Shown in pieces: positions 1-36,494 of a stretch of 36,494 bases of DNA. The notes beneath the pieces are model-generated. The model was not told the DNA's origin. It ran no database searches and saw nothing but the letters and a program-made list of their open reading frames with translations. Position numbers and translations under genes: made by a program. The DNA is taken from the IMG/VR virus record IMGVR_UViG_3300003322_000770, positions 1-36,494 of that record. One strand, 5' to 3'. Position 1 is the stretch's first letter; each line of letters starts with the position of its first letter. The DNA comes from a virus.

Positions 1-57
1 GGGCAGTTAAAAGCAAACGCTAAATTTTTCCAAATGGGAAGCGCGCTCAAAGCGTAA
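1..57 (+). CDS. C-terminal end of an unidentified head gene (partial)
   Basis: Frame 1 is open from the window edge to a TAA at 55-57 and encodes 18 residues ending in FFQMGSALKA. It lies 27 bases before the major capsid start. In tailed phages this place is usually held by a scaffold, protease or decoration protein, but the fragment is too short to tell which. The window cuts off the rest, so only the C-terminus can be claimed. Confidence 0.6.
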   Translation, partial: GQLKANAKFFQMGSALKA

Positions 58-84
58 ACGTGGGAAAGGAGAAATAAAACTAAA

Positions 85-1587
85 ATGAGAAGAATCGAAT
101 CAAATCCCGCGAGCGTAACGGTAAAAAACTTTCTTGCCGCGACTAACGCAGTAGCAGAACAACAAAGGCAAAGAGGGGAGCAAACTGAATTTTTGTCTGC
201 GTCTAACGCAGTTAGCGCTTATCAAAAAATCGTTAAATCCGCTATCGCTTTAGCGGATGGAAGCCATCCGAAACATAAAGAAGCTTTTAACGCATATTCC
301 GAGCTTTTCGGGAAACGCGGGGAACAACTTGATAACCTCGTAGCAATCGGCGAAAGATTTCTCGGGAACGTTCGTGATATTGCAAAAATAGCGGTTAAAA
401 ACGGAAGAACCCCAGAGCAAGCCGCGGAATTTGCTTTTAACAGTATCATGGGTAACCCGGTCTATGACCACTTCGGAAACTTGAACCTGCTTGCAAGTCA
501 ACTTTATGAAGAACAAACCTTTATGGAAGCTTTCTTAGAGTATGGGGATGCTTTCCAAGTTCCTCAAGAAGCGGGCGGAACTGGTTTGGACATGGTTCGT
601 TTCCGTGTTCCATTAGAACAAGTTTCCGGATCTGCTAAGATCACTCAAGGCGACATTAACCCGGCGTCTCACCTGCGTGACGATCAAAACAGAACTCAAA
701 TTTCGCTTTTTAACGAGTTTAAAAACGCGATTACTTTAGGTACTGTTTTCTCTATCACTGGGGCGCAGAGAGACCAAGCATTAGGTTACGAGCAGTCAAT
801 CGCTCCGGCCTTAGCTGGTTTCATTCTACAAAACCGTTATTTTGCGGCTTCTCAAAAGCAAGTCATGAAAGAAGCGGAGACTTTGTTCGTAGGTGGGCAA
901 GACGCAAACTCTAACTATGTTAAAGACGTAGGTGGATCTTACGGAATGCTTTCTTCCGCGATTCAATTGTCTTTAGGAGACGCGGGTGCCGCCGCGCCCT
1001 CTCCAGCGGTAACGTCTGATTGGATTGCAAATCCGACTAAGCTTGTCCAAAAAATAGTAAACTATTTTTACAAGCCTGCGGATGTGACAGCGCCTTTAGA
1101 TAGCTCTGTCGATTCCTCTCTCATGTATAAAGAAATCGTTCGTTTGATGACCCTTGCGGCCCAATCAAATGTTAATTTCGAACCAAGAGACTGGGTCATT
1201 TTCGTTCCGACAAGCTGGTATGCCCTTGCTATGCAGTACCCAGGTGGCGCGGGAACCTTCAATAAGCAATTGCAAGAAATGGTCAACGCAGCGACCGACG
1301 GAAGGATCATTAAGAGCATTAAAGTTCTTCCTTCTTCTTTGTTAAATTGGAATGCGAACATCGGACAAAGCGTAAACGGTTATAACTATATCGTAGCTAT
1401 CCCTATGGGGTCGCCGCAAGAGAAAAAAGCCGTTATCCTTCCGGGGCAAACTGCAATTCCGACAATCATAAGTGAAAGCGTAAGCGCTTCCATTATGAAT
1501 TTCAGAACGCAGTATGTTTTTGGTGGTCCGATGATCCTACATTATGGTGGTGCGCTTATACTGGAAATTTCCGTACAAGCAACTTAA
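85..1587 (+). CDS. Major capsid protein (putative)
   Basis: This 500-residue protein is the probable major head subunit. I saw no short diagnostic motif. The call rests on size, on an alpha/beta composition with a helical N-terminus (about residues 1-110) followed by a soluble body, and on position: after a head gene and before three small joining proteins and the tail sheath. The ATG is preceded by an AAAGGAGA ribosome binding site at 65-72, a rather long 12 bases away. Near residues 320-330 there is a low-complexity stretch rich in Gly, Ala and Pro that may be a surface loop. The C-terminal part (residues 380-500) is beta-rich and ends in ILEISVQAT. An alternative is a different abundant head protein, but no better capsid candidate is present in the window. 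Confidence 0.75.
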   Translation: MRRIESNPASVTVKNFLAATNAVAEQQRQRGEQTEFLSASNAVSAYQKIVKSAIALADGSHPKHKEAFNAYSELFGKRGEQLDNLVAIGERFLGNVRDIAKIAVKNGRTPEQAAEFAFNSIMGNPVYDHFGNLNLLASQLYEEQTFMEAFLEYGDAFQVPQEAGGTGLDMVRFRVPLEQVSGSAKITQGDINPASHLRDDQNRTQISLFNEFKNAITLGTVFSITGAQRDQALGYEQSIAPALAGFILQNRYFAASQKQVMKEAETLFVGGQDANSNYVKDVGGSYGMLSSAIQLSLGDAGAAAPSPAVTSDWIANPTKLVQKIVNYFYKPADVTAPLDSSVDSSLMYKEIVRLMTLAAQSNVNFEPRDWVIFVPTSWYALAMQYPGGAGTFNKQLQEMVNAATDGRIIKSIKVLPSSLLNWNANIGQSVNGYNYIVAIPMGSPQEKKAVILPGQTAIPTIISESVSASIMNFRTQYVFGGPMILHYGGALILEISVQAT

Positions 1588-1601
1588 GAAATAGGAAAAG
1601 C

Positions 1602-1913
1602 GTGGCGTTTGATCCTACAGTATACACCGCGGAACTACGGATGCGGCTTCAAAACCCATCCGTAGCTGACGCAGATTTAAACGTCTATTTGACGGCAGCG
1701 TCAAGAGAAGTTAAAGAATCGATGTATTGTAAGGATGATTACGACGCGCAAATCCTGGATACGGCTTGTCAAATGCTTGCAATTGATAATAAGTTTCCAG
1801 AAATTTCGTCGGTGTCGAGTAACGGAGTAGACACGTCTTTTGCACCTAACGATCCGGAGCGTTATCGTCGTAAAATCGCGGCGAGACGTTCCGCTTCTTG
1901 GATGAGAGGTTAG
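1602..1913 (+). CDS. Head-tail connector (adaptor) protein, putative
   Basis: This 103-residue protein starts with GTG behind an AGGAAAA site. It is mostly helical at the N-terminus (residues 5-60, with AELRMRLQNPSVADADLNVYL) and ends in a basic tail (RYRRKIAARRSASWMRG). The pattern of a short helical protein with repeated predicted turns right after the major capsid gene is typical of gp6-like or DUF4054-like adaptors that sit under the portal. Family assignment is by size, look and place rather than by a catalytic motif. It is followed 6 bases later by the next joining gene. Confidence 0.5.
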   Translation: MAFDPTVYTAELRMRLQNPSVADADLNVYLTAASREVKESMYCKDDYDAQILDTACQMLAIDNKFPEISSVSSNGVDTSFAPNDPERYRRKIAARRSASWMRG

Positions 1914-1919
1914 TTTTAA

Positions 1920-2285
1920 GTGGGCGCGATAACTCGGGATCTCCTTCCTTATTCTATAGGAAGAAACGTTTCGGAAGACGTAACTCTTACTGTTTTAGGA
2001 CAAACTTTGCAAGACGACGGGTCTTTCAATGTTGCGGAAACCACGGTCATTAAGAAGGCGAGAGTCGTTCCTCTTACTCAATCTGAAATCAATCGTTTAA
2101 TTGCAGGCGGGATCACGATTAATAAAGGTTATTCTATCTCTTTCCCAGGTGAGGTCGTTAAAGTTCCTGACCTCATAACTTTAGCGAACGGTCTGTTGGT
2201 TAGGGTTGTGTCTTTTACGGTGGAAGAAGGTGCGTCCGTTTTTATAGCGAGTATGCCGTCTCTTGGTCCGGAGGATTCTCCGTAA
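1920..2285 (+). CDS. Head closure / stopper-like protein, putative
   Basis: A 121-residue, beta-rich protein starting with GTG. It occupies the slot of a head-closure (stopper) protein between the adaptor and the tail-terminator candidate. Visible features are short beta strands separated by Gly/Asp turns (DVTLTVLGQTLQDDGSF) and no cysteine. Its stop overlaps the next ATG as TAATG, which implies translational coupling. I do not recognise a named family with certainty, so the role is inferred from gene order in myoviruses. Confidence 0.45.
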   Translation: MGAITRDLLPYSIGRNVSEDVTLTVLGQTLQDDGSFNVAETTVIKKARVVPLTQSEINRLIAGGITINKGYSISFPGEVVKVPDLITLANGLLVRVVSFTVEEGASVFIASMPSLGPEDSP

Positions 2286-2839
2286 TGGGTTTAACTCTTC
2301 AAGAACGTTACTACGAGATAAATAAAAGACTTCGTGTATTTTTACGTGATAATGGGTTCGACGTTCCAGTTGTAAAATACGGTGTGGATTTTGCGACTAC
2401 GAAAACCGAAACGAAAAGTCAAGATTTAAAATATCCGTATTTTCAAACGCACTTAAAACAGTCGAAGCCGCAATCTTGGACATCTAATAACGGCGGTCAA
2501 TATACTGTTTTTAGATACTATGTTTCTTTTTTTGCTTCGCCTAAAACGGAGTATATTAAAGATTCAGAAAATTTTAAAGTTTTTGAGTTAGCGAGGGTTG
2601 CTTTTTCGGATGTTAATGCGGATCTTTTACGAATTGATCCGCTCGACCTGGATTCTGGAACTTTAGCGGATGTTTTGGACATAGAGGTCGACCAAGATTT
2701 TGGAGAAGTTTCGGGGGCGATTGTTCCATCCGGTATTATTATAGTTAAAATGGCCGCGGTTATTGGCTACCCAATCAATTTACCAGAGCCAAGCGACGCG
2801 ACGAATATAGACGCCGCGATAGAAATTACGAGTGCATAG
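2285..2839 (+). CDS. Tail terminator / neck protein, putative
   Basis: This 184-residue alpha/beta protein follows directly by a TAATG overlap. It begins with a helix (LQERYYEINKRLRVFLRDNGF) and continues with beta strands, as tail terminators do. It is placed immediately upstream of the sheath gene, where contractile-tail phages usually carry the protein that caps the tail at the neck. The C-terminus is acidic and Ala/Ile-rich. Nothing in the sequence proves the role, and an unknown virion protein remains possible. Confidence 0.45.
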   Translation: MGLTLQERYYEINKRLRVFLRDNGFDVPVVKYGVDFATTKTETKSQDLKYPYFQTHLKQSKPQSWTSNNGGQYTVFRYYVSFFASPKTEYIKDSENFKVFELARVAFSDVNADLLRIDPLDLDSGTLADVLDIEVDQDFGEVSGAIVPSGIIIVKMAAVIGYPINLPEPSDATNIDAAIEITSA

Positions 2840-2849
2840 GAGTTAGGCT

Positions 2850-4028
2850 GTGGCAGGAAATGCAAATTTTATCACGATTCAATCTTTAGCGACTACTGGA
2901 CAGTTAGGGGCGCTACCAAGAGCGATTGTTCTTGTATCCCGTGAAACTGTTTCTGGTTTCACGCCGGACCCAGAGACCGGCCTTTATAAAATAAACGCAG
3001 CGGATCAAGCAGCGTTCGCCGCTGCGAATACTACAAAGTATGGTTTACTCAATGCTCTACGTTTGGCGTTTGGACAAGTTTATTCTTTTCCTTATGTTTA
3101 TATCCTATCCGGGACCGTCACTACTGCTTTATTAGATCAAGCGAATATACGTCCAAGAGAATGGTCTCTTATCACTCTTGTCGATCGTTACAATGGTGAC
3201 GGGACGGGTTCAGTAAGTTCTGTAAACTATTTCACAGACTTAGGAACGATTAAAACCTGGGGTGTAAGATCTCACAAGAAAATCGTAGTCCACACTTATT
3301 CGAAAGAAGAAGCTTTAGGAGTTCTTACTCTTCCGGCGGAACTTGTTCTTGGTGGTGCGATCAATGAAGATGCGGGCTTCAAAACGATCGTAAGTAATAG
3401 TCAGACTACAATAGCCCCGGGGGAAATCGCCTACGATAACATAGCAATTGCTTGGGCCGCGTTTTGTTTAAACGGTTCACAAGTTAGTCGTTCTTGGGGG
3501 TCTTTATCGGATGCACACGATTTTGAATTAGTGGATGCGGATACTTACACCAGCGCGTCAAGAAGCACTATCGAAAATAACAGTTTAGCCCAGTATAATG
3601 GACGTAAAGACCGCGCCGGAAGTTTGTTTGTTTACGATACTCAAATGAATTCCAAGGTAAATCCTCAAACAACCGCCCAAATAGAATCTATTTTGGCAGA
3701 AGACTACATCGATGATTATGTTTATGTATTCGTTCATAACGCTTTACAACAAGCGGGATTCACAGGTCTTCCGAATGACGACGCAGGAATTCAAGTGGTT
3801 CTTGGATTAACTCGGCAAGCTTTGAACAATTGTTTCGATTTAAACTTGATTCTTGCAAAAGAAGATTTATCGGCGGATTTTACAGCGGGGGCGCTCACTG
3901 CAAAAGAAGTAACTCAACTTTCTCCGACTTGGCAACAAACTGGTATTTGGCCAGCGGGAGTTATTTTTGCGACAATTCGCCCGTTCAGCGCAGCCCACTA
4001 CGTAACAATCAATTTTACGTATCAATAA
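2850..4028 (+). CDS. Tail sheath protein (DUF3383-like)
   Basis: A 392-residue contractile sheath subunit. It starts with GTG behind an AGGAG site. The N-terminus carries the typical opening in which a short strand (NFITIQSLAT) is followed by a long alpha/beta region with IVLVSRETVSGF and a Rossmann-like centre (residues 95-160, ending in KKIVVHTY). The C-terminal part ends in beta strands (FATIRPFSAAHYVTINFTYQ), as in sheath proteins whose last strands extend to neighbouring subunits. It resembles the DUF3383 sheath family of myoviruses such as BcepMu. A tube gene follows at once, which supports the call and shows that the virion has a contractile tail. Confidence 0.75.
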   Translation: MAGNANFITIQSLATTGQLGALPRAIVLVSRETVSGFTPDPETGLYKINAADQAAFAAANTTKYGLLNALRLAFGQVYSFPYVYILSGTVTTALLDQANIRPREWSLITLVDRYNGDGTGSVSSVNYFTDLGTIKTWGVRSHKKIVVHTYSKEEALGVLTLPAELVLGGAINEDAGFKTIVSNSQTTIAPGEIAYDNIAIAWAAFCLNGSQVSRSWGSLSDAHDFELVDADTYTSASRSTIENNSLAQYNGRKDRAGSLFVYDTQMNSKVNPQTTAQIESILAEDYIDDYVYVFVHNALQQAGFTGLPNDDAGIQVVLGLTRQALNNCFDLNLILAKEDLSADFTAGALTAKEVTQLSPTWQQTGIWPAGVIFATIRPFSAAHYVTINFTYQ

Positions 4029-4055
4029 GATAGGATAACTTAGGAGGAATATTAC

Positions 4056-4526
4056 ATGTCTACAAGTATGAATTTTGCGTCGGTTATCGCGTCTTTTACT
4101 CCGAAAGTTTCGGGATTTAGCCCGATCGTTTTTAAGGCGAACGTATTTTTTAATGAGGAAACTTTTTTAGGAGAGCCTCAACCGGATGGTGATCGCGCGC
4201 GGTTATTCATGGCGAATGATGGCAATAGGGGTCAATACATTGACAAATTCGCTGTCTCTGGATCTCGTGATATAACTATTTTTGATGGGGTAGAGGCAGA
4301 CCTTCTACAACATTGGGCGTATAATAACCCACAACCTCTTTTCGATCTTGCTTTCGTTTACCAAAGAAACGACCAAGCCGCGAGTGAAGTTCGCACGCAT
4401 TTACATACAGATTGTAAATTCATGAACCAACCTGCGCGTGAAATGTCGAACGACATCGCAATAGTTCGGTTCACTTTCAAATACGCAAATTTAAGTATAA
4501 GAAACGCAATCGGACAAAAAGTATAA
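4056..4526 (+). CDS. Tail tube protein
   Basis: A 156-residue beta-rich protein with a strong TAGGAGGAAT ribosome binding site before its ATG, the best in the structural block, which fits a highly expressed virion subunit. It lies directly after the sheath, as tube genes do in contractile phages. A DUF3277-like tube fold is plausible: strands around residues 20-35 and 60-75, then a C-terminal segment with EMSNDIAIVRFTFKYANLSI. The role is inferred from order, size and composition. Confidence 0.7.
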   Translation: MSTSMNFASVIASFTPKVSGFSPIVFKANVFFNEETFLGEPQPDGDRARLFMANDGNRGQYIDKFAVSGSRDITIFDGVEADLLQHWAYNNPQPLFDLAFVYQRNDQAASEVRTHLHTDCKFMNQPAREMSNDIAIVRFTFKYANLSIRNAIGQKV

Positions 4527-4527
4527 T

Positions 4528-5022
4528 ATGCAAGTTTTTAACAAGCTTATCAAAGTTTCGAAAGCTTCTATTACTACAAAACTTTTCGATATTCCAATGG
4601 ATAAATTCGAAACTTTATCTCCGGGAGAAAAAGAATCCATAAAACCTTTACTCCCATCGGAAGAAGAAAAAGAGTTTATGGAAGTTTATAAAGCTAATAT
4701 GCCACAGCTTGCAAGACTTCAAAGAAAAATGTCGGTGTGCTTAGATGTGGAAGTTTTAGAATTAGAAGAGGATAAGATCTCTTTTGAGTATGCTGATTCT
4801 AAATATACTTTGACAAGTCCTAAAAACGCTTTTAAGATTTGTTCGGCTTTAGACAAAGACACGTTGTCAGGGCTTGCAGAAATGGCCGTTCAAGGATGTA
4901 TATTTAAAAACGAAACGGAAGTGAAAAATATTAAAGAAGATGGGGCGCTTTCGGTCGATGAGTTACGTCTTCTTTTACTTGTAGCAGATAAGTTTTTTTT
5001 TCAGACGTTTTTAGTTTCGTAA
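4528..5022 (+). CDS. Tail assembly chaperone, short (zero-frame) form
   Basis: This 164-residue protein lies between the tube and tape-measure genes, the place of the lambda gpG-type tail assembly chaperone. It contains a charged helical middle (LLPSEEEKEFMEVYKANM) and a C-terminal helix before a run of Phe codons. The reading frame passes through nine T residues (4993-5001) and stops at TAA 5020-5022. A second product made by slipping back one base is described separately. Chaperones of this type bind the tape measure and are absent from mature virions. The ATG follows the tube stop after one base. Confidence 0.65.
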   Translation: MQVFNKLIKVSKASITTKLFDIPMDKFETLSPGEKESIKPLLPSEEEKEFMEVYKANMPQLARLQRKMSVCLDVEVLELEEDKISFEYADSKYTLTSPKNAFKICSALDKDTLSGLAEMAVQGCIFKNETEVKNIKEDGALSVDELRLLLLVADKFFFQTFLVS

Positions 5023-5165
5023 ACGTAGAAACTAATCGGACTCTACTTGCGGGGATTGATATAACTGACGCGATAGCTTCCAAGTTAATTTCGTATACTG
5101 AGGCAAATGAGATCTCTTTAAAAGATCTTAAGAAAATTTATAGTAGGTTCTTAGAAAGAAGATGA
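4528..5165 (+). CDS. Tail assembly chaperone, -1 frameshift long form (gpGT-like)
   Basis: If the ribosome slips back one base at the T run, translation continues in the -1 frame. The product keeps the first 158 residues and adds 54 more, starting SDVFSFVNVETNRTLLAG and ending YSRFLERR before TGA at 5163-5165. That stop overlaps the tape-measure ATG (5162) as ATGA. The added frame has no start codon context of its own and is open over the whole gap between the two genes, so this is the simplest explanation of the gap. A -1 shift at this exact genome place is conserved among long-tailed phages. The rate of slippage cannot be seen. Confidence 0.7.
4995..5001 (+). promoter_or_regulatory. Slippery heptamer for -1 frameshift
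   Basis: In the zero frame the codons here are TTT TTT preceded by T, giving the pattern T TTT TTT, one of the strongest slippery heptamers. It sits seven codons before the zero-frame stop. The nine-T tract also makes polymerase slippage a possible second mechanism. Confidence 0.7.
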
Positions 5166-6262
5166 TTAACGAAGTAATAAATCTCGGCATAAAAGGAAGC
5201 GATTTAGTACTTCGTAAGCTTAAGCAGATACAAGAGCAAAAAAAACAATTTGCAAAACCTGTTTCCTTTAGCGCAAAAGTTTCGGGTGTATTAAAAAAAC
5301 TTTTCCCTTCTACAGCGGGGGTTCCTACTCCTACAAAAGAACCTGAGCAAAAGGCAGAGCCGGAAAAGAAAAAACAAGCCCCTTCTAAATACGATCGTGG
5401 TAGAGAAATTGGCGGCGCTACAAAAGAAGCAGGACAAGCTTTCGCAGGTTTTGAAGGAACAAAATTCACACAAGCCGGAATAAAAGGTTTAACTGCGTTA
5501 GGCGGCCCAGTCGGTTTAGTAGTCGGTGAAATAGCAAATAATATCATCGATGCGGCCGTAACTTTTAGAGATAAAGTAAAACAAGCGGCGGCTATTCGAG
5601 CCGATACAGAGGATGCCCGTAACACTGCAATTCGTTACGCTGGAAAAGATTTTGCGGAGTTTATAAAAGACAGTCGAACAGACATAGACCGAAATACTCA
5701 AAGAGCGATTGTATCTGGTCTTGGCGCGCAATATGGAAAATTTTCCGATGAATTCAAGACGGCCATCGATAAACTTTTTTCTACAAAAATAGGCGGTAAA
5801 TACGCAGATATAGAAGAGACGACTTCTTTAGCTCAAGGAAATTTTGCGGCGCTTGGAACAGACCGTGGTTTTTTCTTACAGAAAATATTTAGCAATTTGG
5901 GGGATGTTCCGCCTTCGATAAAACAAAAACTTACAAGCCAATTATTTGATCTCATTCCAGAATCCGAAAGAGCAGTTCAAACAGACCAAGGGATTCGTAG
6001 TGTAATGGCGGATTTCGACGAACGAAACAGGCAAGCACAAGAAAAATTCGCGTCCGGTCCGAATATAGAATTGGCGAGAGGTATTCAATCTTTAACGGAT
6101 AAAATCGATGGTAAATTAGCGGATAGTATTACGCTATTAACAAACAAAATAAATCAGATAGCAAATGCGAGAGATCCGGGAGATTATATTTTGACGGAAT
6201 TGAAAAGCGCTTTACTTGATTTAAAATCTGCGATCACTGGGGCGATAAAGTCCCCATTTTAA
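5162..6262 (+). CDS. Tape measure protein (short), putative
   Basis: This 366-residue protein follows the chaperone by an ATGA overlap, the standard place of the tail tape measure. The N-terminus is helical and basic. A Pro/Lys/Glu-rich linker lies at residues 55-75. A hydrophobic stretch at about residues 107-134 (GLTALGGPVGLVVGEIANN) resembles the membrane-interacting segments of tape measures. The rest is helical with many Lys/Asp/Gln residues. The length is small for the family. At the usual rule of about 0.15 nm per residue it would specify a tail of roughly 55 nm. An alternative is that it is a tail-tube initiator and that the tape measure is unusual, but no longer candidate exists. Confidence 0.6.
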   Translation: MINEVINLGIKGSDLVLRKLKQIQEQKKQFAKPVSFSAKVSGVLKKLFPSTAGVPTPTKEPEQKAEPEKKKQAPSKYDRGREIGGATKEAGQAFAGFEGTKFTQAGIKGLTALGGPVGLVVGEIANNIIDAAVTFRDKVKQAAAIRADTEDARNTAIRYAGKDFAEFIKDSRTDIDRNTQRAIVSGLGAQYGKFSDEFKTAIDKLFSTKIGGKYADIEETTSLAQGNFAALGTDRGFFLQKIFSNLGDVPPSIKQKLTSQLFDLIPESERAVQTDQGIRSVMADFDERNRQAQEKFASGPNIELARGIQSLTDKIDGKLADSITLLTNKINQIANARDPGDYILTELKSALLDLKSAITGAIKSPF

Positions 6263-6264
6263 TT

Positions 6265-6939
6265 ATGGCTTTTAGTTTTAATCCACAAGCGGCATTGGGG
6301 TCGGCCTCACAAGGTCTTACAGGTCTCCCTGTAATCGTAGGTTTACCATCCTCGGTGAATCCGGTCCCGTCTTTCGTAGTAGGTGTATCCACTTGGGAAA
6401 GAGCAAATACAAGTAGTTCAATGCCAGGTTTGCAAATTACAGACGGCGACTTATCTATGAAGGCCGCGAGAAACGGCGGCGTATATACTTTCGAATTTAT
6501 TATTGGAGCGACCCCCGCTGTAAAAGACGAGCAGATCCAAGGAATAGTAAATGCAGTACAGCAAATTTCAAGAATCGCTAATACACTTTTAGGCGGCGGA
6601 AGTCTTTTGACTTCTTTGGCTAATACATCGACAAGTTTTGTTGCAACGCAGATTCAAACGCTTAATAGTATGAAAGACGGGTTCCAACCGATTTTCGCGT
6701 TAAATTTATTCATGCCGTTAAATTCTTTCTCTTCTCAATCCTCGGATCTCGTATCTGCCTGGTACATTGAGAAATTAGATTTTAATAAAGCGGAAGCCGA
6801 GCAAGGTTGCGTTGTTACTATAACTTTAAAAGAACTTTTACAAAGAAGTTCTTCCGGATCTGTTACTTCAATTCTTAAAAATTTGGCCAATAGCTTAATC
6901 GGTCCCGCCGTCGGATCAAGTATAGGAGCGATTCTATAA
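6265..6939 (+). CDS. Baseplate / distal tail protein, putative
   Basis: A 224-residue protein just after the tape measure. It is beta-rich at residues 20-85 (PSFVVGVSTWERAN, GGVYTFEFIIGATP), helical in the middle, and beta again at 180-195 (EQGCVVTITLKELLQ). In contractile phages this slot holds the protein joining tube to hub, comparable to Mu gp43 or a Dit-like protein. The Ser/Gly-rich ends have low complexity. I do not recognise a named family, so the role rests on order. Its stop overlaps the next ATG as TAATG. Confidence 0.5.
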   Translation: MAFSFNPQAALGSASQGLTGLPVIVGLPSSVNPVPSFVVGVSTWERANTSSSMPGLQITDGDLSMKAARNGGVYTFEFIIGATPAVKDEQIQGIVNAVQQISRIANTLLGGGSLLTSLANTSTSFVATQIQTLNSMKDGFQPIFALNLFMPLNSFSSQSSDLVSAWYIEKLDFNKAEAEQGCVVTITLKELLQRSSSGSVTSILKNLANSLIGPAVGSSIGAIL

Positions 6940-7262
6940 TGGCTTATTTTAAAGATTTAGACAATGCTATAATTTCTAAAGTCCTACAGTTTCAAACAAT
7001 TACGGAAGACACGATTAATCAGTTTGAAACGAAAACAGGACAACGGGCGGGGTTTAAAATCCAAACGCTTTCCGTACCAGGTTATGCCGATCTTTTAACT
7101 TCACAAATTTACGATTGCTCTGGGGTAGAGGCTGTAAACTTAGGAACGATTTCAGTCGTTGACGGTATGGATTTGACCGGAGGATATTTTACAAGCGGTT
7201 GTTTTGTAAAAGGAAATCCTTTAGAAGAAGATGCGGAATTTTATTTGGTCGACTACGTATGA
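6939..7262 (+). CDS. Small baseplate-associated protein, unknown
   Basis: A 107-residue protein between the tube-baseplate protein and the hub, coupled to both by overlaps (TAATG before, ATGA after). It has a helical start (AIISKVLQFQTITEDTINQF) and a beta-rich C-terminal half with two cysteines. In similar layouts a small LysM-like or tail-associated protein occupies this slot, but no LysM signature is clear here. The function is not known. Confidence 0.5.
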   Translation: MAYFKDLDNAIISKVLQFQTITEDTINQFETKTGQRAGFKIQTLSVPGYADLLTSQIYDCSGVEAVNLGTISVVDGMDLTGGYFTSGCFVKGNPLEEDAEFYLVDYV

Positions 7263-8422
7263 TCCTATTTTTTAAACAAGGAGTAATAGGAACAGTAAAT
7301 CCAATCGCAATAGTAGATTCTACTCGTTCGGATGACCAATACAGCCAAGCTAAAATATTAAAGAAAGCTATTACAATTGGATCAGAGGTAACGAGGTCTT
7401 TTGTAAATGGGGCGAATCTAAAAATATTTTCTTTAAACTATTTAATCCATTATCGACATTTTGGGGTTTCTTTAGGAGACAGCTTAAAAACGTCTTGCGA
7501 GATTTCAATCGATAACGCGCCGGGGGAACTCGCGTCTTTAATAAATTTACAAGCAATTACAGGACAAGAATCTGTCCTTTCTCTTCAAAGTGCTACAAAT
7601 AAAGTCTTAGATCCAGAAATAGAATTCCCTTACGTGGCTATCGTTTTAAAAACAGGAACGACTTTATTATATTCCGATATTATGCGGTCTTTTATTGCGT
7701 ACGGTATATCATATAATTATGATAATAGACGTGTAAACAATCGTTTAACTATTAAAGGCGCTGGCTATGATTCAATGGTTATGCGTTTACAATTGGCGGT
7801 TGATTTAAAAAAAGAGCTACCGCTTGTTACTCAACTTAATACGGTTCTTGCCGCTTCGGGTTTTAAAGTTATATCCGATCCTTCTATCGTGCTTAATACG
7901 CCAGTCGTAGCGCGTTATTATCCCCCGGCTACTCTCGAAAATATTCTTACTGCCATTTGTAAAGATAACGGTCTATATTTTGATTTAGATAGCCAAAATA
8001 AAAAAATAAATTTAAAAGCTTTGGCTAAATCAGACGCGCCAGATAATTTCTTCATAAGTAAATTTTGTTTTAGAGGGGTTAGACCAGGCGCAAAAATTAT
8101 CTCTAATTTCAGCGTAAAAGATTATGCAACTGTGGTCTTTGAAGCAGAAATAGAAGACATCGACCTTTTTGACACCGTAACGATTTACGATGACTCTGGG
8201 ACTGACGGACTCTTTGATAATTTTAGAAAAAGCGGGATTCCTTTTTTAAAGGGTTTAAAACCGTATTGGCCGTACGATTTTTATGTGTTAGGCTATGAAT
8301 ACATGGACAATCGAAACAAAACATCCGTTCGTATCACTGCGACAAATAATTGGCTTGTATCTAACTTTAAACTTGATAACTTTTTCGAAACTGCGGTCTA
8401 TAGTAAAGGGCTTGGTCAATGA
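7259..8422 (+). CDS. Baseplate hub protein (Mu gp44 / P2 gpD-like)
   Basis: The gene encodes 387 residues from ATG 7259, which overlaps the upstream stop as ATGA. An in-frame TTG 60 bases further up would add 20 Arg/Cys-rich residues and is rejected. The protein follows the hub pattern: beta-barrel strands near residues 30-100 (SEVTRSFVNGANLKIFSLNY), a middle region with repeated ILTAICKDNGLYFDLDSQNK-like segments typical of late-control D/gp27 proteins, and a C-terminal beta domain. The trimeric hub carries the spike encoded immediately downstream. Gene order (hub, spike, wedge, J, I) matches Mu and BcepMu-type phages. Confidence 0.65.
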   Translation: MILFFKQGVIGTVNPIAIVDSTRSDDQYSQAKILKKAITIGSEVTRSFVNGANLKIFSLNYLIHYRHFGVSLGDSLKTSCEISIDNAPGELASLINLQAITGQESVLSLQSATNKVLDPEIEFPYVAIVLKTGTTLLYSDIMRSFIAYGISYNYDNRRVNNRLTIKGAGYDSMVMRLQLAVDLKKELPLVTQLNTVLAASGFKVISDPSIVLNTPVVARYYPPATLENILTAICKDNGLYFDLDSQNKKINLKALAKSDAPDNFFISKFCFRGVRPGAKIISNFSVKDYATVVFEAEIEDIDLFDTVTIYDDSGTDGLFDNFRKSGIPFLKGLKPYWPYDFYVLGYEYMDNRNKTSVRITATNNWLVSNFKLDNFFETAVYSKGLGQ

Positions 8423-8940
8423 GCGATTGTTTTTTAGCTACAGTTATTTCTTTCGCGAATGGTGAAGGTCAGATCCGTCCTTTAATCATAGAAAACGATG
8501 GAACAGACCACCCAATTGTTTCCGCAAAGTCAGTTTCCGGTGTAACACCTGATCCAGGTGACAAAGTCCTTGTAGTAACTTCCCGTAACAATTTAGATAA
8601 TCAGGCCATAAGTAGATTTTATGACGCATCCGAATCGAACTGTAGAATTGTAGCGATTGTATCTAAAGTAGGGGCGAATTTCGTTCTCACCGGTAACTAT
8701 AGATTTGTCGGTGACATTACTGTCCAAGGGAATATCCAAACAACCGGTAACGTCCAAGCGGCTGGAAATGTCCAAGCATTAGGGGATCTTACAGTAATCG
8801 GATCGGCTACAATTGGAGGAAGCGCTACAGTCGCCGGGGCTTTAACTTGTCCAAGCGCAGTGATCGGTGGTATCCCCTTTTTAACCCATAAACATATTTC
8901 AGCGGCGCCCGGAGTAGCTACAGGGGTACCAATTCCATGA
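8419..8940 (+). CDS. Baseplate central spike (gpV / Mu gp45-like)
   Basis: A 173-residue membrane-piercing spike. An OB-like N-terminal region (residues 1-85) is followed by a run of short, regular beta turns (residues 97-150; GNIQ, GNVQ, GNVQ, GDLT, GSAT, GSAT), which would form the intertwined beta helix of a trimer. Near the end lies H157-K-H159. HxH in this position of P2 gpV and phi92 spikes binds an iron ion at the tip, so three chains would supply six histidines. The ATG overlaps the hub stop. The call is well supported by architecture, length and context. Confidence 0.8.
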   Translation: MSDCFLATVISFANGEGQIRPLIIENDGTDHPIVSAKSVSGVTPDPGDKVLVVTSRNNLDNQAISRFYDASESNCRIVAIVSKVGANFVLTGNYRFVGDITVQGNIQTTGNVQAAGNVQALGDLTVIGSATIGGSATVAGALTCPSAVIGGIPFLTHKHISAAPGVATGVPIP

Positions 8941-9227
8941 TAGAAATAGACGACAACGGAAATTTTGTAGTGGACGATAACGGGCTTCTAAAAACGACCT
9001 CGCGGCCTAACACTCAATCCGCAAAGGCTGAAATGCGGTGTCAACAGGGTAGCTGGTTTTTAGATCCGACTTTTGGGCGAAATCTTTTAGTTTGGACGAT
9101 TTCGCAGTCCCCCAGGGATCGTTCTATGGATCTTTCTCGGATCGCACAAAAATATGTAACAGTTGGATCGGTTGTTTACAATACACAAACGCAAACCTAT
9201 GATATAACGGATTTAAGTAATGATTGA
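8937..9227 (+). CDS. Baseplate wedge protein (gp25 / gpW-like)
   Basis: A 96-residue protein with the compact alpha/beta layout of gp25-like wedge subunits. It has an acidic start (IEIDDNGNFVVDDNG), a central segment with LDPTFGRNLLVWTI, and a helix-strand C-terminus (RIAQKYVTVGSVVYNTQTQT). It is coupled by ATGA to the spike and overlaps the J-like gene by 8 bases. The position between spike and baseplate J agrees with Mu gp46 and P2 gpW. Confidence 0.7.
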   Translation: MIEIDDNGNFVVDDNGLLKTTSRPNTQSAKAEMRCQQGSWFLDPTFGRNLLVWTISQSPRDRSMDLSRIAQKYVTVGSVVYNTQTQTYDITDLSND

Positions 9228-10623
9228 TTCAAACGGAAAATTTATAAAACTCACTTTAGACGATGCAAGAACTATCGTTCTGCAAAAGGCAGTACTCGCC
9301 GGGGTAAGTGTTCCAGCCGGATCGGTTGAGGACCAAATAAAAGAGTGGCTCGCCCAAACTTATGTAGACATCGATACCGATGTATATGCGTCCTATGTGA
9401 AACAATTTAATCCAGTTGGATCAGATATTGATTTGCAAAATCCGGGATTCCCAAGGCTTCCGGCAAGTAAAGCAAATGGTTTTCTTCTTATTAATAACGT
9501 CGGCGGATCTTCCAATCTTACGATTTCTATTGGAACGACTTTTACGGCCCCTAATGGAATCACATATACAAATCCGAATGATGCGCTTTCGGTTTTAATC
9601 GGCGAGACAAAATCTTTATACATAGAGGCGTCGAACGCGGGGCCGGAGGGAAATCTTCCAGCACTTCAAACTTTTTCAGGGCTCGCAAGCGGGGTTACTA
9701 CAAACCCGCAGCCGTTAGTCGGTGGTAGAAATGAAGAGACCGACACAGAGTATTTGGATCGTTTAATCTTTTTACGGACGAACCGGGTTAGCGAACAGAC
9801 ATCGGTCGCAGTGATACAAGATCTTTTACAGTATTACGAAGCTGCAAGGATTTATATAAATAACGATGCTAACGGAGTTTCGACTCCTGTAACTGTTCCG
9901 GCGAATGGGTATAATTTAGTTATTTTATTTCCATCCGGAGTGAATGCGGGACCCGCAGAAATTCAAAAAGCGATCGATATTGTAATAAGTCGTTTAGAAT
10001 TTGCGAATGTAAACGCGGAAGTGAACGCGAACCACCCGGCTATAAGCGGCGTTGTTTATACAGGACCTTTCCCACAATCTTACAGTTTTACAGTTGCACA
10101 AGCCATTCAAGTGACTATAAACGCAGTTTTAAACGTGTCTTTCTCGCCAGGATTATCTCTACCGGAGAAAACAGCGTTATCTCAAACGCTCGCACAAAAC
10201 TTTATACAAAGAGTTATGAATGTTCTTGGTGGCGCAAATGGGACTTTTCAATGCACTTTTGACCCACTCATAGGATCGACAGTAGTTGAAAATTTGAATA
10301 TTGTCGGGTTCCAACCAGATAGCATTTCAATCGCGCCGTATTTATCAATTGAAGATATTCGATCCCTAATAGTCGACGTGAGCGATATATTAAATGGGAC
10401 GAATATATTTTTAAGGGCTGTAAACACTTTAACGGTGGAACTGGATACTTTAGAAGTGGGAGAACCGACAGTAACTTTAAGTGTAAATGCTCCGAGCGGT
10501 GGGACAGTTTCGTCTGTCAATTTTGCTACAGAGAATTTATTTAACGACGACACATCTTGGTACGATAGATACATCTTTTTAGATACTTCTTTGATCACTG
10601 TTACGATAAACGAGGTCACATAA
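9220..10623 (+). CDS. Baseplate J-like protein
   Basis: A 467-residue wedge component. The signature is clear: EASNAGPEGNLPALQT is followed by GGRNEETDTEYLDRLIFLRT (residues about 168-187), the conserved GGxxxETDxEYLxR region of baseplate J proteins (Mu gp47, P2 gpJ, T4 gp6). Downstream strands and helices (GYNLVILFPSG, AIQVTINAVLNVSFSPG) also match the family. The C-terminal 90 residues are beta-rich and may contact the fibre. The family norm is 300-400 residues, so this member has a C-terminal extension. It is followed directly by the next gene with no spacer. Confidence 0.85.
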   Translation: MIDSNGKFIKLTLDDARTIVLQKAVLAGVSVPAGSVEDQIKEWLAQTYVDIDTDVYASYVKQFNPVGSDIDLQNPGFPRLPASKANGFLLINNVGGSSNLTISIGTTFTAPNGITYTNPNDALSVLIGETKSLYIEASNAGPEGNLPALQTFSGLASGVTTNPQPLVGGRNEETDTEYLDRLIFLRTNRVSEQTSVAVIQDLLQYYEAARIYINNDANGVSTPVTVPANGYNLVILFPSGVNAGPAEIQKAIDIVISRLEFANVNAEVNANHPAISGVVYTGPFPQSYSFTVAQAIQVTINAVLNVSFSPGLSLPEKTALSQTLAQNFIQRVMNVLGGANGTFQCTFDPLIGSTVVENLNIVGFQPDSISIAPYLSIEDIRSLIVDVSDILNGTNIFLRAVNTLTVELDTLEVGEPTVTLSVNAPSGGTVSSVNFATENLFNDDTSWYDRYIFLDTSLITVTINEVT

Positions 10624-11703
10624 ATGCCATATACTCGTAGGACATTCAAAGAAACAACCGCTCCAGGATATTTCGATCTTTCGGATTCTGCGAGTGTAGC
10701 CACACAAAAAATAGTGGCTTGGTTTGATGCGGTTACTTCGGATATTGAAACTTTAGGAAATCGTTATGATGAGTTTTTCCGACTATGGATGACTAAAGAT
10801 TATTCATCCGTTACCCCATTTCCGGAAATGTTTCTTTATTATTTGGCGGATAATTACGGCTTTAGTTACGTACGAAATGACCTTAACTTTATTAGGGATT
10901 TATTAAGTTATCTAATTTCTCCGGCGCGTGGCGAGAATTTCTCGGCTTCTCTAAATCAGCTTTTTGACGCAATGGTGGATTTTGGTTGGATCATACCGCC
11001 TTGGGATGTGATCGCAGGACCGAACACTTTTGCAAATTACGCAGAGAGTTTAGTAATTTACAGTACGTCAGTTGGTGCGCCCGCCACACCTTCAAATACT
11101 CCGTACGTAGAGAGAGCGTGGTCGGCTCCGATAGGCTGGACAAAACTTCCTTCAAGTGCTACATATTTATCTTATGGACATTTGAGCGGATCGGATATTG
11201 TTTGGTCCGCTCCAAGAGCTACAAATTTAGCGGTTGTTTATTATAGCGTGAATTTACTTGCAGATCTTCCAGGCGCGCCCGCTCTTGGGAGTATTGGGCT
11301 TGTGAATAATGACGGAACAGGCGACACAAGTTCTGGCTATTATTACGACGGAACGGTTTGGCAAAAATTTACGACTTCGAACGAAAACCAAGGTTTGGTC
11401 GGGACCGATCCGGTAAATGAGAGTTCTGCGGTATTTGCGCCGGATGGGTATGTTTCATCGATTGAACCGCCGCCCGCTTCCGGGCCTTCCGAGGGTTACG
11501 GTGTTTATGCGATTCTTGGGGCCTCTGCTTCACTCTATACGATTAAAATAGTCGTTGAATTAACGCCTTTAGGTGCACAGTATTTAGATGTTATCATTAC
11601 GCTTTTGAAAAGAATTAAACCAGCGGTTTTACCAATTCTACTTGTTTACACCGTTTCGGGTGTGACGAACACGGTTGAGATCCGCGATTTGAACAGTATT
11701 TAA
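10624..11703 (+). CDS. Tail protein I-like (Mu gp48-like), with extra domain
   Basis: A 359-residue protein whose first 125 residues fit the tail protein I family: a helical region with YDEFFRLWMTKDYSSVTPFP and NDLNFIRDLLSYLISPARG. The last 55 residues resume a family-like helix and strand (YLDVIITLLKRIKPAVLPILL). Between them lies a beta-rich insertion (about residues 130-300) that includes a segment resembling short carbohydrate-binding or tail-attachment repeats (GYYYDGTVWQKF). The insertion may carry a fibre or receptor contact. Order after the J gene supports the call. Confidence 0.6.
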   Translation: MPYTRRTFKETTAPGYFDLSDSASVATQKIVAWFDAVTSDIETLGNRYDEFFRLWMTKDYSSVTPFPEMFLYYLADNYGFSYVRNDLNFIRDLLSYLISPARGENFSASLNQLFDAMVDFGWIIPPWDVIAGPNTFANYAESLVIYSTSVGAPATPSNTPYVERAWSAPIGWTKLPSSATYLSYGHLSGSDIVWSAPRATNLAVVYYSVNLLADLPGAPALGSIGLVNNDGTGDTSSGYYYDGTVWQKFTTSNENQGLVGTDPVNESSAVFAPDGYVSSIEPPPASGPSEGYGVYAILGASASLYTIKIVVELTPLGAQYLDVIITLLKRIKPAVLPILLVYTVSGVTNTVEIRDLNSI

Positions 11704-11720
11704 TATTAGAGGAAAATAAA

Positions 11721-12932
11721 ATGACTTTACCTTATCCTATAGACCCAGCGCTCCCAAGTAATCCGAATCCATTTTTCAGGGATAACAATTTTGTTAGGGG
11801 TCCAGAGTTTCGGTCGAATAATCAACAGATTTGGGGGAATTTTAACGGAGTCGAAGCGGATATAGCGGCGGTGCAGACTAATTTAGATGTAATTGCAGGA
11901 TTTAGATCGCGAGAAGTTTCCGGTTTTAGATTTAGTCGAAATGCGGCGAATCCAAATACGCATGTTGATTTTTTAACGGGGGGAAATTGCTGGTCCGATG
12001 ATTTAACGACTTACATTCGAAAAGATATATCGATGACTAAACGAGTGGACCAGGCATTCGCGGAAGGGACAAATAATGGGGCTTATGTGATTTCTTTAAT
12101 TCATACAGCTACTCGCGCGTCCTCTGGTACCGTAAGAACCTTAACTTTTGCCACACCGCATGGAATCGCAGATGCTATATCAATGGATATTTCAGGCCTT
12201 CCATCTGCGTATAATGTAACAAATGTTACTGTAGTTGCTACAGATAGATTTACAATAACTTACACCGGGGTTGGATCTTTAACAGAATCCCAAACAGCGG
12301 ATACCGCGGGGATCGTTCAAGTTAGTACTGCGCCGGGTATAGATTTTACGACTGTTAAAAATTTACACTGGTTCGCAATTTGGGGGCCCACAAAAACTGA
12401 AGATTATTGTTATTCACCTATAAGATATAATCCGGTTCTTCCGCCGGGTTTTACAAAAAAACGTTGGATCGGGAGTTATCGGCCAAATAATACAGTTTTA
12501 GGTTTACCAACGTACGTTGAAACTTTGACAAGAGACTCTACATTAATTTTACGTAACACTTCCATGCAGAATGCTGGAAACCCCCCGGGGCCCACATTAA
12601 ACACTTCTTCTACAGCTTTAAGCGTTGCACCATCGTCTAATGGCATCGCTCCTTTAGGATTCCTTAATGCTTCTGTTAATATGTTAATTGAAGGAGGGAA
12701 CGCATCAGCCATTTTTTTATGGTTCTTAGATTATGACCACGCTGCTCCTGGCACACCAACTAATATATCGAATAATCTTGCATGGGTAGCGAATGGGCGG
12801 AATATGATAATGCACGAAATTTTTTATAATTGGGATGGCAATTTTGTAGTTAGAGCGAGCGGAACAGTCAATTCAGGGGAGTATCAAATGAGAATTGCGA
12901 GAGTTTTAATGGCTCGAAACATATTAGACTAA
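11721..12932 (+). CDS. Tail fibre / receptor-binding protein, putative
   Basis: A 403-residue protein after an AGAGGAAAATAAA leader. Residues 1-60 resemble the baseplate-attachment region of fibres, Pro/Asn-rich with a short coiled segment (VEADIAAVQTNLDVIAGF). The rest is rich in Thr, Ser, Gly and Asn, as in beta-structured fibre shafts and tips. No collagen repeat or chaperone domain is visible. It is the last gene of the + strand tail block and overlaps the convergent metalloprotease gene by 4 bases at the stop codons. Host binding is inferred from position and composition. Confidence 0.6.
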   Translation: MTLPYPIDPALPSNPNPFFRDNNFVRGPEFRSNNQQIWGNFNGVEADIAAVQTNLDVIAGFRSREVSGFRFSRNAANPNTHVDFLTGGNCWSDDLTTYIRKDISMTKRVDQAFAEGTNNGAYVISLIHTATRASSGTVRTLTFATPHGIADAISMDISGLPSAYNVTNVTVVATDRFTITYTGVGSLTESQTADTAGIVQVSTAPGIDFTTVKNLHWFAIWGPTKTEDYCYSPIRYNPVLPPGFTKKRWIGSYRPNNTVLGLPTYVETLTRDSTLILRNTSMQNAGNPPGPTLNTSSTALSVAPSSNGIAPLGFLNASVNMLIEGGNASAIFLWFLDYDHAAPGTPTNISNNLAWVANGRNMIMHEIFYNWDGNFVVRASGTVNSGEYQMRIARVLMARNILD

Positions 12933-13594
12933 TTTAAAAGAACTCCAATTTTAATTGATCCATTTTGATGTGCGGCAAACCCGTTTCGAATTGTAAAAGC
13001 GGGTTTGTTAAGTATTATGTTTTTCTTATAAACAGCATCAATTTGTTTTAATGTATTTTTGGAAATAAGTCTCGCGTTCTGTGGTCCTCGCGGATCATCT
13101 TCTAAAAAGAACATTAGATCGAAAAAATCGGATGAATGCTTTAATCCAATAGCATGACCGATTTCGTGACCTATTAAATTGGGTACATTATTGTCAATTC
13201 TCAAATTTTTCTTCGGAAAAAATATAATGGCTCTTTCTATCTCGCCGAAATCTTTAAACCTGCGGTAACAATACCCTACGCCGATTGTCTTTATAACAAT
13301 ACTACAATTTTTAAATTCTTCCGGAGTTAAAGACTCCGAACAAGGCTCATCCGCAATTATGATTATGTTTTTCATCCGGTGCGTACGGATCGGAGTCGGA
13401 TAAATCTGGATTCCAAGACCCCCAAATTTCGCGACCGCTTCTTGGATTTCTTTTTTATATTTGTAATCCGGATAAAGAAGGTTTAGAAGAAGAATTTCTT
13501 CGTCGGAAATGTCTTCCGTATGAGATGTCTCGATCTCTAAATTCTGGCAGGAAATAAATCCTGCCAGGAAGATAAGAAGGAATAGCCGGGTCAT
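12929..13594 (-). CDS. Lipoprotein zinc metalloprotease of metzincin type
   Basis: A 221-residue protein. The N-terminus (MTRLFLLIFLAGFISC) is a lipoprotein signal peptide with C16 as the lipidated residue; Phe at -3 fits the looser spirochaete lipobox. Residues 143-153 read HEIGHAIGLKH, the full HExxHxxGxxH zinc site of metzincins, with E144 as catalytic base. Seven residues on, D159-L-M161-F is a good Met-turn in matrixin-like spacing (HS...LM). The enzyme would act in the envelope or outside the cell. A GAGGAA site lies before the ATG, and the start overlaps a 31-codon gene as ATGA. A protease is unusual beside a tail fibre. It may be a cargo gene altering the host surface or a release factor; which one is unknown. 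Confidence 0.8.
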   Translation of the reverse strand: MTRLFLLIFLAGFISCQNLEIETSHTEDISDEEILLLNLLYPDYKYKKEIQEAVAKFGGLGIQIYPTPIRTHRMKNIIIIADEPCSESLTPEEFKNCSIVIKTIGVGYCYRRFKDFGEIERAIIFFPKKNLRIDNNVPNLIGHEIGHAIGLKHSSDFFDLMFFLEDDPRGPQNARLISKNTLKQIDAVYKKNIILNKPAFTIRNGFAAHQNGSIKIGVLLN

Positions 13595-13686
13595 GCGAAT
13601 TCCTCGTCGTAAGTTTCGGCGGTTTTTAAAAAGTCTTTCGCGTCGCTTACATTAGAAAAACCGTATTCGATCGTAAATTCTGGCAT
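13591..13686 (-). CDS. Small hypothetical protein, 31 residues
   Basis: This short frame begins with ATG 13686 behind a strong AGAGGGGG site and ends in TGA overlapping the ATG of the metalloprotease gene. The peptide is acidic (MPEFTIEYGF, ending TAETYDEEFA). The strong site, the tight overlap and the absence of any other frame in this gap support translation. It may serve mainly to couple translation of the downstream gene. Confidence 0.55.
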   Translation of the reverse strand: MPEFTIEYGFSNVSDAKDFLKTAETYDEEFA

Positions 13687-13695
13687 AGCCCCCTC

Positions 13696-13893
13696 TCATT
13701 TACCTGGCGTAACATGCGTCGATAGAATGTACGGAGTTTTTGGGACGATCGCTTCATGGATTTCGAACTTGAAAAACTTGCGAGATCCGACCCATCTTGT
13801 AATCATCGTAGAAGCTTTTTCTTTTGTCGGCGCCCAGACATACGCTTCAAGAAATCTATCTTCTCCGTCGCTTGTAATTTTCCAGAGTTTCAT
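13696..13893 (-). CDS. Hypothetical protein, 65 residues
   Basis: A small basic alpha/beta protein (MKLWKITSDGEDRFLEAYVWA) in the leftward small-gene cluster. No motif is recognised. Its start overlaps the upstream gene's stop as ATGA, and a 9-base spacer separates it from the 31-residue gene. The opening, with a strand, an Asp/Gly turn and a region containing VWAPTKEKA, resembles small phage proteins of unknown role. Confidence 0.6.
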   Translation of the reverse strand: MKLWKITSDGEDRFLEAYVWAPTKEKASTMITRWVGSRKFFKFEIHEAIVPKTPYILSTHVTPGK

Positions 13894-14108
13894 TGACGGA
13901 TACCTTCCCTGTAATAAAAATCTTCTTTCAGCGTTTCTGCGATACCTTGGGCGAGTTCTGCTAATTCGTCCCTTGTTAAAAGAACCCCTGTAGAAGACGC
14001 GGATTTACTAATCGATAAAATAAAATCCGGTTTTTCGTCAATAGTTTCGGGTTCAATACATACTGACACGTCACTCTTACTTAATTCTAAAATTCTTTTG
14101 ATTCTCAT
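13890..14108 (-). CDS. Hypothetical protein, 72 residues
   Basis: I place the start at ATG 14108, which has an AAGGAGA site 7 bases upstream and overlaps the previous stop as ATGA; the in-frame TTG at 14129 lacks both. The 72-residue product has a strand-rich N-terminus (RIKRILELSKSDVSVCIEPE) and an acidic C-terminal helix (LTRDELAELAQGIAETLKED). It looks like a small soluble protein, not recognised. Confidence 0.6.
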   Translation of the reverse strand: MRIKRILELSKSDVSVCIEPETIDEKPDFILSISKSASSTGVLLTRDELAELAQGIAETLKEDFYYREGIRQ

Positions 14109-14287
14109 TTTACTTTCTCCTTTTGGCAATCACACCCTATATGCTGTGGAATTGTATAAAACTCTTCTCTTGAAACTTCTTTTCGAAACCCGAACAATTT
14201 TTTATAAGTTATTCGAACACCTCTATGGACAAAATTTGATGAGCAAGGTTTAGAGAAAACTTCCGTTTCAGTTTTAAAAAAGATCAT
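14105..14287 (-). CDS. Hypothetical protein, 60 residues
   Basis: A small basic protein with three cysteines, two of them at the end (IGCDCQKEK). It is flanked by ATGA overlaps on both sides, which is the main evidence that it is a real gene. No family is recognised. The C-x-C near the C-terminus could bind metal only as part of a larger assembly. Confidence 0.55.
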   Translation of the reverse strand: MIFFKTETEVFSKPCSSNFVHRGVRITYKKLFGFRKEVSREEFYTIPQHIGCDCQKEKVK

Positions 14288-14601
14288 TTCACTTTTTCCT
14301 TTTCTTTAATCTTATCTTTCTGATTCAATCTTTCAAATGCTTCTTTTGTTTCTTTATCATCGATCGGCATTAGATTTTTAGTCCGCGTGAAAGAAAATCC
14401 AGTCGGGTCTAAAATATTACTACAAGTGCAAGCCGCTCGCGCTTCTTTAATTAATGATTGAGGTTCTTGTAACGGAAATTCTTCTAATGCGGCAAAATCA
14501 GCGCCACAAGTTGAACAATGTAAAGTATTTACAACCGTCACAATCTGCATAAATTTAGGACCGCCGTTCCGCCAAGGCGGACCAATGTAATACATTTTCA
14601 T
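14284..14601 (-). CDS. Hypothetical Cys-containing protein, 105 residues
   Basis: The protein has C32-x-x-C35 (HCSTCGAD) and C57-x-C59 (ACTCSN), so a four-Cys zinc site is possible. The C-terminal 20 residues are almost all Lys, Glu, Asp and Gln, and likely helical. Starts and stops overlap both neighbours as ATGA. The function is not known; a small zinc-ribbon protein is the best description. Confidence 0.6.
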   Translation of the reverse strand: MKMYYIGPPWRNGGPKFMQIVTVVNTLHCSTCGADFAALEEFPLQEPQSLIKEARAACTCSNILDPTGFSFTRTKNLMPIDDKETKEAFERLNQKDKIKEKEKVK

Positions 14602-15212
14602 CTTGTTTCTTGTAGCGCTTCAATATATTTTTCTGCTTCTCTAAGTTCCTCTTTTAAGTACGTAATTTCTGGAAGTGTATTATACACTTCTAACATTCGC
14701 AAAGCATGTTTAGCCTGATATTTTGCGTCGTCTAATGCGTTGTGATGAACCCCTTCTCTTTTATCCCATATGATAGGACCTCTAAAAAGATCTTTCAAGG
14801 TTCGATAACATCGATTTTGAGCGTAGGACCAAGGTTTCTTTTGACCGATCCTTTCATAAGCCGATCCTAAAATGATATTATCAAAATCGGCGCCATTCCC
14901 CCACACGCATTCAAGTTTACTTTCTCTGTATTGTCCTGCGTAATTTGAAAAAAGTTCTAAAGCTCCTTGGATACTATACGTTTCTTCCGGAGAATAAATC
15001 TCTTTACGTGCTTCTTCGGACTGTTGTAACCACCAAATAATAGTAGACGGGTCGATTATTCCGCCATAATCAACTGCGCTTTGCAGGTTTATACGAGCGT
15101 AAAACTCTTCTCCAAGACCTTTCCCTTCTTCAAAGAAAACTGCTCCGATGGAAACGATCGCAGCGTTTGACTTTGTTCCCATAGTTTCTAAGTCAATCAT
15201 TAAGTGTTTCAT
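14598..15212 (-). CDS. 3'-5' exoribonuclease, DEDDh type (Rv2179c-like, PF16473)
   Basis: The chosen start is ATG 15212, with an AAGGAAATAAAA leader; a TTG 15 bases upstream is rejected. The 204-residue product has all the DEDDh motifs: Exo I D7-L-E9-T, Exo II with D109 (NGADFDN) and Exo III H157-N-A-L-D-D162. The WWLQQSEEAR segment after Exo I is typical of the Rv2179c-like family (3'-5' exoribonuclease on RNA overhangs). The last 30 residues are a charged helix. In a phage early operon it could trim host or phage RNA or act on single-stranded DNA ends; substrate choice cannot be read from sequence. Confidence 0.8.
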   Translation of the reverse strand: MKHLMIDLETMGTKSNAAIVSIGAVFFEEGKGLGEEFYARINLQSAVDYGGIIDPSTIIWWLQQSEEARKEIYSPEETYSIQGALELFSNYAGQYRESKLECVWGNGADFDNIILGSAYERIGQKKPWSYAQNRCYRTLKDLFRGPIIWDKREGVHHNALDDAKYQAKHALRMLEVYNTLPEITYLKEELREAEKYIEALQETR

Positions 15213-15245
15213 TTTTATTTCCTTCAATTTGTTTTGGTTCTTCTA

Positions 15246-15365
15246 TTACACGGCCTTGGACTTCTTTTTCTGAGCCGGGGTACTTAACCAAATAAGTCTG
15301 GCTGCGTTTAATCGGACACGATCGCTTATGCCGCTATCCGCAAAATGTTTTAAATCTTTATTCAC
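15246..15365 (-). CDS. Small hypothetical protein, 39 residues
   Basis: A short frame in the gap before the exonuclease gene. It begins with GTG 15365, two bases after the upstream stop, and has a GGGAGGA site with good spacing. The product starts MNKDLKHFADSG and ends in a Lys-rich tail (AQKKKSKAV). No family is recognised; the strong ribosome binding site supports expression. Confidence 0.5.
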   Translation of the reverse strand: MNKDLKHFADSGISDRVRLNAARLIWLSTPAQKKKSKAV

Positions 15366-15367
15366 TT

Positions 15368-15751
15368 TTAATCCTCCCACTTCTCTGGGTTTTTCTTTAC
15401 CTCTCGTAAAGCCTGAATAAGAGCTTTAAGCATCGGGTAGCTTTTTTCAAGATCATAAGATTTATGCCAAGGCGATAAAGGGGAGGTAGACCCACAACGC
15501 GTAGAATAGACATGTATCGGACAAGAGTCGCAAGCTATAGAAGACATGTTCATATCTTTAATACAGAGAGCGCAAGTATCGCCATGGCCCATCGATCCAA
15601 AATGATCCGAAGATTTAATAGAAATTTTGTGACGCATGCCCCACCATTTTCGGATAGAATGTTTTAAACATTCTTCCCAAGATTTATCAGCCATTTCCAC
15701 GGCGGGAACAGGATAATATTTTTCTAAGAATTCTTTTTTCGTGAGTTTCAT
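15368..15751 (-). CDS. Cys-rich hypothetical protein, 127 residues
   Basis: A protein with several cysteines, including C60-x-x-C63 (CALC) and C74-x-x-C77 (CDSC), spaced as in a zinc-binding or redox site, and a further Cys at C86. The N-terminus is helical (KKEFLEKYYPVPAVEMADKSWEE). Many phages carry similar Trp/Cys proteins of unknown function. ATGA overlap with the upstream gene. Confidence 0.6.
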   Translation of the reverse strand: MKLTKKEFLEKYYPVPAVEMADKSWEECLKHSIRKWWGMRHKISIKSSDHFGSMGHGDTCALCIKDMNMSSIACDSCPIHVYSTRCGSTSPLSPWHKSYDLEKSYPMLKALIQALREVKKNPEKWED

Positions 15752-16008
15752 AAGTTTTCTACTTCGTATCCTATATTTCGATCGATATGTTTTATTTTAA
15801 TTCCTTCTTCTTTTAAATCACCCAAACCTTCTATGAATTCGTCTTGATCTAAGATTTCAAAACCAAACGCAGCCTGTTCAAATAAATCGTCTTCTATCGC
15901 TCTACTCGTTATAGATTCCCTAAAATTTTTTAAAATTTCTGGAATTTTATTATCCGGAATTTCGATTTCTGTTGCATAAGTTACAGTCGTAATTACTAAT
16001 TTTTTCAT
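15748..16008 (-). CDS. Hypothetical protein, 86 residues
   Basis: An acidic alpha/beta protein (MKKLVITTVTYATEIEIPDN, then charged helices). No motif is recognised. It is coupled to the next gene by ATGA. Its start codon follows the stop of a 50-residue membrane protein directly (TAA then ATG). Confidence 0.6.
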   Translation of the reverse strand: MKKLVITTVTYATEIEIPDNKIPEILKNFRESITSRAIEDDLFEQAAFGFEILDQDEFIEGLGDLKEEGIKIKHIDRNIGYEVENL

Positions 16009-16161
16009 TTACTTACATTCTCCCTTTTTAATTCCGCAAATATTTTCCTTATAGATTTCTCGAATCGGACTTTTAATTGGCCCTGCATTACGTTTTTCAA
16101 GTATAGCTACGAAAAGAAGAGTTATTACGACAAAATAGATAAAAACGAAAATGAGTTTCAT
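16009..16161 (-). CDS. Small membrane protein, 50 residues
   Basis: The frame runs from ATG 16161 to TAA directly before the next gene's ATG. The peptide has one clear transmembrane segment (residues 3-20, LIFVFIYFVVITLLFVAI), followed by a basic/polar tail with two cysteines near the end (ENICGIKKGECK). No good Shine-Dalgarno site is visible. Single-TM phage peptides can inhibit host functions or superinfection, but nothing here shows the role. Confidence 0.55.
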   Translation of the reverse strand: MKLIFVFIYFVVITLLFVAILEKRNAGPIKSPIREIYKENICGIKKGECK

Positions 16162-16167
16162 ATTATT

Positions 16168-16364
16168 CTAATAGTCTACACTTAGAAATACGACAATGCT
16201 ATTTTTATTCGTATTGACTTCTTCAATTTTAATCGGCTCGGTTTGTTTCCAATGAATAAGCTCCAACGCCATTTCTTTCGCTTCTTTCATATTTTTGGCT
16301 AAAAGAACTAATGCGCCGCCTACTGGATATATATAGGCTCGAACTCTACTCTATAAAGTTTCAT
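16168..16364 (-). pseudogene. Small hypothetical gene broken by a 5-bp tandem duplication
   Basis: ATG 16364 opens a frame that ends after 14 codons. Removing one copy of the tandem ACTCT repeat (16343-16352) restores an unbroken 63-codon frame that begins MKLYRVRAYIYPVGGALVLL and ends SIVVFLSVDY before TAG at 16168-16170. The restored protein has a good alpha/beta composition and starts one base after the upstream stop, like its neighbours. As sequenced, the gene would give only MKLYRVEFEPIYIQ. Either the mutation is recent, or it is a sequencing error, or it is a reversible switch. Confidence 0.7.
16343..16352. repeat. 5-bp tandem duplication (ACTCT x2)
   Basis: Two adjoining ACTCT units (16343-16347, 16348-16352) lie in codons 5-8 of the broken gene. 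One unit must be removed to restore the reading frame. Confidence 0.8.
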
Positions 16365-16365
16365 G

Positions 16366-16626
16366 CTATTTTATCCCGTGGATCTTTTTGTACAAATTGA
16401 TCCCGTATGTTTTGTCTTCGAGTTCTCGGGGTTCGATGTAATATATGATATAAGGGGCTGCTTTGATCGTGCCGTCTTCTTTAATATAATTACAAATACG
16501 GAGAAGATCGTCGCTATCCATTCTTTCAGGAAGTTCTATTCGTCCGGCATCTATCCACCATTGGATGTCGTCGATCATTTCAATTGCCTCTTTGGGGATT
16601 TGTTTGATGCTTATAAATTTTTCCAT
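16366..16626 (-). CDS. Hypothetical protein, 86 residues
   Basis: A small acidic protein with a helical N-terminus (KFISIKQIPKEAIEMIDDIQWW) and beta strands (APYIIYYIEPREL). No family is recognised. It ends one base before the ATG of the broken gene and starts 9 bases after the stop of the 71-residue gene. Confidence 0.6.
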   Translation of the reverse strand: MEKFISIKQIPKEAIEMIDDIQWWIDAGRIELPERMDSDDLLRICNYIKEDGTIKAAPYIIYYIEPRELEDKTYGINLYKKIHGIK

Positions 16627-16635
16627 AATAAATCC

Positions 16636-16851
16636 TTAAATATAATCTATAGCGATAAGAGTTCTTACTAACCCGTCCTGGACAGCTCTTTTTAAAATCG
16701 CTTTGGATAAAAAGATTCGAACCTTACCATTTTTCATTCGGGCGTAATATTTATTTTTACTTCGTATTAATCTTATATAATACGCCCCTGAGATAATTTC
16801 TACCCCAATAAGAACTCCGTTTTTCTGAAATTTGTGTAGTTCATATTCCAT
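16636..16851 (-). CDS. Hypothetical basic protein, 71 residues
   Basis: First gene behind the promoter at 16886-16914. The product is basic and beta-rich (VLIGVEIISGAYYIRLIRSK) with a C-terminal helix (SKAILKRAVQDGLVRTL). No good Shine-Dalgarno site precedes the ATG, and the predicted leader is under 30 bases. A small nucleic-acid-binding protein would fit the charge, but this is a guess. Confidence 0.6.
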   Translation of the reverse strand: MEYELHKFQKNGVLIGVEIISGAYYIRLIRSKNKYYARMKNGKVRIFLSKAILKRAVQDGLVRTLIAIDYI

Positions 16852-16885
16852 AATTTAAAAATGTAAAGGTCGTTTCGTTACTTTG

Positions 16886-16914
16886 TATATACTATAAAAC
16901 CCGGAATAAGTCAA
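16886..16914 (-). promoter_or_regulatory. Sigma70-type promoter, leftward
   Basis: On the - strand TTGACT (16909-16914) is followed after exactly 17 bases by TATATA (16886-16891). The sequence upstream is very AT-rich and could act as an UP element. It would drive the small-gene cluster 16851 to 12929, in which nearly every gene is coupled to the next. Confidence 0.65.
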
Positions 16915-16961
16915 TCTCTATTTTTCAATTATTTTCAAAAAATAGAAAAATTTTAATTATT

Positions 16962-17687
16962 TTACGGTGTTACCTCTTCAATTTCTTCTATCGTTTTATA
17001 TACTAAATCATGAAGCGCGTCGTTATACTTTTCAGGTAGTAAAAAAGGATCAGATTTTGAAACCGCCCTGTATGTCCTATAGCTACGAACCGGACGATAC
17101 TCATTAACCGCTTTTAAAATTTGAGGCTTTAAAAAATCAGGAAAATTTTTTGACGCTTTTAAATTTTTTGTAAATCGTGTAAGGAACTCAGTCGCCCAAT
17201 CAATTTTTTTATTTTTTAATAAATCATGGTCTAAATTGTTAAACGCGGAAAAAATTGAACTGGATTTTTCTTTATCGAAAGAATTTTCATGGGTTAACAT
17301 GTATAATGCCTCAGGTGTCACTTTATTAGGTAAAAACTGCCAATTATAATCCCCGCAATGCTTACAATTTATTTTTAATGTATACGCATTCCCTGATTTA
17401 GTAAATCGTTTACAACTACCACAAAAAATTTTAGCGTCGTTTAAATCTATTTTTTGTTTACGGTCTTTTGTTTCCCAGAAAGCGCGTAAAGTGGCTTTCC
17501 TAAGAGCAATTAAAGATTTAACCTTTCGGTTTTGAATAAGTTCTAAAAGGGTCGTAGTAAATTCTTGTCTATCGTCTTCATCTTTAAATTTATGTTTAGC
17601 TATTTGTAAAATATAAATAGCTAAAGAATTCGTAAACTTAAAATCCTCCGCTATAATCTGATCTATAAGTCCTTGATAAATTCCCAT
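16962..17687 (-). CDS. Zinc-finger protein of unknown role next to primase
   Basis: A 241-residue protein with a four-cysteine zinc ribbon: C89-G-S-C92 and C108-K-H-C111, 15 residues apart. The flanks are helical and rich in Lys and Asp. It is coupled to the primase-helicase by a one-base overlap (TAATG) and has a GGAG site. A DNA-binding or replication-accessory role, such as a helicase loader or primase partner, is suggested by context only. It is the last gene before the internal promoter region. Confidence 0.55.
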   Translation of the reverse strand: MGIYQGLIDQIIAEDFKFTNSLAIYILQIAKHKFKDEDDRQEFTTTLLELIQNRKVKSLIALRKATLRAFWETKDRKQKIDLNDAKIFCGSCKRFTKSGNAYTLKINCKHCGDYNWQFLPNKVTPEALYMLTHENSFDKEKSSSIFSAFNNLDHDLLKNKKIDWATEFLTRFTKNLKASKNFPDFLKPQILKAVNEYRPVRSYRTYRAVSKSDPFLLPEKYNDALHDLVYKTIEEIEEVTP

Positions 17688-19867
17688 TACGCGGACTCCG
17701 ATTTTTTAGCTTTCGGTTTTGGAGGCGGGTAATATTTCCAGCCGGCATCTTCTCCGGATCTTTTTTGACGATGTTGAAATCCCCGCGCAAGAAGCCAACG
17801 CGTTACGGCCTTACGGGTTATTGACCCGCGTACTGAAATAGATGCGCACATGTAAGCCGTGTCCATTAAACTTTTAAGCGAAAATTCTTTTTCAAAAATC
17901 GAATCTTCCGACTCATACATATCATCGAGTAGAAGAACGACTTCGGATTTACTTTGTGCTTGCATAAGTAGTTTAGAATCCGTCATAGGGGCGTGCGCAA
18001 AAATATCTAACTCATCTTTACGAGTTTGCAAATATTCTACTATATCCCCAGCGCCTTTTACAAAAGACTCATGTAAAGCTTGGTAGTAGGCAGCGTCTCT
18101 TGGTTTCTCACGGCATTCAACTATATAATATTTCCGGTCGAACATATCGATTAAAAGAGCGCCGATGTTATTCGTCGTTAAAATGAAATTTGTATAATTA
18201 TCCGTTTCGTAGTTACGAGTGAATTTTCCGTTTATCCGTATCTTTGTTTCGGTGATCCAAGTTTTTAGGTGTTCCGTCGCCACGTATTTATCTTGGGTAA
18301 CTTCGTGGAAAAATGTAATTAAATTCGAATCGATAAAATCATTCCAGCCGCTTTTTAGCGCCTGGTTGTCCCCCCGGCTTATATAGCTATGTCCAGTAGG
18401 TGAACGTAATACCGTTTCAAAAAGTTTTTCTAAAGATCCTTTCCCGGTCCCGTGGTGCGGGGAAACGAACACGAGCGCGTGTCGTATTTTTTTCTCTGGG
18501 TAACAGAGAGACACCGCAAAATATTTCTCCAGGTGATCCGCTTCTTCGTCGGTCCGTGTTAAATATTTTAGATGATCCCTAAATCTTTTAACGTGAATTT
18601 TATCCCCTGTCGGCTTTAAAGTACGAAGTCCTGCGAAACTGTTAAAATAAGTTATGTGGTGATCGTCTTCCCAAATCCGTGCGCTCAAGTCTGGTCTAAA
18701 AGACATTTTATCGCAGACTTGAATAAGTCTACTTCCTACTACATAACTTATTTTTATTGGCATTCCTGTCAAAAATGAAAGGGTCGTGGGAATTTGGTCG
18801 GCTTGGTACGCAATAGGTTTTTTTAAATGCCTAAGCGTTGAGTTATCTTGGACGTAAACCCAATCTCTAAGACAGTGACCAATGTGCAGATCGATTCGGA
18901 ATTCTTCTAAGGCGGCCTCTGTCGATTTAGATAAAAACTTCCCAGCCGGACCCGACGCATATTTATAAGCGGAACTTACTTGATGTTCTACAATTTCTTT
19001 TTCTTCCGGGGGGTTACAGTAAAGTTTATTAAATTGCGCCCCTACTTTTAAAGCTTCTTCTTCTTCTAATCCCCAGTCGCGACAACGTATCCCAAAACGG
19101 AAAAGCGCGTTAGATCTTCCAGCCCCCGCTGTAATTATATTTTGCGAGTCTAAGAGAAGATCTTTAATTTCTCTACTCGATAAGGCTTCGCTTACCGGAG
19201 TTTTCTTTTTTCTCTTTTCTGTAGTTTCTACTTTTTTAGCGTCGCCGCCTCCCGCCGCTATTAAGATAAAATCAAAATCTCTTAAATTATATTTCTCCGG
19301 ATTTCCCTCTCGTATCGGCAATTCATAGCCTGGATTTTTCATCCCTTCTTTTATGTGTATTGTCCCAGGACAACGCATTACGGACCCTATGTGGGCCGGA
19401 GCAGGGTCTGCGCCTAAAAGAGTTTGCCCAATTTTTAAAAGCTTAGTAATTTTTTTAGCGTTCGGATCTAATTTACTCGTTATAGGGATCGGCTCTTTAA
19501 AAATATAGTAAATATGGGATCTATCGCCACGACGAAACCAGTAAGTCGGTGTAGGAAAGCCACGATCTTTTAAGTAAGTATGATCGATTCTAAAAGTATC
19601 AAAATCCCAAAAAAGGCATGTAATCATTCGAACATTATTGTCTAAACGTTCTTTACCATATTTCTGGATTGTCCCGGGTTGAAATAGATTCGGTGTGAAA
19701 AAGAGCGTACGATCGGGCTTATGTTGTTTTAGAAAACTCTCTAAATTAGATACATTGATTTGATGCTCTCTATCTGTTTTTAGCTTCTCTGTAAAATAGA
19801 TAATATCTTCGGTAGTTACGCCACCGAAAAGATCTTTAAAGAATTGTAATATATTTTTATCTTGCAC
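17687..19867 (-). CDS. Primase-polymerase / SF3 helicase fusion (D5-like)
   Basis: This 726-residue protein joins two enzymes. Residues 60-200 look like an archaeo-eukaryotic primase domain: the DxD motif in W87-D88-F-D90, a GDRSHIYYIF segment with H117, and MRCPGTIHIK (164-173). Residues about 245-305 match a PriCT linker (RFGIRCRDWG through SSAYKYAS). Residues 450-590 form a D5-like SF3 ATPase: Walker A HHGTGKGS (471-478), Walker B LITFFHEV (516-523), motif C FILTTNN (561-567) and an arginine-finger region DMFDRKYYIVE (574-584). It would unwind and prime phage DNA. The start is GTG, two bases after the stop of a 58-residue gene. The basic end (PPPKPKAKKSESA) may bind DNA. Confidence 0.85.
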   Translation of the reverse strand: MQDKNILQFFKDLFGGVTTEDIIYFTEKLKTDREHQINVSNLESFLKQHKPDRTLFFTPNLFQPGTIQKYGKERLDNNVRMITCLFWDFDTFRIDHTYLKDRGFPTPTYWFRRGDRSHIYYIFKEPIPITSKLDPNAKKITKLLKIGQTLLGADPAPAHIGSVMRCPGTIHIKEGMKNPGYELPIREGNPEKYNLRDFDFILIAAGGGDAKKVETTEKRKKKTPVSEALSSREIKDLLLDSQNIITAGAGRSNALFRFGIRCRDWGLEEEEALKVGAQFNKLYCNPPEEKEIVEHQVSSAYKYASGPAGKFLSKSTEAALEEFRIDLHIGHCLRDWVYVQDNSTLRHLKKPIAYQADQIPTTLSFLTGMPIKISYVVGSRLIQVCDKMSFRPDLSARIWEDDHHITYFNSFAGLRTLKPTGDKIHVKRFRDHLKYLTRTDEEADHLEKYFAVSLCYPEKKIRHALVFVSPHHGTGKGSLEKLFETVLRSPTGHSYISRGDNQALKSGWNDFIDSNLITFFHEVTQDKYVATEHLKTWITETKIRINGKFTRNYETDNYTNFILTTNNIGALLIDMFDRKYYIVECREKPRDAAYYQALHESFVKGAGDIVEYLQTRKDELDIFAHAPMTDSKLLMQAQSKSEVVLLLDDMYESEDSIFEKEFSLKSLMDTAYMCASISVRGSITRKAVTRWLLARGFQHRQKRSGEDAGWKYYPPPKPKAKKSESA

Positions 19868-19869
19868 AA

Positions 19870-20046
19870 TTAAAATCCGTATTTTCTAAGAATGTCTGTA
19901 CAATCCATAGCAAATTGGATTGCGCCGATCCTTGCACGAGTATATAGTTCTTTAACACGCATTCTTTCGTCTACGTCGTCTTGGAACATCTCACATATTC
20001 CGTCAGACGGCTTTTCAAAAATAAGGATGATTCTTTCTTTTTCCAT
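19870..20046 (-). CDS. Hypothetical protein, 58 residues
   Basis: A frame in the gap between the polymerase and the primase. ATG 20046 has an AGGA site that overlaps the polymerase stop region, and TAA 19870-19872 is followed two bases on by the primase GTG. The product is charged (EKERIILIFEKPSDGICEMF) with a C-terminal helix. No family is recognised, but tight packing between two replication genes suggests a real, possibly replication-linked peptide. Confidence 0.6.
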   Translation of the reverse strand: MEKERIILIFEKPSDGICEMFQDDVDERMRVKELYTRARIGAIQFAMDCTDILRKYGF

Positions 20047-20049
20047 TTT

Positions 20050-21999
20050 TCAATCCTGTTTGTAGTAACGATCTAATACAACGCTTTTGGCATTAAAAGG
20101 GCAACCTGGAACAAAGTCTACAGGTTCTTTCATTATCTTATTAATCCATTCCAAGGCCTTCTTTGTTTCTTTTTTAGGAATTTGTGTCACGGCTTCATCG
20201 TGGACCGTAAAAGACACAAAATATTTCTTATGAATTTGTAAAGCTTTATGGAAGAAAACTTCTGTAGCGAGACCTTGGCACATGTTTTCGAAAATACTTG
20301 CCCCCGTGGCGAATTTTCGTCCTCTATAATTATCATAAGAGATCGAATAAGAAGTATATGGGTTACCTGTTTTCTTACTTACTTTAGTTTCCGCATGTGT
20401 TTTTACATTATGGTAGTAAGATTCTCGTCCAGACGGCGAAATAATAACGAGTGTTTCGCCTCGCTTCTCGAATTTATATTTGGAGCTTAGGTTCCGAGCG
20501 TCTACCGGATAACGCATTTTTGCGTATTCTTTCGGATTTAGCACTCTGAAAATCTCTTGCATGATCGCGGAATGAGTAAATCGGATCTCTGGATACATGA
20601 AATGATAGCCGTCGAAAGCTTTTTTGACAAGCGTGTCTTCTATTTCAACCCCAGCCTCTAAAAGGGCCTCATCAAATCTTTCAAGTCCTGCACCGTAGTC
20701 CAAACTTAAAATTGAAACCTTACTGACGTCTCGTAAAATTGGTTTCGGTAAGTTGAGCCTTGTTCCAAAGTCGTTATAGATGTCTAAATTATTTTTAGGG
20801 TCGGCGTCGTACTTTCTAAATAGATCTAAACCTTTTCTGGAATCTGCTATCCAAAGAGCGATTCGTAATTCAATCGCGGAAAGATCCGACGAGCCTATCA
20901 TATAGCCCTTTTCTGGTAAAAGGACGCCACGGGAGAGCGATGATACAATAGCCGGGATTTCGATGTCTGGTTTTTTCTTTAGATTTTTTATTTCCTCAGC
21001 GAAAGTTTTAGGATCTTTCTGTTTGATAGGTTTTCTAAAATTTTGGATTTGGACGTTTCGACCCGCGGGACGGCCGGTATGCGCGCCATGATAAATATAA
21101 AAATCGTGGATTGTTTCATCCACTAAGGACGCTTCGATTGAATCAAGTTTTTTGTATGCGTTACTTGTTAAAGCTTCTCTAAGCTTTAACATTTCTAAAA
21201 AATCTTTAGGGAGGTTCTTATTTTTTATTTTAATTTTTTGTAATACTTTTTTATTGAAAGATGATATTTCTAAATTCCACTTTTCTAATACATAGTCTTT
21301 TAATTTAGGGCTTGTAAGTAGTGACGTTTTAGCACTCGCTCCCGTGCCATATTCTTTTATAGATCTTTGAAAAAGCCTTTCTCGTGCGTCTCTTACAATT
21401 CTAAGCAGCTCTTTTGTAGCAGCCTTATCCACTCGAATACCTCGAATAAGTTCGTCACTTATCATTTGATAAATTTCTTTATCGACACCTTTTAAAGGGG
21501 GCAAAGTTTTATGGACTTTACGAAGTAGCTCAACGTCTTGTTTACAATATTTTAAAATTAGCTTATAGTCTTCTTTTGGTATATCGACAACCTTATAATA
21601 TTTCGCTAAAGCTTTTTTGCCTTCCTCGTCTTTGCCCGCAAATCCTAATACTTTAGAAATATCGTCAAGGGCGGCGGGAAGAGAAAGCCTCCTACAAACT
21701 GCGCTCGTATCTTCCCAGTTATAGAAATCAAAAATTGGACTTTTGCCATCGTCGAAAAGAGCTTTAATAACTGTAAAATCGAAAAGTGCATTATGTGCGA
21801 CAAACGTCCCTTTAAACTTTTTTATTTCGTCAGGGAGTTTTTTCGGCCATTCGAGGATTTGGACTTTTGTTTTATCAATCGCAAACCCGAGCATCGTGAT
21901 TCGAACGTCCGATCCCGGCGCGTACGCATAATGGTGAACACCGCGTTTTTTAAGATCGTGGTTTGATTGCGACTCTATATCTATGTAGCAGTAATTCAT
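20050..21999 (-). CDS. Family A DNA polymerase with DEDDy exonuclease
   Basis: A 649-residue replicative or repair polymerase. The exonuclease carries D7-I-E9 (Exo I), AHNALFDF (68-75, D74) and Y151-C-K-Q-D155 (DEDDy Exo III). The polymerase carries a TGR region at 308-310, motif A D372-L-S-A-I-E-L-R, motif B around R423, K427 and Y435-G, and motif C VHDE (H600, D601, E602). Motif A begins DLS where E. coli Pol I has DYS. There is no 5' nuclease domain, as usual for phage versions. Position after the SSB and helicase genes and before the primase fusion places it in the phage replisome. Its ATG overlaps the upstream stop as ATGA. Confidence 0.92.
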   Translation of the reverse strand: MNYCYIDIESQSNHDLKKRGVHHYAYAPGSDVRITMLGFAIDKTKVQILEWPKKLPDEIKKFKGTFVAHNALFDFTVIKALFDDGKSPIFDFYNWEDTSAVCRRLSLPAALDDISKVLGFAGKDEEGKKALAKYYKVVDIPKEDYKLILKYCKQDVELLRKVHKTLPPLKGVDKEIYQMISDELIRGIRVDKAATKELLRIVRDARERLFQRSIKEYGTGASAKTSLLTSPKLKDYVLEKWNLEISSFNKKVLQKIKIKNKNLPKDFLEMLKLREALTSNAYKKLDSIEASLVDETIHDFYIYHGAHTGRPAGRNVQIQNFRKPIKQKDPKTFAEEIKNLKKKPDIEIPAIVSSLSRGVLLPEKGYMIGSSDLSAIELRIALWIADSRKGLDLFRKYDADPKNNLDIYNDFGTRLNLPKPILRDVSKVSILSLDYGAGLERFDEALLEAGVEIEDTLVKKAFDGYHFMYPEIRFTHSAIMQEIFRVLNPKEYAKMRYPVDARNLSSKYKFEKRGETLVIISPSGRESYYHNVKTHAETKVSKKTGNPYTSYSISYDNYRGRKFATGASIFENMCQGLATEVFFHKALQIHKKYFVSFTVHDEAVTQIPKKETKKALEWINKIMKEPVDFVPGCPFNAKSVVLDRYYKQD

Positions 22000-22196
22000 A
22001 AAATATTTGGACGCTTTTCAAGAGTAGAAGATATTGGAGTATTTAGATTTGCGTTTTCGATGAGACCTGTTTTAGACCTCCAAACGTCGTCATTGCATAA
22101 AACAGGTTTATCTTGGAACCAAAACCAAGATCCGTCTCCGTCCATCGCTACATAATTGGCCCATTCAGGGGCGTTTTTCCAATTGGGTTTTTCCAT
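21996..22196 (-). CDS. Hypothetical Trp-rich protein, 66 residues
   Basis: The N-terminal half (NWKNAPEWANYVAMDGDGSW) has the pattern of tryptophans around a DGDG turn that recurs in many small phage proteins of unknown function. It has an AGGTTATAAT leader and an ATGA overlap with the polymerase. No catalytic residues are apparent. Confidence 0.65.
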   Translation of the reverse strand: MEKPNWKNAPEWANYVAMDGDGSWFWFQDKPVLCNDDVWRSKTGLIENANLNTPISSTLEKRPNIL

Positions 22197-22213
22197 ATTA
22201 TAACCTATTTATA

Positions 22214-23026
22214 TCATTTTTGAAATGGCGCTGGGGAACGGGGTGGATGTCTTTTAGGTTCGAAAAGTTTTATAAGCGGCTTTTCGACAGACGCAGGAAT
22301 GTCTTTAGGAACTTCAAATATTTCTTGGGTTTCTATAGGCGAAACTTCGGTTTCTTTTAGTTCCTCTTTTGCCCCGTTTTCAGATTTAAGTTTATGTAAG
22401 AAAGATGGAATAGCATCCGTGTCAAAACCAGATTCTCCGCTTATCTCTTCACCATTTTTAAATTTGTACCAGTCTCCCGCGAGCCTATGAGATACCGTGT
22501 AAGTGAGAATCGGAACACAAAATCCTAATACGAGAGCACCAAGAATAAAAACCACGATCTCGGATTGTCTGAGCGTCTTAGATTCTCCGACCGATAAAAC
22601 TTTTTCGACTCGGGCATTATGCTTCTTAATCTCTAAAACTTGCGCATCGTGGTTCTTATCGTAGTTTTTTAGACATTCTGCTTTTCCTTCTCCAGTCCCT
22701 CGACAAACTTGTGGATTATATTGTGGGAGCGGTAGAATTTTTTCACCTTCCGCATTCACTTTCTTAATCGTAGAAACTTGTAAGTCTTCGTAAGGTTGTA
22801 AAAAAGAAGCAAGGGAAAGAAATACACAAACTATAGTCGCAAAAATAGAAGCATTTCGCATATTAAAAAGGGCTAAATAAAGAACTACGATAACAGATAC
22901 CGCTGCACTCGCAGCCCCCGCTTCATACGATCCGGTTTGTACTTTGAAAAATTCAGTGAGACGAAAACCTTCCGCAAGCGCTAAGATAGCCAACATGACT
23001 ATGTGGAAAAAAATGTTAATTTTCAT
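22214..23026 (-). CDS. Four-TM membrane protein, 270 residues
   Basis: Hydrophobic segments at about residues 5-20, 38-55, 60-78 and 155-178 predict four membrane spans. Between spans 3 and 4 lies an approximately 75-residue charged loop with two cysteines (NPQVCRGTGEGKAECLKN) that could form a disulphide outside the membrane. The cytoplasmic C-terminal tail (about residues 190-270) is acidic, then Pro/Lys-rich. It has no lysis context and sits among replication genes. Anchoring replication to the membrane or superinfection exclusion are possible, but neither is shown. Confidence 0.6.
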   Translation of the reverse strand: MKINIFFHIVMLAILALAEGFRLTEFFKVQTGSYEAGAASAAVSVIVVLYLALFNMRNASIFATIVCVFLSLASFLQPYEDLQVSTIKKVNAEGEKILPLPQYNPQVCRGTGEGKAECLKNYDKNHDAQVLEIKKHNARVEKVLSVGESKTLRQSEIVVFILGALVLGFCVPILTYTVSHRLAGDWYKFKNGEEISGESGFDTDAIPSFLHKLKSENGAKEELKETEVSPIETQEIFEVPKDIPASVEKPLIKLFEPKRHPPRSPAPFQK

Positions 23027-23240
23027 TAGGAGACCCTTCTTTTAAAATTCTGCATAGTTCGCTCAAGAATAAAATTTTTCTTGGACGATTATTTATGCAG
23101 GACATTAAAATAAAATGTCGTCTTAAAATATTATAATCATTAATCTTTTCATATTGGAAAAATAGAAATAAGTAATAACCATTATAAAAAAGTTTACGAC
23201 CATGTTTTATTGTAGCAAGATTCCGTTTAACTTTATTCAT
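23016..23240 (-). CDS. Small basic protein, paralogue A (74 residues)
   Basis: A basic, aromatic protein starting MNKVKRN. It shares a layout with the 67-residue protein encoded at 23409-23612: the same MNKxKRN start, an aromatic segment ending QYxK, and an (I/F)LKEG(S/T) end. It overlaps the membrane-protein gene by 11 bases. The function is unknown; duplication of a small gene around a third one is the likely origin. Confidence 0.55.
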   Translation of the reverse strand: MNKVKRNLATIKHGRKLFYNGYYLFLFFQYEKINDYNILRRHFILMSCINNRPRKILFLSELCRILKEGSPNEN

Positions 23241-23253
23241 TTGATAGACCTTT

Positions 23254-23412
23254 TTATTTTTCCCTTTGCTCTCTGCATTTTTGCATAAGACTTTCGAAAC
23301 TTATTTCTTCTTTAACAGTTTCGCTATTTGATTTTACTTCTCTTTTATAAAGAACCGTTCGAGACTTTTGATTCGAATTTGCGAGATCTAAATAAGCGTT
23401 TCCGATTTTCAT
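23254..23412 (-). CDS. Small charged protein, 52 residues
   Basis: A frame between the two paralogues. ATG 23412 overlaps the upstream stop as ATGA and the TAA is at 23254-23256. The product starts MKIGNAYLDLANSNQ and has a highly charged helical C-terminal half (SETVKEEISFESLMQKCREQ). No family is recognised. Confidence 0.55.
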   Translation of the reverse strand: MKIGNAYLDLANSNQKSRTVLYKREVKSNSETVKEEISFESLMQKCREQREK

Positions 23413-23612
23413 AAAGATAAAGTCCCTTCTTTTAAAAATTTACGAACTACATTTAAACGAACTCTTTCTATTTGAAGATTTGTCCATCCAAAAGGAGTGG
23501 ATAGATGAAAGTGTTTAGTTTTTCCGTATTGGACGAATCTAAGGAACTTATGATTTAGGTATATAGATTTTTCATTCCGTAAAGCTTTAGCATTTCGTTT
23601 AGTCTTATTCAT
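23409..23612 (-). CDS. Small basic protein, paralogue B (67 residues)
   Basis: Starts MNKTKRN and ends FLKEGTLSL, matching paralogue A in start, end and an inner RFVQYGKT segment. The ATG overlaps the helicase stop region by four bases. The strong positive charge and aromatic content suggest nucleic acid or ribosome contact, but this is a guess. Confidence 0.55.
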   Translation of the reverse strand: MNKTKRNAKALRNEKSIYLNHKFLRFVQYGKTKHFHLSTPFGWTNLQIERVRLNVVRKFLKEGTLSL

Positions 23613-24997
23613 ATTCCAAACGCTCCTTCTATAATATCACTTTTTTCTAATATTAATTCCCAGATTCGCCGTTCCACACCGGTTTCGAATCTTGGAAAAT
23701 GGTGTGAAGCTTTCGCCATCCCTTTTCTAAGATTACGGCCTCTTTGTTGGTTCAAAGTTTTCTTTGTCCAATCGTATTCCGCCCAGAGAGAATGAAAATA
23801 AGTATTAAAATTAAAATTTTCACTTATCGCAGTCGTTCCCAATACTACACCTTTTTGCATAGCGTTAGCGCGTTTCACAAATTCTAAACGTTTGCTTGTA
23901 GGAACTTTTCCAGTTATCGCAAGATACGGAATGCCGAGCAATTTTAATTCCTCGGCATATTTTCGCACAACTTCTTTATGGTAGCAAAAAAGAATTATTT
24001 TTCCTTTCGACCTCGGGTCTTTATAAAGTCTTACTAAATAATCAAGAATAAAAGGAACTTTAGCGAAACCTTGCGCCTCTCTGAATCTGGATAAAGCTTC
24101 GAATCCTGGAACTTCTCCTAAAAGTTTAGCAAGTCTTTTAGGACTTACGCTCGCTATATCAATTCCAAGTTCTCCGAGTTTAGCTTCAATATATGAGTCA
24201 CAAAGTTTTAATTCTTCTGGGAGCGGTATGTCCTCAAAATACTCATCCGGGTCAGGCACCCTAAGTTTAGGATCTTTTTCATCGCTATGTTTTTTCCCAA
24301 ATATACAATCCGATAAAGCTTTAGCGAACGCTTTTTTATTACGTAGACCAGACCATTTAGTTCCGAAAGGAGTAGTTTCTTTTTTAGCGGACCACTCATC
24401 TAAATAGTTATAATAACCGTATTTTGTTAAAGGATGATTTATCGCTTTTAAAAAAGGATAAATATCTGTAATAGCTCCGACAATCGGAGTTGCCGTCATA
24501 AAGAAAAAATTTTTACATCTCGTTAAAAGCGCAAAAACGGCATATGCTTGTAAAACGTAGTCTTTATCCTCGGCGTGCGCAATAGAGAAAGTTTTTAAAT
24601 TAAAGAAATTTAATGTATCTTTTTTCTTCATTAAGCCTTTAACTCTGTGCGCCTCATCAACTATGATAAAATCGTATTCACCTTGCATAAGAGTTTTAAA
24701 AATATGCGGATTTATAATTTGGCTATACGGTTCGATAAGAAGTCGTCTTTTTCCTTTACGTTGAACTTCTTTGTTCCAGTCCTCTAAAACTTGGGCGGCC
24801 GCCCCCGCGGCGCAAATATAAAGGATTCGACCAGTATCGAGTGTTTGTCGACAGGCGAGTTCAAAACCTTGATTAGATTTTCCAAAACCCGTGACGTCTT
24901 TATTCATCGCCCCCTTGTATTTATTTAAAACTTTTTCAGCGAAAACTACATTTTCAAGCTGGGTTTCGGAAATTTTATCAACGAATTTTCCAGGCAT
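23609..24997 (-). CDS. SNF2-like superfamily 2 helicase / DNA translocase
   Basis: Counted from ATG 24997 (462 residues); an in-frame TTG six codons earlier is a weaker choice. Motif I is DVTGFGKS (34-41), like the DEMGLGKT of SNF2 enzymes. Motif II is D114-E-A-H117, motif III contains TATP (168-171), motif V GTTAISENFNF, and motif VI QQRGRNLR (417-424). Both RecA-like domains are present. The protein is at the short end of the family and has no HNH or finger domain. It follows a VRR-NUC-like nuclease gene, as in many phages, suggesting a nuclease-helicase pair for recombination, fork repair or host DNA attack. Confidence 0.85.
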   Translation of the reverse strand: MPGKFVDKISETQLENVVFAEKVLNKYKGAMNKDVTGFGKSNQGFELACRQTLDTGRILYICAAGAAAQVLEDWNKEVQRKGKRRLLIEPYSQIINPHIFKTLMQGEYDFIIVDEAHRVKGLMKKKDTLNFFNLKTFSIAHAEDKDYVLQAYAVFALLTRCKNFFFMTATPIVGAITDIYPFLKAINHPLTKYGYYNYLDEWSAKKETTPFGTKWSGLRNKKAFAKALSDCIFGKKHSDEKDPKLRVPDPDEYFEDIPLPEELKLCDSYIEAKLGELGIDIASVSPKRLAKLLGEVPGFEALSRFREAQGFAKVPFILDYLVRLYKDPRSKGKIILFCYHKEVVRKYAEELKLLGIPYLAITGKVPTSKRLEFVKRANAMQKGVVLGTTAISENFNFNTYFHSLWAEYDWTKKTLNQQRGRNLRKGMAKASHHFPRFETGVERRIWELILEKSDIIEGAFGI

Positions 24998-24998
24998 A

Positions 24999-25385
24999 TT
25001 ACTCAGCTTCCACAAAATAAATTTTGTTTTGATGGTATAGACAGTAAAAGAAAGGGCTTTTTGTTTTTTTACATTTCTCTAATGTTATTTTTTGGGAGGT
25101 CGTTAAGAGTTTATAAAGATGGTTTTGATCCGTATTAAGGCCTTTAGTAAGTATACGTTTACACTCGATTGCAATAAAACTACCTTTAAAATCGATAATA
25201 CCGTCGCATCCTAAAGAGTTTTGCATACCCCCCGGATCAAGAGATCTATGTACGGCCATTTGCGGATGCTGATTAATGAGATTGAAAAGTTTATTATTAA
25301 GATTTCTTTCATCTTCACTTGTTGGAAAGGTATGATCTTCTAACAAAGAAAAAATAGTATGTAGAAAGGTGTGGCGGAGTGACAT
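24999..25385 (-). CDS. VRR-NUC-like nuclease (PD-(D/E)xK fold), small
   Basis: A 128-residue protein with the active-site pattern of PD-(D/E)xK nucleases: D61 and D65 in GCDGIIDFKG, then E74-C-K76 (IAIECKR). Family members such as VRR-NUC or Hjc/RecU-like enzymes cut branched or damaged DNA. The N-terminus (residues 1-45) is helical. Its stop is one base from the helicase ATG. Lone small VRR-NUC proteins next to a helicase are a common phage arrangement; branch specificity is not visible. Confidence 0.75.
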   Translation of the reverse strand: MSLRHTFLHTIFSLLEDHTFPTSEDERNLNNKLFNLINQHPQMAVHRSLDPGGMQNSLGCDGIIDFKGSFIAIECKRILTKGLNTDQNHLYKLLTTSQKITLEKCKKTKSPFFYCLYHQNKIYFVEAE

Positions 25386-25399
25386 TATTGATCCCTTTT

Positions 25400-25428
25400 A
25401 AAAACCAAGCGGCTTTTACACCGCTCGG
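25400..25428 (-). terminator. Rho-independent terminator / attenuator, leftward
   Basis: On the - strand an 8-bp stem (CCGAGCGG with CCGCTTGG, one G-U pair), an 8-base loop and five Ts follow the stop of the ssDNA-binding protein gene. It is the only good hairpin in this block. The T tract is short, so it may only lower downstream transcription. Confidence 0.65.
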
Positions 25429-25436
25429 CGATTCTG

Positions 25437-26267
25437 TTAGCCCCAGAATCTTTTAGTTTTCGTCTTTGGTTCGCTTTCTGCTGCTTGTGGCTCTTCCGAT
25501 TCTGGTTCGTTAGAAGACTCAGACGATTCCGAATCTTCTTCACTAACTTCGGACGCTTCAACTTCCGACGCTTCTTCGTCCCACATATTAGAAACTTGAT
25601 TCGCTCCTAAGTCTGTGTCATCCCCGACAAAGCGAACCCCGTTTAAATAAATGGTGATTCCGCCGCCGTCGTTCGCGTGAAACGAAAAAGTCACTGCTAC
25701 GTCCGCCCAACATCCGGAGTAAAATTTGTCAACGCTTGGCGCGATAAAAATTTTCGTTTTAGGTTCGTAAAGATTTCCGCCTAAATGCTTCGCTTTTGCG
25801 TTTGCATTTAAAACGTAAGCCTCTGCGAAATGGTCGGTCCCTTCCGTAGAAAGTTTCTCTTCTAATTTGTCTAACGCGCTTTTACGAAGCCTTTCGATTT
25901 CCTTTTGGTCTAAAGAGACCCACTTGTCCTTAGTCCACTTTTTAGGTGAACCGGATTCAATAGCTTCTTTAATCGGATCATAAAGAGCCGAAAGCAGATC
26001 TCCGAAAAATCCGAGACGCAAACCGTATTGATAATCGTCGAAATTATTTTTTCTCGGCGCTTTCAGGTGAACAAAATCGATTCGGACGTTATTCAGCTTC
26101 GCATTAACTTTCCCTGCTGAAATCGAAATTTCCGAAACATTCGATTGTTTCGATCCGGGAGGGGTAAGTTTTGTCGTTTTAGCTTTTTCTTTCGACTTGG
26201 ATTTTTTTACCGACTTACTTAGTTTAGCTGATTTTTTTGGTTTATTGATTTTCTTCTTTGCTACCAT
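25437..26267 (-). CDS. ssDNA-binding protein, DUF2815-like
   Basis: The start is ATG 26267 (276 residues), six bases after AAGGAA; the ATG two codons earlier is too close to that site. The N-terminal 45 residues are Lys-rich. The core ends with FYSGCWADVAVTFSFHAND then GGGITIYLNGVRFVGDDTDL, the DUF2815/gp2.5-type OB-fold signature of phage ssDNA-binding proteins. The tail (about residues 220-270) is strongly acidic (EVSEEDSESSESSNEPE), as in SSBs that recruit partners, and ends KRFWG with aromatic tip residues. Neighbours are nucleases, a helicase and a polymerase. A hairpin terminator right after this gene would favour high SSB yield. Confidence 0.75.
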   Translation of the reverse strand: MVAKKKINKPKKSAKLSKSVKKSKSKEKAKTTKLTPPGSKQSNVSEISISAGKVNAKLNNVRIDFVHLKAPRKNNFDDYQYGLRLGFFGDLLSALYDPIKEAIESGSPKKWTKDKWVSLDQKEIERLRKSALDKLEEKLSTEGTDHFAEAYVLNANAKAKHLGGNLYEPKTKIFIAPSVDKFYSGCWADVAVTFSFHANDGGGITIYLNGVRFVGDDTDLGANQVSNMWDEEASEVEASEVSEEDSESSESSNEPESEEPQAAESEPKTKTKRFWG

Positions 26268-26421
26268 AAACATTTCCTTGTTTAGTTTTGTTTTCGCTTA
26301 AATTTTTAAGTTCTGTTATTTTGAGCCTCTCTCCGCATTTCCAACAGTTTGAATAACGATTCGAATTATCAAAATTGCAAAAAGGACAAATGAATAAAAT
26401 TTCTTGCATTAATCGAGTCAT
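26242..26421 (-). CDS. Small zinc-ribbon protein, 59 residues
   Basis: A frame from ATG 26421 (overlapping the upstream stop as ATGA) to TAA 26242-26244, ending within the start region of the SSB gene. It has two CxxC pairs (CPFC and CWKC) eleven residues apart, a probable zinc ribbon. The 26-base overlap with the SSB gene suggests translational coupling. No further family is recognised. Confidence 0.6.
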   Translation of the reverse strand: MTRLMQEILFICPFCNFDNSNRYSNCWKCGERLKITELKNLSENKTKQGNVYGSKEENQ

Positions 26422-26528
26422 AGAAATATAACCTCAATTAATTTTCCGCGAATCAAACAGAAATGATTCTTATCTAAATTCGCGTATTTACAATACGGGC
26501 AGTCTGTTAGGATCGTGTAAGGTTTCAT
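26418..26528 (-). CDS. Small Cys protein, 36 residues
   Basis: A frame from ATG 26528 to TGA 26418-26420 that overlaps the next ATG. The peptide starts MKPYTILTDCPYCKYANLDK with a CxxC and one later Cys. The MKP start resembles that of the YopX-like neighbour, and no second CxxC is present. ATGA overlap with the next zinc-ribbon gene supports it. Confidence 0.5.
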   Translation of the reverse strand: MKPYTILTDCPYCKYANLDKNHFCLIRGKLIEVIFL

Positions 26529-26530
26529 AT

Positions 26531-26956
26531 TTACCGTCTTAAATTTTCTTTAAAAAACTCTAAAAACTCTTTAGCGTATAAACTTACACATCTTTCTAAA
26601 GAAATATGGCCGACTACAATAGACTCCTTAAAGTTCCAGGAGTAGCACCCATATCGATTTTCTAAATCTATACATCTAAAATCAAACGCAGCATCGCTAT
26701 TGTCCCAATAAACAATAGCTAAACGGTCAAAACTTTTCGCTTTCGAGCTATAAGGACGGTCTGTAAAAGTCTTACGAATTATAGATCCTTCCCAAATCGG
26801 TACTTTTCTAATATCTTTTAATCCAGTAAAAATAAAACCTTTTTCTACCCCCATTTTTTGATACGCAAATTTACCAAAAACTTTATTGTATTCTGGTAAC
26901 ATATCTAAAGTGTCGTCTATCGCTTTTGGTTCTTGAAATAGAAACGAAGGCTTCAT
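26531..26956 (-). CDS. YopX-family protein
   Basis: A 141-residue protein with the pattern of the phage YopX family: an aromatic region followed by FIFTGLKDIRKVPIWEGSII, which matches the family's TGLkDk..IyeGDii core, then beta strands (AIVYWDNSDAAFDF) and a late segment with VVGH corresponding to the family's viGNiy. YopX proteins are common in phage early operons and their function is unknown. It lies between the Cas4-like nuclease and the zinc-ribbon genes. Confidence 0.7.
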   Translation of the reverse strand: MKPSFLFQEPKAIDDTLDMLPEYNKVFGKFAYQKMGVEKGFIFTGLKDIRKVPIWEGSIIRKTFTDRPYSSKAKSFDRLAIVYWDNSDAAFDFRCIDLENRYGCYSWNFKESIVVGHISLERCVSLYAKEFLEFFKENLRR

Positions 26957-27943
26957 CTAATCCACACTTATAACAAGCCGCGCTTGTTTCCCTTGAACCA
27001 CATAATTAGAGATAACATCTTCTAACTCCGGGTATTCGTTTAACAAAGAGGCGACCGTTTTTAGTTTCGAATCTAAAAACATTTCTACCGGTTTTTTTGT
27101 AATCGAAGCGAGTGACTCCGCATCGATTGAACTATCCCAAGATCTTGGCGCGTTTTGATATTTTAAAGAAACACCGGCTATGTCCGAAAGGACGCCGTCT
27201 TCTAATCTCGCTTTCAGATCTTTTCGGAAACTGTCGATTATTTTGTCAGCTACAGGAAGAATTCGGATAAGATCTGCTGGAAGCTCTTCTACTGGTTTAC
27301 CCCGAAGTTTCGGATTCTCAAATTCTTTAATTACACTTTTTAGTTTTGGGCAATGGTTTCTGTGTTTGCAGTATCTGCAATGTGCTCCGGTGTTTAATTG
27401 TGGTTTTTTTGCTTTAAGGCCTTTTTTTACGTCTTCTACGAAGTTAGTCATCGTTTCGTGGATGTCTGAAATAGTGTAAGTTTCGAACGTTGAGAGCCTT
27501 GTTTCTGTCCCGATATAGCGGCAGATTATTTTTTTAAACCTCGGAGGCACATACTTTTGTGGCTCTTTCATAAAAAGAAACGCGGCTTGAATATTTTGCA
27601 AAGGGTCCATTTCCGAGACATCCGCAAAGCCTGTCTTAAAATCTAAAATGTAAAGCGTATCCCCTTTAACGGCCGCTACGTCTGGACGAGCGTATAAAGT
27701 AACACCTAAAAAAGTATCCTCATAAGCTTTTTCAATGAATAGCCTGGGTTTCTCCGGCAGATAATGAGAAATCCGGTCTGGGATTTTACCCGCCTGCAAC
27801 TCGTCAGTTAGTTTCTTGTGTTCCTCTTCTCCCTTTTTTGCTTCTTCACTTTGTTTTTCTAAAGGGTAACGTTTTGCTTCGAATTCTAAAGATCCTGGAC
27901 AATGTTTTACGATATATGCGTTTGACGCGTTAATTCTTTTCAT
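26957..27943 (-). CDS. Cas4/RecB-like PD-(D/E)xK nuclease with Fe-S cluster (DUF2800-like)
   Basis: The start is ATG 27943, overlapping the upstream stop as ATGA; an upstream TTG is rejected. The 328-residue protein has GEEEH (38-42), the catalytic D88 and D101-F-K103 with downstream QNIQ (116-119), and four cysteines that would hold a 4Fe-4S cluster: C15, C189, C192 and C198. This is the layout of DUF2800/Cas4/AddB-type nucleases, which process DNA ends with an exonuclease. With the SSB and helicase it would form a recombination-replication set. The C-terminal 120 residues are helical with unknown role. Confidence 0.8.
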   Translation of the reverse strand: MKRINASNAYIVKHCPGSLEFEAKRYPLEKQSEEAKKGEEEHKKLTDELQAGKIPDRISHYLPEKPRLFIEKAYEDTFLGVTLYARPDVAAVKGDTLYILDFKTGFADVSEMDPLQNIQAAFLFMKEPQKYVPPRFKKIICRYIGTETRLSTFETYTISDIHETMTNFVEDVKKGLKAKKPQLNTGAHCRYCKHRNHCPKLKSVIKEFENPKLRGKPVEELPADLIRILPVADKIIDSFRKDLKARLEDGVLSDIAGVSLKYQNAPRSWDSSIDAESLASITKKPVEMFLDSKLKTVASLLNEYPELEDVISNYVVQGKQARLVISVD

Positions 27944-28953
27944 ACTTTTATCCCCGTGATTTCCTCGAATAATATTGGGTTCCAATTAGGAATTGATTCT
28001 AATATTTTCCTAATATCATTAGTAATTCCGGGAATCGCTTTCGCCCAAGATTCTTTATAAGATAATTTTTTTAAGTATCCGCCAAGAGTTTCGTGATGTG
28101 GAAATTTTTCTTTTTCTTCATCCGACATATCCTGGCTGAATATAAATTCATTGATTGGGAGTTCTAACCTCGCTAAATACAAATACCATTCACTGTTATT
28201 CATTTCTTCAAATGTCAACAGTGAATCTTTATTGAAGATTCTAACATTAGGCGTTACTGTATTTAATACTCCAGAGTTCCAGTCCCCGGAGTTCCAGTCC
28301 CCGGAGTTACTGTCCCCGGAGTTACCGTTCCCGGAGTTACTGTCCCCGGAGTTACCGTTCCCGGAGTTCCAGTTCCCGGAGTTCCAGTTCCCGGAGTTAC
28401 TGTCCCCGGAGTTACTGTCCCCGGAGTTACCGTTCCCGGAGTTCCTGACCCCGGAGTTCCAGTTCCCGGAGTTCCTGACCCCGGAGTTCCAGTTCCCGGA
28501 GTTCCAGTTCCCGGAGTTCCTGACCCCGGAGTTCCAGTTCCCGGAGTTACTGTCCCCGGAGTTACCGTTCCCGGAGTTACCGTTCCCGGAGTTCCAGTTC
28601 CCGGAGTTACCGTTCCCGGTATTGTTTAAACCAGTATTACATATTTTATAAATTTCATTCCAATCTAATTCTTTAACAATATGAATAAATTCAACGCATG
28701 ATTTATCCGATTCGGATTCGATCGCTAATGACTTGTCATAGTGAATAATTGCTACTTTGTTTTTAGGATTCCATTCCTTATAGATAAAACAATCTATGAG
28801 ATTATTGCAAAAATGAAACCCTCTTTCGCAAATTTTTATAGGACCATCTATGGTATATTGCTTGCCGACTTCGAATTGAAAATCTCTGCATTTCCAGTTT
28901 TCATCAAAAACCTTGTATCCAACCCCTAAGTTCTCTTGTTTTATCTCTCTCAT
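27940..28953 (-). CDS. DUF7666-like protein with 23 NSGxx pentapeptides
   Basis: The gene starts at ATG 28953 (GAGG site), not at the upstream TTG. Of 337 residues, 1-105 match the DUF7666-type domain (GYKVFDENWKCRDFQFEVGK; CERGFHFCNNLIDCF). Residues 116-230 are 23 perfect NSGxx units (xx = NW, NG, DS, VR, DW or VL), and about 105 charged residues follow. NxGxx pentapeptides can form a beta-helix; related phage proteins have no known function. It is the first gene of the long leftward operon, so it is expressed early. The repeats are coded by nearly identical 15-bp DNA units, so copy number can change by slippage or recombination. Confidence 0.75.
   Translation of the reverse strand: MREIKQENLGVGYKVFDENWKCRDFQFEVGKQYTIDGPIKICERGFHFCNNLIDCFIYKEWNPKNKVAIIHYDKSLAIESESDKSCVEFIHIVKELDWNEIYKICNTGLNNTGNGNSGNWNSGNGNSGNGNSGDSNSGNWNSGVRNSGNWNSGNWNSGVRNSGNWNSGVRNSGNGNSGDSNSGDSNSGNWNSGNWNSGNGNSGDSNSGNGNSGDSNSGDWNSGDWNSGVLNTVTPNVRIFNKDSLLTFEEMNNSEWYLYLARLELPINEFIFSQDMSDEEKEKFPHHETLGGYLKKLSYKESWAKAIPGITNDIRKILESIPNWNPILFEEITGIKV
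28264..28608 (-). repeat. 15-bp minisatellite (23 units) inside the NSGxx gene
   Basis: On the - strand 23 units share a nearly fixed AACTCCGGG core (NSG; last unit AACTCTGGA) followed by two variable codons drawn from a small set: AACTGG, AACGGT, GACAGT, GTCAGG, GACTGG or GTATTA. Similar but less perfect units lie on both sides (28249-28263 and 28609-28638). Confidence 0.9.
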
Positions 28954-28989
28954 TTCAATGACCTCTATAATCCCGATCAATCGGTTTCC

Positions 28990-29010
28990 CTAAATAACCG
29001 GGCTATTTAG
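28990..29010. repeat. Inverted repeat, operator candidate
   Basis: CTAAATA (28990-28996) and TATTTAG (29004-29010) flank a 7-base GC-rich centre. The palindrome lies between the first leftward gene and the first rightward gene and overlaps the leftward -10 candidate, so a bound protein could block transcription. Confidence 0.5.
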
Positions 29011-29021
29011 AAAAAAGTCAA
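28993..29021 (-). promoter_or_regulatory. Leftward promoter candidate of the replication operon
   Basis: TTGACT (29016-29021) is separated by 17 bases from a poor -10 (GTTATT, 28993-28998). It is the best candidate upstream of the long leftward operon. The weak -10 could mean that it needs an activator or that the true promoter is nearby. Confidence 0.4.
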
Positions 29022-29048
29022 GAAAAACTTTAGGACTTTTTCAAAAAT

Positions 29049-29079
29049 TTTCAATTTTTTATAGAAAATATGGTAAAAT
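29049..29079 (+). promoter_or_regulatory. Rightward promoter candidate (weak)
   Basis: TAAAAT at 29074-29079 lies 27 bases before ATG 29106, with a poor -35 (TTTCAA, 29049-29054) in very AT-rich DNA. It would express the helix-turn-helix gene. Confidence 0.35.
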
Positions 29080-29105
29080 AGCCGAACAGATAAATAGGAA
29101 ACAGT

Positions 29106-29285
29106 ATGAAAAAACAAAAAACAAAAACTGTAAAACGTGAACGTGGCCGTCCGTCCGTACCAAAAGAAATTCTTAAAAAAATGAAAGGCCTTTTAAAAAA
29201 AGGATTAAACTATAGTATCGTTGCGGCCGAAACGGGTGTTTCGATTGGAACAGTTTGTCACTATAACAAGGAATGGAAACTATGA
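29106..29285 (+). CDS. Small helix-turn-helix DNA-binding protein, 59 residues
   Basis: The product starts MKKQKTKTVKRERGRPSVPK and then carries a helix-turn-helix of resolvase/homeodomain type (EILKKMKGLLKKGLNYSIVA, then AETGVSIGTVCHYNKEW). The very basic arm followed by RGRP resembles an AT-hook plus HTH. The gene is divergent from the long leftward operon and sits next to an inverted repeat (28990-29010), so it is the best regulator candidate in the window. It has an AATAGGAAAC site before the ATG. It is too small for a complete repressor with a dimer domain, so it may act as a dimer through the HTH itself or with a partner. Confidence 0.65.
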   Translation: MKKQKTKTVKRERGRPSVPKEILKKMKGLLKKGLNYSIVAAETGVSIGTVCHYNKEWKL

Positions 29286-29542
29286 AAATACCTATGCGAG
29301 AACCCGTCGGCCGGAATTTGCCTTACGACGAGAAAAACTTAAACGCGCGCCGAGGTGATCGAATGTTTCGAGAAGATGGAAAAGTTTTCCGCCTTGAAAA
29401 TAATTATCAAAGACGATTCCCTGTCGTTGGTCCGAATTTACATCCAACAGAAATGAAACCCCCTAAATCTTTAGCTGGAGAAAAAGTAAAAGCCGTTTTG
29501 GATATAGAGACTGGCACGGGATATTGGGAGATTCAAGAATGA
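29282..29542 (+). CDS. Hypothetical protein, 86 residues
   Basis: The start is chosen as ATG 29282, which overlaps the HTH stop as ATGA; the ATG three codons upstream is too close to the AAGGA site. The product is basic and proline-rich (MKIPMREPVGRNLPYDEKNL) and ends in an acidic strand (VLDIETGTGYWEIQE). No family is recognised. Coupled to the next gene by ATGA. Confidence 0.55.
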   Translation: MKIPMREPVGRNLPYDEKNLNARRGDRMFREDGKVFRLENNYQRRFPVVGPNLHPTEMKPPKSLAGEKVKAVLDIETGTGYWEIQE

Positions 29543-29790
29543 TTGTTCAAGATTTGACTAATTTTCTTAAGACCGCAAGAGAAGACGGTCGTTTAATTTT
29601 ATCTATAAACACTTATCCGGAAGAGCCGAATTTAAATAACATCCCTTTAGCTTTTGATTTATTAGAAGCTTTGAAAATGGATAGCGTATCTAATGTAGAA
29701 TGGGGATTTAAATTAGAACAAACGACTAAATATTCTGCGGTCTTAAAATTTGTTTGCCGTATAAAAGAAAAGCCCACCGAAGTGGGCTAA
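29539..29790 (+). CDS. Hypothetical protein, 83 residues
   Basis: The ATG at 29539 overlaps the previous stop and has a GGGAG site; the in-frame TTG 15 bases earlier is rejected. The product is an acidic alpha/beta protein (MIVQDLTNFLKTAREDG, then LAFDLLEALKMDSVSNVEWG). Its last six codons encode KPTEVG and form the stem-loop that ends the opposite transcripts. No family is recognised. Confidence 0.55.
   Translation: MIVQDLTNFLKTAREDGRLILSINTYPEEPNLNNIPLAFDLLEALKMDSVSNVEWGFKLEQTTKYSAVLKFVCRIKEKPTEVG
29763..29788 (-). terminator. Rho-independent terminator of the lysis block (UUCG loop)
   Basis: On the - strand a perfect 7-bp stem (AGCCCAC with GTGGGCT) closes a TTCG tetraloop, in the extra-stable cUUCGg setting, followed by TTTCTTTT. 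It ends leftward transcripts coming from 31836. The same DNA encodes the end of the convergent + strand gene. Confidence 0.8.
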
Positions 29791-29857
29791 GGGAATTCCA
29801 GGATCTCACGAATACTAAGAAAGTTAAAGCTTATCAAATTTTATCTTTTTGTCAACT

Positions 29858-30337
29858 CTATTTTGCAAAAAATCTTAAGATTTTCGCAACCCAGCCACCG
29901 GGGCTATTTAGCGCAACGAGCCTTACCCCAAAATAAAGAACGACTAAAGCGATTAAAATCGAAATGATCCAAACTACATAAGATCCGATTTTATACTGGA
30001 TACTATTTTCCAAAGAATCGACTTTTTTCTTTAGAAATGCAATATAAGAATCTTGTAACTCTGTTACATGGATAAGTTTTTCTAATGCCGCGGTGAGTTT
30101 ATCCATAGTAGGTAAATATACTCTTGGATCTACTTTATCTGAATTTTTCTGTAAAGCTTTTCCTTCTTTTACCGCTTCTTTCGCGTCTTGCAGCACTGTA
30201 ACAGTATCCGGTTTCTCTGGGGCCGCACAATTGCAAAATCCAGAAATTCCAATTAAAACCGTGATAATTACGATGATTACAAAAAGATCTTTGAAAATAT
30301 TCTTCTCAATACAAAAGCCCCAAACTTTTTTCCACAT
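29858..30337 (-). CDS. Two-TM protein with central coiled coil, lysis-associated
   Basis: A 159-residue protein with a TM segment at about residues 18-35 (FVIIVIITVLIGISG), then a short Cys-containing stretch (GFCNCAAPEK), a soluble helical and coiled-coil centre (about residues 45-115), and a second TM near 117-140 (SYVVWIISILIALVVL). It lies last in the lysis block, so it could be a spanin-like or membrane-stabilising protein. Spanins normally have one TM or a lipoprotein tail, so the match is loose. GAGG lies five bases before the ATG. Confidence 0.5.
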   Translation of the reverse strand: MWKKVWGFCIEKNIFKDLFVIIVIITVLIGISGFCNCAAPEKPDTVTVLQDAKEAVKEGKALQKNSDKVDPRVYLPTMDKLTAALEKLIHVTELQDSYIAFLKKKVDSLENSIQYKIGSYVVWIISILIALVVLYFGVRLVALNSPGGWVAKILRFFAK

Positions 30338-30360
30338 AAAAACCTCGTAAAATTCTTATC

Positions 30361-31047
30361 TTATTTCAATCGGAAAGTCATTATAATTCTGTCTTGAATT
30401 AACATTTTTTTCAATGTTTCATTATCATAAAATACGTCTCGTCCATCAGTGTTTGCGAGGTTTCCATAGCCTTTTAAATAGCTCCCAGCCGGGTCACAAG
30501 CCCAAATACCATTCTCACTTTCCCGAATAAAGCTTATGAGGTGTCCTGATCCGCTTTGGGTTTTAATTGAGATCCAACCTTGGAATCCGGCCTCCAGAGA
30601 AGTTTTAATGATTTTACGATAGCTATTGTCTACAAGCTGAAATTTTAGCTCAAAATTTATCCCTGGAAAAATTGCGGTAAGATTTGCTGTGACAAACTTC
30701 TTATGGTTTTCCCACAAGAACCGGTCGGGGTCCGGCCATAGCTCCGCATTCGGCCCGAGAAGCGCTAAAAGAGTCGCTCTCTCATCGATGTGCGGGTTTG
30801 GAATGTAAGATTTAAAACCTTTTTTAAGAAGTGAACTTACGATTTGATTTTGACAAGCGGTTGTCGTTGAGATAAAACACTGATTGAATCTTCCGTATTT
30901 TTTAGCCGAATCTGTTCCAGCCTTTGACATGTTAGGAGAGCCATCGGGGTTCAAATTATTCTTTTGTGAATAATAAAAGGCTTCTTCAAGAGAAACAGTG
31001 TTTTCTTTTTTACTGAGTTTAAATTTTCCTTCCTCTATCATGGCCAA
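30361..31047 (-). CDS. C39-like cysteine peptidase, endolysin candidate
   Basis: A 228-residue protein. Q56-C57 (RFNQCFISTTTACQ) fits a papain/C39-like nucleophile region, H169 lies in SGSGHLISFI, and D185 in ACDPAG would complete a Cys-His-Asp set. C39-like enzymes cleave peptides. Neighbours include a three-TM holin candidate and other membrane proteins, so an endolysin that cuts peptidoglycan cross-links is possible. Another option is a cytoplasmic peptidase. The TTG at 31047 has GGAGGA seven bases upstream; the ATG at 31041 is 13 bases away. The TTG is the likelier start. No signal peptide is visible. Confidence 0.55.
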   Translation of the reverse strand: MAMIEEGKFKLSKKENTVSLEEAFYYSQKNNLNPDGSPNMSKAGTDSAKKYGRFNQCFISTTTACQNQIVSSLLKKGFKSYIPNPHIDERATLLALLGPNAELWPDPDRFLWENHKKFVTANLTAIFPGINFELKFQLVDNSYRKIIKTSLEAGFQGWISIKTQSGSGHLISFIRESENGIWACDPAGSYLKGYGNLANTDGRDVFYDNETLKKMLIQDRIIMTFRLK

Positions 31048-31050
31048 CTT

Positions 31051-31245
31051 TTAATCCTCCGCTTCTAACTTTGCACCCTTTTCAAAAAGATCTTTTATTT
31101 CATTGTGCATATAATTTGCGAGTTCAAATTCTTTTCGGCCTGCTTCCGTATTTCTATCAATTTCTTTTATTCTATTTTCTAAAAGCCATGCTAAATAAAA
31201 GAAGTAATCACTATTTCCAGTTATAGAACAGGGAACTCTACTCAT
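31051..31245 (-). CDS. Hypothetical helical protein, 64 residues
   Basis: A small acidic, mostly helical protein (LENRIKEIDRNTEAGRKEFE) that overlaps the upstream gene as ATGA. It precedes the peptidase gene by three bases after its stop, and its end contains that gene's GGAGGA site. No family is recognised; in the lysis block it may be accessory. Confidence 0.55.
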   Translation of the reverse strand: MSRVPCSITGNSDYFFYLAWLLENRIKEIDRNTEAGRKEFELANYMHNEIKDLFEKGAKLEAED

Positions 31246-31484
31246 TTTACGTATTTAACTTTATGTCTGTCTCTGTCCTCTAAAACCGTTACTCTCGTAT
31301 GCAAGTCGTGATTTGTTTTTATGACCGTATCTAATTTTTGTTCAATCCGTTCCGTCGTATTTGTGTAAGTCGTAACACGGTCTTGCAGAGTTACGAATGC
31401 TACGATACAAAAAAGTATCGGAGAAAAAATCACGATCAGATCTTTTAGATTTTCAACCGTGATTTTATTTTCCGATTTTCTCAT
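31242..31484 (-). CDS. Single-TM, coiled-coil protein, 80 residues
   Basis: One TM segment at about residues 15-33 (LIVIFSPILFCIVAFVTL) followed by a charged helix with heptad-like spacing (TTERIEQKLDTVIKTNHDL). This is the usual shape of phage accessory holins or XhlA-type proteins placed next to a holin. It overlaps the holin candidate by 20 bases and the next gene by an ATGA. Confidence 0.55.
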   Translation of the reverse strand: MRKSENKITVENLKDLIVIFSPILFCIVAFVTLQDRVTTYTNTTERIEQKLDTVIKTNHDLHTRVTVLEDRDRHKVKYVK

Positions 31485-31836
31485 TTAACTTTTTCTTTCC
31501 GAAAGGTATAAGATAGTCTTTTACAATTTTATAAAGTATCATAGCTGAAAAATACGCTATGAAAAGTTTAATGAGAAGTAAGAAAAATCCAGTAAGGGTT
31601 TGAAGAGAGAAACCGTGCTGTAAAGCTTCCACAAGAAAAGCGGTTATTCCAAAGAATCCGGCGAGTAACGTGTAATGAATAAAGATTATCGATTTTTTTG
31701 GAGCAAATCCTTTTAAGGGGCCAAAATCATAAAGGGCGATTGAAGAGAGTAAGGCCGAGAGAATGTAGCCTAACGTTATCCAAAGGGAATTTGCATCAAA
31801 TAGATACAAATTTAAAGCGTAAAAAAGTTGATCCAC
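31465..31836 (-). CDS. Holin candidate, three TM segments
   Basis: A 123-residue protein with TM segments at about residues 18-38, 48-70 and 80-105 and a basic C-terminus (FGKKKLNEKIGK), the size and topology of a class I holin. It is first in a leftward block that includes a peptidase and other membrane proteins. It starts with GTG and has no clear Shine-Dalgarno site. The name is inferred from topology and context, since holins have little sequence conservation. Confidence 0.55.
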   Translation of the reverse strand: MDQLFYALNLYLFDANSLWITLGYILSALLSSIALYDFGPLKGFAPKKSIIFIHYTLLAGFFGITAFLVEALQHGFSLQTLTGFFLLLIKLFIAYFSAMILYKIVKDYLIPFGKKKLNEKIGK

Positions 31837-31849
31837 ATTATTCTATTCG

Positions 31850-31895
31850 GTTAAAATCGGGAAATGTCGTTAAAATAGTTATAAAGAGTTAAAAA
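31850..31895. repeat. Helically phased GTTAWAAW repeats
   Basis: GTTAAAAT at 31850 and 31869, GTTATAAA at 31878 and GTTAAAAA at 31888 start 19, 9 and 10 bases apart, close to whole turns of the DNA helix. They lie directly upstream of the leftward holin gene. Confidence 0.55.
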
Positions 31896-31915
31896 GCTGT
31901 CCTTTTGGCGGCTAT

Positions 31916-31936
31916 TTAGTTTGAGGGCCAAACTAA
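31916..31936. repeat. Palindrome 1 (TTAGTTTG arms)
   Basis: Arms TTAGTTTG and CAAACTAA, 8 bp each and perfect, around a 5-base centre. Confidence 0.75.
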
Positions 31937-31943
31937 TTTCGAA

Positions 31944-31964
31944 TTTTTAGAATGATTCTAAAAA
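31944..31964. repeat. Palindrome 2 (TTTTTAGAAT arms)
   Basis: Arms TTTTTAGAAT and ATTCTAAAAA, 10 bp each and perfect, around one central G. Confidence 0.8.
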
Positions 31965-32006
31965 TAAAAAGTTTGTCAAAATGACACTAAAAACAGTGTT
32001 TTTCCC

Positions 32007-32019
32007 TGCCAAACTGGCA
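32007..32019. repeat. Palindrome 3 (TGCCA arms)
   Basis: Arms TGCCA and TGGCA, 5 bp, around three bases. Shorter than its neighbours, so chance is possible. Confidence 0.45.
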
Positions 32020-32032
32020 AAAACGACCTTTT

Positions 32033-32053
32033 TTAGTTTTGTAACAAAACTAA
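32033..32053. repeat. Palindrome 4 (TTAGTTTTGT arms)
   Basis: Arms TTAGTTTTGT and ACAAAACTAA, 10 bp each and perfect, around one central A. The half-site resembles that of palindrome 1 with one extra T. Confidence 0.8.
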
Positions 32054-32075
32054 TTACAAGTTTAGTGCACTGCAA

Positions 32076-32098
32076 TATCTAAGTAATTTACTTAGATA
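32076..32098. repeat. Palindrome 5 (TATCTAAGTAA arms)
   Basis: Arms TATCTAAGTAA and TTACTTAGATA, 11 bp each and perfect, around one central T. It is made of two opposed copies of the ATCTAAGTAA motif. Confidence 0.85.
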
Positions 32099-32523
32099 AT
32101 TGGCCATTTTTACTTAGATATTTTGGAGCAAATAAGTAAAATTTTTTACAGAGCGTTTCGAATCGCCAAATGGGGGCATTCTACTCAAAAAGCAGGGTAT
32201 TTCCGCTATATATATATAAGAAATAAAAAAAACACTCTTTTTAAAAACAGTATATATGTCATAATAACATATTTAATTTTATACACTTCTTTTTCTTTAT
32301 TTCATTCTCTATAAATATAAAATATCTAAGTAAAATAAGTAAATATTGGATCTGGGCCTATAGAACAATAGTATGGGCCATTTCGTGAGACACGTTATGC
32401 GGTCATGTAAATAAGTAAAATAAGTAAGGGTTTTACAAGTGTTAAAATTTGCGGTAGGATTCGGGTTTTAAGGGCTTTTAGGATTTACGGGGTTACTTAG
32501 ATTTTTTTGGCAAATCTAAGTAA
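32077..32523. repeat. Iteron-like ATCTAAGTAA family (six copies)
   Basis: Exact copies lie at 32077-32086 (+), 32088-32097 (-), 32110-32119 (-), 32324-32333 (+), 32493-32502 (-) and 32514-32523 (+). Related ATAAGTAA units lie at 32132, 32335, 32411 and 32420. Multiple sites in both orientations suggest cooperative binding of one protein. Confidence 0.8.
32493..32523. repeat. Palindrome 6 (TTACTTAGATTT arms)
   Basis: Arms TTACTTAGATTT and AAATCTAAGTAA, 12 bp each and perfect, around a 7-base centre. It reverses the order of the half-sites in palindrome 5. Confidence 0.8.
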
Positions 32524-32596
32524 GGGCCTTCAAATCGCCAAACGGAGCTATACGTAAAGTATTGTTAAAAGTGTGACATGTGGCAATTTAAAAAAG

Positions 32597-32612
32597 TGCT
32601 TAATTTTAAGCA
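32597..32612. repeat. Palindrome 7 before small terminase
   Basis: Arms TGCTTAA and TTAAGCA, 7 bp each and perfect, around TT, ending 36 bases before the small terminase ATG. Confidence 0.55.
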
Positions 32613-32648
32613 GTCGACCCAAAGATTTTTAACCGAAGTATATAAAGA

Positions 32649-33119
32649 ATGCCCGCACCAAAGAAAACTCGTAAATCCAGCGCGGCCGTAAGGGCGAGAC
32701 GTGTAAAAAACGCAAAAGAGAACCTTGTTCCGAGTATTCCAATATTAAGAAATACTAATGAACTTTTAGAGATAGAGAAACGCGCGCGGCATTTAGCACG
32801 CGCAGAAATCGCTGAGATGTGGCCCCGTATTAAATCAATGACTGTAAGAGATATTCTTGCGTTAGATACTGAAAAACTTACTATAGTAGAAGGTATTTTT
32901 GTTAAGTGTTTACAAGCGTCTTACCATAAAGGCGACACCGATGAGATTCATCGGATGTATGATCGTTTGCTTGTGGGTAGTGTTCGCGGTCTTCCTAACG
33001 ATACGGTGGATATAGGTGGAACAACTTTTACAGTCGATCTAATGGAAGACGATTCTCCGCCGGTCATAGATGCGGAAGTTATTCAATCCGAACAACAAGA
33101 TTCGGAGTTAGCCTCTTGA
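32649..33119 (+). CDS. Small terminase subunit (putative)
   Basis: A 156-residue protein with a very basic N-terminus (APKKTRKSSAAVRARRVKNA), a helical centre and an acidic C-terminus (about residues 130-156). This fits a DNA-recognising small terminase. It lies directly before the large subunit, whose TTG start overlaps its TGA stop. The call is by position and composition; no family motif is clear. The packaging site may lie in or near this gene or in the repeat region upstream. Confidence 0.65.
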   Translation: MPAPKKTRKSSAAVRARRVKNAKENLVPSIPILRNTNELLEIEKRARHLARAEIAEMWPRIKSMTVRDILALDTEKLTIVEGIFVKCLQASYHKGDTDEIHRMYDRLLVGSVRGLPNDTVDIGGTTFTVDLMEDDSPPVIDAEVIQSEQQDSELAS

Positions 33120-34390
33120 ATTTAAAAATATCGTTATTACCGAAACAACATGAATTCGTGCATAGCGTTTCTCCGATCAATATCTATGCGGGGGGTGTAG
33201 GCGCCGGTAAAACCATTTCGGATGTAACGCTTATAATCAAGTTAGCTTTAGACTATCCTGGTATAGAAATTCTTGTAGGTGCTCCGACTTATGGAATGTT
33301 GTTTGATACGATCTTTAGAGAATTTAAACAAAGGTGTCCTTCTTTCCTAATCTGGAAATTTCGTGAAGGCGCAAAACCCGAAGCGGTTTTCCAGCCGAAT
33401 AAAGGTAAATGTTCAAGAGTAAGATTTAGAGCATTTGACGACGTAGGGAAACCTAAAGGTTTAACGGTTGGTGCGGCTATCATCGATGAGGTTACCGAAA
33501 TGGAAGAAGATGTCTTAGAAGAGATTCTAAGACGTTTACGACAAAAAGGGATGCCAAACAAAGCGTGGCTGACTACGAATACGGATTCTAAAGAACACTG
33601 GTTTTATAAGCGTTTCATCGGTCCAGTTGAACAAGGGATACTTACGAAACAAGATGTGCATTATATACATACCACTTCATTCGAAAACTTTAAACTTCCG
33701 GAAATATATTTAAAACAATTAGAAAAGCTTAAAGTTTTACGGCCTGGACATTATCAAAGAGCGGTCCTCGGAAATTGGGGTGACTTTAACGATGGGGCGA
33801 TTGGGGCGTTTTTAGAATGCGACAATTTTACAAATCCTTATAGGGTCGCTTTCATCGATACGAGTTATTCGGATCGTAAAAAGAGCGACCGTACAGCGGT
33901 GAGTATTGTTTCGTTTGACGTGCAACCTGGAACAAATAGTTTATACTGGCCAATCCAATTCACTGGTAAGAGCTGGCAAAAGAGTATCACTGATCCAACC
34001 GTAATTAAAGAACTATTATATTTCTTGGATCAGTATAAACCGATCGAAACTTGTGTAGAATCGCAGCTTGGCGACTCGACAAAAATATTCCTTGAAAACT
34101 TTAGAAATGCTGAAAGACAATTAGGACTACAAGTAAAGAATCATTGGACTTGGCAGCACCAGACTAAAAACAAGCACGAACGAATTATGTTTGAAGTCGC
34201 CGGAGCAAAAGACCGGATGTACGTACTTAAAGGAACTGACATGTCGTATCTTAGCCCGGTCATGGCTTATGTTAAAGGAATAGACCATGAGGATGAAATT
34301 GATTCTCTCGGTTCGGCTATAGCGCTTTGGAAAGTTTCTAAGGCTTTGCAGACTTACATTCGTCTCAATGAGACAAGGCGCGTTGTATGA
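33116..34390 (+). CDS. terL: Terminase large subunit
   Basis: A 424-residue packaging motor. Walker A is G26-G-V-G-A-G-K-T33, Walker B AAIIDEVTEM with D124-E125, and the coupling motif TTN at 153-155. The C-terminal nuclease carries D248 (AFIDTSYSD), E315 (CVESQLGD) and an acidic pair near D393/D396 (HEDEIDSLG), as in RNase H-like terminase nucleases. It starts with TTG overlapping the small subunit's stop (TTGA), an unusual start that implies translational coupling. The length is normal for this type. It pumps DNA into proheads and cuts it. Confidence 0.93.
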   Translation: MNLKISLLPKQHEFVHSVSPINIYAGGVGAGKTISDVTLIIKLALDYPGIEILVGAPTYGMLFDTIFREFKQRCPSFLIWKFREGAKPEAVFQPNKGKCSRVRFRAFDDVGKPKGLTVGAAIIDEVTEMEEDVLEEILRRLRQKGMPNKAWLTTNTDSKEHWFYKRFIGPVEQGILTKQDVHYIHTTSFENFKLPEIYLKQLEKLKVLRPGHYQRAVLGNWGDFNDGAIGAFLECDNFTNPYRVAFIDTSYSDRKKSDRTAVSIVSFDVQPGTNSLYWPIQFTGKSWQKSITDPTVIKELLYFLDQYKPIETCVESQLGDSTKIFLENFRNAERQLGLQVKNHWTWQHQTKNKHERIMFEVAGAKDRMYVLKGTDMSYLSPVMAYVKGIDHEDEIDSLGSAIALWKVSKALQTYIRLNETRRVV

Positions 34391-34806
34391 TAGAACTATC
34401 TTTCGGTGTCAAAGACAAAACAATTAAAAAGGGTAAGCATGTCGTTACACTTGGACAGATCGCGCTCTTTAATGAGTACGGAACAGAGAAGATCCCGCCC
34501 CGCCCTGCGTTTCGTGAAGGTTTGGAACACGCAGTAAGAGAGAATAAAAAAGCAACGGAAGCACAACTAAAAAATATTGCTCAGAGACTTCTTACAGGAC
34601 GTAACGCGGAAGTTAAACGAAGTCTTACTGTTTTACTTACACAAATTGGAAGGATGGCTAAAGCCAAAACAAAAGAAATAATTAAACAAGGTTCCACAAC
34701 GCCGAATGCTCCAAGCACTATCGCGCGTAAAGGTTTCGATCATCCGTTATTCGAAACGGGTTTACTATTAGAAAGTATTGAATATGAGGTTCACGATGAG
34801 CGTTGA
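34387..34806 (+). CDS. HK97 gp10-like neck protein
   Basis: A 139-residue protein coupled to the large terminase by ATGA. Its pattern is GQIALFNEYGTEKIPPRPAF then, near the end, HPLFETGLLLESIEYEV. This is the EYGTxxxPPRPF ... TG.m..SI layout of gp10-like tail-completion or neck proteins. Its place between terminase and portal is unusual: such proteins are generally encoded after the capsid gene. It overlaps the portal by 11 bases. Confidence 0.65.
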   Translation: MIELSFGVKDKTIKKGKHVVTLGQIALFNEYGTEKIPPRPAFREGLEHAVRENKKATEAQLKNIAQRLLTGRNAEVKRSLTVLLTQIGRMAKAKTKEIIKQGSTTPNAPSTIARKGFDHPLFETGLLLESIEYEVHDER

Positions 34807-36391
34807 CTATAAGTTAGTACAATTATTTAAAGGAATAAAAGCTTTAAAAGATATTCCGATTGCACAATTGAAAGAGAATAAAGGTCTTTTACAAGAGATA
34901 CAAGACGTTGTTAATTCTAAATTTATCCAAGGAATAGTTTCGGATTTAAGAAACGAGCAGCTTAGCACACAAAATATAGCATTACAAGATTCTAATAAAT
35001 CATTTTTAAAAGTGGAAGACCTTACATTCTTAACAAAATTTTCCAGGTTTAAAAATGGGATGCACGACAGGATTTCGAAAGGTCGTCCTGTAGCATATAC
35101 TAAAATATTATCCATGGCCGAAGCTGTAGCAGGTCGTAAAGATTTTGCGGAAGCTAAAAATGTAAGCACGCGATTCAAGGAAGCGAAAGAATTTAAAGAA
35201 GCATATAACTCAATTTTTTCCGATCGTTCTCTTCAAATCGGCACGGATCAAGATCCTACGATTATACAAAGCTACATCGATTTCAGTCCGTATATTAATA
35301 ACTATCAATACTATTTAGCGATTCCGACACTTTCGCAAACAATCGATAAGGGCATTCAAATCGCTACAAGAGAATTACCGGAAATTATAACGGATGATAA
35401 AAATCTGACGGATGAACTTTATAAATATATAAAACGTTATAACGTAAATTCAAAGATTCAACGTTTGCTTTTTTATTCTCATTTATCGCCAAGAGGTTCC
35501 GTATTAGTCCCAATTGAAGAAAACGGAAAAGTCCGTTTTAATGTTTTCAACGATACGCAATTTACCTATTCTGTAAGCCCTAACTACAATAAGATTGATT
35601 TCTATGACACCGGAAATAGTGTAGCGAACATCTACGTCCTTGGATATAACTTGCAGAACGGCGTCACTTGTCATTTTCTCTGCCCAGGTTTCGAACCGAT
35701 TTACGGGGTCGGAAAGAATAGGATCTATCAATTAAAAGGTGCGGCTGAGGCGATTAATATCTATCTTTACACGATTAAAGTTCTCTGCATCCGTGCACAA
35801 GTGCTCGTGCAAAAGTGGAATGGTGAGGGTCAAAGTGATACACTTTTAGCGGAATTACAAAAGTTAAGTCAGGACATCGATTCAAAACTTTCCCTTTCTA
35901 CGGCTCTTAAAATGCCGGATAATGCGGAACTTGAGATCTTGAATAATAACATAAACGAAGGCTTTTCTAAAGTAAGCCCGATCATCAAAGAATATATGGG
36001 GATGCTCGCTGGTATCATGCCGGACTATTTCTTTGGTTCCGATACTGCGTATTCTGCTAACTCGTTTAATATTCAGGTCACTCACCAAAATATCCGTTCC
36101 GATATTCAAGAGCCACAGATTGAACCAGCTTATCGGTACATAATCAATACACTTTTGAGGAGCGATTCAAGATTTGCTAAATGGAAAAACTTAGAGGATG
36201 ATTTTGAGATTAAATTCCCATCTTTGTACGAGCCGACAGAGGTAGAAAAGGCGGACATTGATACAAAACGAATCGATAACTTGATTAAAATGGCGGACTA
36301 TCCGGAGCTACAAGACATCTTTAAAAAAGAGGGTCTACTCGATTCGATGTATAAAATGGAAGCGAAGGGCGACATTGACGAAGAAACATGA
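34796..36391 (+). CDS. Portal protein (DUF1073-like)
   Basis: The start is ATG 34796 with GAGG seven bases before it; TTG 34778 and ATG 34784 are less well placed. The 531-residue product follows the terminase and a neck gene. It resembles DUF1073 portals, with YYLAIPTLSQTIDKGIQIAT in the early middle, then SPRGSVLVPIEENGKVRFNV, and MLAGIMPDYFFGSDTAYSAN, the region with a G-x-P and acidic residues typical of portals near the C-terminal third. It forms the 12-fold ring for DNA entry. The first about 150 residues are helical and unusually long for the family. Confidence 0.8.
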   Translation: MSVDYKLVQLFKGIKALKDIPIAQLKENKGLLQEIQDVVNSKFIQGIVSDLRNEQLSTQNIALQDSNKSFLKVEDLTFLTKFSRFKNGMHDRISKGRPVAYTKILSMAEAVAGRKDFAEAKNVSTRFKEAKEFKEAYNSIFSDRSLQIGTDQDPTIIQSYIDFSPYINNYQYYLAIPTLSQTIDKGIQIATRELPEIITDDKNLTDELYKYIKRYNVNSKIQRLLFYSHLSPRGSVLVPIEENGKVRFNVFNDTQFTYSVSPNYNKIDFYDTGNSVANIYVLGYNLQNGVTCHFLCPGFEPIYGVGKNRIYQLKGAAEAINIYLYTIKVLCIRAQVLVQKWNGEGQSDTLLAELQKLSQDIDSKLSLSTALKMPDNAELEILNNNINEGFSKVSPIIKEYMGMLAGIMPDYFFGSDTAYSANSFNIQVTHQNIRSDIQEPQIEPAYRYIINTLLRSDSRFAKWKNLEDDFEIKFPSLYEPTEVEKADIDTKRIDNLIKMADYPELQDIFKKEGLLDSMYKMEAKGDIDEET

Positions 36392-36494
36392 TCGATGTAT
36401 TCGAAAAATATGCTCCGAAATACGGCCGAATAATTCGTAAATTTGCGTTAGATGTTTGGTATGAAAGGGCGGATCTTGATAAACTCTTAAAATC
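36388..36494 (+). CDS. Start of a head gene (partial)
   Basis: ATG 36388 overlaps the portal stop as ATGA and the frame is open to the window end (35 codons, MIDVFEKYAPKYGRIIRKFA). A minor head, head-morphogenesis or structural protein normally follows the portal, but the fragment shows no motif. Confidence 0.55.
   Translation, partial: MIDVFEKYAPKYGRIIRKFALDVWYERADLDKLLK

Follow-up and report, generated by a model that had tools for sequence, protein, structure and literature searches.

Gene arrangement and repeated elements of the intergenic region

The stretch of DNA analysed here (hereafter the window; 36,494 nucleotides) belongs to a virus record of 38,764 bp, G000, which represents a complete circular genome because an open reading frame spans the record ends. 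This reading frame (38279–38764 joined to 1–84) encodes a full-length homologue of a protein of a related phage, G004, and the circle closes elsewhere than at the locus described below. A gap of 812 bp (31837–32648) has a leftward gene block on one side and rightward packaging genes on the other; the latter start with a probable small terminase gene and include those for the large terminase (33116–34390) and the portal (34778–36391). The leftward block gave no convincing match to Pfam or PHROGs, and its lysis label reflects position only. The protein encoded at 17687–19867 has a DUF5906 helicase domain, and among solved structures it is closest to the C-terminal region of phage NrS-1 PrimPol, which is hexameric and SF3-like (E 2e-25). 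The features of the locus are compiled in Table 1.

The gap contains six exact copies of ATCTAAGTAA, and no others occur in the window; it also has four clear degenerate copies (32130, 32333, 32409 and 32418) and two weaker ones at two mismatches. These iterons form head-to-head or tail-to-tail pairs (32077/32088 and 32493/32514) and direct doublets with a 9-bp period (32324/32333 and 32409/32418). A perfect 17-nt inverted repeat (32108–32124 / 32319–32335) flanks the AT-rich core. The sequence TTAGTTT-N7-AAACTAA occurs exactly twice in the window (31916 and 32033), with identical half-sites and equal spacers. A second repeated element of the gap, TTCGAATCGCCAAATGGGGGC / TTCAAATCGCCAAACGGAGC, is found at 32157–32177 and 32529–32548, and six instances of GCCAAA or its complement lie between 31904 and 32542. 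A search of the region against Rfam returned no match.

Table 1. Features of the intergenic region and of the genes discussed in the text
Feature	Position	Strand	Basis
DUF5906 primase-helicase, 726 aa, proposed initiator	17687–19867	-	
First gene of the leftward block, 123 aa, hydrophobic	31465–31836	-	lysis role assigned from position only
TTAGTTT-N7-AAACTAA palindrome, operator-like, copy 1	31916–31936		
Palindrome ATTTTTAGAATGATTCTAAAAAT, overlapping the -10-like hexamer in the leftward promoter-like site	31943–31965		
Promoter-like TTGACA-16-AATCAT toward the leftward block	31952–31979	-	consensus match only
TTAGTTT-N7-AAACTAA palindrome, operator-like, copy 2	32033–32053		
Two ATCTAAGTAA iterons head to head (fourth palindrome of the earlier note)	32076–32098		
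Iteron ATCTAAGTAA, within the left arm of the 17-nt inverted repeat	32110–32119	-	
AT-rich core (74% A+T), flanked by the inverted iteron sets	32125–32318		stability scan
Degenerate iteron AAATAAGTAA	32130–32139	+	
Iteron doublet, 9-bp period	32324–32342	+	
Degenerate iteron doublet, 9-bp period	32409–32427	+	
Iteron pair forming a palindrome, arms 12	32493–32523		
Probable small terminase	32649–33119	+	position before the large terminase; 32% identity to the G002 counterpart

Palindromes at the left side of the gap

An earlier note on this DNA had singled out five palindromes in 31916–32098. All of them were found in the sequence with small corrections of their coordinates; the second, placed by the note at 31944–31964 with arms of 10 bp, extends over 31943–31965 with arms of 11 bp, and the one at 32007–32019 has arms of only 5 bp. 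A longer palindrome (32493–32523; arms 12, loop 7) lies outside that interval and had been overlooked. The palindromes exceed chance, as had been claimed: four with arms of at least 8 bp, whose starts span 161 bp, lie within 183 bp, as against at most two per 200 bp in shuffled sequences. The window as a whole contains 13 palindromes with arms of at least 8 bp and loops of at most 6, compared with 5.7–6.9 in Markov shuffles of order 1–3, and four with arms of at least 10 bp, compared with 0.5–0.7 expected. In 31840–32648 (809 bp), five palindromes with arms of at least 8 bp were counted versus 0.38 in the region's own shuffles (maximum 2), and no stretch of equal size in the rest of the genome exceeds this number. 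A terminator scan detected no GC-rich stem with a T tract at any of the palindromes, in agreement with the note.

Conservation of the arms in related phages, which the note had proposed as a test, was not found: the corresponding regions of three relatives contain 0–2 such palindromes. Our analysis also gave no support for the suggested link of the palindromes to the HTH protein encoded at 29106. The interval singled out is only part of a larger feature, as the motif array extends to about 32523.

An inverted motif array is present in all clade members with the region

Close relatives of the large terminase and of the protein encoded at 85–1587 were found in only four other IMG/VR records. The same two queries returned no relative from the GTDB genomes, a search of viral contigs with the primase alone returned none, and DNA similarity searches against annotated phages and plasmids gave no match. 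The phages constitute a rare myophage clade, the virion proteins of which are roughly 30–66% identical between members. The region is available in G002, G003 and G004; G001 ends before reaching the corresponding intergenic region.

Each of the four clade members with the region has, upstream of its probable small-terminase gene, an AT-rich core surrounded by an array of an 8–10-bp motif that occurs in both orientations. The arrays share motif sets inverted about the core and doublets with a period of 8–9 bp. The motif itself is different in each phage, being ATCTAAGTAA in the window and ATCCCACAAT, CCCATACC and AAGTCACC in the relatives; listed by phage, the array motifs are CATACCCC in G002, GTCACC in G003 and ATCCCACAAT in G004, and all eight copies of CCCACAAT in G004 fall inside 550 bp. 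Two gene groups diverge from the array of G002, one with the terminase genes and one with the structural genes (portal first).

To rank the arrays quantitatively, we scanned each genome for k-mers repeated on both strands, with a filter that admits two-letter words (and picks up TGTGTTGGG). The array was the top locus of each genome (G000, 3e-13; G002, 3e-11; G003, 1e-12; G004, 2e-17), and the other loci of the clade genomes scored about 1e-8 or weaker. As controls, we used P4, which was recovered at 8e-13, and T7, which gave nothing. We disregarded, as unrelated, the tandem repeats within coding sequence (28101 in G000, 15101 in G004, 3301 in G009 and both ends of G006). The strongest repeat in the window genome is a DNA unit that occurs 22 times in the minus-strand gene at 27940–28980; the encoded protein (346 aa) combines a DUF7666 domain with pentapeptide repeats. 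In G006, a coding repeat with a high share of Gly, Ser, Asp and Tyr spans both record ends, so that this record probably closes or breaks within that gene.

The core is among the least stable DNA

Nearest-neighbour energies place the genome-wide stability minimum of G000 within the core, where the least stable 80 bp start at 32261. The corresponding 80-bp minima of G004 and G003 fall at the core (31184) and at its edge (28225), respectively, and the core of G002 is among the least stable 3% of its genome. The cumulative GC skew of the circular G000 has its minimum at 31.5 kb and its maximum at 13.1 kb, and that of G004 has its minimum at 29.8 kb; the genes also change strand at this position, which confounds the signal. 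Strand switches and skew extremes of G000 (31.5–32.5 kb and 13 kb) are nearly opposite each other on the 38.8-kb circle, and those of G004 are not.

Arrays next to DUF5906 primase genes of other phages

DUF5906 primase-helicases are also encoded by G003 and G004. We then asked where arrays lie in other annotated phages with such a protein, sampled by similarity. Inverted arrays were present 3′ of the DUF5906 primase gene in ten of them. These include Stenotrophomonas phage S1 (4e-19), Pseudomonas phage KT1 (9e-15), Stenotrophomonas phage Suzuki (7e-20; about 700 bp 3′ of the primase gene) and Serratia phage JS26, which had a marginal score (2e-9) with clear inverted doublets of CCTACGCAAT. In six Pseudomonas phages with KT1-like primases (SC_9, Turba, Presto, Lodos, PG1 and pAN), inverted sets of TGTGTTGGGT start right after the primase stop codon (6e-15 to 8e-29). 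As their primases are related, the seven Pseudomonas phages are not independent cases. A borderline locus of Stenotrophomonas phage AXL_3 (2e-9), located within coding sequence rich in Glu, was left out of the count. Nine other DUF5906 records had no such array within the stretches scanned; thus, the association is frequent, not universal.

Comparison with known replication origins

The origin of PICIs lies immediately 3′ of the initiator gene, and its organisation, with inverted iteron sets around a melting core, was described as shared by no other known bacterial replicon (PMC6092414); the Rep helicases of SaPIs recognise iterons via their C-terminal domain (PMC7581432). The window resembles these elements in having a proposed initiator of the D5/SF3 helicase kind and an iteron that varies from element to element (PMC6092414, PMC7581432). 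Inverted motif sets, an AT-rich and easily melted interval and an encoded SF3/D5-kind primase-helicase, the properties that characterise origins of the PICI/P4 type, are all found here. Unlike PICIs and SaPIs, the window derives from a full-size phage and not from a satellite, and its array is 12 kb away from the primase-helicase gene, between divergent gene blocks. We therefore did not classify it as a PICI origin: the array (32076–32523) does not immediately follow the proposed initiator gene (17687–19867), as it does in S1, JS26, KT1, Turba and others. On the evidence here, the window array probably works like a PICI origin.

The annotation of P4 (NC_001609) records type 1 repeats of 8 bp in both orientations, 9–11 bp apart in doublets, at two places: crr, just 3′ of the gene for the alpha primase-helicase, and ori, elsewhere in a divergent intergenic region. 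The window array shows this repeat geometry and, as in P4 ori, is separated from its proposed initiator gene. The two differ in that the P4 motif is GGTGAACA and that P4 needs two separate elements, whereas the window shows one array. The similarity between P4 alpha and the window primase-helicase was not significant (hhalign E 0.25). In its helicase region, the window protein is a homologue of NrS-1 PrimPol (6k9c, 6k9e), which reads a specific 8-nt sequence (PMC7102993); unlike the window, the NrS-1 genome has only two copies of the 8-nt sequence and no iteron array (PMC7102993).

A candidate replication origin and the alternatives

The conserved inverted arrays, the unstable core, the arrays linked to DUF5906 genes and the match to PICI and P4 origins lead us to propose that the segment of about 32076–32523 is probably the replication origin of the phage, used by its own primase-helicase (17687–19867) and located apart from that gene. 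The interval of the earlier note is then most likely the left edge of this origin. The origin was among the functions that the note had considered, and it is the best supported of them, on account of the iterons and the melting core and not of the palindromes as such. The primase-helicase would bind the ATCTAAGTAA iterons, present as doublets and inverted pairs on either side of the core, and would form rings on the two inverted sets. The rings would melt the AT-rich core and then prime, with forks running outward along both divergent gene blocks. The GC-skew minimum at 31.5 kb agrees with the proposal but is confounded by the strand switch. Several observations count against it. The array is distant from the primase-helicase gene, unlike in PICIs, and adjoins the probable small terminase gene; no such array was found in the scanned stretches of the nine other DUF5906 records, and the distant relative G009 has only a weak candidate; and the AlphaFold model of the 726-aa primase-helicase was too poor for use (pLDDT 44), with no binding domain modelled.

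The strongest alternatives are a packaging site and divergent promoter control. Regulation of the leftward and rightward operons by a phage activator or repressor, with the motifs as its sites, seems unlikely as the role of the array, although the region is a divergent intergenic gap, the palindrome at 31943–31965 overlaps a minus-strand promoter-like site matching at 10 of 12 positions, and TTAGTTT-N7-AAACTAA is present in exactly two copies. Promoter-like matches are in little excess (9 versus 4.1 ± 2.2 in shuffles), the genes left of the gap are not the same among the relatives, and ten or so iterons in 450 bp, in doublets of 8–9 bp period and inverted about a melting core, exceed the needs of two promoters. 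Such control may coexist with the origin. Judged from its sequence, the TTAGTTT-N7-AAACTAA pair looks like an operator pair separate from the origin, and the palindromes of 31916–32053 are most likely a lineage-specific element beside the origin, serving as operators of the leftward promoter. The note's suggestion of operators is plausible for 31916–31936 and 32033–32053; 32076–32098 consists of two iterons.

The other alternative is a packaging-initiation site of the pac or cosB kind, in which the small terminase would read the motif flanking the cut region. P1 pac has hexamers on both sides, and lambda cos has R sites. The window array resembles P1 pac and lambda cosB in having short repeated motifs close to the small-terminase gene. 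This alternative draws its strength from the fact that, in the window clade, the array adjoins the probable small terminase gene and is far from the primase gene. It immediately precedes the terminase gene, which points away from it, in G000, G002 and G003 (two small genes intervene in G004), and the arrays of S1 and Suzuki are close to a small terminase gene or a predicted cos. By contrast, the arrays of KT1, Turba, Presto, Lodos and PG1 are located at the primase stop codon, with small or lysis genes next to them and no adjacent terminase gene. In addition, packaging does not call for a melting core, yet no DNA of the window genome is less stable than this core. We consider a packaging function unlikely.

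Single-strand hairpins at 31916–32053, acting as priming (ssi-like) sites or as a stem-loop origin instead of duplex protein sites, are improbable: 31910–32058 as a single strand does fold into a row of six hairpins (z = -5.1), and stem-loop origins have been proposed for the SF3-domain replication proteins of pRN1 and phage BIP-1 (PMC4234260), but the palindromes are not kept in the three relatives, and two palindromes with the same half-sites and spacers fit protein binding better.

Implications of the replication origin proposed here

The origin is unknown for most phages, and its prediction from sequence alone would become feasible with a recognisable design that goes together with a common family of primase-helicases. 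More broadly, and as a tentative proposal, primase-helicases of the DUF5906/SF3 kind may define a widespread class of phage origins, built of inverted iteron sets around a melting core, with fast-changing and lineage-specific iterons, ranging from satellites to full-size phages, of which the origin of the window clade would be a variant separated from its initiator and placed between divergent blocks by the packaging genes. If this is true, replication, transcription and packaging could be coupled at the origin of the window clade. The arrays of the Pseudomonas phages suggest that the PICI-type organisation is broader than stated previously (PMC6092414). Since the motif differs in every clade member despite virion proteins of the identity given above, the initiator and the iteron seem to change together quickly.

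Two arrays of other phages may be mentioned here. G009, a distant relative with a primase 28% identical to that of the window, shows no more than a weak, AT-rich doublet where its stability and GC skew are lowest: TTTTCTTTAAATTCTTTAAAA at 1459–1544, with a perfect 13-nt inverted copy 60 nt on. This site is about 5 kb from the terminase gene and is a weak candidate for an iteron origin of the same kind. In Pseudomonas phage KPP23 (9400–9640), about nine direct copies of GTAAAACGAA occupy a non-coding gap far from both the primase and the terminase genes, and this array is possibly another origin.
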